Origin: Desulfobulbaceae bacterium
Lineage (GTDB): Bacteria; Desulfobacterota; Desulfobulbia; Desulfobulbales; SURF-16
Direction of reading: 5' to 3'
DNA: 39,022 bases
Assembly (NCBI GenBank): GCA_003249165.1
Contig: QKJV01000250.1
Coordinates: 1-39,022, forward strand
Positions within the stretch are counted from its first letter, which is position 1. Each line of letters opens with the position of its first letter. The translations under genes were made by a program, and so were the position numbers. The notes under the pieces are model-generated. The model was not told the origin of the DNA and did not search any database. It saw only the letters and a program-made list of their open reading frames with translations. Below are positions 1 through 39,022 of this stretch, one piece after another.

Positions 1-320
1 CGCACCCAGCTGTTCTCCCAAATATTTGCTGAATTGGCGTAAAGATATTCTTCCAGAGAATGAAGAGCGGTGGGAGGCAGATCGCCGCGGGCCGTTCTTT
101 TCAGGATATTCTGATAACAGTCGGAATTGCGGATGGTAACCGGCAAGTCAACCTTCTGCGGTTCACCTTCAATTGCCACCTGAAGTTCAAATTCCATGCC
201 GACACTGGAGTCGGCATTGCCAAACGGTACAAGATCCTGAGCTGCAAGGTACTGGCGCAGTCCGGCTCTTTTCTTCTCAGCAGATTCTTTCATTAACGGG
301 TCATATTCATATCGATTCAT
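1..320 (-). CDS. Hypothetical protein, N-terminal part (runs off left edge)
   Basis: The minus strand is open from an ATG at 320 down to base 1, giving 106 residues without a stop. It begins MNRYEYDPLMKESAEKKRAG and later reads GMEFELQVAIEGEPQKVDLP. The C-terminus lies outside the window. There is no signal peptide or membrane segment in the visible part, so a cytoplasmic protein is likely. No clear ribosome binding site precedes the ATG; an in-frame TAA lies 27 bases upstream, so the start cannot be much earlier. I do not recognise the family. An opposing plus-strand frame over the same stretch has no supporting features, and the minus-strand codons look more like those of the neighbouring genes. 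The gene is divergent from the radical SAM gene, with about 210 bp between them in which I see no clear signal. Confidence 0.6.
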   Translation of the reverse strand, partial: MNRYEYDPLMKESAEKKRAGLRQYLAAQDLVPFGNADSSVGMEFELQVAIEGEPQKVDLPVTIRNSDCYQNILKRTARGDLPPTALHSLEEYLYANSANIWENSWV

Positions 321-531
321 GTACAGCTTTATACTGAATCTTTGTTAGTGGAAATATAAAATGAGATAAGAATATTGTTTCATCCAATTTAGATTTTATT
401 ATAAGAAGTGATACACGCTGGAGAAAGAGGCGAACAGCAATATTTCTCTGAAACAAAGATGCCGGCACCAAATTACCGATACGACCCATAACGCATTCCT
501 AATCAATTCGTCACAACGACACCCTGAAATT

Positions 532-1677
532 ATGAGTGAATCGTCCTATAGAGGTTTTGAACAGGGGCCTATTCGACCGCCAAGTGAAGCGAGAAGCCTG
601 CTTATTCGAGTGACCAGAAACTGCCCGTGGAACCGGTGCACCTTCTGCCCGGTGTACAAAGGGCAAAAATACTCCAAAAGACCGCTTGACCATGTCCTTC
701 GGGATATCGACAGTGTCTTCCGCTATGTAGAAAAACTGAAAACAATAGAGCACCTACTTTCTGTTCCCCGGCAGGAGTTACTGACCCGGCTGTCCGTTCC
801 GGCAGACGAGTTGGATGTCTTTGCAAGTACCTGTAATTTTGCGCTGTCCGGCATGCGTTCTGTCTTTCTGCAGGATGCAAACAGCCTGATCATCAAACCT
901 GAAGAGCTTATACGCATCGTCAGCCATCTTCGAAGCCGTTTTCCGGAAGTTAAACGCATAACCTCCTACGCAAGAGCAGGCACAGTTGCCAAAATTGATG
1001 ACGAAGAGCTTAAAGCACTCTTTGCAAGCGGGCTTAACAGAATTCATATCGGTATGGAATCGGGATCAGATAAGGTCCTCAAACAGGTCAGCAAAGGATG
1101 CACCAAAGCCGCCCTCATTGAAGCAGGCAGAAGAGTAAGAGCCAGCGGCATGGAACTTTCATACTACTATATGCCCGGGCTCGGCGGTAAAGAACTTTCT
1201 TCTGAACATGCCCGGGAAAGTGCCGATGTCCTCAACCTGGTGCAGCCCGATTTCATCAGAATCCGCTCGCTCGCTCTGCCTCCCGGTGCACAGCTCACCA
1301 AACAGTGCATGTGCGGTGATTTTGAAAAACCGGGCGAGCTTGATACATGCAGAGAACTGCGCGAATTCTTCCTTCATCTCAACGATATCCCGAGCATCAT
1401 TCGCAGCGATCATATCCTCAACCTGCTGATCGAGATAGACGGTTCACTGGCTACAGAGCGCCAGCACTTTATCGAAGTGACAAACCGTTTTCTTGAACTT
1501 TCGTCGTACGACCAGATGGTCTTCATCGTCGGACGACGAACCGACAGGATTTACAGTCTTGCCGATCTTGCCAGTCCGGCGATATACCGGGATTGCGAAA
1601 CGGCCTGCGGACGACTTGGTGTAACTCCTGAAAACGTTGACAGAATAACTGCTAGAATAGCGTCACGCTACATTTAG
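532..1677 (+). CDS. Radical SAM protein with CX4CX2C cluster motif
   Basis: This 381-residue protein has near its N-terminus (about residue 29) the segment RNCPWNRCTFCPVYKG, which reads as a radical SAM iron-sulfur site. The cysteine spacing is CX4CX2C, not the usual CX3CX2C. Further on, SYARAGTV, LNRIHIGMESGSDKVLKQV and the glycine-rich GLGGKE fit the strands of a radical SAM TIM barrel; the GMESGSD segment is typical of the COG1032/Elp3-like group. There is no B12-binding domain upstream and no obvious C-terminal auxiliary cluster. The expected role is SAM-dependent radical chemistry in the cytoplasm; the substrate is unknown. The gene stands alone, about 250 bp ahead of the acyl-CoA synthetase gene. 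The start is the first ATG; its ribosome binding site is weak. Confidence 0.8.
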   Translation: MSESSYRGFEQGPIRPPSEARSLLIRVTRNCPWNRCTFCPVYKGQKYSKRPLDHVLRDIDSVFRYVEKLKTIEHLLSVPRQELLTRLSVPADELDVFASTCNFALSGMRSVFLQDANSLIIKPEELIRIVSHLRSRFPEVKRITSYARAGTVAKIDDEELKALFASGLNRIHIGMESGSDKVLKQVSKGCTKAALIEAGRRVRASGMELSYYYMPGLGGKELSSEHARESADVLNLVQPDFIRIRSLALPPGAQLTKQCMCGDFEKPGELDTCRELREFFLHLNDIPSIIRSDHILNLLIEIDGSLATERQHFIEVTNRFLELSSYDQMVFIVGRRTDRIYSLADLASPAIYRDCETACGRLGVTPENVDRITARIASRYI

Positions 1678-1709
1678 CCCTTTTGTCCGCCCTCACGTTA
1701 TTCCTGCAT

Positions 1710-1757
1710 CCCTGCCCGGTAATACTTTAAAATTTTAAAGAAAGCGATTAAGCAGGG
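1710..1757 (+). terminator. Possible hairpin after the radical SAM gene
   Basis: An outer pair CCCTGC (1710-1715) and GCAGGG (1752-1757) encloses a perfect 16-bp AT-rich palindrome, CTTTAAAATTTTAAAG (1725-1740). It lies 33 bp after the radical SAM stop codon. No clean T-run follows, so it could be a weak terminator or a protein-binding palindrome. Confidence 0.3.
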
Positions 1758-1807
1758 TGAAACCATTTAAAAAGTTGTAAATCGGCTAACCCGACTCTCC
1801 TTGCATG

Positions 1808-1816
1808 TGGTATAAT
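1808..1816 (+). promoter_or_regulatory. Extended -10 promoter candidate for the acyl-CoA synthetase operon
   Basis: The sequence TGGTATAAT matches an extended -10 element (TGnTATAAT). No good -35 hexamer sits 17 bp upstream, which is tolerated by extended -10 promoters. It lies about 110 bp ahead of the start codon at 1926. Confidence 0.4.
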
Positions 1817-1925
1817 TATACTTTACATTGAAGTTGTACTGTAATTGACCGTTTCATTACATTGAGCGTGATACAGGCACCCCGGATTCCGGAGGCCCTT
1901 CACACAAATATCCAGGAAGCAAACA

Positions 1926-4040
1926 ATGTTGAACAGCTTATTCAATCCCGAAACCGTTGCAGTGGTCGGTGCATCCAGGACACCGGGCAAAGTCGGCCAC
2001 GACATTCTGGTCAATCTCATCGAAGGCGGCTTTGAAGGAAACATCATTCCCGTCAACCCAGCCGGAGGCACCATTCTTGATCTGCCGGTCTATGAACATC
2101 TCAGACAATACAAGGGAAATGTTGACCAGACCATCATCGCTATCCCGAAAGAGCAGGTGCTCGAAACCGTGCAGGAAGCACTCAACAAAGGCACCAAAAG
2201 CGTTATCATGGTCAGTTCCGGTTTCAGAGAGATGGGGGAAATCGGTGCTTCTCTTGAAGAAGAGATAGCGACACTCTGCAAACGTGGCGGAGCAAGACTG
2301 CTCGGCCCCAACTGTCTCGGCCTGATCAATACGAAGAATAAACTCAATTCATCTTTTGCCGGCAAGATGCCGATCCCCGGAAAGATCTCTGTCTTTTCCC
2401 AATCCGGTGCACTCTGTTCAGCTATTCTCGATCTGTCTAAGCGCAAATATCTTGGCCTCTCCAAGGTTGTCTCCATCGGCAACAAGGCAGATATCAACGA
2501 GGATGACCTGCTGAAATATTTCGAAGAAGACGAGGATACCGATGTGGTCATCGGCTATCTTGAAAATATTGTTTCAGGCGACCGGTTCATCAAGGTTGCC
2601 TCAAAAATCAGCGTTAAAAAGCCGGTTATCATTTTGAAATCCGGGACAAGCAGCGTCGGTCAGCGGGCAGCAGCCACCCATACCGGTGTGCTGGCAGGCA
2701 CCGACACAGCATACGGGGCGGCCTTCAAACGCTCAGGCGTTATCCGGGCGGATACATTTGATGCACTGTTTGATTATGCAACCGCCTTCTCCATGCAGCC
2801 GCTGCCCAAGGGTTTACGCGTTCTGATCATTTCCAACGCCGGCGGTCCAGGCACCATGGCAGCCGATGCTGTCGAGCATGCAGGCCTGATGGTTGCCGAG
2901 CTCTCCACCAACATTGCCGGATCGCTTCGTGGTCAGCTGTCGTCAGACAATGTAGTCACAGGAAGCCCGATAAATGTTTTAGGCGATGCCCCGCCGGAGC
3001 GTTATGCCGAAGCACTGATTGCAGGCCAGAACGCCAATTCTGTCGATGCAATCATCATAATTCTCACGCCGCAGGCGATGTCCAACGCAGATGAAACGGT
3101 GCGCCAGCTTGCCTTGGCAATTGACGGTTCAAAGCCGGTCTTTGCCTCGTTCATGGGCGGCCGAGACATGCTGAACGGCAAAAACGTCTTTACTGCCGCA
3201 AACCTGCCCGACTTTCCGTCACCTGAACGTGCTGTTGCCGCTCTCAAAGTGATGTATGAATATGCCGCCTGGCAGCAGCGTCCGCCGCGTATGGTCACCC
3301 GCTTCAGGGTAAACAGGAGGCGGGCTGAACGTATCATCACCAGAAGTCAGCGACACAACATCCTGCAGCTGAACGAAGTGAAATGCAAAAAGATTCTCGA
3401 CGCCTACGGCTTTGCAACGCCTCCAGGCCGTCTCGTCAACACTGTCGACGAGGCAATAGAACATGCCAAGCGGATAGGCTTTCCGGTTGCGCTGAAAATT
3501 GTTTCACCGGATATCGTCCACAAATCCGATATGGGCGGCGTCAAACTCAACCTGAACAACACGCAGCAGGTGCGAGACGCCTTTGACCTGATGATGATGC
3601 GCATCACGCAGCAATGCCCTGAAGCACGTATTGAGGGAATTGATGTGGAAAAAATGGTTGATTCAGGGCTCGAGGTTATTCTTGGAATGAACCGCGATCC
3701 GCAGTTCGGACCGATGCTGATGTTCGGTCTCGGCGGTATCTTCGTTGAGGTCCTGAAAGATGTGACCTTCCATCTAGCTCCGATCACCCACGACGAAGCA
3801 GTACAGATGCTGATGTCAACCAGATCGTACGATATACTCGAAGGCAGACGAGGCCAGAAAGGGGTTGATATAGACGCCATAGCAAGAGGAATTCAGCGAA
3901 TCAGCCAGCTGACCACCGACTTCCCGCAGATTAAAGAGCTTGATATCAACCCGTTTATTGTCGGTGAGATAGGAACAGAGCCGATAGTAGCCGATGCGAG
4001 AATGACACTTTCTGAACCGGATAAGATTGACAGGTTCTAA
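1926..4040 (+). CDS. ADP-forming acetate/acyl-CoA synthetase, fused alpha-beta (ACD)
   Basis: Predicted to interconvert acyl-CoA + ADP + phosphate and acid + CoA + ATP, conserving energy from acetyl-CoA or activating acids. The 704 residues show the fused layout: CoA-binding Rossmann domain (about 1-130, with VAVVGASRTPGKVG), two succinyl-CoA ligase-like domains (about 150-450, with FSQSGALCS and AATHTGVLAG) and a C-terminal ATP-grasp domain (about 480-700, with PVALKIVSPDIVHKSDMGGV). His252 in THTG matches the phosphohistidine of the alpha part, and His532 in VHKSD matches the second histidine proposed to shuttle phosphate in this family. AGGAAG precedes the ATG. The next gene, a CoA-transferase/GNAT fusion, follows after 57 bp, so the two probably form an operon for acyl-CoA/acid exchange. 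The acyl specificity cannot be read from sequence. Confidence 0.93.
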   Translation: MLNSLFNPETVAVVGASRTPGKVGHDILVNLIEGGFEGNIIPVNPAGGTILDLPVYEHLRQYKGNVDQTIIAIPKEQVLETVQEALNKGTKSVIMVSSGFREMGEIGASLEEEIATLCKRGGARLLGPNCLGLINTKNKLNSSFAGKMPIPGKISVFSQSGALCSAILDLSKRKYLGLSKVVSIGNKADINEDDLLKYFEEDEDTDVVIGYLENIVSGDRFIKVASKISVKKPVIILKSGTSSVGQRAAATHTGVLAGTDTAYGAAFKRSGVIRADTFDALFDYATAFSMQPLPKGLRVLIISNAGGPGTMAADAVEHAGLMVAELSTNIAGSLRGQLSSDNVVTGSPINVLGDAPPERYAEALIAGQNANSVDAIIIILTPQAMSNADETVRQLALAIDGSKPVFASFMGGRDMLNGKNVFTAANLPDFPSPERAVAALKVMYEYAAWQQRPPRMVTRFRVNRRRAERIITRSQRHNILQLNEVKCKKILDAYGFATPPGRLVNTVDEAIEHAKRIGFPVALKIVSPDIVHKSDMGGVKLNLNNTQQVRDAFDLMMMRITQQCPEARIEGIDVEKMVDSGLEVILGMNRDPQFGPMLMFGLGGIFVEVLKDVTFHLAPITHDEAVQMLMSTRSYDILEGRRGQKGVDIDAIARGIQRISQLTTDFPQIKELDINPFIVGEIGTEPIVADARMTLSEPDKIDRF

Positions 4041-4097
4041 GGATAAAGATTTACAATTTTGCGGTAACAACTTTTTCGAAAAAAAAGGAAAAGGATT

Positions 4098-5978
4098 ATG
4101 GAGTTTGATAGAAACTGGCAATCCAAATATATGAGTATGGTGAGCACGGCCAAACGTGCCGTTAAAAATATCCGCTCTGGCCAGCGTGTTTTCATCGGAA
4201 CCGGCTGTGCCGAGCCGACCGAGCTGGTTGACGCAATGACTGCACGGGCCGGCAAGCTCGCCGATGTTGAAATCGTACAGCTCTTTACTAAAGGCGATGC
4301 AGCCTATGCCCAGAAACAGTTTTCAGCCTCATTTACCCCGAATTCCTTCTTCATCGGGCAGAACGTTCGCGGCCTGATCCAGGAAGGGCTCGGCAGTTAC
4401 ACGCCGATTTTGCTGTCCAATATTCCACAGCTGTTCAACTCGGGCAAGCAGCCGATTGATGTCGCCCTGGTGCAGGTTACCCCGCCGAACGAACTGGGCA
4501 GGGTAAGCCTGGGTATTTCTGTCGATATCGTACGAAGTGCCATCGAAAATGCCTCGCTGATCATCGCTCAGGTCAATGAGAATATGCCGTGGACATCCTG
4601 TGATTCGGTTATCGATATCTACGATCTCGACATTCTCGTTCCGGCCGATGTTCCGCTGATTGAGAAGATGGATGAAATAGATCATCCGGTCACCAAGGCC
4701 ATAGGCCGTAATGTCGCCAGCCTGATTGAAAACGGCTCGACCATTCAATTCGGTCTCGGTCGAAATGCCGAGCTCGGCCGTCTGCCCCATGCCGCCATAC
4801 AGTTTCTCAAAGAAAAGCAAAACCTTGGCATACACTCAGAGATGGTCACCGACTCGATTCTCGATCTGATTGAGAGCGGCGCTGTCAACGGCAGCAGAAA
4901 AACCAGCGATAAAGGCAAGATTGTAACCAGTTTCTGCATGGGGACGAAAAAACTCTACGATGCTGTCAACGACAACCCTCTTTTCTGCTTCAGGCCGACT
5001 GAATATGTCAACGATGCAACGGTTATCCGTCAGCAGCATAAAATGGTCGCCATCAACCCTGCCCACGAGGTAGACCTTACCGGCCAGGTCTGCTCCGATT
5101 CTTCGGAAGGCAAGTTCTACTCGGGTATCGGCGGTATCGTTGACTTCAACCGCGGTGCCCCGAGGTCTAAAGACGGCAAATCAATCATCGTACTGCCTTC
5201 AACAAGCTATGACGGCAGCAGATCAAATATCGTTCTCAATCTCAGCCAGGGTTCCGGAGTAACCATCACCCGCGGCACTGTTTTTTATATCGTTACCGAA
5301 TACGGCATTGCCTATCTGCATGGCAAATCGATCCAGGAACGCGTCATGGCGATGATATCCATTGCCCATCCAAAGTTCCGTGAACAACTGATCGAAGAAG
5401 CAATCAAAGCAAAATATCTGCCATCCACAATGTCGGAAGTCGGCGACAAGATTTATATGCTGGCCGATAATTCACTCCACTCAACTCTTCTCGTCGATGA
5501 CGGCACCCAGATCACCTTCCGTTCCATCCAGCCGACCGACGAACCACACATTCGTGACCTTGTCTATGCCCTTTCAAAGGAGACGATCTACTATCGCTAC
5601 ATGAGCAGGCAGACGGCTTTTTCCCATAAAATGATTCAGGATTTCGTCTATATTGACCATCGCAAAGATGTGGCGTTAGTCGGGACCGTCCCCGAAGCAC
5701 ACGGTGAGGATATTGTCTGCGTCGGCCGCTATTATCTTGATGAAGAAACCAACCACGCCGAAGTTGCCTTCGTTATCAGAGATGACTGGCAGAATAAACA
5801 CATCGGTTCTTTTCTCTTCAAAAAGCTTGCTGAACAGGCAAAACGAAACGGCATCACAGGCTTTACCGCTGAGGTATTACGGGAAAACACAAGAATGCAG
5901 TCAATCTTCAACCATTCAGGTTTCCAGGTGAAAACCAAACTGCAGGAAGGGGTTTACAGCTACGTGATGGATTTCTAA
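4098..5978 (+). CDS. Acetyl-CoA hydrolase/CoA-transferase fused to a GNAT domain
   Basis: The first about 450 residues are a CoA-transferase of the 4-hydroxybutyrate CoA-transferase/acetyl-CoA hydrolase type, shown by GTGCAEPTELVDAM near the N-terminus, QFGLGRNAELGRLPHA in the middle, GIGGIVDFNRGA and the late TEYGIAYLHGKSIQERV. Residues from about 475 to 626 form a GNAT acyltransferase domain (ITFRSIQPTDEPHIRDLV, then EVAFVIRDDWQNKHIGS as the acetyl-CoA-binding stretch, and TAEVLRENTRMQSIF). The two-domain fusion is a known arrangement. The transferase half would move CoA between acetyl-CoA and another acid; the GNAT half might acylate a protein, possibly the ACD encoded just upstream, but that is inference. 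A strong ribosome binding site (AAGGAAAAGGATT) precedes the ATG. It is most likely co-transcribed with the ACD gene. Confidence 0.9.
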   Translation: MEFDRNWQSKYMSMVSTAKRAVKNIRSGQRVFIGTGCAEPTELVDAMTARAGKLADVEIVQLFTKGDAAYAQKQFSASFTPNSFFIGQNVRGLIQEGLGSYTPILLSNIPQLFNSGKQPIDVALVQVTPPNELGRVSLGISVDIVRSAIENASLIIAQVNENMPWTSCDSVIDIYDLDILVPADVPLIEKMDEIDHPVTKAIGRNVASLIENGSTIQFGLGRNAELGRLPHAAIQFLKEKQNLGIHSEMVTDSILDLIESGAVNGSRKTSDKGKIVTSFCMGTKKLYDAVNDNPLFCFRPTEYVNDATVIRQQHKMVAINPAHEVDLTGQVCSDSSEGKFYSGIGGIVDFNRGAPRSKDGKSIIVLPSTSYDGSRSNIVLNLSQGSGVTITRGTVFYIVTEYGIAYLHGKSIQERVMAMISIAHPKFREQLIEEAIKAKYLPSTMSEVGDKIYMLADNSLHSTLLVDDGTQITFRSIQPTDEPHIRDLVYALSKETIYYRYMSRQTAFSHKMIQDFVYIDHRKDVALVGTVPEAHGEDIVCVGRYYLDEETNHAEVAFVIRDDWQNKHIGSFLFKKLAEQAKRNGITGFTAEVLRENTRMQSIFNHSGFQVKTKLQEGVYSYVMDF

Positions 5979-6010
5979 TCCACACCCTAACCGCGGTGCT
6001 CAAACATTTG

Positions 6011-6045
6011 CTGCTCTCATCTTGCAACAAACCGGATGGGAGCAG
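6011..6045 (+). terminator. Hairpin after the CoA-transferase gene
   Basis: CTGCTCTCAT (6011-6020) pairs with ATGGGAGCAG (6036-6045) over 10 positions including one G-U pair, 33 bp after the stop codon. It lacks a clear T-run, so termination is likely but not proven. Confidence 0.4.
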
Positions 6046-6234
6046 AGTCTCATAACCACTTTATAACGATATTCTGTTTTTTAAGAAAACAGGATACTTT
6101 TCCAACAGCTGCTTCGCTCTGGTCAATCCAGACACAAAAGCAAAAAGAATCAAACCAATTTCTGATTTCATGCAAACAACACTAGTGAAATCATTTGGAA
6201 TTCTTGAATGAGAGGAATTACGAAAAGAAAAAGT

Positions 6235-6308
6235 TGGCTGGGGGACAGGGATTCGAACCCCGATAAGCGGAGTCAGAGTCCGCCGCCTTACCATTAGACC
6301 ATCCCCCA
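6235..6308 (-). tRNA. tRNA-Gln (anticodon CUG), CCA encoded
   Basis: Read on the minus strand, the molecule begins TGGGGGAT and ends TCCCCCA-G-CCA. The acceptor stem is a perfect 7 bp that starts with the U1-A72 pair characteristic of glutamine tRNAs, with discriminator G73 and a genome-encoded CCA. The anticodon arm is GCGGA-CUCUGAC-UCCGC, so the anticodon is CUG and reads CAG codons. The D arm contains AATGGTAAGGC, and the T loop is TTCGAAT on a 5-bp stem with one G-U pair. It stands alone with its own promoter just upstream. Confidence 0.96.
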
Positions 6309-6330
6309 TTATCAGGATGCCGGTGGCACA

Positions 6331-6359
6331 TTTATAGACAATTCAAACAAACATGTCAA
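6331..6359 (-). promoter_or_regulatory. Sigma-70 type promoter of the tRNA-Gln gene
   Basis: On the minus strand a perfect TTGACA (-35; plus-strand 6354-6359) is followed after exactly 17 bp by TATAAA (-10; 6331-6336). The site lies about 22 bp ahead of the mature tRNA 5' end, a normal distance for a tRNA promoter. Confidence 0.8.
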
Positions 6360-6760
6360 GCTGATATTATTGAATAAAATTGAATCATGATGTTTTTATC
6401 AGAGCGAGAGAACTTTTCCACAATTCTGGTTACTTGCATCATTGATTTATCTCAATTCTGTCTCCATTATCTCCCCCATTGTTGCAAAGTTCTCATGACA
6501 ATTTCTTAAAACAAACCATCATTTCTTAAAATCAACTCGCGTAACAAAAAGTATATCCATCAAAACTCTTCTGAAGATTAATAGTAGTAATCTAGAGTTT
6601 ACCTAGAATGCATTATGGTTAAGATCGTTGTAGGAGAGGAATGCTTTTGAAATATCATTAACATAATGAAATCATAGAAAATCTTATTCAGATAAAGCTA
6701 TAATAAAGAAAAACAGAGTGACCACCTCCTGTCAATAACAGTATGATTATAGTCAAACAA
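6360..6760. other. AT-rich gap without a recognisable gene
   Basis: About 400 bp between the tRNA promoter and the end of the PEP-CTERM gene. I see no convincing open frame. The only structure noted is ATTTCTTAAAA repeated directly at 6501 and 6521, which is too short to interpret. No clear terminator for the PEP-CTERM gene is visible here. Confidence 0.6.
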
Positions 6761-7402
6761 TTATTTCTTTTTCCTTCGATATCCAAACAGCCCGACCAAC
6801 CCGGTAGAGAGTAAAAGAAGACTTGCTGGTTCTGGAACTGGATTTACAATTGGAGTAAATGTCTGTCCTGCATTTATTTCACCTGCAGTATTCGATGCTG
6901 CAGTCCAGGTAAAATCACTGTACTGATTTCCAGTTCCAATAAGTTGAAGAGAGTATCCATTAAGTGTGTCCTTAGATTCTGATATTCCAATATCTGTACT
7001 TGTCATTCCATAGGCAACACCCTCTGCAGCTGTTAAAATTCCTTCATAGCTAATAAATTGAACAACGCCCGTACCATCGTAAAGAACGATACCATCTGCA
7101 TCACCATTTTGAACTATTTTAAGATCAATAGTTATAAACCCCCATCCATCAACCGAATTTGAGAAACTGCTGCCGGAAAGATCAACTGTATCATACACTT
7201 TTCCATTAGCCCCATTGTAAAGAATTATCGCCCAATCAGTAAGATCTGTACCTTCTATTCCTGCCAATTCAACAAATTCATTTTGATCATCACCTACATT
7301 ATCATAATGAAATTCATTAATAAAAATTGTAGCCCCGAAGCTTTTACTGTTAAAGGATAAAAGCATTAAGAAACTTAATACAAAAACACACCCCTTTTTC
7401 AT
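6761..7402 (-). CDS. PEP-CTERM surface protein, lamin-tail-like
   Basis: The protein has an N-terminal Sec signal (MKKGCVFVLSFLMLLSF, cleavage expected after SKSFGA), a beta-rich body and a C-terminal PEP-CTERM signal: the motif VPEPAS, a hydrophobic stretch LLLLSTGLVGLFGY and basic RRKKK. Such tails are recognised by exosortase for surface or exopolysaccharide attachment; no exosortase gene lies in this window. The body begins IFINEFHYDNVGDDQNEFVE, which resembles the lamin-tail (LTD) fold seen in secreted proteins. The start at 7402 gives 213 residues and is preferred over an in-frame ATG 15 codons upstream, because AAGGG stands just ahead and the signal peptide begins there. G+C is lower than in neighbouring genes. 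A sigma-54-like site lies about 40 bp upstream. Confidence 0.88.
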   Translation of the reverse strand: MKKGCVFVLSFLMLLSFNSKSFGATIFINEFHYDNVGDDQNEFVELAGIEGTDLTDWAIILYNGANGKVYDTVDLSGSSFSNSVDGWGFITIDLKIVQNGDADGIVLYDGTGVVQFISYEGILTAAEGVAYGMTSTDIGISESKDTLNGYSLQLIGTGNQYSDFTWTAASNTAGEINAGQTFTPIVNPVPEPASLLLLSTGLVGLFGYRRKKK

Positions 7403-7442
7403 CGCTATTCCCTTGTTATAATTTAATATCAACCACAAAGGA

Positions 7443-7458
7443 TACAAAACCTGTGCCC
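7443..7458 (-). promoter_or_regulatory. Sigma-54-like -24/-12 site ahead of the PEP-CTERM gene
   Basis: On the minus strand the sequence is GGGCACAGGTTTTGTA. It has GGCAC at -24, ten bases between GG and the -12 dinucleotide, and TTG at -12, with T in place of the usual C in TTGC. The expected transcript start would leave a leader of roughly 30 bases before the ATG at 7402. Sigma-54 control of PEP-CTERM genes through PrsK/PrsR is established in some bacteria. Confidence 0.4.
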
Positions 7459-8128
7459 TGATAGCTTTTATCCTCTATTATTGCAATTATTATGTAAATC
7501 TCCCGCATTACCTAAAATTCTAGAATTTTCGAAAAGATAATTTCTCTCGGGAAGGGAATGGTCATCATTTGGCAGATCGCGCCTCTAAATTGTTTCGAGA
7601 TTCTCCCCAAGACCTCAAAACGTAACGCTTCCACCTCTTTTAGTTTAAGCCTTATAAGTGAATTTTTTATTTAAACTATTAACGATACAAGTTACAACAT
7701 GAATTTTCAAAATACCCCACTGGGAATGTTTAGCATATCGTTATTCCATTAGAATTACGTAGTCTGTTTTTATTCGGGCTTATTCTTCGGATTTCTGGAA
7801 TGAAAAGGAAATTCAGATATAGCTTCAGATAACTTAATCGTGGCAATATTTCTCGAATACTGGAGTAAAAAAGCAAAAAAAAATCTTCTCACGCCCTTAT
7901 CCTTTCCAGACATTACATACTCAACTCAGGTAAAACGAACCTCTATTCCTGCAACTCTTTCAAAACCAGTTTGTCAGATTTGAATGTAACCTGACGTTCC
8001 AGAGTTCCTGATCGAAACCAGCTTTTTGCGAGTACTGTTTTGTCTCCTTGTTCAAGTAATTTTTATCGAATTCTCCGGCTTCCGCATGTATTATTACACC
8101 TCAAATAATATATCAGAGGAGAATCATT
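7459..8128. other. AT-rich gap with a perfect palindrome and a possible gene remnant
   Basis: About 670 bp without an intact gene. At 7514-7529 is a perfect 16-bp palindrome, AAAATTCTAGAATTTT, about 110 bp upstream of the PEP-CTERM start. At 7943-8103 on the minus strand, two overlapping frames look partly coding but have no start: one reads QKAGFDQELWNVRLHS, the other KSWFRSGTLERQVTFKSD and then stops at 7943. This could be the end of a decayed gene or chance. The rest shows nothing I can interpret. Confidence 0.45.
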
Positions 8129-8533
8129 ATGGATGCCTATACCGAAGCGCACCTTTTTGTTGCCGCAATCAGAGTCTGTGAATATAAGCAGAATTCGCCG
8201 CCGTCCATTGAAGATGTATGCGAACTGCTGGGTTACTCCGTTGAACATGGTCATACTATCTGCAGGAAACTTAAAAGCAAGAATGTCATCAAAACCCTGG
8301 AAGATGCCTTTTCTTTCAAACTCTATGTAGCCGATTATCTGGCTATTGAAACATTCTCCAAAGAACCGGAAAAAGAAAACAGTCTTGCCAAGGAGATTGA
8401 GGCCTTCAAAGCCAAAAAGAAGGATATGGACAAAGAGGTTGCAAATATCCAGGCAGAGATGGAGAGAAAAAAGAAAGCGATGTTTGCCGATATTGAAGCC
8501 AGATTGAAACAGGAACTCAATAAAGACAAGTAA
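8129..8533 (+). CDS. Small protein: winged-helix-like domain plus coiled coil
   Basis: A 134-residue protein without signal or membrane segment. Residues about 5-75 (AHLFVAAIRVCEYKQ, SIEDVCELLGYSVEHGHTI, CRKLKSKNVIKTLED) look like a small winged-helix fold in which VCELLGYSVEHGHTICRKL would be the helix-turn-helix. Residues about 80-134 are a lysine- and glutamate-rich coiled coil (EIEAFKAKKKDMDKEVANIQ and following). A strong ribosome binding site, AGAGGAGA, stands before the ATG. It is monocistronic, convergent with the ABC permease gene 50 bp away. It may be a DNA-binding or adaptor protein; the function is not known to me. The overlapping minus-strand frame of 159 codons lacks a ribosome binding site and reads as low-complexity hydrophobic sequence, so it is a shadow. 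Confidence 0.8.
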   Translation: MDAYTEAHLFVAAIRVCEYKQNSPPSIEDVCELLGYSVEHGHTICRKLKSKNVIKTLEDAFSFKLYVADYLAIETFSKEPEKENSLAKEIEAFKAKKKDMDKEVANIQAEMERKKKAMFADIEARLKQELNKDK

Positions 8534-8583
8534 AACAGACACCCAGTTGTGTCTTGGCGATGATCAGCAGCTTGAGACGCTGA

Positions 8584-9375
8584 TTATCGCCATTTCAAGA
8601 ATATCTTTTCAAGCAGCCCGATAAAAGAATGGATCAGCAGACCAAGCACCATGAGAATGACAACACCTGCCATCAGTCGGTCTAATTGAAAGAGGTTCTG
8701 CTGCTCTATGATATAGGCACCGATGCCGTAACGGGCACTGACCATTTCTGCTGCGACAAGAAGAATAATACTGATTGAGGCAGAAATTCTAAATGCTGAC
8801 AAGATGGCTGGAAGTGTCCCGGGCAAAATGATATGCCGGATAATGGTAAAGGTTTTAAGGTTGAAACTCTGCCCCATACGAACCAGATTCTTAGCAACAT
8901 TATCAACCCCGCCATATGTGTTGATGACGGTCGGAAAGAATGCACCGAAAGCAATCGTTGCATATTTTGAACCTTCCCCGATACCGAACCAGATAATGAA
9001 GAGCGGCAGCAGGGCAATTTTGGGAATTGCAGATACCCCGGCAACCCATGGAATACCGACAGAACGGCCGATGGTTGATATTCCGATGACAAAGCCTGCA
9101 ACAATACCGCAGCTCACTCCAAGGCTCCAGCCGATGGCAAGACGTGAGAGCGATGCACCAAGATGCTGGTAGAGCAGTCCGCTTTTATAGAGCTGAGCAA
9201 GAGCCCTGCCGATGCTTGACGGTGACGGGAAAGACAACGGCCCGATAATCCCGGTTTGACAGAGGAACTCCAGCAGGGCAACAAAACCGATAAAACTCAG
9301 AAAAGCCACAATCGGCACAATACGAGGTCTGAACCCGCCGCCGCGATAGGCAACTGCCGTCCTGGAATCAGTCAT
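8584..9375 (-). CDS. ABC transporter permease, NitT/TauT (SsuC-like) family
   Basis: An inner-membrane permease of 263 residues with about six hydrophobic segments (for example [19 protein letters not shown] and [18 protein letters not shown]). The cytoplasmic EAA-type loop is visible as [18 protein letters not shown], typical of the SsuC/TauC/NrtB group. The start is set at 9375, because AGAGGAA sits 6 bases ahead; an earlier in-frame ATG at 9399 lacks this and would overlap the ATPase gene by 32 bases. With the 9375 start the overlap is 8 bases, which indicates translational coupling. It is the last gene of the three-gene importer. The substrate class is nitrate, sulfonate, taurine, a thiamine precursor or a related small compound. 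Confidence 0.9.
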
Positions 9376-10135
9376 GATGTTCCTCTTTATCGGCTGCAAT
9401 CGCCTCGTCTCTTATCTGCTGCCACAGCTGTTCACGATAATCAAGAAGCACCGGATCATTATCCTCTCTCTGGGCTACCGGCACATTAATGGTGATGATT
9501 TCTTTAATCCTGCCGGGTCTTCTGGATAAAACAACAACCCGATCGGCCAGTCTTACTGCCTCATCAAGATTATGCGTGACATAGAGTGCCGAGATGCCGA
9601 TACGCGAAAAAAGAGCGGCGAATTCTTCCATCAGGATAACCCGGGTCTGCGCATCGAGTGCAGAGAGCGGCTCGTCCATCAGAAGCACAGCAGGATTGAC
9701 CGCCAGCGCTCTTGCGATCCCGACTCTCTGGCACATTCCGCCGGAAAGCTGCTTGGGAAAGGCCTTGCGAAAACCCAACAATCCGGTCTGTTCAAGGACA
9801 AGATCGATCCTTTCCTGCTGCTCTTTTTTACCAAGCCCTGTATCGGCCAGCACAAGCCGGATGTTCCCCTCGACAGTCCGCCACGGCAGCAGTGCAAAAT
9901 CCTGGAAGACGTAGGTTAAAGGGTTGAGGCATTTTTCAGGGGCAGCCCCTTGCTGATACACCTTTCCCTCACTTGGCTGCAGCAAACCTCCGGCAATGGA
10001 AAGAAGTGTTGATTTGCCGCAGCCGGAAGGGCCTATGAGGGCAACCACCTCGGCTTCCTCAACCGTCAGATTGATCTCGCTGACAACAGTAAGATCACCG
10101 TAACGATGAGATATATCAGATAATTCAAGCCGCAT
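9368..10135 (-). CDS. ABC transporter ATP-binding protein, NitT/TauT family
   Basis: A 255-residue nucleotide-binding subunit that powers the importer. It has the Walker A motif GPSGCGKST, a Q-loop in [11 protein letters not shown], the signature [15 protein letters not shown] (Cys where many relatives have Arg or Lys), the Walker [13 protein letters not shown] and the switch histidine in [10 protein letters not shown]. The length and the PWRTVEGN segment after the Q-loop are typical of SsuB/TauB proteins. It is placed between the binding-protein gene (16 bp upstream) and the permease gene (8-bp overlap downstream), so the three genes form one operon. Confidence 0.94.
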
Positions 10136-10151
10136 CAGTTTTTCTGTATCC

Positions 10152-11159
10152 CTACGGCATGGTCAGCGGTTCAATGAAGGTGGTATCAACAATTTCGGTC
10201 CCGTCGGCAGAAGCATCAACCAGGCCGCGATCTTTATACCACTTAATCTGCTTATAGATATCTGCCACATCAAGACGGCCGTCCTTTTCTATATACATGA
10301 CGCCATCCTTGATCTTAGGCAATGCCTTGGCGGCATCTTCATCGCTGTAGACATACTTGTGTATGAGATTAAGCATTTCCTCCTGATTGGCGTCACCGTC
10401 AATAAAAGCCGCTCTGTAATCATCTATTCCCTGCTGATAGGCTTTGACGAAGCGCTTGACTACGTCACTTTTTTCTTTAACGTTGGCTGTTGAAGTAAAC
10501 AGGCCGCCAACCTGATAAGGCGCATAATCGGCAACCCAGCCGATCACCTTTACAGCTCCTGCATTGATAAGCGGTTTAGCGATATGCGGAACGATAATCA
10601 TCGAGTCAACCTGCCCTGTTTTCAGGGCGCTGATCATATTACCCACTGACTGAAGCGGTTTGAGATCCATTGATTCAAGGTCAAACCCTGCCCCTTCTGC
10701 AACCTGGCCGATCATATAATGAAAAGAAGAGCCGACCTGAGACATGGCAAAGCTGTGACCAGGCAGTTTATCAACTGAGGTCAGGCCTTCGTCATATGCC
10801 TTGTTAGAGACAAGTATGGCGGAACCGGGATATCCCTTCACCTCGTGAAGCTGGGCTCCAATAACCTTCAATGCGCCTTTTGAAGCAAGATTATAAAAAC
10901 CGGCGGTAAGAGCCGTTACACCAAAATCGGCATCACGTGAGGCAATGGCAACGGCAACTGGCTGGGCTGAATTGAAAAATTTTAATTCCACATCAAGATC
11001 CTGCGCATCGAAATATCCTTTTTCATAAGCGATAAAGAGCGGAGCCGTTGAAACAAATGTCAGTGCAGCAACCGTGACCTTATCCTTGGCATGGCAAAGT
11101 GAAGTCACCAGCAGCATGCAGACGAGCGCAGTTACAAGGGAAAGAGAGCGTTTTTTCAT
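10152..11159 (-). CDS. ABC transporter substrate-binding protein, NMT1/SsuA-like
   Basis: A periplasmic binding protein of 335 residues with a Sec signal ([18 protein letters not shown], cleavage near SLCHA). The mature part has the NMT1/THI5-like pattern: [20 protein letters not shown] at the start, then [28 protein letters not shown] and a hinge-crossing second lobe with [17 protein letters not shown]. The start at 11159 is chosen because GGAGG stands before it and the signal peptide begins there; the frame is open 21 codons further upstream without support. It is the first gene of the importer operon and is divergent from a GyrI-like gene. No TPP riboswitch is visible upstream, so thiamine-precursor uptake is not supported. 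The substrate stays open. Confidence 0.92.
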
Positions 11160-11385
11160 ATGCTTGACCTCCGTTATCAGTTGTGTAAATTCAATAATCA
11201 TTCTGTTTAGCGATGATATCAAACATCTTCAGCCTGATATTGCAAGAACTAATGCTGACGCAGGGTTTCCGGTCTATTGATCATTGCCGGATAACGCTGC
11301 TTTTTCTATATTGTACCTTTGCGGTTATGTAAAATGCATATTATCTGACAACAATCCGTATTTGCCCTGCAATAAAAAGGAAGCT

Positions 11386-11877
11386 ATGAACCCCCGAATA
11401 GTACAACTGCCTGAAACAAGGCTGATCGGCATAAACATGAAAATGTCCTTGCTAGACAATAAAACAGCTCTACTCTGGAAACAGTTTATGCCCAGAAGAA
11501 ACGAGATACAACACAGAGTAAATAGTGATTGTATTTCTATGCAGATCTATGGCAGAAATTGGAATTTTTCACCGCAGTCCGTCTTCACCAAATGGGCGGC
11601 TGTTGAGGTTTCCTCCTTTTCAAGTATACCGCCAGAGATGCACCGATATACCATAGAAGGCGGAAGCTATGCGGTTTTTAAACACAAAGGTTCTGTTGCC
11701 AAAGCACCAGAGATCATGCACTATATTTTTGCAGACTGGCTGCCCAACTCACCATATCAGCTGGATGACCGTGAACATTTCGAAATTTTACCGGAATCAT
11801 ACAACCCGCTTGATGAGAATGCAGAAGAAGATATCTGGATTCCAATCATAATAAAGCACACGGATGCTGGAACATAA
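11386..11877 (+). CDS. GyrI-like / AraC-effector-binding domain protein
   Basis: A 163-residue soluble protein made of one GyrI-like small-molecule-binding domain without a DNA-binding part. Supporting segments are the N-terminal VQLPETRLIGINMKMSL, the central QSVFTKWAAVEVSSF with the PPEMHRYTIEGGSYAVFKHK strand, and the C-terminal EHFEILPESY followed by EDIWIPI, which is the family's usual ending. The start at 11386 has AAAAAGGAAGCT ahead; the frame is open further upstream to 11284 but lacks a ribosome binding site. It is divergent from the ABC importer operon, so it may bind a ligand linked to it, but that is inference. Related single-domain proteins bind small hydrophobic compounds or inhibit gyrase. 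Confidence 0.8.
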   Translation: MNPRIVQLPETRLIGINMKMSLLDNKTALLWKQFMPRRNEIQHRVNSDCISMQIYGRNWNFSPQSVFTKWAAVEVSSFSSIPPEMHRYTIEGGSYAVFKHKGSVAKAPEIMHYIFADWLPNSPYQLDDREHFEILPESYNPLDENAEEDIWIPIIIKHTDAGT

Positions 11878-12041
11878 TCGGGGATATGCTATTAAAAAAC
11901 ACATTTTCATGCTCGAAACCATCTGTTTCCGCAATAAACCAATCTCGATCTGTGGTGATCTGCAATACTGCTCTGGCTCCTCAGTGTTCCTCCTGGAACC
12001 GATTCACAACGACAACAAACTTCACTAAACCGTCTTTTGTC

Positions 12042-12070
12042 TTCAATCGGGCAAACTCCTGGTCTATAAT
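12042..12070 (+). promoter_or_regulatory. Promoter candidate for the alcohol dehydrogenase gene
   Basis: A perfect TATAAT (12065-12070) is preceded after 17 bp by TTCAAT (12042-12047), a weak -35. It lies about 105 bp before the start codon at 12175. The rest of the 297-bp gap from 11878 holds no gene I can recognise. Confidence 0.4.
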
Positions 12071-12174
12071 ATATGAAATGCAGACATAAGAATGATTGCC
12101 ACAGATATTTCATGAAGCACCATTTGAACGACATAAACAGGCAGCTAATTAGCCCCTGAAAGGAGAATGATATC

Positions 12175-13344
12175 ATGGAAAATTTTGAATATGTGAACCC
12201 GACGAGGATAATATTCGGCCGCGGGACCGAAAACAATGCGGGAGAGCACACCGCCCGATACAGTAAAAAAATCCTGCTCCATTATGGAAGCCAGTTCGTC
12301 AAAAAATCAGGCCTGCTTGATCGTATCACAGCCTCACTTGAAAAGGCCGGTGTAGAATATGTCGAGCTTGGCGGAGTTAAACCCAATCCCCGCCTCAGTC
12401 TTGTCTATGAAGGGATTAAACTTTGCCGTGATCATGACCTCGGCTTTATCCTTGCAGTTGGCGGAGGCAGCACAATTGATTCAGCCAAGGCTATTGCTAT
12501 GGGGGCTGTCTTCGATGGTGATGTCTGGGATTTTTTCCTTAACAAAGCTGTTCCACAGGACGCCCTTCCGCTGGGGACGATTCTAACCATTCCGGCAGCG
12601 GGCAGCGAAGCAAGCACCGGTACAGTGATCACAAACGAAGAAGGGGATTTTAAACGGGCAGTGAATTCAGAACTCATTTATCCGCGTTTTTCCATTCTCA
12701 ACCCTGAAATTGCATTCTCGCTGCCCAAATTCCAAACAGCATGCGGTGCAACCGACATTCTTGCCCACCTGATGGAGAGGTATTTCACCAATACCGCCAA
12801 CGTTGCCTTTGTTGACCGTCTGCTTGAAGCTACAATGAAAAATATCATTCAGATGGCCCCCAAGGTACTTGCCGATCCGAACGATTATGATTCATGGGCG
12901 GAATTCATGTGGTCCGGTACTATTGCCCACAACAACCTGCTCAACACAGGCCGCATCGGAGACTGGGCCTCCCACGATATCGAGCATGAAATCAGCGGTA
13001 TTTACGATGTCACCCATGGAGCCGGACTCGCTGTCGTCTTTCCCGCCTGGATGAAATACACTCTCAGGCAGGACCTGAACCGGTTTGTCCAGTGGGCGGT
13101 CAGGGTCTGGAACGTTGAACTTGACGTTTTTGCTCCCGAAGCAACTGCACGGGAAGGGATCAAACGTATGGAAGCGTTTTTCCATTCACTTGGTCTCGGC
13201 ACAAGACTGAAAGATATCGACGTGGATGACAGCCGTTTACAGGAAATGGCAGAAAAATGCACCGACGGCAACACCCGGACCGTCGGCAATTTTGTTCTGC
13301 TGGATCAGAAGGCAATATACGAGATTCTTCTTCTGGCAGTATGA
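12175..13344 (+). CDS. Iron-containing alcohol dehydrogenase (BdhA/YqhD-like)
   Basis: A 389-residue group III dehydrogenase expected to reduce aldehydes or oxidise alcohols with NAD(P)H in the cytoplasm. The start, NFEYVNPTRIIFGRGTE, is typical of NADPH/NADH-dependent butanol dehydrogenases. The dinucleotide site is AVGGGSTIDSAKAIA. The metal ligands are visible as Asp and His in GATDILAHLMERY and two histidines in HEISGIYDVTHGAGLAV. The length is usual for the family. AAAGGAG precedes the ATG. The gene appears monocistronic, is convergent with the small gene of the cyclase operon, and is followed by a large hairpin. The natural substrate cannot be told from the sequence. Confidence 0.93.
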   Translation: MENFEYVNPTRIIFGRGTENNAGEHTARYSKKILLHYGSQFVKKSGLLDRITASLEKAGVEYVELGGVKPNPRLSLVYEGIKLCRDHDLGFILAVGGGSTIDSAKAIAMGAVFDGDVWDFFLNKAVPQDALPLGTILTIPAAGSEASTGTVITNEEGDFKRAVNSELIYPRFSILNPEIAFSLPKFQTACGATDILAHLMERYFTNTANVAFVDRLLEATMKNIIQMAPKVLADPNDYDSWAEFMWSGTIAHNNLLNTGRIGDWASHDIEHEISGIYDVTHGAGLAVVFPAWMKYTLRQDLNRFVQWAVRVWNVELDVFAPEATAREGIKRMEAFFHSLGLGTRLKDIDVDDSRLQEMAEKCTDGNTRTVGNFVLLDQKAIYEILLLAV

Positions 13345-13368
13345 TTGCCCCGGAAACCGGACACCCGA

Positions 13369-13434
13369 AAAGTTGTCGGACAAAGAGTTTGAGTTTTTTT
13401 AAGCAAGCGGATTACTCAAGCTCCCGACAACTTT
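13369..13434. terminator. Large two-part hairpin between convergent genes
   Basis: AAAGTTGTCGG (13369-13379) pairs perfectly with CCGACAACTTT (13424-13434). Inside it, GAGTTTGAG (13385-13393) pairs with CTCAAGCTC (13415-13423) with one G-U. A 5-base bulge separates the two stems, and the loop carries seven T. It is 25 bp after the dehydrogenase stop and 30 bp from the end of the opposite gene, so it may end transcription from both sides. Confidence 0.55.
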
Positions 13435-13464
13435 GAAAATCGTTTGAATCTTAGTATGCCAGCC

Positions 13465-13644
13465 TTACTCTTCGATCATCCCCAGCAACTCTGCCTGAAA
13501 CTCTTCCTCCTGAAGTTTCATGGCAATCGCCTGACATAATTTGGCTGTCAATCCGTCATGATCGCCGGAAGCAATGTTAATACTGACCTCTCCTGCCTCA
13601 TCAATTTCCAGAATCAATGCAGACTGATTTTCATTCAGCGTCAT
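13465..13644 (-). CDS. Small acidic protein coupled to the diguanylate cyclase
   Basis: A 59-residue acidic protein starting MTLNENQSALILEIDEAGEV and ending LQEEEFQAELLGMIEE. It has no signal, no membrane segment and no cysteine pair. The start is set at 13644, because AAAGGAG lies 7 bases ahead; an ATG at 13650 overlaps the cyclase stop codon (ATGA) but lies only one or two bases after GGAG. Either way the gene overlaps or abuts the cyclase gene and is likely translated with it. I do not recognise a family. It may be a partner or modulator of the cyclase; this is inferred from position only. Confidence 0.65.
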   Translation of the reverse strand: MTLNENQSALILEIDEAGEVSINIASGDHDGLTAKLCQAIAMKLQEEEFQAELLGMIEE

Positions 13645-13646
13645 AC

Positions 13647-14627
13647 TCATTCTCCTTTGTTAAAATCTTCTGCTGCAACGACCAGATTTCTACCGGAATT
13701 TTTTGCTCTATACAATGCAAGATCAGCCTGATGGAGCAGCCGGTCAACAGAATCAGCATGTTCCGGGAATGCAGCGACTCCCATTGATACCGTTACCTGG
13801 CCTATCTGACGCCCCTCCCATGACAATTTCGTCCCGGCAATTCCGGTCCTGATATGCTCGGCCCTGACAATATAATTGTCCAGATTACCGCTGGTAAAAA
13901 GAATAAGAAACTCCTCTCCGCCGAGCCTGAAAACGAAATCCTCATTACGTACACCGGAAACCAGCATATCGGCCAACATCTTAAGCACCCAGTCTCCGGC
14001 AGCATGACCAAAGCTGTCATTGACACGCTTGAAATGATCAATATCCACCATAACCATGCCAAGCGTAGTTTTCAGTCGTTTGGCCCGGTGTATTTCCTTG
14101 GCCAGGACATCTTCCATATGGCGCCGGTTATAAAGCTGGGTCAACTCATCTCTCAGCGCCATCTGATAGAGACTCCTTCGCAAACGAAGATTAGCAACAG
14201 CCAGGGTCATATATTCGGCTGCAATGAAAGCCACTCCCCTAAATTCCGGCATCGACGTCTCTTTATCTCCTTCCAGACAAAGCATTCCAAAAACGGCCTG
14301 GCTTTCCCTGAAAGGGACACAATACATTTCTCTTCCGCCCGCCTTACAGACCTTACTGGAGAACGAGGAACGGATATTCTCTGGAATTCCTGACTGCACT
14401 GCAGGACAGATGTCTGACACCTGTTCAGGCAGATCTGTTTGGCCCCAGGCCAGACGTTTTACAAGTGGTTTACCAGCCTCTTCAGCGAGATAGATCGCCC
14501 CGCTTCGCCCCTTGTAAAGGGCTGGAAAATACCAGTAAGCGATGTCGAACAATTCATCTTCTGTAACACAACTCTGCAGCAGCATGGCCATCCCAGACAG
14601 CAGAACAAGCTTATTTTCTTCCGGCAT
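13647..14627 (-). CDS. Diguanylate cyclase with N-terminal GAF-like domain
   Basis: A soluble 326-residue protein expected to make cyclic di-GMP from two GTP. Residues about 1-150 form a GAF-like sensor (LFDIAYWYFPALYKGRSGAI, MYCVPFRESQAVFGMLCLEG). Residues about 158-322 form the GGDEF domain: DELTQLYNRRHMEDVL, MVDIDHFKRVNDSFGH for metal and nucleotide binding, and an intact GGEEF at 236-240. RNED at 227-230, five residues before GGEEF, matches the inhibitory RxxD site, so product feedback is expected. Thus it should be active, not degenerate. It is translationally linked to a 59-residue protein downstream. The signal sensed by the GAF part is unknown. Confidence 0.93.
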   Translation of the reverse strand: MPEENKLVLLSGMAMLLQSCVTEDELFDIAYWYFPALYKGRSGAIYLAEEAGKPLVKRLAWGQTDLPEQVSDICPAVQSGIPENIRSSFSSKVCKAGGREMYCVPFRESQAVFGMLCLEGDKETSMPEFRGVAFIAAEYMTLAVANLRLRRSLYQMALRDELTQLYNRRHMEDVLAKEIHRAKRLKTTLGMVMVDIDHFKRVNDSFGHAAGDWVLKMLADMLVSGVRNEDFVFRLGGEEFLILFTSGNLDNYIVRAEHIRTGIAGTKLSWEGRQIGQVTVSMGVAAFPEHADSVDRLLHQADLALYRAKNSGRNLVVAAEDFNKGE

Positions 14628-14776
14628 GCAAACTTCCTTTCATCGGTGTCAGCGTTTTCAATTTCTGTGCAGGATTAAAAAAACGTACAACCCGCATCAT
14701 CCATTTCGTAACATACCAGAAAAGATCTGTAAACGTTCACTATTCGGTAAAGGCGACTCCGGCAAATTCAGGTTCT

Positions 14777-14807
14777 CTGCAAAAACATAATGAAATCTTT
14801 TTTGCAG
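14777..14807 (-). terminator. AT-rich hairpin downstream of the hydantoinase gene
   Basis: CTGCAAAAA (14777-14785) and TTTTTGCAG (14799-14807) form a perfect 9-bp stem about 30 bp after the hydantoinase stop on the minus strand. The T-rich arm could serve as part of a terminator. No separate T-run follows. Confidence 0.4.
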
Positions 14808-14838
14808 GCCTATAGGTGCTAGTTGTTTATATACAGGT

Positions 14839-17800
14839 TCAGGCAGCACCATAGCCGCCGCCCCCCGGTGTCTCGATTACAAAGGTATCTCCCGCCTCAA
14901 CGGTTATCTCATCGTTTCCCTTGAGACTGATCTTCTCGCCGCTGGCTCTGATTACATAATTGAGCCCTCGTTGTCCCGGGCCTCCGCCCTGAAGGCCGTA
15001 TGGTTCCGTTTCCCGGTGAGACGAGAGAACCGTTGCAGTCATCTGCTCTAAAAAGCGCATCTTGCGGACTGCACCGTTTCCGCCGCTGAATTTTCCTTTT
15101 CCACCACTGCCGCGTCGAATGGAAAATTCATCAAGGATGACCGGGAAACGCCACTCAACAACCTCAGGATCAGTCATTCTGGTATTGGTCATATGGCTGT
15201 GAACGGCACTGGTTCCCGGATGGTCCGGCCCAGCCCCGGTTCCGCCGCAGATTGTCTCGTAGTTCTGGTAGGTGTTATTGCCGTAGACAAAATTATTCAT
15301 TGTTCCCTGTGACGATGCAAGCACACCGAGAGCACCGAACAGAGCATCGGTAATACACTGGGACACCTCCGTATTGCCGGATATCACCGCCGCCGGGTAT
15401 TCCGGGCTGATCATCGTCTTTTTTGGAATAACAATATCAAGCGGTTTCAGACAGCCTTCATTGAGCGGAATATCATCGTCAACCAAGGTCCGAAAAACAT
15501 AGAGAACCGCCGCCTTGCACACGGCTGAAGGGGCATTGTAATTGCCGGAATCCTGCTCCGAGGTACCGTCAAAATCAATAATTGCCTGTCTTTTTCCCCT
15601 GTCAACGGTTATGGAAACCCTAATCTGCCGTTTGCCGTCCATCTGATAAGTGAAGCTGGAATCGTGCAGCACACCCACTACGCGGCGAACCGATTCTTCG
15701 GCATTGTCCTGCACATGTCCCATGTAGGCCTGAACAACTTCAAGGCCGAACTGGGACACCATCTTGCCAAGTTCCCTGATCCCGGTTTCGTTGGCAGCAA
15801 TCTGTGCCGCCAGATCAGCCATATTCTGGTCGACATTGCGGCAGGGATACTTACCTGACGACAGCAGCTCCCTGATCTCCTGCTCCAGCAGCTGCCCCTG
15901 CTTAACCAGCAGGAAGTTGTCGATCAAAACACCTTCTTCTTCGATATGGCAGCTGTCCGGCGGCGATGAACCTGGAGTCCGCCCGCCGATGTCGGCATGA
16001 TGCCCCCTTGAGCCGACATAAAACAGCACGTCGTTCCCCTCGCTGTTAAAAACAGGAGAGATCACCGTCACATCAGGCAGATGCGTCCCGCCGTTATATG
16101 GTGCGTTAAGGGCATAGACATTTCCCGGCACCATGGTCTGCCTGTTTTCCCTGATAACCGTTTTCACAGACTCACCCATGGAGCCCAAATGAACCGGAAC
16201 ATGCGGCGCATTGGCCACCAACTGTCCTTCTTTATCAAAAATCGCACAGGAAAAATCGAGCCGTTCCTTAATATTTACAGAATGCGAGGTGTTGGACAGG
16301 GTAAGCCCCATCTGCTCGGCAATGGACATGAAAAGGTTATTGAACACCTCGAGCATCACCGGGTCTGCATCTGTCCCCACGGCCTCCAGTTTCTTTCTCG
16401 CTTCGTATCGAGTAAGAAGCAGATGGCGTCGATCGTTGAGCTTCGCCAGCCAGCCGTTTTCTACTACCACCGTTCCGGTGGGCTCAAGAATTATTGCCGG
16501 CCCCTTAATCTCCTGGCCGATGGCAAGTGCATCACGCTGGTAAAGCTGCGCCTGCTGAAATAGTCCTGCCATAAAGACACTCACTGAACCAAGCGAATCA
16601 GCCGGAGGGTGATGCTCGTCCAGCAGAACCGGGTCAATCATGATCTCATTGAGTCCGATACTCTCAACAGATAGCGCCTCGACAACAATATTTTTCTTTC
16701 TGCTGACAAAGCCGAACTGGCGAAGATGCGCTGCCTCAAACTGTTTGATCATGGTTTCAAACTCGGCAAAATCGATCAGCAGCGGCGTGTCGGTTCCTTC
16801 ATAACGTAGATGAAGCCGCAGCTCTATTTTGATATCTTCTGAATCAACTCCCTGCTGCAGCACCTCTTCGGCCGCCTCGTCCATCAACGGCTGGGCTGTC
16901 CTTTCAAGCTCCGGTAGAATTTCGGGGTTGAGTATTTTTTCCACCTGCTGCTGCCGCATTGCCCGAATATCGGCAAGGCCCATGCCATAAGCGGAAAGTA
17001 CACCGGCAAGCGGGTGCAGAAAAATAGTTTCCATTCCAAGAGCATCGGCAACCAGACAGGCATGCTGCCCGCCTGCTCCGCCAAAACAGTTCAGGGCATA
17101 GCGGGTAACATCGTGACCACGCTGTACCGAGATCTTCTTGATTGCATTGGCCATATTCTCAACGGCAATACGCAGGAAGCCCTCAGCAACCATCTCAGAG
17201 GTCAGCTGCTGGCCAGTGGCCACATTGATTTCTTCAGCTAGTGCAGCAAATTTAAGTCGTACCGCCGAGTCGTCCAGCATCTGCCTGCCGTCTTCGCCGA
17301 ACACCTTTGGAAAATAGGCAGGCTGCAGTTTTCCAAGCATCACATTGCAATCGGTCACGGTCAGTGGGCCGCCCCTCCGATAACAGGCCGGCCCGGGATT
17401 GGCTCCGGCAGATTCGGGACCAACCCTGAAACGGCTGCCGTCAAAGTTCAGGATAGAACCGCCGCCAGCTGCCACTGTATGAATATGCATCATCGGCGCC
17501 CGCATCCGGACACCGGCCACCATGGTTTCAAAACTACGCTCATATTCGCCGTCATAATGGGTTACATCCGTTGATGTTCCACCCATATCAAAACCGATCA
17601 ATCTGGTCAGTCCGCTCATCGAAGCAGTGCGGGCCATTCCTACCACACCGCCTGCAGGACCAGACAGGATTGCATCTTTTCCGCGAAACAGTCTGGCGTC
17701 AGTCAGCCCTCCATTGGACTGCATAAACATCAACCGCGGCGCACCGCCATCAGCTCCCGACCCAAGTCTTTCTGCCACCCGGTCAACATACCGCCGCAAT

Positions 17801-18465
17801 ATCGGTGAGAGGTAGGCATCAACCACAGTGGTATCACCGCGGGAAACCAGCTTCATCAGAGGACTGACCTGATGACTGACTGAAATCTGAGTAAAGCCGG
17901 TCTCTTCTGCAATTTCAGCCAATCGCTGTTCGTGGATTGTATAGCGATAACCGTGCATCAAGGCGATGGCGATCGACCTGATCCCCCTGCCGTACGCCTG
18001 CTGCATTTTTTTTGCGGCATCTTTTTCATCAAGGACTTGAAGAATCTCTCCATTGGCGCCGATCCGCTCATTGACTTCAGCGACCTCTTCATACAAGAGT
18101 TCAGGCAATATAATATGGCGAGCAAAAAGTTCGGGCCTGCTCTGGTAGCCGATACGCAAAGCATCCCCGAAACCTGCTGTGGTCATGAACAGCGTCCGGT
18201 CCCCTTTTCTTTCGAGCAAAGCATTGGTGGCTACAGTTGTCCCCATTTTGACGTGTTCAATAATTCCACGGGGAATCAATTGATGCGATTTCACCTGCAT
18301 CACATCGCAGATGCCCTGGACAGCAGCATCTTCATACTGTTCCGGATTTTCCGACAGCAGCTTGTGCGAGACCAGCTCTCCTTCGGGTGATTTCGCGACA
18401 ATATCAGTAAACGTTCCGCCCCGGTCTATCCAAATCTGCCAGCCTCTCGAGTTTCGCTTGATCAT
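14839..18465 (-). CDS. Fused hydantoinase/5-oxoprolinase (HyuA-HyuB type)
   Basis: A single 1208-residue chain joins the two halves that many bacteria encode separately. The N-terminal HyuA half has DRGGTFTDIVAKSPEG, an ASKHA-type site used in ATP-dependent ring opening, and later IGFDMGGTSTDVTHYDG. The C-terminal HyuB half starts near residue 680 (PVMLEVFNNLFMSIAEQMG, then ANAPHVPVHLGSMGESV and IDFDGTSEQDSGNYNAP) and ends with a glycine-rich tail GGGGYGAA. The length suits 5-oxoprolinase (5-oxo-L-proline + ATP to glutamate), but hydantoin or other cyclic amides are also possible. The start is placed at 18465 (MIKRNSRGW) with GGGCGGGA ahead; an in-frame ATG at 18495 is the alternative. It is divergent from a TRAP operon and close to a MarR-like gene, which suggests uptake and use of one cyclic amide. 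Confidence 0.9.
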   Translation of the reverse strand: MIKRNSRGWQIWIDRGGTFTDIVAKSPEGELVSHKLLSENPEQYEDAAVQGICDVMQVKSHQLIPRGIIEHVKMGTTVATNALLERKGDRTLFMTTAGFGDALRIGYQSRPELFARHIILPELLYEEVAEVNERIGANGEILQVLDEKDAAKKMQQAYGRGIRSIAIALMHGYRYTIHEQRLAEIAEETGFTQISVSHQVSPLMKLVSRGDTTVVDAYLSPILRRYVDRVAERLGSGADGGAPRLMFMQSNGGLTDARLFRGKDAILSGPAGGVVGMARTASMSGLTRLIGFDMGGTSTDVTHYDGEYERSFETMVAGVRMRAPMMHIHTVAAGGGSILNFDGSRFRVGPESAGANPGPACYRRGGPLTVTDCNVMLGKLQPAYFPKVFGEDGRQMLDDSAVRLKFAALAEEINVATGQQLTSEMVAEGFLRIAVENMANAIKKISVQRGHDVTRYALNCFGGAGGQHACLVADALGMETIFLHPLAGVLSAYGMGLADIRAMRQQQVEKILNPEILPELERTAQPLMDEAAEEVLQQGVDSEDIKIELRLHLRYEGTDTPLLIDFAEFETMIKQFEAAHLRQFGFVSRKKNIVVEALSVESIGLNEIMIDPVLLDEHHPPADSLGSVSVFMAGLFQQAQLYQRDALAIGQEIKGPAIILEPTGTVVVENGWLAKLNDRRHLLLTRYEARKKLEAVGTDADPVMLEVFNNLFMSIAEQMGLTLSNTSHSVNIKERLDFSCAIFDKEGQLVANAPHVPVHLGSMGESVKTVIRENRQTMVPGNVYALNAPYNGGTHLPDVTVISPVFNSEGNDVLFYVGSRGHHADIGGRTPGSSPPDSCHIEEEGVLIDNFLLVKQGQLLEQEIRELLSSGKYPCRNVDQNMADLAAQIAANETGIRELGKMVSQFGLEVVQAYMGHVQDNAEESVRRVVGVLHDSSFTYQMDGKRQIRVSITVDRGKRQAIIDFDGTSEQDSGNYNAPSAVCKAAVLYVFRTLVDDDIPLNEGCLKPLDIVIPKKTMISPEYPAAVISGNTEVSQCITDALFGALGVLASSQGTMNNFVYGNNTYQNYETICGGTGAGPDHPGTSAVHSHMTNTRMTDPEVVEWRFPVILDEFSIRRGSGGKGKFSGGNGAVRKMRFLEQMTATVLSSHRETEPYGLQGGGPGQRGLNYVIRASGEKISLKGNDEITVEAGDTFVIETPGGGGYGAA

Positions 18466-18530
18466 TTTCCCGCCCATTCTTACAATTTCCAACATAGTAG
18501 ATTCAACACAATATACATATTTGTTATATC

Positions 18531-18559
18531 TTTTTAATTTTTTATCGACATTTTGTCAA
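18531..18559 (-). promoter_or_regulatory. Promoter candidate for the hydantoinase gene
   Basis: On the minus strand a perfect TTGACA (18554-18559) is followed after 17 bp by TAAAAA (18531-18536). The -35 lies inside the palindromic GACA/TGTC sites, a position from which a bound repressor would block polymerase. Confidence 0.45.
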
Positions 18560-18637
18560 TATTATGACAAAGTGTCCCGGTCTGACAAGCTGGTTTTTTG
18601 ATTGCCCGACACTGTCACCGTGGATATCTGACAGTCA
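18547..18637. promoter_or_regulatory. Cluster of GACA/TGTC palindromes, probable operator region
   Basis: Between the divergent hydantoinase and dctP genes are four short palindromes: GACA-N3-TGTC at 18547-18557 and again at 18566-18576 (19 bp centre to centre, near two helical turns), GACACTGTC at 18608-18616, and TGACAGTCA at 18629-18637. The first two also form TTTGTCA-N6-TGACAAA at 18552-18571. The MarR-like regulator encoded at 21580-22113 is the most likely binder; that is inference. Confidence 0.55.
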
Positions 18638-18689
18638 AGGCGGTTATGATTCGTGTTCGTCTAAAGCCTCAACAGAAAGGAGATTTACC

Positions 18690-19673
18690 ATGAAATCCAT
18701 CTTTACCCATCTGCGCTGTACTGCTGCTGCGGTAACCATCGGTCTGGGAATGACTATTCAGGCCCAGGCAGCCACCTGGGATATGCCGACCCCTTATCCA
18801 GATGCAACCTTTCACACCCAGAATATAGCTCAGTTTGCAAAAGATATCGAAGATGCTACCGGCGGCGAATTGACAATCAAGCTACATACTGCCGGTTCGC
18901 TCTATAAACACCCGGAGATCAAAAACGCCGTTCGAGGCGGCCAGGTACCTATCGGTGAATTTTTCATTTCGCTTATCGGCAACGAAAATCCTGTATTCGC
19001 GGCAGATTCTCAACCATTTCTTGCCACGAATTACGATGATGCAAAAAAACTATGGGATGCCCAGAAGCCTATCGTTGCCGACCTGCTCGACAAACAGGGC
19101 CTGATGCCGCTGTTCTCTGTGCCATGGCCTCCGCAAGGGCTTTATACCAGAAAAGAGATCAAGACAGTCGATGACCTGAAAGGCATTAAATTCAGAGCAT
19201 ACAATCCGACGCTTGAAAAATTTGCCAATCTGATCGGCGGTGCCCCAACCCAGGTCGAAGTTCCGGATCTGCCGCAGGCATTTACCACCGGGCGGGTTGA
19301 GGCAATGATCACCTCTCCTTCCACAGGCGCAAATTCAAAGGCCTGGGACTTTGTTACTCACTATACCGATATCCAGGCATGGCTTCCGAAAAATATCGTC
19401 GTCGTCAACAAGAAGGCGTTCCGCAAACTTGACAGCAAGATACAGGAAGCCGTACTTGTCGCTGCAGCTTCCGCAGAAAAACGTGGCTGGGAAATGAGCA
19501 AGGAAGAAACCGCAGCCAAAACTGCCATCATGAAAGACAATGGTATGATCATTGTTCAGCCAAGCGCAGAACTGATGAAAGGTCTGCAGGAAATTGGCAA
19601 GGCCATGCTGGTTGACTGGCAAGAAAGTGCTGGCGCAGAAGGTGAAGCACTTCTGAAAGCATACAACCAGTAA
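18690..19673 (+). CDS. TRAP transporter substrate-binding protein (DctP family)
   Basis: A periplasmic binding protein of 327 residues. It has a signal peptide (MKSIFTHLRCTAAAVTIGLG, cleavage near IQAQA), a mature start TWDMPTPYPDATFHTQN, and the DctP-family region DLKGIKFRAYNPTLEKFANL, where the arginine in KFRAY normally contacts the substrate carboxylate. QVEVPDLPQAFTTGRVEAMI is the other conserved stretch. The start at 18690 has GAAAGGAG ahead; the frame is open 42 codons further upstream without support. It delivers ligand to the QM permease encoded downstream. The neighbouring hydantoinase suggests a cyclic amide or its product with a carboxylate, such as 5-oxoproline, as the ligand. 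Confidence 0.93.
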   Translation: MKSIFTHLRCTAAAVTIGLGMTIQAQAATWDMPTPYPDATFHTQNIAQFAKDIEDATGGELTIKLHTAGSLYKHPEIKNAVRGGQVPIGEFFISLIGNENPVFAADSQPFLATNYDDAKKLWDAQKPIVADLLDKQGLMPLFSVPWPPQGLYTRKEIKTVDDLKGIKFRAYNPTLEKFANLIGGAPTQVEVPDLPQAFTTGRVEAMITSPSTGANSKAWDFVTHYTDIQAWLPKNIVVVNKKAFRKLDSKIQEAVLVAAASAEKRGWEMSKEETAAKTAIMKDNGMIIVQPSAELMKGLQEIGKAMLVDWQESAGAEGEALLKAYNQ

Positions 19674-19683
19674 TAAATATTTT

Positions 19684-19718
19684 AGGGGCTCCGCCAGGCT
19701 GTTTTCTTCGGGGCCCCT
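19684..19718 (+). terminator. Intergenic hairpin between dctP and dctQ
   Basis: AGGGGCTCC (19684-19692) pairs with GGGGCCCCT (19710-19718) over nine positions with one wobble. It begins 10 bp after the dctP stop and has no T-run. It may stabilise the dctP message or reduce read-through, so that more binding protein than permease is made. Confidence 0.5.
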
Positions 19719-19734
19719 GACTGACTTGAGGCAA

Positions 19735-20271
19735 ATGCTCAGAAAAGGACTCAACACACTGTATACGGTTAGCGGCTGGTTCGGAGCGGCCTGTATTGCG
19801 GCAATCTGTCTGCTTGTGGTCTGCCAGGTCGGGCTCAATGCCATCGACCGTATCAGCACGCTTGTTACAGGAACGGCAATCGGACTGACAATTCCATCCT
19901 ATGCAGATTTCACCGGTTTTCTTCTGGCTGCCTCATCATTTCTGGCACTCGCCTACACTCTCCGGCAGGGAGCGCATATCAGGGTAAGTCTTATTTACAC
20001 CCATGTTCCCGAAGGCGCACAGAAGGTGCTTGAAGGCTGGTGTTTTTTATTCGGTGCAGCCGTATCTATCTATTTCAGCTGGTATACCGCCCAGCTGACC
20101 TGGGAAAGTTACTCCTACCACGATCTTTCTCCGGGCATGATCGCGGTGCCGCTCTGGATTCCACAGTCCGCCATGCTCACAGGCTTGGTTGTACTTTCAA
20201 TCGCCCTGATTGATAGCTTTTTCAGCCTGCTTCTTGAGGGAACACAACGCAAAAGGGAAGAAAATGTCTGA
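19735..20271 (+). CDS. TRAP transporter small permease (DctQ family)
   Basis: A 178-residue inner-membrane protein with four predicted helices (ACIAAICLLVVCQVGLNAI, FTGFLLAASSFLALAYTL, a segment around FLFGAAVSIYFSW, and SAMLTGLVVLSIALIDSFF). The family hallmark LRQGAHIRVSLIYTHVPE after the second helix is present. It forms the membrane complex with the large permease. The start is uncertain: the ATG at 19735 has GAGG only 3 bases ahead, and a TTG at 19726 is in frame. The stop overlaps the dctM start by 8 bp, which indicates coupled translation. Confidence 0.88.
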   Translation: MLRKGLNTLYTVSGWFGAACIAAICLLVVCQVGLNAIDRISTLVTGTAIGLTIPSYADFTGFLLAASSFLALAYTLRQGAHIRVSLIYTHVPEGAQKVLEGWCFLFGAAVSIYFSWYTAQLTWESYSYHDLSPGMIAVPLWIPQSAMLTGLVVLSIALIDSFFSLLLEGTQRKREENV

Positions 20272-21568
20272 ATTGACGATGATAGGTATTCTTCTCCTCC
20301 TGCTTTTTGTTCTGCTCGGCAGCGGCGTCTGGGTTGCATTCTCTCTTCTTGGCGTGGGGATGGCAGGCATGCTGTTTTTTACCGATGCCCCGATGGGACA
20401 GGTGCTTGCAACCACAGTCTGGGGATCAAGCAACAGCTGGGCCTTGGCAGCTCTTCCCCTTTTCATCTGGATGGGAGAAATACTGTTCCGCTCTCGGCTA
20501 TCGGAAGACATGTTTGCCGGGCTCTCGCCTTGGCTCAATCATCTACCCGGTAAGCTGCTGCACGTCAACATCCTCGGCTGCGGAATCTTCGCTGCAGTTT
20601 CCGGTTCTTCAGCTGCCACCGCAGCGACCATCGGTAAAATGTCGATCCCCGAACTGACCAAACGGGGGTATCCCGAAAACATGGTTCTGGGCACCCTAGC
20701 AGGATCGGCAACCCTCGGCCTTCTCATTCCTCCGTCAATAATCCTGATTGTCTACGGCGTTGCAACTGAACAGTCCATTGCCAGACTGTTTATCGGAGGC
20801 ATTCTGCCGGGTCTGATGCTGGTTGCCCTTTTTATCGGTTATGTCATTATCTGGTCGCTCTTTCATCGTGATGACATCCCTGACGATGAAAAAGAGTCTA
20901 GCTCTCTTGCGGAAAAATTTCAGGCAAGTCGCCGCCTAATTCCGGTTATCCTGCTCATTGTTGGCGTTATCGGATCAATATACAGCGGCATTGCATCGCC
21001 CACCGACGCAGCAGCCGTCGGCGTTCTGCTCTCGCTGCTTCTCTCCTGGTTTACCGGCAGCCTAAACAGGCAGACCTTTTTTGACGGCCTGATGGGAGCT
21101 ACCAGGACATCATGCATGATTGCCTTCATCCTGGCTGGAGCCGCCTTTCTCACAGTTGCCATGGGTTTTACCGGGATTCCAAGGATGCTTGCGCAATGGA
21201 TTGCCACCCTGCAACTTTCACCCTATGCCCTGCTCGGAGCACTGACTATTTTTTTCATTATCATCGGCTGCTTTTTAGACGGTATCTCTGTTGTCGTCCT
21301 GACCACATCCGTTATCATGCCGATGGTCGAACAGGCAGGTATTGACCCGCTCTGGTTTGGAATTTTTGTTGTTATTGTCGTGGAAATGTCTCAGATAACA
21401 CCACCAGTAGGGTTCAATCTCTTTGTCATACAGGGACTAACCAACATCAACATTCTAAGAGTTGCCTACGCAGCTATTCCGTTCTTCCTACTGCTACTGG
21501 CGGCACTCGCTCTAATCGTTATTTTCCCGGGCATCGTCACCATAATGCCGACCATGATGGGCAACTGA
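20264..21568 (+). CDS. TRAP transporter large permease (DctM family)
   Basis: A 434-residue membrane protein with about 12 hydrophobic helices that carries out sodium- or proton-driven import of the ligand bound by DctP. Family segments seen are LFIWMGEILFRSRLSEDMF, AVSGSSAATAATIGKM, GTLAGSATLGLLIPPSIILI, the ASPTDAAAVGVLLSL stretch and EMSQITPPVGFNLFVIQGL. The start at 20264 follows GGGAAGAAA and overlaps the end of dctQ (ATGTCTGA). It is the last gene of the operon and ends 11 bp from the convergent MarR-like gene. Confidence 0.94.
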   Translation: MSELTMIGILLLLLFVLLGSGVWVAFSLLGVGMAGMLFFTDAPMGQVLATTVWGSSNSWALAALPLFIWMGEILFRSRLSEDMFAGLSPWLNHLPGKLLHVNILGCGIFAAVSGSSAATAATIGKMSIPELTKRGYPENMVLGTLAGSATLGLLIPPSIILIVYGVATEQSIARLFIGGILPGLMLVALFIGYVIIWSLFHRDDIPDDEKESSSLAEKFQASRRLIPVILLIVGVIGSIYSGIASPTDAAAVGVLLSLLLSWFTGSLNRQTFFDGLMGATRTSCMIAFILAGAAFLTVAMGFTGIPRMLAQWIATLQLSPYALLGALTIFFIIIGCFLDGISVVVLTTSVIMPMVEQAGIDPLWFGIFVVIVVEMSQITPPVGFNLFVIQGLTNINILRVAYAAIPFFLLLLAALALIVIFPGIVTIMPTMMGN

Positions 21569-21579
21569 GGCAAAGCATG

Positions 21580-22113
21580 CTACAAGCTTGATGCCGCTCT
21601 CGATGCCTGGTCGTAAAGACCGGAAAACAAGCGGAGAAGAGCCGCCGCCTGCCGCACTTCATCGCCTTCCTTGCCAAGAGTCCTGTAAGCCGAGGTGAGA
21701 CACTGTTCCCTGATTTCTCGATACTTTGCGCAGGCTTTTGCACCCTCGTCGCTGGCTGCATAAAAGATTTCTTTGCCTTTTTTCTCACGGCGGACCAACG
21801 CCATCTTCACCAGTTTCTTAAGGGAATAATTGACAGTATGCTGATCTTCTATATGCAGGACGAAGCAGATATCGACCAAACGTTTTGGTTTGCCACGATG
21901 ATTGACGTTGTGCAGCACCAACACATCAAGCGGTGAAAAATCGCTGTATCCGGCAGCTGCCATGCAGCGGACAGTCCAACGGGAAAAAGCGTTATCGGCA
22001 ATAATCAAACCATATTCAAACTCACTCAATCTCCAGCTGTCCGGTGAAGCGAGATGCTCTGAAGAAACAATGGGACTGACAGTCGGGCCGGTAATCTTTT
22101 CTTGTCCTGACAC
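21580..22113 (-). CDS. MarR-like winged-helix regulator
   Basis: A 177-residue regulator. After a 35-residue N-terminal extension it shows helices LSEFEYGLIIADNAFSRW, then FSPLDVLVLHNVNHRGKPKR, the recognition region DICFVLHIEDQHTVNYSLKK and the wing LVKMALVRREKKGKEIFYAA, as in MarR/winged-helix proteins. The start is a GTG at 22113 with GAGGAG 6 bases ahead. It is convergent with dctM (11 bp apart) and on the same strand as the hydantoinase gene beyond the TRAP operon. It is the obvious candidate to control the TRAP and hydantoinase genes through the palindromes at 18547-18637, probably released by the substrate. Sequence identity within the family is not known to me. Confidence 0.8.
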   Translation of the reverse strand: MSGQEKITGPTVSPIVSSEHLASPDSWRLSEFEYGLIIADNAFSRWTVRCMAAAGYSDFSPLDVLVLHNVNHRGKPKRLVDICFVLHIEDQHTVNYSLKKLVKMALVRREKKGKEIFYAASDEGAKACAKYREIREQCLTSAYRTLGKEGDEVRQAAALLRLFSGLYDQASRAASSL

Positions 22114-22221
22114 GCTTTTCTCCTCAAGATATTTTGTAAAGACGGGGAATGAATCAAGACATCACTGTACCAGATTTCGGTAGTGAATCCAATGGATCAC
22201 AGCTTTTGTGCCAGAAAAACA

Positions 22222-22257
22222 ACAAAGCCGATAACGTATACACGTTATCGGCTTTGT
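22222..22257 (-). terminator. Rho-independent terminator of the ECF sigma operon
   Basis: A perfect 16-bp inverted repeat, ACAAAGCCGATAACGT and its complement, has a 4-base loop (22238-22241). On the minus strand it is followed by TGTTTTTCTGG. It lies 33 bp after the stop of the exported protein gene and separates that operon from the MarR-like gene. Confidence 0.9.
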
Positions 22258-22290
22258 CTGCTCCATCCTTCCCGGCAGGATATTCAGCGC

Positions 22291-23085
22291 TTATTTGTCG
22301 CTGTTTCCTCCTTTGTTGCCGTTATTACTTTTACTGCTGCTGTTTCCACCTTTATTACCGTTGTTGGTTTTTGTCTTTGTGGTTGTCTTGCTCTGTTGTC
22401 CAGGAGCACTTGCAGATTTTCCTTTGGAGGTGCTAGCGCTTACAGTGTCAGTGCTGCTGTCCGCAGCATCAACTCCGCTTGATTTGTTCTTGCTCTTTCC
22501 GTTGTTGCTTGCCGCATAGGCATGGCCTTTTGCAAAACCTGTCTGGGTGTCTCTGGCAGTGGCCTCAGCCAGTTCTGCAGCTGCATCGTCAGCACTGTCA
22601 TCCACTACTTCCACATCGCCATACTTATTCTTATTCTTGTTTCTTTTAGTATGACCAAGACCCAGAAGCCCTGGATGAATATCCAGCGCATGGGCAATTT
22701 CACCCCAGCCCATGCCGCTTGCACGCATGGCCTCTATTTCATCAGCACTTGTTCCAACAGCAGTAGCAAGAGCTTCTTCATAAGCAATTTCCAGATCATC
22801 TGCAGCCGTAATGAGCTCTTCATTAGTCGGATCATCGCTAAGGGCGCTCAACGCATCCTGATACTCTTCCCATGCCAGCGCGACCTCCTCATTACTTTTT
22901 GCATCCTCTTCTGCCAGCTGTGCTGCATGAGCTGCCTGGGCAGGATTTGAGTAGTAGCTTTCTGTCGGCTCGTCAACATCCTCAGCCAGTACGGGTGTTA
23001 CCAATCCGGCAAGAATCAGGGTTGTACCAAGAATCACTAAACGGCCTTTTCCGGTCAAAACAATCTTTTGTAATCTGCTCTTCAT
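22291..23085 (-). CDS. Exported low-complexity protein, last gene of the ECF operon
   Basis: A 264-residue protein with a Sec signal (VILGTTLILAGLVTPVLA, cleavage before EDVDEP). Residues about 45-115 are an acidic helical region (AQLAEEDAKSNEEVALAWEE, NEELITAADDLEIAYEEALA). The segment DEIEAMRASGMGWGEIAHAL followed by DIHPGLLGLGH (about 115-146) looks like a small helical or helix-turn-helix-like motif. The C-terminal third is Ser/Asn/Gly/Lys-rich and low complexity, with NNGNKGGNS repeated. It starts by ATGA overlap with the anti-sigma candidate gene, so it is part of that operon, and a strong terminator follows. It has no catalytic motif that I can see; a structural or sensed surface/periplasmic role is possible. 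Confidence 0.8.
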   Translation of the reverse strand: MKSRLQKIVLTGKGRLVILGTTLILAGLVTPVLAEDVDEPTESYYSNPAQAAHAAQLAEEDAKSNEEVALAWEEYQDALSALSDDPTNEELITAADDLEIAYEEALATAVGTSADEIEAMRASGMGWGEIAHALDIHPGLLGLGHTKRNKNKNKYGDVEVVDDSADDAAAELAEATARDTQTGFAKGHAYAASNNGKSKNKSSGVDAADSSTDTVSASTSKGKSASAPGQQSKTTTKTKTNNGNKGGNSSSKSNNGNKGGNSDK

Positions 23086-24209
23086 ATCATCTTCCTCTCT
23101 ACTTTTTTCTGTGAAACCTGGGTAAAAATCAGGATGCTGTTTTTCAACTCGACGGGTTTTGTCTCTGCATTGCCCTCAAGCTTCTCTGCAACATCAAACC
23201 AGCTGATCTTCACATCTAAATTCTGCTGCACATCTTTTTGTCCGAGAATTTTTGTTCTCAACTGAATCGCTGTTTCTTTTGCGTTTTCCAGATCACCCTC
23301 ATTAAATATTATCAAGTTAAGTGCAATATCATCCGCTGATGTGTATGAGAGAATCCGGTCAATTTCGAGTTCAGTGCTTTCTCCCATCGGCTGCAATAAA
23401 CTCATGGTGTCTATCACCATATCGGTGGCACCGATTTGAAAGACCCGGTATCTGAAATCACCAAGCCTGTTAAGGTGCAAAGCCGCCCGCCTTGCCCACT
23501 TGCCCGTTCTGGACCATTGCAGGTACTGGTAGTAGGCATCTTTTTCACGATGGGTATCGCCCATCTCCCGATAAACGAGGGCCTGATTGTAAAGAGCCTG
23601 CAGGTTTCCCTCATTTTTATCAAGAACCAGCTGATACTGTTTCAGTGCTTCATCAAACTCCTGGTGTTCGAGATAGCTATGGCCAAGATTCAGATTCGCC
23701 TGATAAAAATTCGGCTGAAAAGAAAGGCTTCTCTGATAGCTGCTTCTCTCTTTTGTGACCTCGCCAATCATTCCATAGGCAACGCCCTGCCAATAGGCAA
23801 AATCAGCTCTGGATGGATCAATAGTGTTGGCCTGATTGAGAAATTCAAGAGCCTGGCGATACTCACCGCCGGCTATCAGCCCACGGCCGATAAGAAACAT
23901 ACTGTCCGCAGACTGATCGGGCCGTGGCTCCAGCACGGCAATTTGCTGCCCTGCAGATTTTTGCAAATGCATTCCTCCGTAAAAGGCTGTTGCAACAAGC
24001 AGAACAGATACGGCAACCGCTGCAGGCTGCAACCCAAAAAATAAAGGCTGCTTGAACCAACGGGCCCATCTGATAAAAAATGGACAGGCTTCTCTTTTAT
24101 CGACCTCTGCCATGATTCTGTCAGCAAGATCCGGCGGCGGTATCTGATCGTCTGCATATCGCAGCAGATTTCCCAATAATTCCTGTTCTTCTCGACTGAT
24201 TTTATTCAT
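23082..24209 (-). CDS. Putative anti-sigma factor with TPR and OmpA-like periplasmic part
   Basis: A 375-residue single-pass membrane protein. Residues 1-50 are cytoplasmic (EEQELLGNLLRYADDQIPPP, then DLADRIMAEVDKRE), the kind of short tail that holds an ECF sigma factor; no zinc-binding HxxxCxxC motif is seen. One membrane helix lies at about 57-80 (FGLQPAAVAVSVLLVATAFY). Residues about 105-255 are TPR-like repeats, ending in the motif AALHLNRLGDFRYRVF. Residues about 265-350 resemble a degenerate OmpA-like domain (LNLIIFNEGDLENAKETAIQ, LDVKISWFDVAEKLE). The gene overlaps the sigma factor gene by ATGA and the exported protein gene by another ATGA. The pairing with the sigma gene and the membrane topology support an anti-sigma role. 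The same TPR-OmpA architecture recurs in the lipoprotein at 24844-25860. Confidence 0.75.
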   Translation of the reverse strand: MNKISREEQELLGNLLRYADDQIPPPDLADRIMAEVDKREACPFFIRWARWFKQPLFFGLQPAAVAVSVLLVATAFYGGMHLQKSAGQQIAVLEPRPDQSADSMFLIGRGLIAGGEYRQALEFLNQANTIDPSRADFAYWQGVAYGMIGEVTKERSSYQRSLSFQPNFYQANLNLGHSYLEHQEFDEALKQYQLVLDKNEGNLQALYNQALVYREMGDTHREKDAYYQYLQWSRTGKWARRAALHLNRLGDFRYRVFQIGATDMVIDTMSLLQPMGESTELEIDRILSYTSADDIALNLIIFNEGDLENAKETAIQLRTKILGQKDVQQNLDVKISWFDVAEKLEGNAETKPVELKNSILIFTQVSQKKVERKMI

Positions 24210-24760
24210 CTTTGTTCTTTTTCCAGCCTATTTTTCAATTCCTCAAGACCGCGTTTCACCTTCATCTTCACCGAACTTTCGGTCAGTCCGAAAGCAGCTG
24301 CAACTTCACGAACCTTCATATCATGTTCGAACCGGGCTAGCAGGATTTCCCGGGTCTGCTCGTGAAGCTGCAGGAGAGCTAATTTCATATTATCAGCGGC
24401 TTCACGGTGCTCGAACTGTTCATGCTGCCTAGGCAGCGAAGCTGATCGATCCTGTTCTTTCTGCTCTATGATGTACTGTTTTGCCGTGTTTAAATTATTT
24501 TTTCGCTTCCAATCACGTAACCTGTTGATAGCAATCGTATAGAGCCACGGGAAAAATGGCCGATCACGATTAAATCGCCAGAGCTTATCAAAAGCGATAA
24601 TAAACACTTCCTGAGAAAGATCGGCAGCTTCTTCACTACTGTGCGTAACGCGGTACATCAGGTTGTAAACCGGCTTTTGATAGCGTTCGATCAATAATCT
24701 GAACGTCTCTTTTTCACCGGCCAGAACCTGCTCAACAATTTCCTCATCTGAGACGTTCAT
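24206..24760 (-). CDS. ECF-type RNA polymerase sigma factor (RpoE-like)
   Basis: A 184-residue extracytoplasmic-function sigma factor. Region 2 is clear: FRLLIERYQKPVYNLMYRVT, then EEAADLSQEVFIIAFDKLWR and FFPWLYTIAINRLRDWKRKN for -10 melting. Region 4 is ILLARFEHDMKVREVAAAFG followed by LTESSVKMKVKRGLEELKNR, the -35-binding helix-turn-helix. A linker of about 35 polar residues joins them. GGAAA stands a few bases before the ATG. It follows the lipoprotein gene by 83 bp and overlaps the membrane anti-sigma candidate by 4 bp, the usual layout for ECF pairs. It is expected to be released by an envelope signal. Confidence 0.94.
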   Translation of the reverse strand: MNVSDEEIVEQVLAGEKETFRLLIERYQKPVYNLMYRVTHSSEEAADLSQEVFIIAFDKLWRFNRDRPFFPWLYTIAINRLRDWKRKNNLNTAKQYIIEQKEQDRSASLPRQHEQFEHREAADNMKLALLQLHEQTREILLARFEHDMKVREVAAAFGLTESSVKMKVKRGLEELKNRLEKEQR

Positions 24761-24843
24761 CGGTTATTTCCATGCTCTCTGGCCAAATTTGTTGCTCTTT
24801 ATATGAGAGATACGAATGAGAAAATAAATGGTCACAATTTATT

Positions 24844-25860
24844 TTATTTTTTGAATGTTTTTTCCACATCACTCAGGAAAAATTTGACTGATTCAGAATG
24901 GCTGATATTTTTGTTCATCACCTTTACAGCTTCAGGAGTAGCAAACCAGCTAAGACGGATTCGCTTCTGTTTTTCCAGCTCGGGGTAATGTTTGTAAAGA
25001 TATTCACGAATCGACAATGCCCGTTTACGGGCCAGCTCCTTATTGTTCAACTGATAAACAACAATATTGAGTACACCCTTCGACATACTGGTGACGACCG
25101 CACCGAGATGTTCAAGTGATGGAGTTGATTTGGCATCGAGTTTTTCGCTTAGTGGCTCAAAATAAATCTTGGTCAGCGTCACCGTTCTCACACCAAGAGT
25201 GTGGTTGCGATACGTGTCGTCGCCAAGCCTGTTTAGATGATTTGCTGCAAGTTTGGCAAATTTTCCGGATGGGTGTCGAGTAAGATATTCAAGCCAGGCT
25301 ACTTTTTCCTCCGGGGTCCGTCCGAGATTTTTCAGGACGAGGGCACGGTTAAAAAGTGCCTGAGGTGCATTCGGCCAGAGTTCAAGGGCCGTTGTATAAT
25401 ATTGAAGAGCAGTTTTGTATTTCTGAGCGCGCAAGTACCAGTTACCGAGATAGATGACCGCCAGCACATTGGTCTTGTCATACTTTATAGCGAGCTCATA
25501 ATACTTCTTCTCATTACCGGGCTGCCCGAGTTCACCATAGGTAACACCAAGCCAGAAATTGTAGATACTTTTATCAGGGGCGAGCTTCACCGCCTTGAAA
25601 AATTCATTGCTGGCTGATTTATTTTTTTCGGCGGCAAGAAGGAAACGACCATAATAATAATGTGCTTCAGCATTTGCCGGCTGCGCTTTTACAGCATTTG
25701 CAAAGTGCGATTCGCCTTTATCAAAATCATTGCCCTGGAGATAATACTGACCTTGAATATTATATTTGAGGGTGTTGCCGTAATCCTGAACCCCCTGAAA
25801 ATGAGTACAACCGGAAAGACATAAAGAAAACAAAAAGATAAGAACAAAAACTCTACGCAT
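24844..25860 (-). CDS. TPR lipoprotein with degenerate OmpA-like C-terminus
   Basis: A 338-residue lipoprotein. The signal MRRVFVLIFLFSLCLSGC ends in a lipobox with Cys18, so it should be lipid-anchored; +2 is Thr, which does not suggest inner-membrane retention. Residues about 25-215 are TPR-like repeats (YYLQGNDFDKGESHFANAVK, VIYLGNWYLRAQKYKTALQY). These are followed by LAANHLNRLGDDTYRNHTLG and an OmpA-like segment: IVVYQLNNKELARKRALSIR, EYLYKHYPE, RIRLSWFATPE. OmpA-like domains bind peptidoglycan, but key residues are not obvious here. The layout matches the anti-sigma candidate nearly along its whole periplasmic part. The start at 25860 has GGAGG 8 bases ahead; an ATG 7 codons upstream lacks support. 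It is likely the first gene of the sigma operon. Confidence 0.87.
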   Translation of the reverse strand: MRRVFVLIFLFSLCLSGCTHFQGVQDYGNTLKYNIQGQYYLQGNDFDKGESHFANAVKAQPANAEAHYYYGRFLLAAEKNKSASNEFFKAVKLAPDKSIYNFWLGVTYGELGQPGNEKKYYELAIKYDKTNVLAVIYLGNWYLRAQKYKTALQYYTTALELWPNAPQALFNRALVLKNLGRTPEEKVAWLEYLTRHPSGKFAKLAANHLNRLGDDTYRNHTLGVRTVTLTKIYFEPLSEKLDAKSTPSLEHLGAVVTSMSKGVLNIVVYQLNNKELARKRALSIREYLYKHYPELEKQKRIRLSWFATPEAVKVMNKNISHSESVKFFLSDVEKTFKK

Positions 25861-26116
25861 GTAACACGCCTCCACATTCATTTACCAGGCAATGTCATAG
25901 AGCTCAACTCCCCATATTTTTTTAATGTAACAGAAATTATACAATATGGCAAAATCGGATTTCCCTATTTATTCATCACGACACATAATTCAAACCAACA
26001 AACTATTACTGTTATTTCAATGAGATTGATAAAAAGTTGCAAAATAGCACAAAAACCTTGAATCCGATCATTTTGCGCAATATTTGAAATTTATCCCGCC
26101 TGCAGGCTTGCTGTTA
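25861..26116. other. Divergent intergenic region with a possible lipoprotein promoter
   Basis: About 400 bp in all separate the lipoprotein gene from the second TRAP operon. A TATAAT on the minus strand at 25936-25941 could be a -10 for the lipoprotein operon, but no good -35 is seen, so an ECF-type promoter cannot be excluded. No gene is visible. The TRAP promoter in the right part is listed separately. Confidence 0.45.
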
Positions 26117-26145
26117 TTGACACAAAACTCCTTTTCTTCTATTAA
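26117..26145 (+). promoter_or_regulatory. Sigma-70 type promoter of the second TRAP operon
   Basis: A perfect TTGACA (26117-26122) is followed after 17 bp by TATTAA (26140-26145). It lies 113 bp before the dctP start codon, leaving a leader of roughly 100 bases. Confidence 0.6.
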
Positions 26146-26257
26146 TACTGGCCTGATATTGCGCATTCTCAGGAATCTGCCTGCAGAATAACACGAGCAA
26201 TGGAGATTAGCAGCCGGTGAAGCCCGGCAACACTATCAGCTCACAACGGAGGAGAAA

Positions 26258-27331
26258 ATGAAAAAAGGAAGCCTTAAGGCTCTTGCAGCCCTTGCTGTTT
26301 CAGCAACCATGGCTTTTACCGGGGCAACCGGAGCTTTTGCTGCCAAGTTCAAAGATGAATACAAACTGACCATCAACATCGGTCCTACCTACTACTGGGG
26401 TATGGGGGCGATCAAGTTCAGCGAGCTTGTCAAAGAAAAAACCAACGGCCAGATTAATATCAAACCCTATTTCGGCAGCTCCCTGATGAAAGGCGCCCAG
26501 CTGAAATCTCCTCAGATGGTTGCCATGGGTGCAATTGACGTTGCCTATGAATCAACCATCAACGCAGCACCGGTTATCCCTGAGATGAACATCTTCTCCC
26601 TACCGTTTTTCATCAATACATATGAAAATCTGGACAAGTTGACCGAAGGTGAAACCGGAAAAATGATCTTTTCCGCCATGGAGAAAAAGGGTCTCGTGCC
26701 CCTTGCCTGGGCTGAAAATGGTTTCAGACAGCTGACCAACTCAAAACACCCGGTAAAAACGCCAGAGGATATGAAAGGACTGCGTGTGCGTGTTGTCGGA
26801 AGTCCAATCTTTATTGAAACCTTCAGACAGCTTGGTGCTGATCCTGTAAACATGAACTGGGGCGATGCAACAACCGCCTTTCAACAGGGCGTTGTAGACG
26901 GCCAGGAAAACCCTGTCGGAGTACTGCTTCCGGTTCAGATATGGCAGTATCATCAGTATGTCTCCATGTGGAACTACCTCGTTGATCCAGTCATCATTTA
27001 CTGGGGACAGAAAGAATGGGCAAAGTTTCCACCTGAAATTCAGCAGGCTATCCGTGAATCAGCAGTGGAATCTGCCCGGTTTGAGAAAGCTCTGTGCCGC
27101 GCCGGTCTTGACGGCGATAAGTCGCTGAAAATCCTGAAAGATGAATTTAACTACGTAATGGAAGTTCCTGATCCAATCAAATACATGGAAGAAAAAGGTG
27201 CCACCTTTACCACCCTCTCCAAGGAAGACCTTGCTAAATTCATCGAAGCCACCAAACCGATCTACGACAAATGGGTAGATGAGATTGGAAAAGACATCTA
27301 TGAAAAAGCTAAAGCTGACATGGCAAAATAG
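26258..27331 (+). CDS. TRAP transporter substrate-binding protein (DctP family), second copy
   Basis: A 357-residue periplasmic protein. The signal is MKKGSLKALAALAVSATMAF with cleavage near GAFAA. The DctP features are TINIGPTYYWGMGAIKFSEL at the start, the conserved DMKGLRVRVVGSPIFIETFR with the ligand-binding arginine, and TTAFQQGVVDGQENPVGVLL. A very strong ribosome binding site, GGAGGAGAAA, precedes the ATG. Its sequence differs clearly from the binding protein at 18690, so the ligand should differ. It is the first gene of a dctPQM operon, followed by a strong hairpin. No enzyme gene adjoins except citramalate synthase, which has its own promoter, so the ligand cannot be guessed; a small carboxylate is typical of the family. 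Confidence 0.94.
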   Translation: MKKGSLKALAALAVSATMAFTGATGAFAAKFKDEYKLTINIGPTYYWGMGAIKFSELVKEKTNGQINIKPYFGSSLMKGAQLKSPQMVAMGAIDVAYESTINAAPVIPEMNIFSLPFFINTYENLDKLTEGETGKMIFSAMEKKGLVPLAWAENGFRQLTNSKHPVKTPEDMKGLRVRVVGSPIFIETFRQLGADPVNMNWGDATTAFQQGVVDGQENPVGVLLPVQIWQYHQYVSMWNYLVDPVIIYWGQKEWAKFPPEIQQAIRESAVESARFEKALCRAGLDGDKSLKILKDEFNYVMEVPDPIKYMEEKGATFTTLSKEDLAKFIEATKPIYDKWVDEIGKDIYEKAKADMAK

Positions 27332-27361
27332 CATTAGCCGATAGCGTATTACCTAATGGAC

Positions 27362-27402
27362 GGGGACAGCTTCTCTGCAAGCTGTCCCCTTTCTTTGCTT
27401 TT
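27362..27402 (+). terminator. Terminator-like hairpin with T-rich tail between dctP and dctQ
   Basis: GGGGACAGCTT (27362-27372) and AAGCTGTCCCC (27379-27389) make a perfect 11-bp stem with a 6-base loop. A T-rich tract with few interruptions follows (27390-27402). It lies inside the operon, so it probably ends most transcripts after dctP and lets some reach the permease genes. Confidence 0.75.
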
Positions 27403-27449
27403 ACCCTTGGCCGCTCTCGGCTTTGGCCTGAAAAACAACGCAAACAACA

Positions 27450-27929
27450 ATGAAACAACAAGAACGCAAACTTAGGGCTGATCACATTATCGTTGCCCTG
27501 CTGCTCTTCATTATGGCTGTCATCGCCTTCATCAATGTACTGAGCCGGTATATTTTTCATTTTTCCTTTGCCTGCACGGAAGAAATAACCATCAATCTCT
27601 TTGTTTGGATGACTGTCATCGGCACCGGACTGGCCTTTGAACAGGGTGGTCAGCTTGGAATGGTTACCCTGTTCAACCACTTCCCGACTACCATGAAGAA
27701 ATCACTGATCATTTTCAGTTCGCTGCTTGCAGCCCTGCTCTTTGTCGTTGTCGATTTCTACATGATTAAAGCTATCTATTACGAGCTCACAATTTTCAAC
27801 GCCACCTCCGGAGCTCTTGGCATCCCGGTGTGGATCTATTATGCCGGTGTTCCGCTGTTCTCGATCTTTGTCTTCACCGGCATTTACCGGGATAACATGA
27901 AAAAATTAGCCGACATCAGCAAGGAGTAG
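27450..27929 (+). CDS. TRAP transporter small permease (DctQ family), second copy
   Basis: A 159-residue inner-membrane protein with four hydrophobic helices (HIIVALLLFIMAVIAFINVL, the ITINLFVWMTVIGTGLAFEQ segment, IFSSLLAALLFVVVDFYMIK, and IYYAGVPLFSIFVFTGIY). FEQGGQLGMVTLFNHFP after helix two matches the DctQ hallmark. Its ribosome binding site is poor, which fits low expression after the upstream hairpin. The dctM gene starts 4 bp after its stop. Confidence 0.88.
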   Translation: MKQQERKLRADHIIVALLLFIMAVIAFINVLSRYIFHFSFACTEEITINLFVWMTVIGTGLAFEQGGQLGMVTLFNHFPTTMKKSLIIFSSLLAALLFVVVDFYMIKAIYYELTIFNATSGALGIPVWIYYAGVPLFSIFVFTGIYRDNMKKLADISKE

Positions 27930-27933
27930 AACC

Positions 27934-29223
27934 ATGGAAATTTGTATCATCACCGTCGGGTTCCTGCTGATGATGGGAATGGGTGTACCTATCGGAACAA
28001 CACTTGGTGTTGCCGGAGTTGCAACCCTGTACTTTCTCGATCTCGGTATTGATATGCTGGGGGTTAACTACGCTTCAGGTATTGCATCCTTTCCGCTCCT
28101 GGCCATCCCCTTTTTTGTTCTGGCAGGCTATATCCTGGAGCGAGCCGGACTCGCCGCCACCATTGCCAGATTCTTTGAACTGATTGTCGGCAAGGCCACT
28201 GGCGGACTGGCAACAGTCACCGTCTGTACCTGTATGTTCTGGGGCGCCTTGTCCGGATCAGGGCCTGCAACCACCGCTGCTGTCGGCCTCATCCTGCTGG
28301 CTCCCATGCTCCGCCACGGCTATGACAAAAACTTTGCTGGCGCACTGATTGCCAATTCGTCCGATCTTTCCATCATCATTCCGCCATCAATCGCCTTTAT
28401 TATTTACGGCAATATTACCGGTGTTTCAGTCAGCGCCCTTTTTCTCGCAGGTATTATCCCAGGCATTCTCACAGGGATTGCAACTATTATCATGGCGTAC
28501 CTGATCTCAAGGAAGCGCGGCTACAGGGGCCTTGAAAAACGCGGTTCACTCAAGGAAATCCTGCTAGCACTCAAAGGAGCAATCTGGGCTATTCTCGCCC
28601 CTGTAATAGTCCTTGGCGGTATTTATGCCGGTATCTTTACCCCGACAGAAGCAGCTGTCGTGGCAGTATTCTATTCACTTTTTGTCAGTGTTGTTATCTA
28701 TAGGTCGATCACAATAAAAGATTTCATCTGGATTCTTGTTGATTCTGCGGTAACAAGTTCTGTTGTCATGTTCATTGTTGTCTTTGCCGGAATTTTTACC
28801 TGGGCAACCTCGGTCATCGGCTTTGTTGACACTTTTGCCAACTTCATCATCAGCATTTCTCCCAATGCCCTTGTGATGATAATTCTGATCAATATTCTTC
28901 TGCTCGCTCTTGGCATGATACTGGACGCAATATCCATCTCTTTTCTGATATTGCCCATTCTTATTCCAGTGCTTGCAGCATTTCATGTTGATCCGCTCTG
29001 GTACGGCGTTATTTTCATCTCTGCGCTGGCCATCGGCCAGGCGACTCCGCCGGTTGGAGTCAACCTCTTCACCGCTGCCAACCTGATCGGGACAGATGTT
29101 GATTCTGTAGCTAAAGAGGCTGTGCCTTTTATCATTGTCGATGTCATTGTGCTGGTTATTATTTCGCTGATCCCGGCTTTATCAATGTACCTTCCAGTTT
29201 TATCGGGGCTTTACACACCATAA
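27934..29223 (+). CDS. TRAP transporter large permease (DctM family), second copy
   Basis: A 429-residue membrane protein with about 12 helices. Typical DctM stretches are LLAIPFFVLAGYILERAGLA, MFWGALSGSGPATTAAVG, NSSDLSIIIPPSIAFIIYG, FTPTEAAVVAVFYSLFVSV and IGQATPPVGVNLFTAANLIG. AAGGAG stands ahead of the ATG. It completes the second TRAP operon. About 120 bp and a promoter separate it from cimA, so it probably ends the transcription unit, although no terminator is obvious after it. Confidence 0.94.
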   Translation: MEICIITVGFLLMMGMGVPIGTTLGVAGVATLYFLDLGIDMLGVNYASGIASFPLLAIPFFVLAGYILERAGLAATIARFFELIVGKATGGLATVTVCTCMFWGALSGSGPATTAAVGLILLAPMLRHGYDKNFAGALIANSSDLSIIIPPSIAFIIYGNITGVSVSALFLAGIIPGILTGIATIIMAYLISRKRGYRGLEKRGSLKEILLALKGAIWAILAPVIVLGGIYAGIFTPTEAAVVAVFYSLFVSVVIYRSITIKDFIWILVDSAVTSSVVMFIVVFAGIFTWATSVIGFVDTFANFIISISPNALVMIILINILLLALGMILDAISISFLILPILIPVLAAFHVDPLWYGVIFISALAIGQATPPVGVNLFTAANLIGTDVDSVAKEAVPFIIVDVIVLVIISLIPALSMYLPVLSGLYTP

Positions 29224-29248
29224 AGAAGGTACAAAAGTAAGGCGGCGG

Positions 29249-29276
29249 TTTACAAATTCCGCAGAAACTATACAAT
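29249..29276 (+). promoter_or_regulatory. Promoter of the citramalate synthase gene
   Basis: TTTACA (29249-29254) is followed after 16 bp by TACAAT (29271-29276), each one base from consensus. The leader of about 65 bases holds a small hairpin, ACTGCC/GGCAGT, at 29298-29314. Confidence 0.55.
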
Positions 29277-29343
29277 AGCACTACTGTAAGTAATTTAACT
29301 GCCCGTGTGGCAGTAACCATATTGACGAGTATCGAGGCGAACT

Positions 29344-30942
29344 ATGTCCAGAGCCATAGAAATATATGACACAACCCTGCGTGACGGCACTCAGGCGGAA
29401 AATTTCAATATCTCAGTTGAGGACAAGATAAAGATTACCCTTGCTCTTGATGAGCTTGGTATCGATTTTATCGAAGGCGGCTGGCCCGGCTCGAACCCTG
29501 TTTCGGTTGAATATTTCAACCAGATGAAAGAAATTACGCTCAGTCACGCAAAGCTTGCCGCATTCGGTTCCACCAGACATTTTAAAAATCGTCCTGAGGA
29601 GGATCCGAATCTGCTGGCCCTGCTCGAAGCAGGTACTCCCGCCGTCACCATTTTTGGGAAAAGCTGGGATATCCATGTTAAAGACGCCCTGAACATCGAG
29701 CTTACCGACAACCTGCTGCTCATTGAAGACTCTCTCGCCTTTTTACGCGGAAAAGTAGAGCATCTCTTCTATGATGCCGAGCACTTTTTCGACGGCTATA
29801 AAAACAACCCCGAATATGCTCTTGCCACCATCGCCCGGGCTGTGGCAGGTGGTGCCGAAGCCATCGTCCTTTGTGATACCAACGGTGGAACATTGCCCCA
29901 CGAGATTTCCGATATCGTCACCAAGGTTAAAGAGTTTTTTACCAATAACTCGACTACAGTCAAAATTGGCATTCACTCCCATAACGATTCGGAAACCGCG
30001 GTTGCCAACGCACTGATAGCGATAGCTTCAGGCTGCAGCCACGTTCAGGGAACCATCAACGGATACGGTGAGCGCTGCGGCAATGCCAATCTCACATCAA
30101 TCATCCCTGCGCTAGTTTTCAAAATGGGTTTTGACTGCGAGGTTCAGAAGCATATAGACAAGCTTTACTCTGCTTCACGCCTGGTGGATGAGCTGGCCAA
30201 TGTCCCCCACAATCGCTACCAGCCGTATGTCGGAGAATCGGCTTTTGCCCACAAGGGCGGCATACATGTCAGCGCAGTCCAGCGCAATCCGCTGACCTAT
30301 GAGCATATCTCCCCGGACAAGGTAGGTAATATCAGGCGTATACTTATCTCAGATCAGTCCGGTAAATCAAATGTCCTGCACAAGGCCGCGCTGTGGGATC
30401 TTAATATCGATCCGAAAGATCCGGTCTTAAAGACCATTATCAGCGAACTGAAAGAACAGGAGAACCTCGGCTACCAGTATGAAGGAGCCGAAGCAAGTTT
30501 TGAACTGCTGATGCGACGTGCCATGGGACTGCAGCGCAACTATTTCAAGTTTGAAACCTTCAGAGTTATGAACCACAAGTATCGCATGGACAAATCGCCG
30601 CTCACCGAGGCCACCATCCGCCTCACGGTTGGCGGAGATGAAGTGCATACCGCCTCACTGGGTGAAGGCCCCGTTAACGCTCTTGATAAGGCAATTCGCA
30701 AGGCCCTGACCAGATTTTATCCATGCCTTGAAGAGATGGAGTTAAGCGATTACAAGGTTCGCGTTCTCTCCGGTGAAAAATCAACCGATGCCAAAGTACG
30801 TGTTCTGGTGGAAAGCCGTGACAAAGACAGCTCATGGGGAACCGTTGGTGTTTCAGTCAACATCATCGAAGCGAGCTGGCAGGCCTTGGTCGACGCTATC
30901 AACTACAAGTTGATGAAAGAAGATCTCAAGAAAAAACAATAG
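29344..30942 (+). CDS. cimA: (R)-citramalate synthase
   Basis: A 532-residue enzyme that condenses pyruvate and acetyl-CoA to (R)-citramalate, the first step of the threonine-independent route to isoleucine. The HMGL-like barrel starts with IYDTTLRDGTQAENFNISVE (arginine and aspartate of the metal/substrate site) and has DFIEGGWPGSNPVSVEYFNQ, which is characteristic of the CimA group and not of isopropylmalate synthase. The zinc-binding IGIHSHNDSETAVANALIAI and the NGYGERCGNANLTSIIPAL motif are intact. The C-terminal 150 residues form a LeuA-type allosteric domain (SPLTEATIRLTVGGDEVHTA, GPVNALDKAIRKAL), so feedback control by isoleucine is expected. GAGGCGAACT precedes the ATG. It appears monocistronic. 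Confidence 0.95.
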   Translation: MSRAIEIYDTTLRDGTQAENFNISVEDKIKITLALDELGIDFIEGGWPGSNPVSVEYFNQMKEITLSHAKLAAFGSTRHFKNRPEEDPNLLALLEAGTPAVTIFGKSWDIHVKDALNIELTDNLLLIEDSLAFLRGKVEHLFYDAEHFFDGYKNNPEYALATIARAVAGGAEAIVLCDTNGGTLPHEISDIVTKVKEFFTNNSTTVKIGIHSHNDSETAVANALIAIASGCSHVQGTINGYGERCGNANLTSIIPALVFKMGFDCEVQKHIDKLYSASRLVDELANVPHNRYQPYVGESAFAHKGGIHVSAVQRNPLTYEHISPDKVGNIRRILISDQSGKSNVLHKAALWDLNIDPKDPVLKTIISELKEQENLGYQYEGAEASFELLMRRAMGLQRNYFKFETFRVMNHKYRMDKSPLTEATIRLTVGGDEVHTASLGEGPVNALDKAIRKALTRFYPCLEEMELSDYKVRVLSGEKSTDAKVRVLVESRDKDSSWGTVGVSVNIIEASWQALVDAINYKLMKEDLKKKQ

Positions 30943-30985
30943 TTTATCAAAACATAAGCCTTTCAGCATCCACTGCAGGATGACG

Positions 30986-31023
30986 ACTTTTCAGATGCCT
31001 CGCTTAAGAAGCATCTGAAAAGT
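30986..31023. terminator. Hairpin after cimA
   Basis: ACTTTTCAGATGC (30986-30998) and GCATCTGAAAAGT (31011-31023) form a perfect 13-bp stem with a 12-base loop, 43 bp after the cimA stop. It lies between convergent frames and lacks a T-run on either side. Confidence 0.5.
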
Positions 31024-31048
31024 GCTGCGTATTTCCGAAAATTGCCCC

Positions 31049-31364
31049 TTAAGTTATTATCATATCAGAACAGCTATACTCGCTGGAATCCCGATATTTC
31101 ACAAAATCCCATTGACCACCATGAGAGTCCTTTGTTGTAAATGAAATACTATTTTGCGTAAGGCTGGCAACTGTAAATGTGAAAGTCACCCCATCCCCGA
31201 AAAAAGCACCTGATGCTGGAGATGAAAAGGAACTGCTTGAAACTGATCCTGTGCAGACCTGGCACTCATACGAGTTCACACTATCACATGTTTTGATGGT
31301 ATTTTTTTTTCGAATTAGCCTGGTGGTATTGAAGATGGAAATCAATAACTTTAGAAACTTTCAT
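31049..31364 (-). pseudogene. Frameshifted remnant with integrase-like N-terminus
   Basis: An ATG at 31364 has a near-ideal ribosome binding site (AGGAGG, 6 bases ahead). Its frame reads MKVSKVIDFHLQYHQANSKK and stops after 26 codons at 31284. A run of nine A (minus strand, 31312-31320) lies in that frame; with eight A the reading would continue as SKKNTIKTCDSVNS into the next frame, which is open to 31049. The start resembles the N-terminal core-binding domain of tyrosine recombinases. The rest (FGDGVTFTFTVASLTQNSIS, HGGQWDFVKYRD) is not integrase-like, so the piece looks like an integrase start joined to other sequence. It has no catalytic residues. The integrase identity is from my memory of the family pattern. 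Confidence 0.5.
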
Positions 31365-31376
31365 AATGCACCTCCT

Positions 31377-31991
31377 GTCGTAGAGTTTGTTGGCTTAAAA
31401 GCCATTGTTCAATTATACCTCAACACGAGATCAGGAGGGAAGTAAGCAGGTATCTGCACAAGAAACATCTTTAATTTGAGTAGGTTGATAGCAGTTAAAC
31501 CTTATCATGGATAAGCTTTGATCCGAAATTTCTTTTTGACTTTTAGGATTCAGGGGAAAGTTACTTCCTAGCGAGAGGAGTAATCTCAAATTAGTGTTGC
31601 ATTGCCTTTTTGAGAGGTTGCATCGGGCTATCTCAATTGAACATGGGGTAAGTTTTTCATTTATCAATTTGTTCAAATTTCCTATGTCACTTCCAGATTC
31701 ACTCACATCTTGTCATTATATTAATTACTTTTACGACGTCTTCTGTCATGCGACCTTAGGTTTGACGAAAATTGTAATTTTGATTAAATTTCAAAGTGTG
31801 ATTTATAAAAGTTCTCACTAAAGTTAGAGATTAATTGATAGAAAATTTTATCTTGTTGCTTTTTGGCAGCATGCCTAGTCCTAACATGGGATTGTGCGTT
31901 AACATTTAGCATTCTATAAGATAGAGTCTGAATTTAGAGCAAATTATCTGTCCACCGCCTCAATTTTCCCTCTCTCTTTAAAGATTACACT
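31377..31991. other. AT-rich gap without a convincing gene
   Basis: About 615 bp, markedly more AT-rich than the flanking operons. Short frames on both strands have no ribosome binding site and no family resemblance. It borders an integrase-like remnant and probably belongs to an acquired segment that runs to about 33.6 kb. I see no inverted terminal repeat. Confidence 0.5.
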
Positions 31992-32528
31992 ATGAATGAG
32001 CCTGAATTACTGTGGGAAAAAATACAATCTTTTGCAGAAAAAAAAGAATACCCAAAAAAGTCATGCCTTTTAAGTGAAGGTGATGTGTCTGAACATTTAC
32101 TGTTCATAGAAAAAGGCTGCGTTAGATCGTGGTTTAACAATGACGGAAATGACATTACATTCCAGTTTTTCTTTGATGGAAGTTTTGTATCTTCTTTCGA
32201 AAGCTTAAGAAAGTGCAATCCCAGCCTGTTTAATCTTGAAACACTGGAGCATTCCATTTTGCATATCATACCCAGAGAGTCTCTTATTTCTGCAAAGAAG
32301 AATTACCCCTCATTGACCGACGCTATCAATGAGCTATTATGCACGAGATTATATCATTATCAAAAATTATTTTTATCGAGAATTAAGAATAGCGCGCAGC
32401 TTCGCTATGAAGAACTGCTCGGTGAGAGTCCTGAAATCTTTGCACGAGTGCCGCATCATTACATTGCATCCTATCTAGGCATTACACCTGTCTCGTTGAG
32501 CCGAATTAGAAATAAAGTGAAACATTAA
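31992..32528 (+). CDS. Crp/Fnr-family regulator, Bacteroidota-like
   Basis: A 178-residue protein. The N-terminal cyclic-nucleotide-binding-like domain (YPKKSCLLSEGDVSEHLLFI, EKGCVRSWFNNDGNDITFQF, FFDGSFVSSFESL) lacks the cAMP-type phosphate-binding RxAxVxA pattern and has no Fnr cysteine set. After a dimerisation helix, a short C-terminal helix-turn-helix is seen in HHYIASYLGITPVSLSRIRN. The phrase ARVPHHYIASYLGITP is typical of Crp/Fnr regulators common in Bacteroidota. The start has no clear ribosome binding site, which also fits such an origin, and codon use is AT-rich. The SDR gene follows 103 bp downstream in the same direction and is its probable target. Confidence 0.85.
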   Translation: MNEPELLWEKIQSFAEKKEYPKKSCLLSEGDVSEHLLFIEKGCVRSWFNNDGNDITFQFFFDGSFVSSFESLRKCNPSLFNLETLEHSILHIIPRESLISAKKNYPSLTDAINELLCTRLYHYQKLFLSRIKNSAQLRYEELLGESPEIFARVPHHYIASYLGITPVSLSRIRNKVKH

Positions 32529-32631
32529 CAATTGTTAATGCCTCATGTCTGTTAGATATGTCATCATCATGGCTACATATGCCACGATTTGAGATGGCGT
32601 ACATAATAGAATAAATACAGGAGGTATTTCT

Positions 32632-33567
32632 ATGACAATCAATGTTTTCTTCTTATTTCAAGTTTTAGGAGCTGTTCTCCTTATAATTCTCGGTGTGACT
32701 ATTGTCAGGTGGTTGTGGAAGTATATGTGGTTGTCACGCCAGCTGCAAGGTCCCCGGTTGGCAGAGCGTTATGGTCGTGGCAGCTGGGTACTCATTACAG
32801 GCGCCAGTGATGGACTAGGTAAGGCATTCTCTCAGGAGCTTGCACAGTACGGATTCAACCTGATCCTGGTCTCGCGAACACAAGAAAAATTGAGGCGATT
32901 GCAGGCAGAGTTAGAAAGGTTAGGCGTTCAGATTAGAACTGTATGTGTAGATTTGTCGGACTCGGCTCAGCACACATATTCGAGCATTACCGAAGCAGCA
33001 CAGGATGTTGACCTCTCTATTGTTATCAATTGTGTCGGTATAACCGTCCACCGTCGTTATGGAGACATCCCTGCCGCCACCTTGCGTCGCCTTCTTTCTG
33101 TTAATGTCAATACAACCGCCATCGTCACACATACTATGCTTCCATTGTTACTCCGGCACACTATGTCGACTGGTCGACGCTGCGCCTTTCTTAATGTTGG
33201 TTCCATTGTGGGCCGTTTTTATTGGCCAGGTACGCAACTCTACGGTGCGTGTAAGGCATTTATTGACCACTTAACCATCCCACTCGCGTATGAATACCGT
33301 AAACAACTTGACGTGCTTTCTTTTCAACCCACCGTCATGGCTACAGGGATGGCTGCGGGGACGGAGCCAGCGGCCATAACCATCAGTCCGCAGGCGGCAG
33401 CTCATGTTGCTCTATCTCACCTCGGTCGCTATAACTCATCTCATGGGCACTGGCGTCATGCGATGTTGGCAGTCCTATTCACTCTTTTACCGGGTAGTCT
33501 TCGTAACCGAATCTTCCTTTCTAAGGCATTGGAGATGGGTGAGGTGGAGAGCGGCAAGGGGATTTAA
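32632..33567 (+). CDS. Membrane-anchored short-chain dehydrogenase (17-beta-HSD12-like)
   Basis: A 311-residue SDR. Residues about 5-33 are a membrane helix (VFFLFQVLGAVLLIILGVTI). The NAD(P) motif is TGASDGLG (56-63) in SWVLITGASDGLGKAF; the usual NAG is NCVG. The catalytic residues are Ser191, Tyr204 and Lys208 (YGACK). The N-terminal anchor and the segment RYGRGSWVLITGASDGLG resemble eukaryotic 17-beta-HSD12/3-ketoacyl-CoA reductases and their bacterial relatives, so reduction of a 3-oxoacyl or steroid-like lipid is possible, but not shown. A strong ribosome binding site (AGGAGG) precedes the ATG. It forms a pair with the Crp/Fnr gene and lies in a segment with an integrase-like remnant. 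Confidence 0.87.
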   Translation: MTINVFFLFQVLGAVLLIILGVTIVRWLWKYMWLSRQLQGPRLAERYGRGSWVLITGASDGLGKAFSQELAQYGFNLILVSRTQEKLRRLQAELERLGVQIRTVCVDLSDSAQHTYSSITEAAQDVDLSIVINCVGITVHRRYGDIPAATLRRLLSVNVNTTAIVTHTMLPLLLRHTMSTGRRCAFLNVGSIVGRFYWPGTQLYGACKAFIDHLTIPLAYEYRKQLDVLSFQPTVMATGMAAGTEPAAITISPQAAAHVALSHLGRYNSSHGHWRHAMLAVLFTLLPGSLRNRIFLSKALEMGEVESGKGI

Positions 33568-33691
33568 CAGTGCATGTGAGAGGGTGGACTGCGGACGATT
33601 CAACTCGTAAAACAAAGTGTTTTCATTTAACGTATAGTCTGAAACAACAAGCAAAGGAACATTACCTCTTAAGTTATAAGGGAATAGGTAC

Positions 33692-35347
33692 GTGAAAGAA
33701 CTGCTCAAACATATATTGCGAGAAATGGAAGTATTCCTTGCGAAATGGACAGCATATATGGAGGAGGCGGGCTATCTCGAGCACACCACCGCCAAAAAGG
33801 AAGACTGTATCCTCAGTCTTCGCGGACTTGTTGAGCCGATTCTCACTCTACTTGAAAATGATCCGTCGTCTCTGCGTTTTCCTTTGATTTTAAAGAAAAA
33901 TAGAGAGCTGGCTTCTTTTCTTGTGCAGACCGGCAGGAGACATCAGGCCCGGGGGCTTCAGGCGGAAATGTTTTTTGGCTGTTTTAAGACATTATTACAT
34001 GCGGTGGAAGATATTGTTCTTAACGCTGATTATGAGGATGTCGAAAAACTCCAGAGCTACATGCAATTCCGCAAGATTGTCGATGCAATCGAGACTATCA
34101 CCATAGCCGAATGGGATAATCCGACGCTTGACGCTAAACTGAACACTCTGGCGGCAAAAAACCGCACTCTCACTTTAGAGAAAAATAAGTATGAAAATAT
34201 TTTTGAGGCAACCTCCGATCTTGTCTTGGTGATAAACGATGCAGGAACTATCCTCGAGATAAATGGAGTTGCCAGAGAACATTTTGGGGCCGAATGCCTC
34301 GGTGATACGGCCTTTAAATATATTGAACATCTGGATTTTGATCTAAAAATGTTTCTGGTGAAATACCCGCATAGCCGCAGCCATGAAATAAGATTGGAAC
34401 AGGCTAAGACAAGCTACTCTATGATCATTGTGCCTCTGAAGAAGGTTTCTCTCGCTTCGGCCGGATATGTCATCATTCTTAGTGATATCACAGCTATTGT
34501 GGACCACAGAACGCAACTCGAGCAACTTGTACAAGAACGTACGGAGGCGTTGAGACAGTCTGAGCAGCTTTTCAGGTCACTTTTCTCTTCGGCCGGAGAG
34601 GGAATCCTGCTGGTTGATGCGGCCCTTAATATTGTTCAGGCAAATGAGAAGGCGGCTGACATGCTCGGCAGGAACAGTGATAAAATCGAAGGTAGCAGCT
34701 GCGTTACAATCATACACCCGGACAGTATAGACAGTTTTCTTCAGGCAGCGTCAATCAAGGAGGGAGACATCTGGCACGGAGAAGTCAACTGCCTTTCCAC
34801 AGGTGGTGGCACCTTTCCAGCCAGCATTACGGTAAATAAATTTTTCCTGGGTGGCGATGTTTTTCTCCACATTATCGTCTGCAATATTACCGATCAGAAA
34901 GCTATGGAAAGCCATCTGCGTCAAGAGAAAACAAAGGCAGAGGAGATGAATGTTACCTTGAGAAATGTGATGAAAGCAATAGACCGGAACAAAGATGAAT
35001 TTGAGCTTTCTATAACCCAGAAAATTACCACCAGTATTATCCCATCGCTACAAAAACTGGCCGCTGAAGAAAATCCTGAAATTCGCAATATGTATATGAA
35101 GATCCTTCAAGATCAGCTGGCGGGATTGACCAAATCTTCCAGTTCAATACGTAATGAAGATATCATACGGCTAACGAAGTCAGAGTTGCAGATTTGTCAA
35201 ATGATTCAGACCGGCGCCACCTCCAAAGATATTGCGGATGGCTTGTCAATCTCTCTTGAAACCGTACAAACGCATCGCAAGAATATCAGAAAGAAACTTG
35301 GTTTGAGCCGAAAAGGTGTTAATCTTTACTCCTATCTCAATCAGTAG
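33692..35347 (+). CDS. PAS-domain LuxR-type transcriptional regulator
   Basis: A 551-residue cytoplasmic regulator. Residues 1-140 are an all-helical domain (LLKHILREMEVFLAKWTAYM, FFGCFKTLLHAVEDIVL) of unknown ligand. Two PAS domains follow (about 165-270, ENIFEATSDLVLVINDAGTI; about 290-405, LFRSLFSSAGEGILLVDAAL), joined by the coiled coil LEQLVQERTEALRQSEQLF. The C-terminal LuxR helix-turn-helix is LTKSELQICQMIQTGATSKD, with the recognition part SLETVQTHRKNIRKKLGL. No kinase or receiver domain is present, so it should act as a one-component sensor. The start is a GTG at 33692 with AAGGG ahead. It is convergent with the DmsABC-like operon and is its likeliest regulator; this is inferred from proximity. 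Confidence 0.9.
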   Translation: MKELLKHILREMEVFLAKWTAYMEEAGYLEHTTAKKEDCILSLRGLVEPILTLLENDPSSLRFPLILKKNRELASFLVQTGRRHQARGLQAEMFFGCFKTLLHAVEDIVLNADYEDVEKLQSYMQFRKIVDAIETITIAEWDNPTLDAKLNTLAAKNRTLTLEKNKYENIFEATSDLVLVINDAGTILEINGVAREHFGAECLGDTAFKYIEHLDFDLKMFLVKYPHSRSHEIRLEQAKTSYSMIIVPLKKVSLASAGYVIILSDITAIVDHRTQLEQLVQERTEALRQSEQLFRSLFSSAGEGILLVDAALNIVQANEKAADMLGRNSDKIEGSSCVTIIHPDSIDSFLQAASIKEGDIWHGEVNCLSTGGGTFPASITVNKFFLGGDVFLHIIVCNITDQKAMESHLRQEKTKAEEMNVTLRNVMKAIDRNKDEFELSITQKITTSIIPSLQKLAAEENPEIRNMYMKILQDQLAGLTKSSSSIRNEDIIRLTKSELQICQMIQTGATSKDIADGLSISLETVQTHRKNIRKKLGLSRKGVNLYSYLNQ

Positions 35348-35416
35348 GATGATGAGAATTTACTTCCCCCTCTCTGCTGAATGTCACGCCTTCTTTCTCT
35401 GGGCACGTGAAGCTGT

Positions 35417-35836
35417 TTACCGCTCAGTGACTTTAATGGTGAGCTCCTTTTCAAATATTGTTTTGGCATCGACCCCTGCGCAACTTGATTTGGATATAAG
35501 AGAAAGGCGAATTGCCATTCTGTAAGTGCCCGACTGGCTCATCCTTACCTGAATCGTTGGAAAGCCGGGAAGCACTTCTGGTTTCGCTCCTGCGGGGTAG
35601 TCAAGCAGATCAACCAGTGTTGATATGGAATAACCTGCTGGAAGCGTTTCAGGATAAAGTTTGAGATCGATAAAGTATGGTTCGCTGGCATAGGCATTAT
35701 CCTCTCCAGACTGCAGGGCAACAGTATAGGGTAGATAATTCACGGGGAAGACGACCTGTGCCCCTGCAATAACCGGGGATGCCAGATAAAGACTGGACAA
35801 AAGGATAACCGTCAACATAACGATGTTCTTGATCAT
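35417..35836 (-). CDS. Small exported protein of the molybdoenzyme operon
   Basis: A 139-residue protein with a Sec signal (MIKNIVMLTVILLSSLYLAS, cleavage near PVIAGA). The mature part is beta-rich (VVFPVNYLPYTVALQSGEDN, FPTIQVRMSQSGTYRMAIRL) with one cysteine in SKSSCAGVD; there is no metal-, heme- or lipid-binding motif. The start at 35836 has GAGG upstream and begins the signal peptide; the frame is open another 22 codons upstream without support. It is the last gene of the DmsABC-like operon, 105 bp after the anchor gene, so it may work with the exported enzyme or its substrate. I do not recognise its family. Confidence 0.75.
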   Translation of the reverse strand: MIKNIVMLTVILLSSLYLASPVIAGAQVVFPVNYLPYTVALQSGEDNAYASEPYFIDLKLYPETLPAGYSISTLVDLLDYPAGAKPEVLPGFPTIQVRMSQSGTYRMAIRLSLISKSSCAGVDAKTIFEKELTIKVTER

Positions 35837-35941
35837 CTTCTCAACCTCAAAACAATCAGGAGGACGAGCCGTTCCAGGCTGTCCTCCCAAAAAACATTGC
35901 ACACGTATCAGTAAAAACAGATTGCAGCAATGTCGAAAGCG

Positions 35942-36739
35942 TTAATACAGACCGCCGATGTTGGAGGCGGCATGTACAGTCTCTTTGAAAAAGGCAGCCC
36001 GTCCCAAAAGTTCACCGATGAGGATAATTACCGGTAACCATGGGGGGATATCTTTTGTCTTCCAGAGCAGAATCAAGGGCAGAACCAAACCTATTGCAAT
36101 TCTCCCCCAATACAACGGCGATGCGATCCAGGCACTCGCCGTTTGTGCCATCACCGTCCCACCGGAAAGCCAGATGCAGGGGACTATCAGGTAGACAACC
36201 AGTCCAACGATCAGGCTGACTGTCACTATCCTGCAAAGCCCGGATCTATCTTCAGAAGGAGTGATCCAGGAAGCAAAACTGGACCCTAGAACAAGGGCTG
36301 TAAGCAGGAAAAAGACCGTGGGCAGAACGTTATTGATTGCCGGAAATCCCGGAGGTGCATATGTCATCCCCATGAACAACAGGGTGAACAAACCAATCAG
36401 AGAAGTAAGAGAGGCTACCAAAGAGCTCTTTTTTCCCTTTTCCGTGAAAAAACCAAAGAGAGTAAGGCAGAGGAAAACGCTAATTCCAAGCAACTCCCAG
36501 GAAAGCCAGGCTGCACTCAAATGCTTCAAAGCCGTATAGGCTTGCAGCGGATGGCCAAGGTGAAAAAAGGATGCGACCATACCCGTCACCAGAAAGACAA
36601 GCACTATTCCCCATTGCTTACGGCCTTCCCCGATGAAATCATCATCAACCAATTGTCTGCCAGCATTCATTATGGCAATGCCAATTGCTGTTTGGCTGAA
36701 GACGCTGAACAGTACCAGCGGCAATTCTAAATGACTCAT
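35942..36739 (-). CDS. DmsC-like membrane anchor of molybdopterin oxidoreductase
   Basis: A 265-residue membrane protein with about eight helices (for example LPLVLFSVFSQTAIGIAIMN, WGIVLVFLVTGMVASFFHLG, LLTALVLGSSFASWI). It matches the DmsC family: QTAIGIAIMNAGRQL at the start, FHLGHPLQAYTALKHLSAAW with its histidine in the second helix, and SWLSWELLG-like AWLSWELLGISVFL. It should oxidise menaquinol and pass electrons to the iron-sulfur subunit. It overlaps that gene by ATGA. No heme ligands typical of NarI are needed in this family. Confidence 0.9.
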   Translation of the reverse strand: MSHLELPLVLFSVFSQTAIGIAIMNAGRQLVDDDFIGEGRKQWGIVLVFLVTGMVASFFHLGHPLQAYTALKHLSAAWLSWELLGISVFLCLTLFGFFTEKGKKSSLVASLTSLIGLFTLLFMGMTYAPPGFPAINNVLPTVFFLLTALVLGSSFASWITPSEDRSGLCRIVTVSLIVGLVVYLIVPCIWLSGGTVMAQTASAWIASPLYWGRIAIGLVLPLILLWKTKDIPPWLPVIILIGELLGRAAFFKETVHAASNIGGLY

Positions 36740-37302
36740 ATGTCTTCCCTCCCTATGACTTTTGGTAGACGCGGCAGCACAAACCGTACTGATGGATTGA
36801 GTTTTACCTGTTTGGGAAACCCAGGGGGATATTGAACCGTGTCTGGCCGGTTAAATGTGGTCAGATCGACTATCTGAAGAGCCTCTACGGGGCAACTCTG
36901 GACACACTGGGGCTTAAGACCTGCATCAATGCGTTGCCAACACAAACTGCACTTTTCTGCTTTTTTAAGCTCTGGGTTATAGCGCGGTGCTCCGTATGGG
37001 CAGGAACGGATACAGTTGCCGCAACCTATACATTTTTCCTGTTCATGGACAACGATCCCATCTTCTCGTTTATAGTAGGCCTTTACCGGGCAGACATTGA
37101 GGCAGGCAGGGTTTTCGCAATGGTTACAGGCAAGCGAGTAGAAAGCTCGTTCGCTATAAGGGTAAATTTCTTCACTGATGGGATAGACCTGCCGCCAAAC
37201 TACAGTCTCTGGCTGATGGTATTGGTTCTTGCACGCCATGGCACAGGTAAAACAGCCGATACATCTTTCTGTATCGATAAAAAAACCGTATTGTTTCTTC
37301 AT
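36736..37302 (-). CDS. DmsB-like iron-sulfur subunit (four [4Fe-4S])
   Basis: A 188-residue electron-transfer subunit. Four cysteine groups are seen: CIGCFTCAMAC, CNHCENPACLNVCP, CIGCGNCIRSCPYGAP and CSLCWQRIDAGLKPQCVQSC followed by P. Together they bind four [4Fe-4S] clusters, as in DmsB. The start at 37302 has GAGGAGG upstream; an in-frame TTG 5 codons earlier overlaps that site and is not used. It begins 12 bp after the catalytic subunit gene and overlaps the anchor gene by ATGA, so the three subunits form an operon. It carries electrons from the DmsC-like anchor to the molybdenum subunit. Confidence 0.95.
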   Translation of the reverse strand: MKKQYGFFIDTERCIGCFTCAMACKNQYHQPETVVWRQVYPISEEIYPYSERAFYSLACNHCENPACLNVCPVKAYYKREDGIVVHEQEKCIGCGNCIRSCPYGAPRYNPELKKAEKCSLCWQRIDAGLKPQCVQSCPVEALQIVDLTTFNRPDTVQYPPGFPKQVKLNPSVRFVLPRLPKVIGREDI

Positions 37303-37313
37303 GGGGTACCTCC

Positions 37314-39022
37314 TCAAACTTTGGCTAAATCGGCAAATTGGTCGTGGATAGCAACACCGGGTTGACCGGTTTTGTAGGCACCCATATCAGACGAAGTATC
37401 ATCAACCACATTCTGCACGTTGTAGGGATTGTCTTTAAACCATGCCTCGTACATGAGTATGGCATCGTTTGGCACTACTGTGCTTAGCTTTGCTGTACTG
37501 GTCACTTCGCCAATTGAATTAAAGACTCGAACTGTGTCACCATCCTTGATGTTCTTTTCTGCAGCCAGTTTTGGGTGAACATATACAAACGGTTTCGGGT
37601 TGAATTCTCTACTCCAGTCAAGATTAATGAATTGTGAGTGAAGGCCGAACTTGGTGTGCGGCGTAAGGATTCGGTATTTATCCGTTTTTTCACGCGGAGC
37701 TACATATTCAGGTAATGCTTTGTGTCCCCATTCAGCAGCCAGTTCCGATTTGAATTCATATTTTCCGGAAGGCGTACCGAACTTGAGATCGTGCCAGGCA
37801 GCCGAATGCATTTTGGCTTTTGCCGGCCCGTTTTTAAGGTCTTCCCAGGATTTGATCCCGAACAGGTCATAAATGCCCTGATTGAACTCTTTGGTCATCC
37901 ATTCGTGGCTATCGATCTCGGTTGGGAAGGTGCAGGAACCCGGTTTGAGCTGATTTATTTTTTTTGAAAGTGCTGCTGCGATCTGAATGTCACATTTTGA
38001 CTCATACATGGGCTGGATTGCTCTTTCATTGATTGAGAGCCAATAATGCCAATAGGATACATTGACGGTCCACTCCTCGAAAAGTGTTGTAACCGGCAGG
38101 ACAATGTCTGACATATTTACGGTTTCGTTGAAGAACTGGTCAACGGTCACAACCATTTCAAGTTTTTCAAAGGCCTTGACCATCTTGTTGCGATCGAAGT
38201 CCTGGCTGAAAGGGTTTTTGCAAGCTACCCAGAGCATGCGTATAGGTGGATCATTTGTGTCGAGAATGACTTGGGCGGTTTTGTTGATATTGAGGATTCG
38301 GTCAGAGTAAGATACGGCAGCTACATCATCACCACCCGTAAAATGGAAATCACCTTTGACCTCTGCTTTTCCCGGTACACCTGTGGCACCTTGTGGCTGT
38401 TTTTGTAGCAGGGCATGATAATTGAACCCCCAGGTCCGCAGATGGCCGTAACGAGCTCCTCCGCCGATCTTGCCTATATTACCGGTCATAGCAACCAGGG
38501 CGTCAATGGCCCTTACTGCCGCTCCACCGTTGACGTGACGCTGCATACCGTAACCAATCCAGATGGTTGCCGGTTTGGCAGTTGCAAATTCTTCTGCCAT
38601 TTCGACAATATTCAGGACGGAGATTCCTGATTCTTTGGCAGCCCATTCAACACTAACATTATCTCTCAGATAAGTTGCGAACTCTTCAAAACCAACAGAA
38701 TTGGCCATAACCCAATCCCGGTCATAGAGCTTGTTGTCGAGTATATGGCGGGCCATACCAAGCGCCAGAGCCCCGTCTGTTGATGTTTTTATCTGCCAGT
38801 ATTCATCAGCTTTTGCTGCCATTTGGGTCATGATAGGATCTATGACAACGATCTTGGCACCACGCCGTTTTGCTTCATAGACAAATTTGACTGAATGAAC
38901 CGAGTTCCAGGCTGCATTACCTCCCCAAAGGATGACATAACGAGCATGAACCATATCTTCCGGGTCGTTGCACCACATGTCGCCCATATCAAAATTTTGG
39001 GCGTCGATGCCTGCAGGCCAGC
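37314..39022 (-). CDS. DmsA-like molybdopterin oxidoreductase, N-terminus outside window
   Basis: About 568 C-terminal residues of a DMSO-reductase-family catalytic subunit; the frame stays open to the right edge (WPAGIDAQNFDMGDMW), so the Tat signal, the first iron-sulfur cysteines and the molybdenum ligand are not seen. Features include ARYVILWGGNAAWNSVHSVK, AKIVVIDPIMTQMAAKADEY (cofactor-binding), MTGNIGKIGGGARYG, the FFNETVNMSDIVLPVTTLFE segment and the C-terminal cofactor-binding domain (PHTKFGLHSQFINLDWSREF, NIKDGDTVRVFNSIGEV). The substrate could be an S- or N-oxide, polysulfide, a selenium or other oxyanion; sequence alone does not decide. The first gene of the operon before the DmsB- and DmsC-like subunits is the standard DmsABC order. 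Confidence 0.93.
   Translation of the reverse strand, partial: WPAGIDAQNFDMGDMWCNDPEDMVHARYVILWGGNAAWNSVHSVKFVYEAKRRGAKIVVIDPIMTQMAAKADEYWQIKTSTDGALALGMARHILDNKLYDRDWVMANSVGFEEFATYLRDNVSVEWAAKESGISVLNIVEMAEEFATAKPATIWIGYGMQRHVNGGAAVRAIDALVAMTGNIGKIGGGARYGHLRTWGFNYHALLQKQPQGATGVPGKAEVKGDFHFTGGDDVAAVSYSDRILNINKTAQVILDTNDPPIRMLWVACKNPFSQDFDRNKMVKAFEKLEMVVTVDQFFNETVNMSDIVLPVTTLFEEWTVNVSYWHYWLSINERAIQPMYESKCDIQIAAALSKKINQLKPGSCTFPTEIDSHEWMTKEFNQGIYDLFGIKSWEDLKNGPAKAKMHSAAWHDLKFGTPSGKYEFKSELAAEWGHKALPEYVAPREKTDKYRILTPHTKFGLHSQFINLDWSREFNPKPFVYVHPKLAAEKNIKDGDTVRVFNSIGEVTSTAKLSTVVPNDAILMYEAWFKDNPYNVQNVVDDTSSDMGAYKTGQPGVAIHDQFADLAKV

Follow-up and report, generated by a model that had tools for sequence, protein, structure and literature searches.

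The 39,022-nucleotide stretch of DNA analysed here (the window) probably encodes a self-contained ECF sigma/anti-sigma circuit whose sensor was copied from a neighbouring lipoprotein. Gene order, paralogy, a promoter and a constant N-terminal module outline this predicted circuit. The locus contains genes for a lipoprotein (LP), an ECF sigma factor (SIG), a membrane protein (TM) and an exported protein (EXP). A first-pass annotation had listed these four genes in one direction, and their coordinates, their translations and their common orientation (minus strand, spanning 25860-22291) were all confirmed. The features are as follows.

24844..25860, minus strand: LP, 338 aa counted from the ATG at 25860; TPR lipoprotein whose C-terminal OmpA-like domain is degenerate (lipobox, translation)
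24808..24837, minus strand: predicted ECF-type promoter of SIG-TM-EXP, TTGTGACCATTTATTTTCTCATTCGTATCT (conserved motif; PWM score 23.1)
24206..24760, minus strand: SIG, ECF sigma factor, 184 aa (Pfam, TIGR02937 and PDB matches)
23082..24209, minus strand: TM, probable anti-sigma factor, 375 aa (ATGA overlap with SIG; structure model; N-terminal module)
22291..23085, minus strand: EXP, exported protein, 264 aa (translation; conserved with the unit)
22221..22258, minus strand: intrinsic terminator of SIG-TM-EXP (stem of 17 pairs, loop of 4, T-rich tail)

Gene order and the SIG-TM-EXP transcription unit

The lipobox of LP reads LSGC, and a further ATG is present in its open reading frame at 25881. 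Two ATGA overlaps, at SIG/TM and TM/EXP, join the last three genes as had been described, and the closing terminator was also found, its stem made up of 16 Watson-Crick pairs and one G-T pair. The proposal of a four-gene operon did not hold, as LP is not joined to the others. Its stop lies 83 bases from the SIG start, and the core genes SIG-TM-EXP stand behind their own conserved ECF-type promoter inside that gap.

This promoter, TGTGACC-N15/16-CGTATA, was present in 41 of the 44 LP-SIG intergenic regions (GTGAC and CGT set 16 or 17 bases apart, most copies having the longer forms TGTGACC and CGTATA), while shuffled LP-SIG intergenic sequences gave a mean of 0.38 and a maximum of 2. The window has GTGACC at -35 and CGTATC at -10; LP ends only 7 bases ahead of the motif, with no terminator between them. 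In one further locus, L085, the motif is located slightly downstream of the script-chosen SIG start. Three loci (L034, L038 and L087) have a strong intrinsic terminator separating LP from the promoter, and L085 has one separating LP from SIG. The conserved promoter between LP and SIG, together with terminators ahead of SIG in these four loci, indicates that SIG-TM-EXP is a conserved transcription unit. The predicted co-transcribed core is thus SIG-TM-EXP, and LP precedes the core promoter. Of the 32 regions upstream of LP, 6 contain the same promoter, and a predicted SIG-type promoter serves LP in some loci only.

ECF sigma factors contain regions sigma2 and sigma4 only and are about 180-200 aa long. 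SIG matched Sigma70_r2 (E 8e-16), r4_2 (E 5e-11) and TIGR02937 (E 2.5e-29), all above cut-off, and its PDB matches were AlgU, SigW and RpoE. Judged by its domains, sigma2 and sigma4, SIG is a plain ECF sigma factor. An autoregulated ECF-type promoter ahead of the sigma operon is usual, if not universal, and the promoter of the SIG operon is, judged by its sequence, very probably autoregulated. A search of viral contigs for relatives of the SIG protein found none. Matches in PHROGs were limited to phage sigma factors and to TPR-like families with no assigned function, PADLOC gave no match, and an Rfam scan of the window returned only a tRNA at 6238-6308.

A constant N-terminal segment of TM is found with two unrelated sensors

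TM has a single hydrophobic stretch (residues ~56-74), flanked N-terminally by positive residues. The N-terminal segment of ~55 residues ahead of it was modelled at pLDDT 50-60. The Hx3Cx2C zinc motif is optional in class I anti-sigma factors; it was found in 0 of 44 relatives, in line with its reported absence from the window's protein. None of the curated anti-sigma models (ASD, zf-HC2, RseA_N, DUF2275) scored above cut-off for TM. Sub-threshold matches were obtained with NF052375 (E 0.0027; 7 of 12 proteins scanned, best 2.3e-4), DUF2275 (E 0.02) and RseA_N (E 0.17). A profile of the N-terminal segment found no significant match among solved structures; the match to RsiW (E 0.43, residues 49-76) is suggestive at most. 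The whole TM architecture was matched by no model in Pfam or NCBIfam.

A profile of the first 60 residues of the TPR-type TM proteins found five proteins of a second type (CBM-type) with E values of 1e-13 to 4e-12, and the next unrelated ORF had an E value of 0.55. In four of these loci (L081-L084) the order is SIG, membrane protein, helical exported protein, LP and EXP. The membrane protein there has a TM-like N-terminal segment and helix, and its periplasmic part is AMPK1_CBM/CBM48 (Pfam runs for AMPK1_CBM were on the L083 protein and the similar L078 protein). LP and EXP are present in the CBM-type loci and the LP-like sensor is absent. The promoter occurs twice in L081, L082 and L084, once ahead of SIG and once ahead of EXP; in L083 the sequence around SIG is masked. 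In the Calditrichota locus L078 the promoter precedes LP, SIG and a second EXP gene. The helical exported protein between the membrane protein and LP (for example L083 5093-5905) has no family match.

One constant cytoplasmic segment attached to two unrelated sensors, with the same SIG neighbour, is what an anti-sigma factor predicts. The earlier view of TM as an anti-sigma candidate is upheld: its N-terminal module stays beside SIG with either sensor. We consider this good evidence that the short, zinc-less N-terminal segment is the predicted sigma-binding part of TM, and SIG and TM very likely form a sigma/anti-sigma pair. A separate locus (L160 4693-7474, in G162) carries LP, SIG and EXP with no recognisable TM between SIG and EXP.

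LP and TM are paralogs with a degenerate OmpA-like part

The periplasmic TPR plus OmpA-like part that had been noted in TM was borne out by the structure model (mean pLDDT 81.8), with TPR-like helical pairs at residues 100-250 and an OmpA-like alpha/beta fold at residues 254-365. Fold comparison of TM gave mainly TPR proteins among the best 50. LP, which has TPR matches and a weak OmpA match in Pfam, aligned with TM over both the TPR and the OmpA-like parts (BLASTP E 1e-32, 28% over 252 aa). In a tree of 43 TM and 41 LP proteins the two groups were split on one branch (support 97/96), and the inner branching of the two groups was similar. The simplest reading of these sequences would be a single old duplication that predates the unit's dispersal, after which both copies were inherited together and TM changed at the faster rate.

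Both groups share 38 columns at at least 80%. Residues outside the TPR consensus that are kept in more than 85% of both clades include an R in repeat 1, a W in repeat 2, an N in repeat 4 and an SWF motif. The retention of these residues suggests related ligands, and we tentatively propose, at somewhat less than even confidence, that the ligands of TM and LP are identical or related.

In OmpA-like peptidoglycan-binding domains an Asp and an Arg hold diaminopimelate. We assigned these positions in LP and TM by eye, against the usual OmpA motif. In this alignment the Asp of the usual HTD motif has no counterpart in LP or TM, and the Arg that follows it is present in 31 of 41 LP and 11 of 43 TM proteins (Thr in the window's TM). 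With the OmpA Pfam model, LP scored 18.3 bits against a cut-off of 27.2 and the window's TM gave no match. Judged by these residues and scores, the OmpA-like part of LP and TM does not look like a standard peptidoglycan-binding OmpA domain. An OmpA-based peptidoglycan tether was rejected, as the defining residues do not appear to be retained in the by-eye alignment.

EXP and the predicted SIG regulon

EXP consists of a signal peptide, a helical part, the motif GMGWGEIAHxLxxHPGxLGLGH and a disordered, low-complexity tail rich in Gly, Ser, Asn and Lys. It has no Pfam match, and its model (pLDDT 61) covers the helical part only. We consider it quite probable that EXP is the main output of SIG.

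In 40 genomes the strict promoter motif gave about 22 matches outside the units, against 18 in reversed controls. These counts do not support a large regulon, and the predicted SIG regulon looks small. A role in envelope stress is likewise not shown, as the motif counts point to a small, local regulon and gave no stress regulon. One match outside the unit (G184:C60:96224) stands immediately ahead of an EXP gene that is distant from the unit. In the same genome one unit copy of EXP, at L111 (positions 1-1737, G184:C17), has lost the conserved core, and there the tail consists of long GSGGGSGGG and NMNMNDMM repeats; the second EXP gene, on C60, has an intact core and its own promoter. High-scoring motifs also precede unrelated exported-protein genes in L181 (~4941, G135:C3, ~260 bases upstream) and L182 (~1268, G143:C84), and these genes are possible further regulon members. 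Some LP-EXP pairs occur with neither SIG nor TM, and in most of these the promoter motif is missing. Distant exported proteins resembling the EXP core, with a G-x-x-WG-x-IA motif, were found in L202, L203 and L204 (G296, G441 and G331, respectively). They belong to another family of the phylum and have no LP or SIG nearby.

Relation to known systems

The class I membrane anti-sigma factors (RseA, RsiW, RskA and zf-HC2 proteins) are like TM in that they are single-pass proteins with a cytoplasmic N-terminus and a periplasmic sensor, adjoin the ECF sigma gene and have an autoregulated promoter. Zinc-less members are known (PMC7406223). TM differs in its N-terminal segment, which is only ~55 residues long, zinc-less and below cut-off with the curated models, and in its sensor, which combines TPR and OmpA-like parts and is a paralog of the adjacent LP.

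A close parallel is Tt-RpoE1/Tt-TolB of Thermoanaerobacter tengcongensis, in which the gene after the ECF sigma factor encodes a protein with 39 cytoplasmic residues, one membrane helix and a large domain outside the cytoplasm. Tt-TolB residues 1-39, ahead of the membrane helix, suffice for ECF sigma binding, and Tt-RpoE1 reads its own promoter (PMC3397946). This system differs in its TolB-like sensor and its lineage, and it is not reported to include a lipoprotein paralog or EXP.

In the SigI/RsgI systems of Clostridium thermocellum the anti-sigma sensor is also homologous to output modules, and copies carry different sensors. RsgI6 has a GH10 domain and SigI6 drives GH10 xylanases, while CBM3 occurs in several RsgI proteins and in CipA (PMC4711584, PMC6056542). 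In contrast to the unit described here, these systems have a separate sigma group, a Gram-positive host and no lipoprotein, and the RsgI cytoplasmic domain is, as far as known, not related. Neither a SigI-type sigma nor the RsgI N-terminal domain was among the listed Pfam and NCBIfam matches. TPR domains also take part in ECF regulation in ECF42, as a cytoplasmic C-terminal extension of the sigma factor itself (PMC8103513, PMC8999054), whereas here they are periplasmic and belong to the anti-sigma candidate.

The literature search found nothing on the LP-SIG-TM-EXP arrangement. As far as the literature and the family libraries were searched the system is undescribed, although its kind, ECF sigma/anti-sigma, is already known.

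Distribution of the unit and origin of the contig

The search for loci covered 258 genomes of Desulfobulbales and a named genome collection. The complete order LP-SIG-TM-EXP was found in 39 loci, which provides the gene-order conservation that the first-pass annotation had proposed to look for, and LP-SIG-TM was found in 43. The TM/EXP ATGA overlap is kept in most loci. The SIG-TM junction varies by locus, with the genes overlapping or abutting in nearly all. The hosts include Desulfogranum mediterraneum (Desulfobulbaceae) and several Desulfobulbales and Desulfobacterales MAGs. Phylum-wide, LP was detected in 6 of 395 genomes; the unit is rare outside Desulfobulbales rather than a general feature of the phylum. 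The units have no flanking genes in common, except that in L107 a hydantoinase-like gene with 48% identity stands close to the unit. In the window, two plus-strand TRAP transporter gene sets (18564-21568 and 26258-29223) flank the minus-strand unit.

The contig (G000:C158) encodes a citramalate synthase that is 79-80% identical to those of the best genomes of the unit-bearing family f12 and 67-68% identical to those of the bin's assigned genus. A second citramalate synthase, at C426, is present in the bin and shares 67% identity with the first; the bin's contamination rating is 6.5%. In the tree, the window's LP and TM group with the f12 genomes. Taken together, these observations indicate that the contig was probably binned in error and comes from a Desulfocapsaceae-like bacterium. 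Such contamination of the bin accounts for the data better than horizontal transfer into the host genus, which was rejected. The finding on the unit is not affected by the contamination.

A proposed mechanism and its alternatives

In the circuit that we propose, TM would reside in the inner membrane and its cytoplasmic N-terminal segment would keep SIG inactive. A signal at the periplasmic TPR/OmpA-like part would release SIG, probably by proteolysis by analogy with other ECF systems. Freed SIG would bind RNA polymerase and read the TGTGACC-N15/16-CGTATA promoters. Its main target would be its own operon, so that the levels of SIG, TM and the secreted, glycine-rich EXP would increase in concert; in certain species a SIG promoter would also serve LP or a separately placed EXP gene. 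Since the TM sensor derives from the LP domain by duplication, TM and LP may share the same or related ligands. The candidates are EXP itself, or a component of the wall or surface, such as peptidoglycan or a surface glycan, that LP and EXP would act on, and in either case the switch would meter its own product or substrate. The CBM48 variant hints at the surface glycan. The CBM-type loci have no LP-like sensor, and the sensor therefore need not share the LP ligand everywhere. A more specific proposal is that TM senses the product of its own circuit: the LP duplicate would compete with the outer-membrane LP that handles EXP and so give homeostatic feedback on EXP, and other lineages would have swapped the sensor for CBM48. 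We regard this version as doubtful.

An ordinary envelope-stress system, in which the OmpA-like domain of TM would be tethered to peptidoglycan or the outer membrane and lost contact or misfolding would free SIG for a broad repair regulon, is unlikely. It would fit a single-pass anti-sigma candidate with a periplasmic OmpA-like fold beside a lipoprotein with the same domain. However, in the by-eye alignment the HTD Asp has no counterpart and the Arg, kept in most LP proteins, is found in only about a quarter of TM proteins, and the near-equal motif counts in real and reversed sequence give no sign of a broad regulon.

It is less probable still that the main role of TM is structural, as a partner of LP and EXP in assembling a structure of the envelope or surface, with SIG inhibition secondary or absent. 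The periplasmic architecture shared by the co-inherited TM and LP, and the LP-EXP pairs that occur without SIG and TM, would agree with such a role, but the N-terminal module stays beside SIG even where CBM48 replaces the periplasmic part, and SIG and TM overlap or abut in nearly all loci. Finally, a four-gene operon with one promoter upstream of LP and an incidental internal motif is very improbable: the terminator-free 7 bases after LP in the window would permit read-through, but the motif is kept in nearly all LP-SIG intergenic regions, four loci have terminators ahead of SIG, and the CBM-type loci rearrange SIG and LP while the motif stays with SIG and EXP.

The predicted sigma/anti-sigma circuit adds to the sulfate-reducing bacteria a well-conserved, undescribed ECF system with a predicted promoter and a predicted output, and a cultured host is available (Desulfogranum mediterraneum DSM 13871). 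The paralogy of LP and TM and the joining of the cytoplasmic segment to a CBM as well were not part of the first-pass annotation. They provide a minimal, zinc-less candidate anti-sigma segment common to two unrelated sensors, and a clear natural case in which the sensor of a putative anti-sigma factor was made by copying a neighbouring effector. The point of interest in the unit is this paralogous, exchangeable sensor, which makes it directly testable whether a sensor sees what its effector sees.
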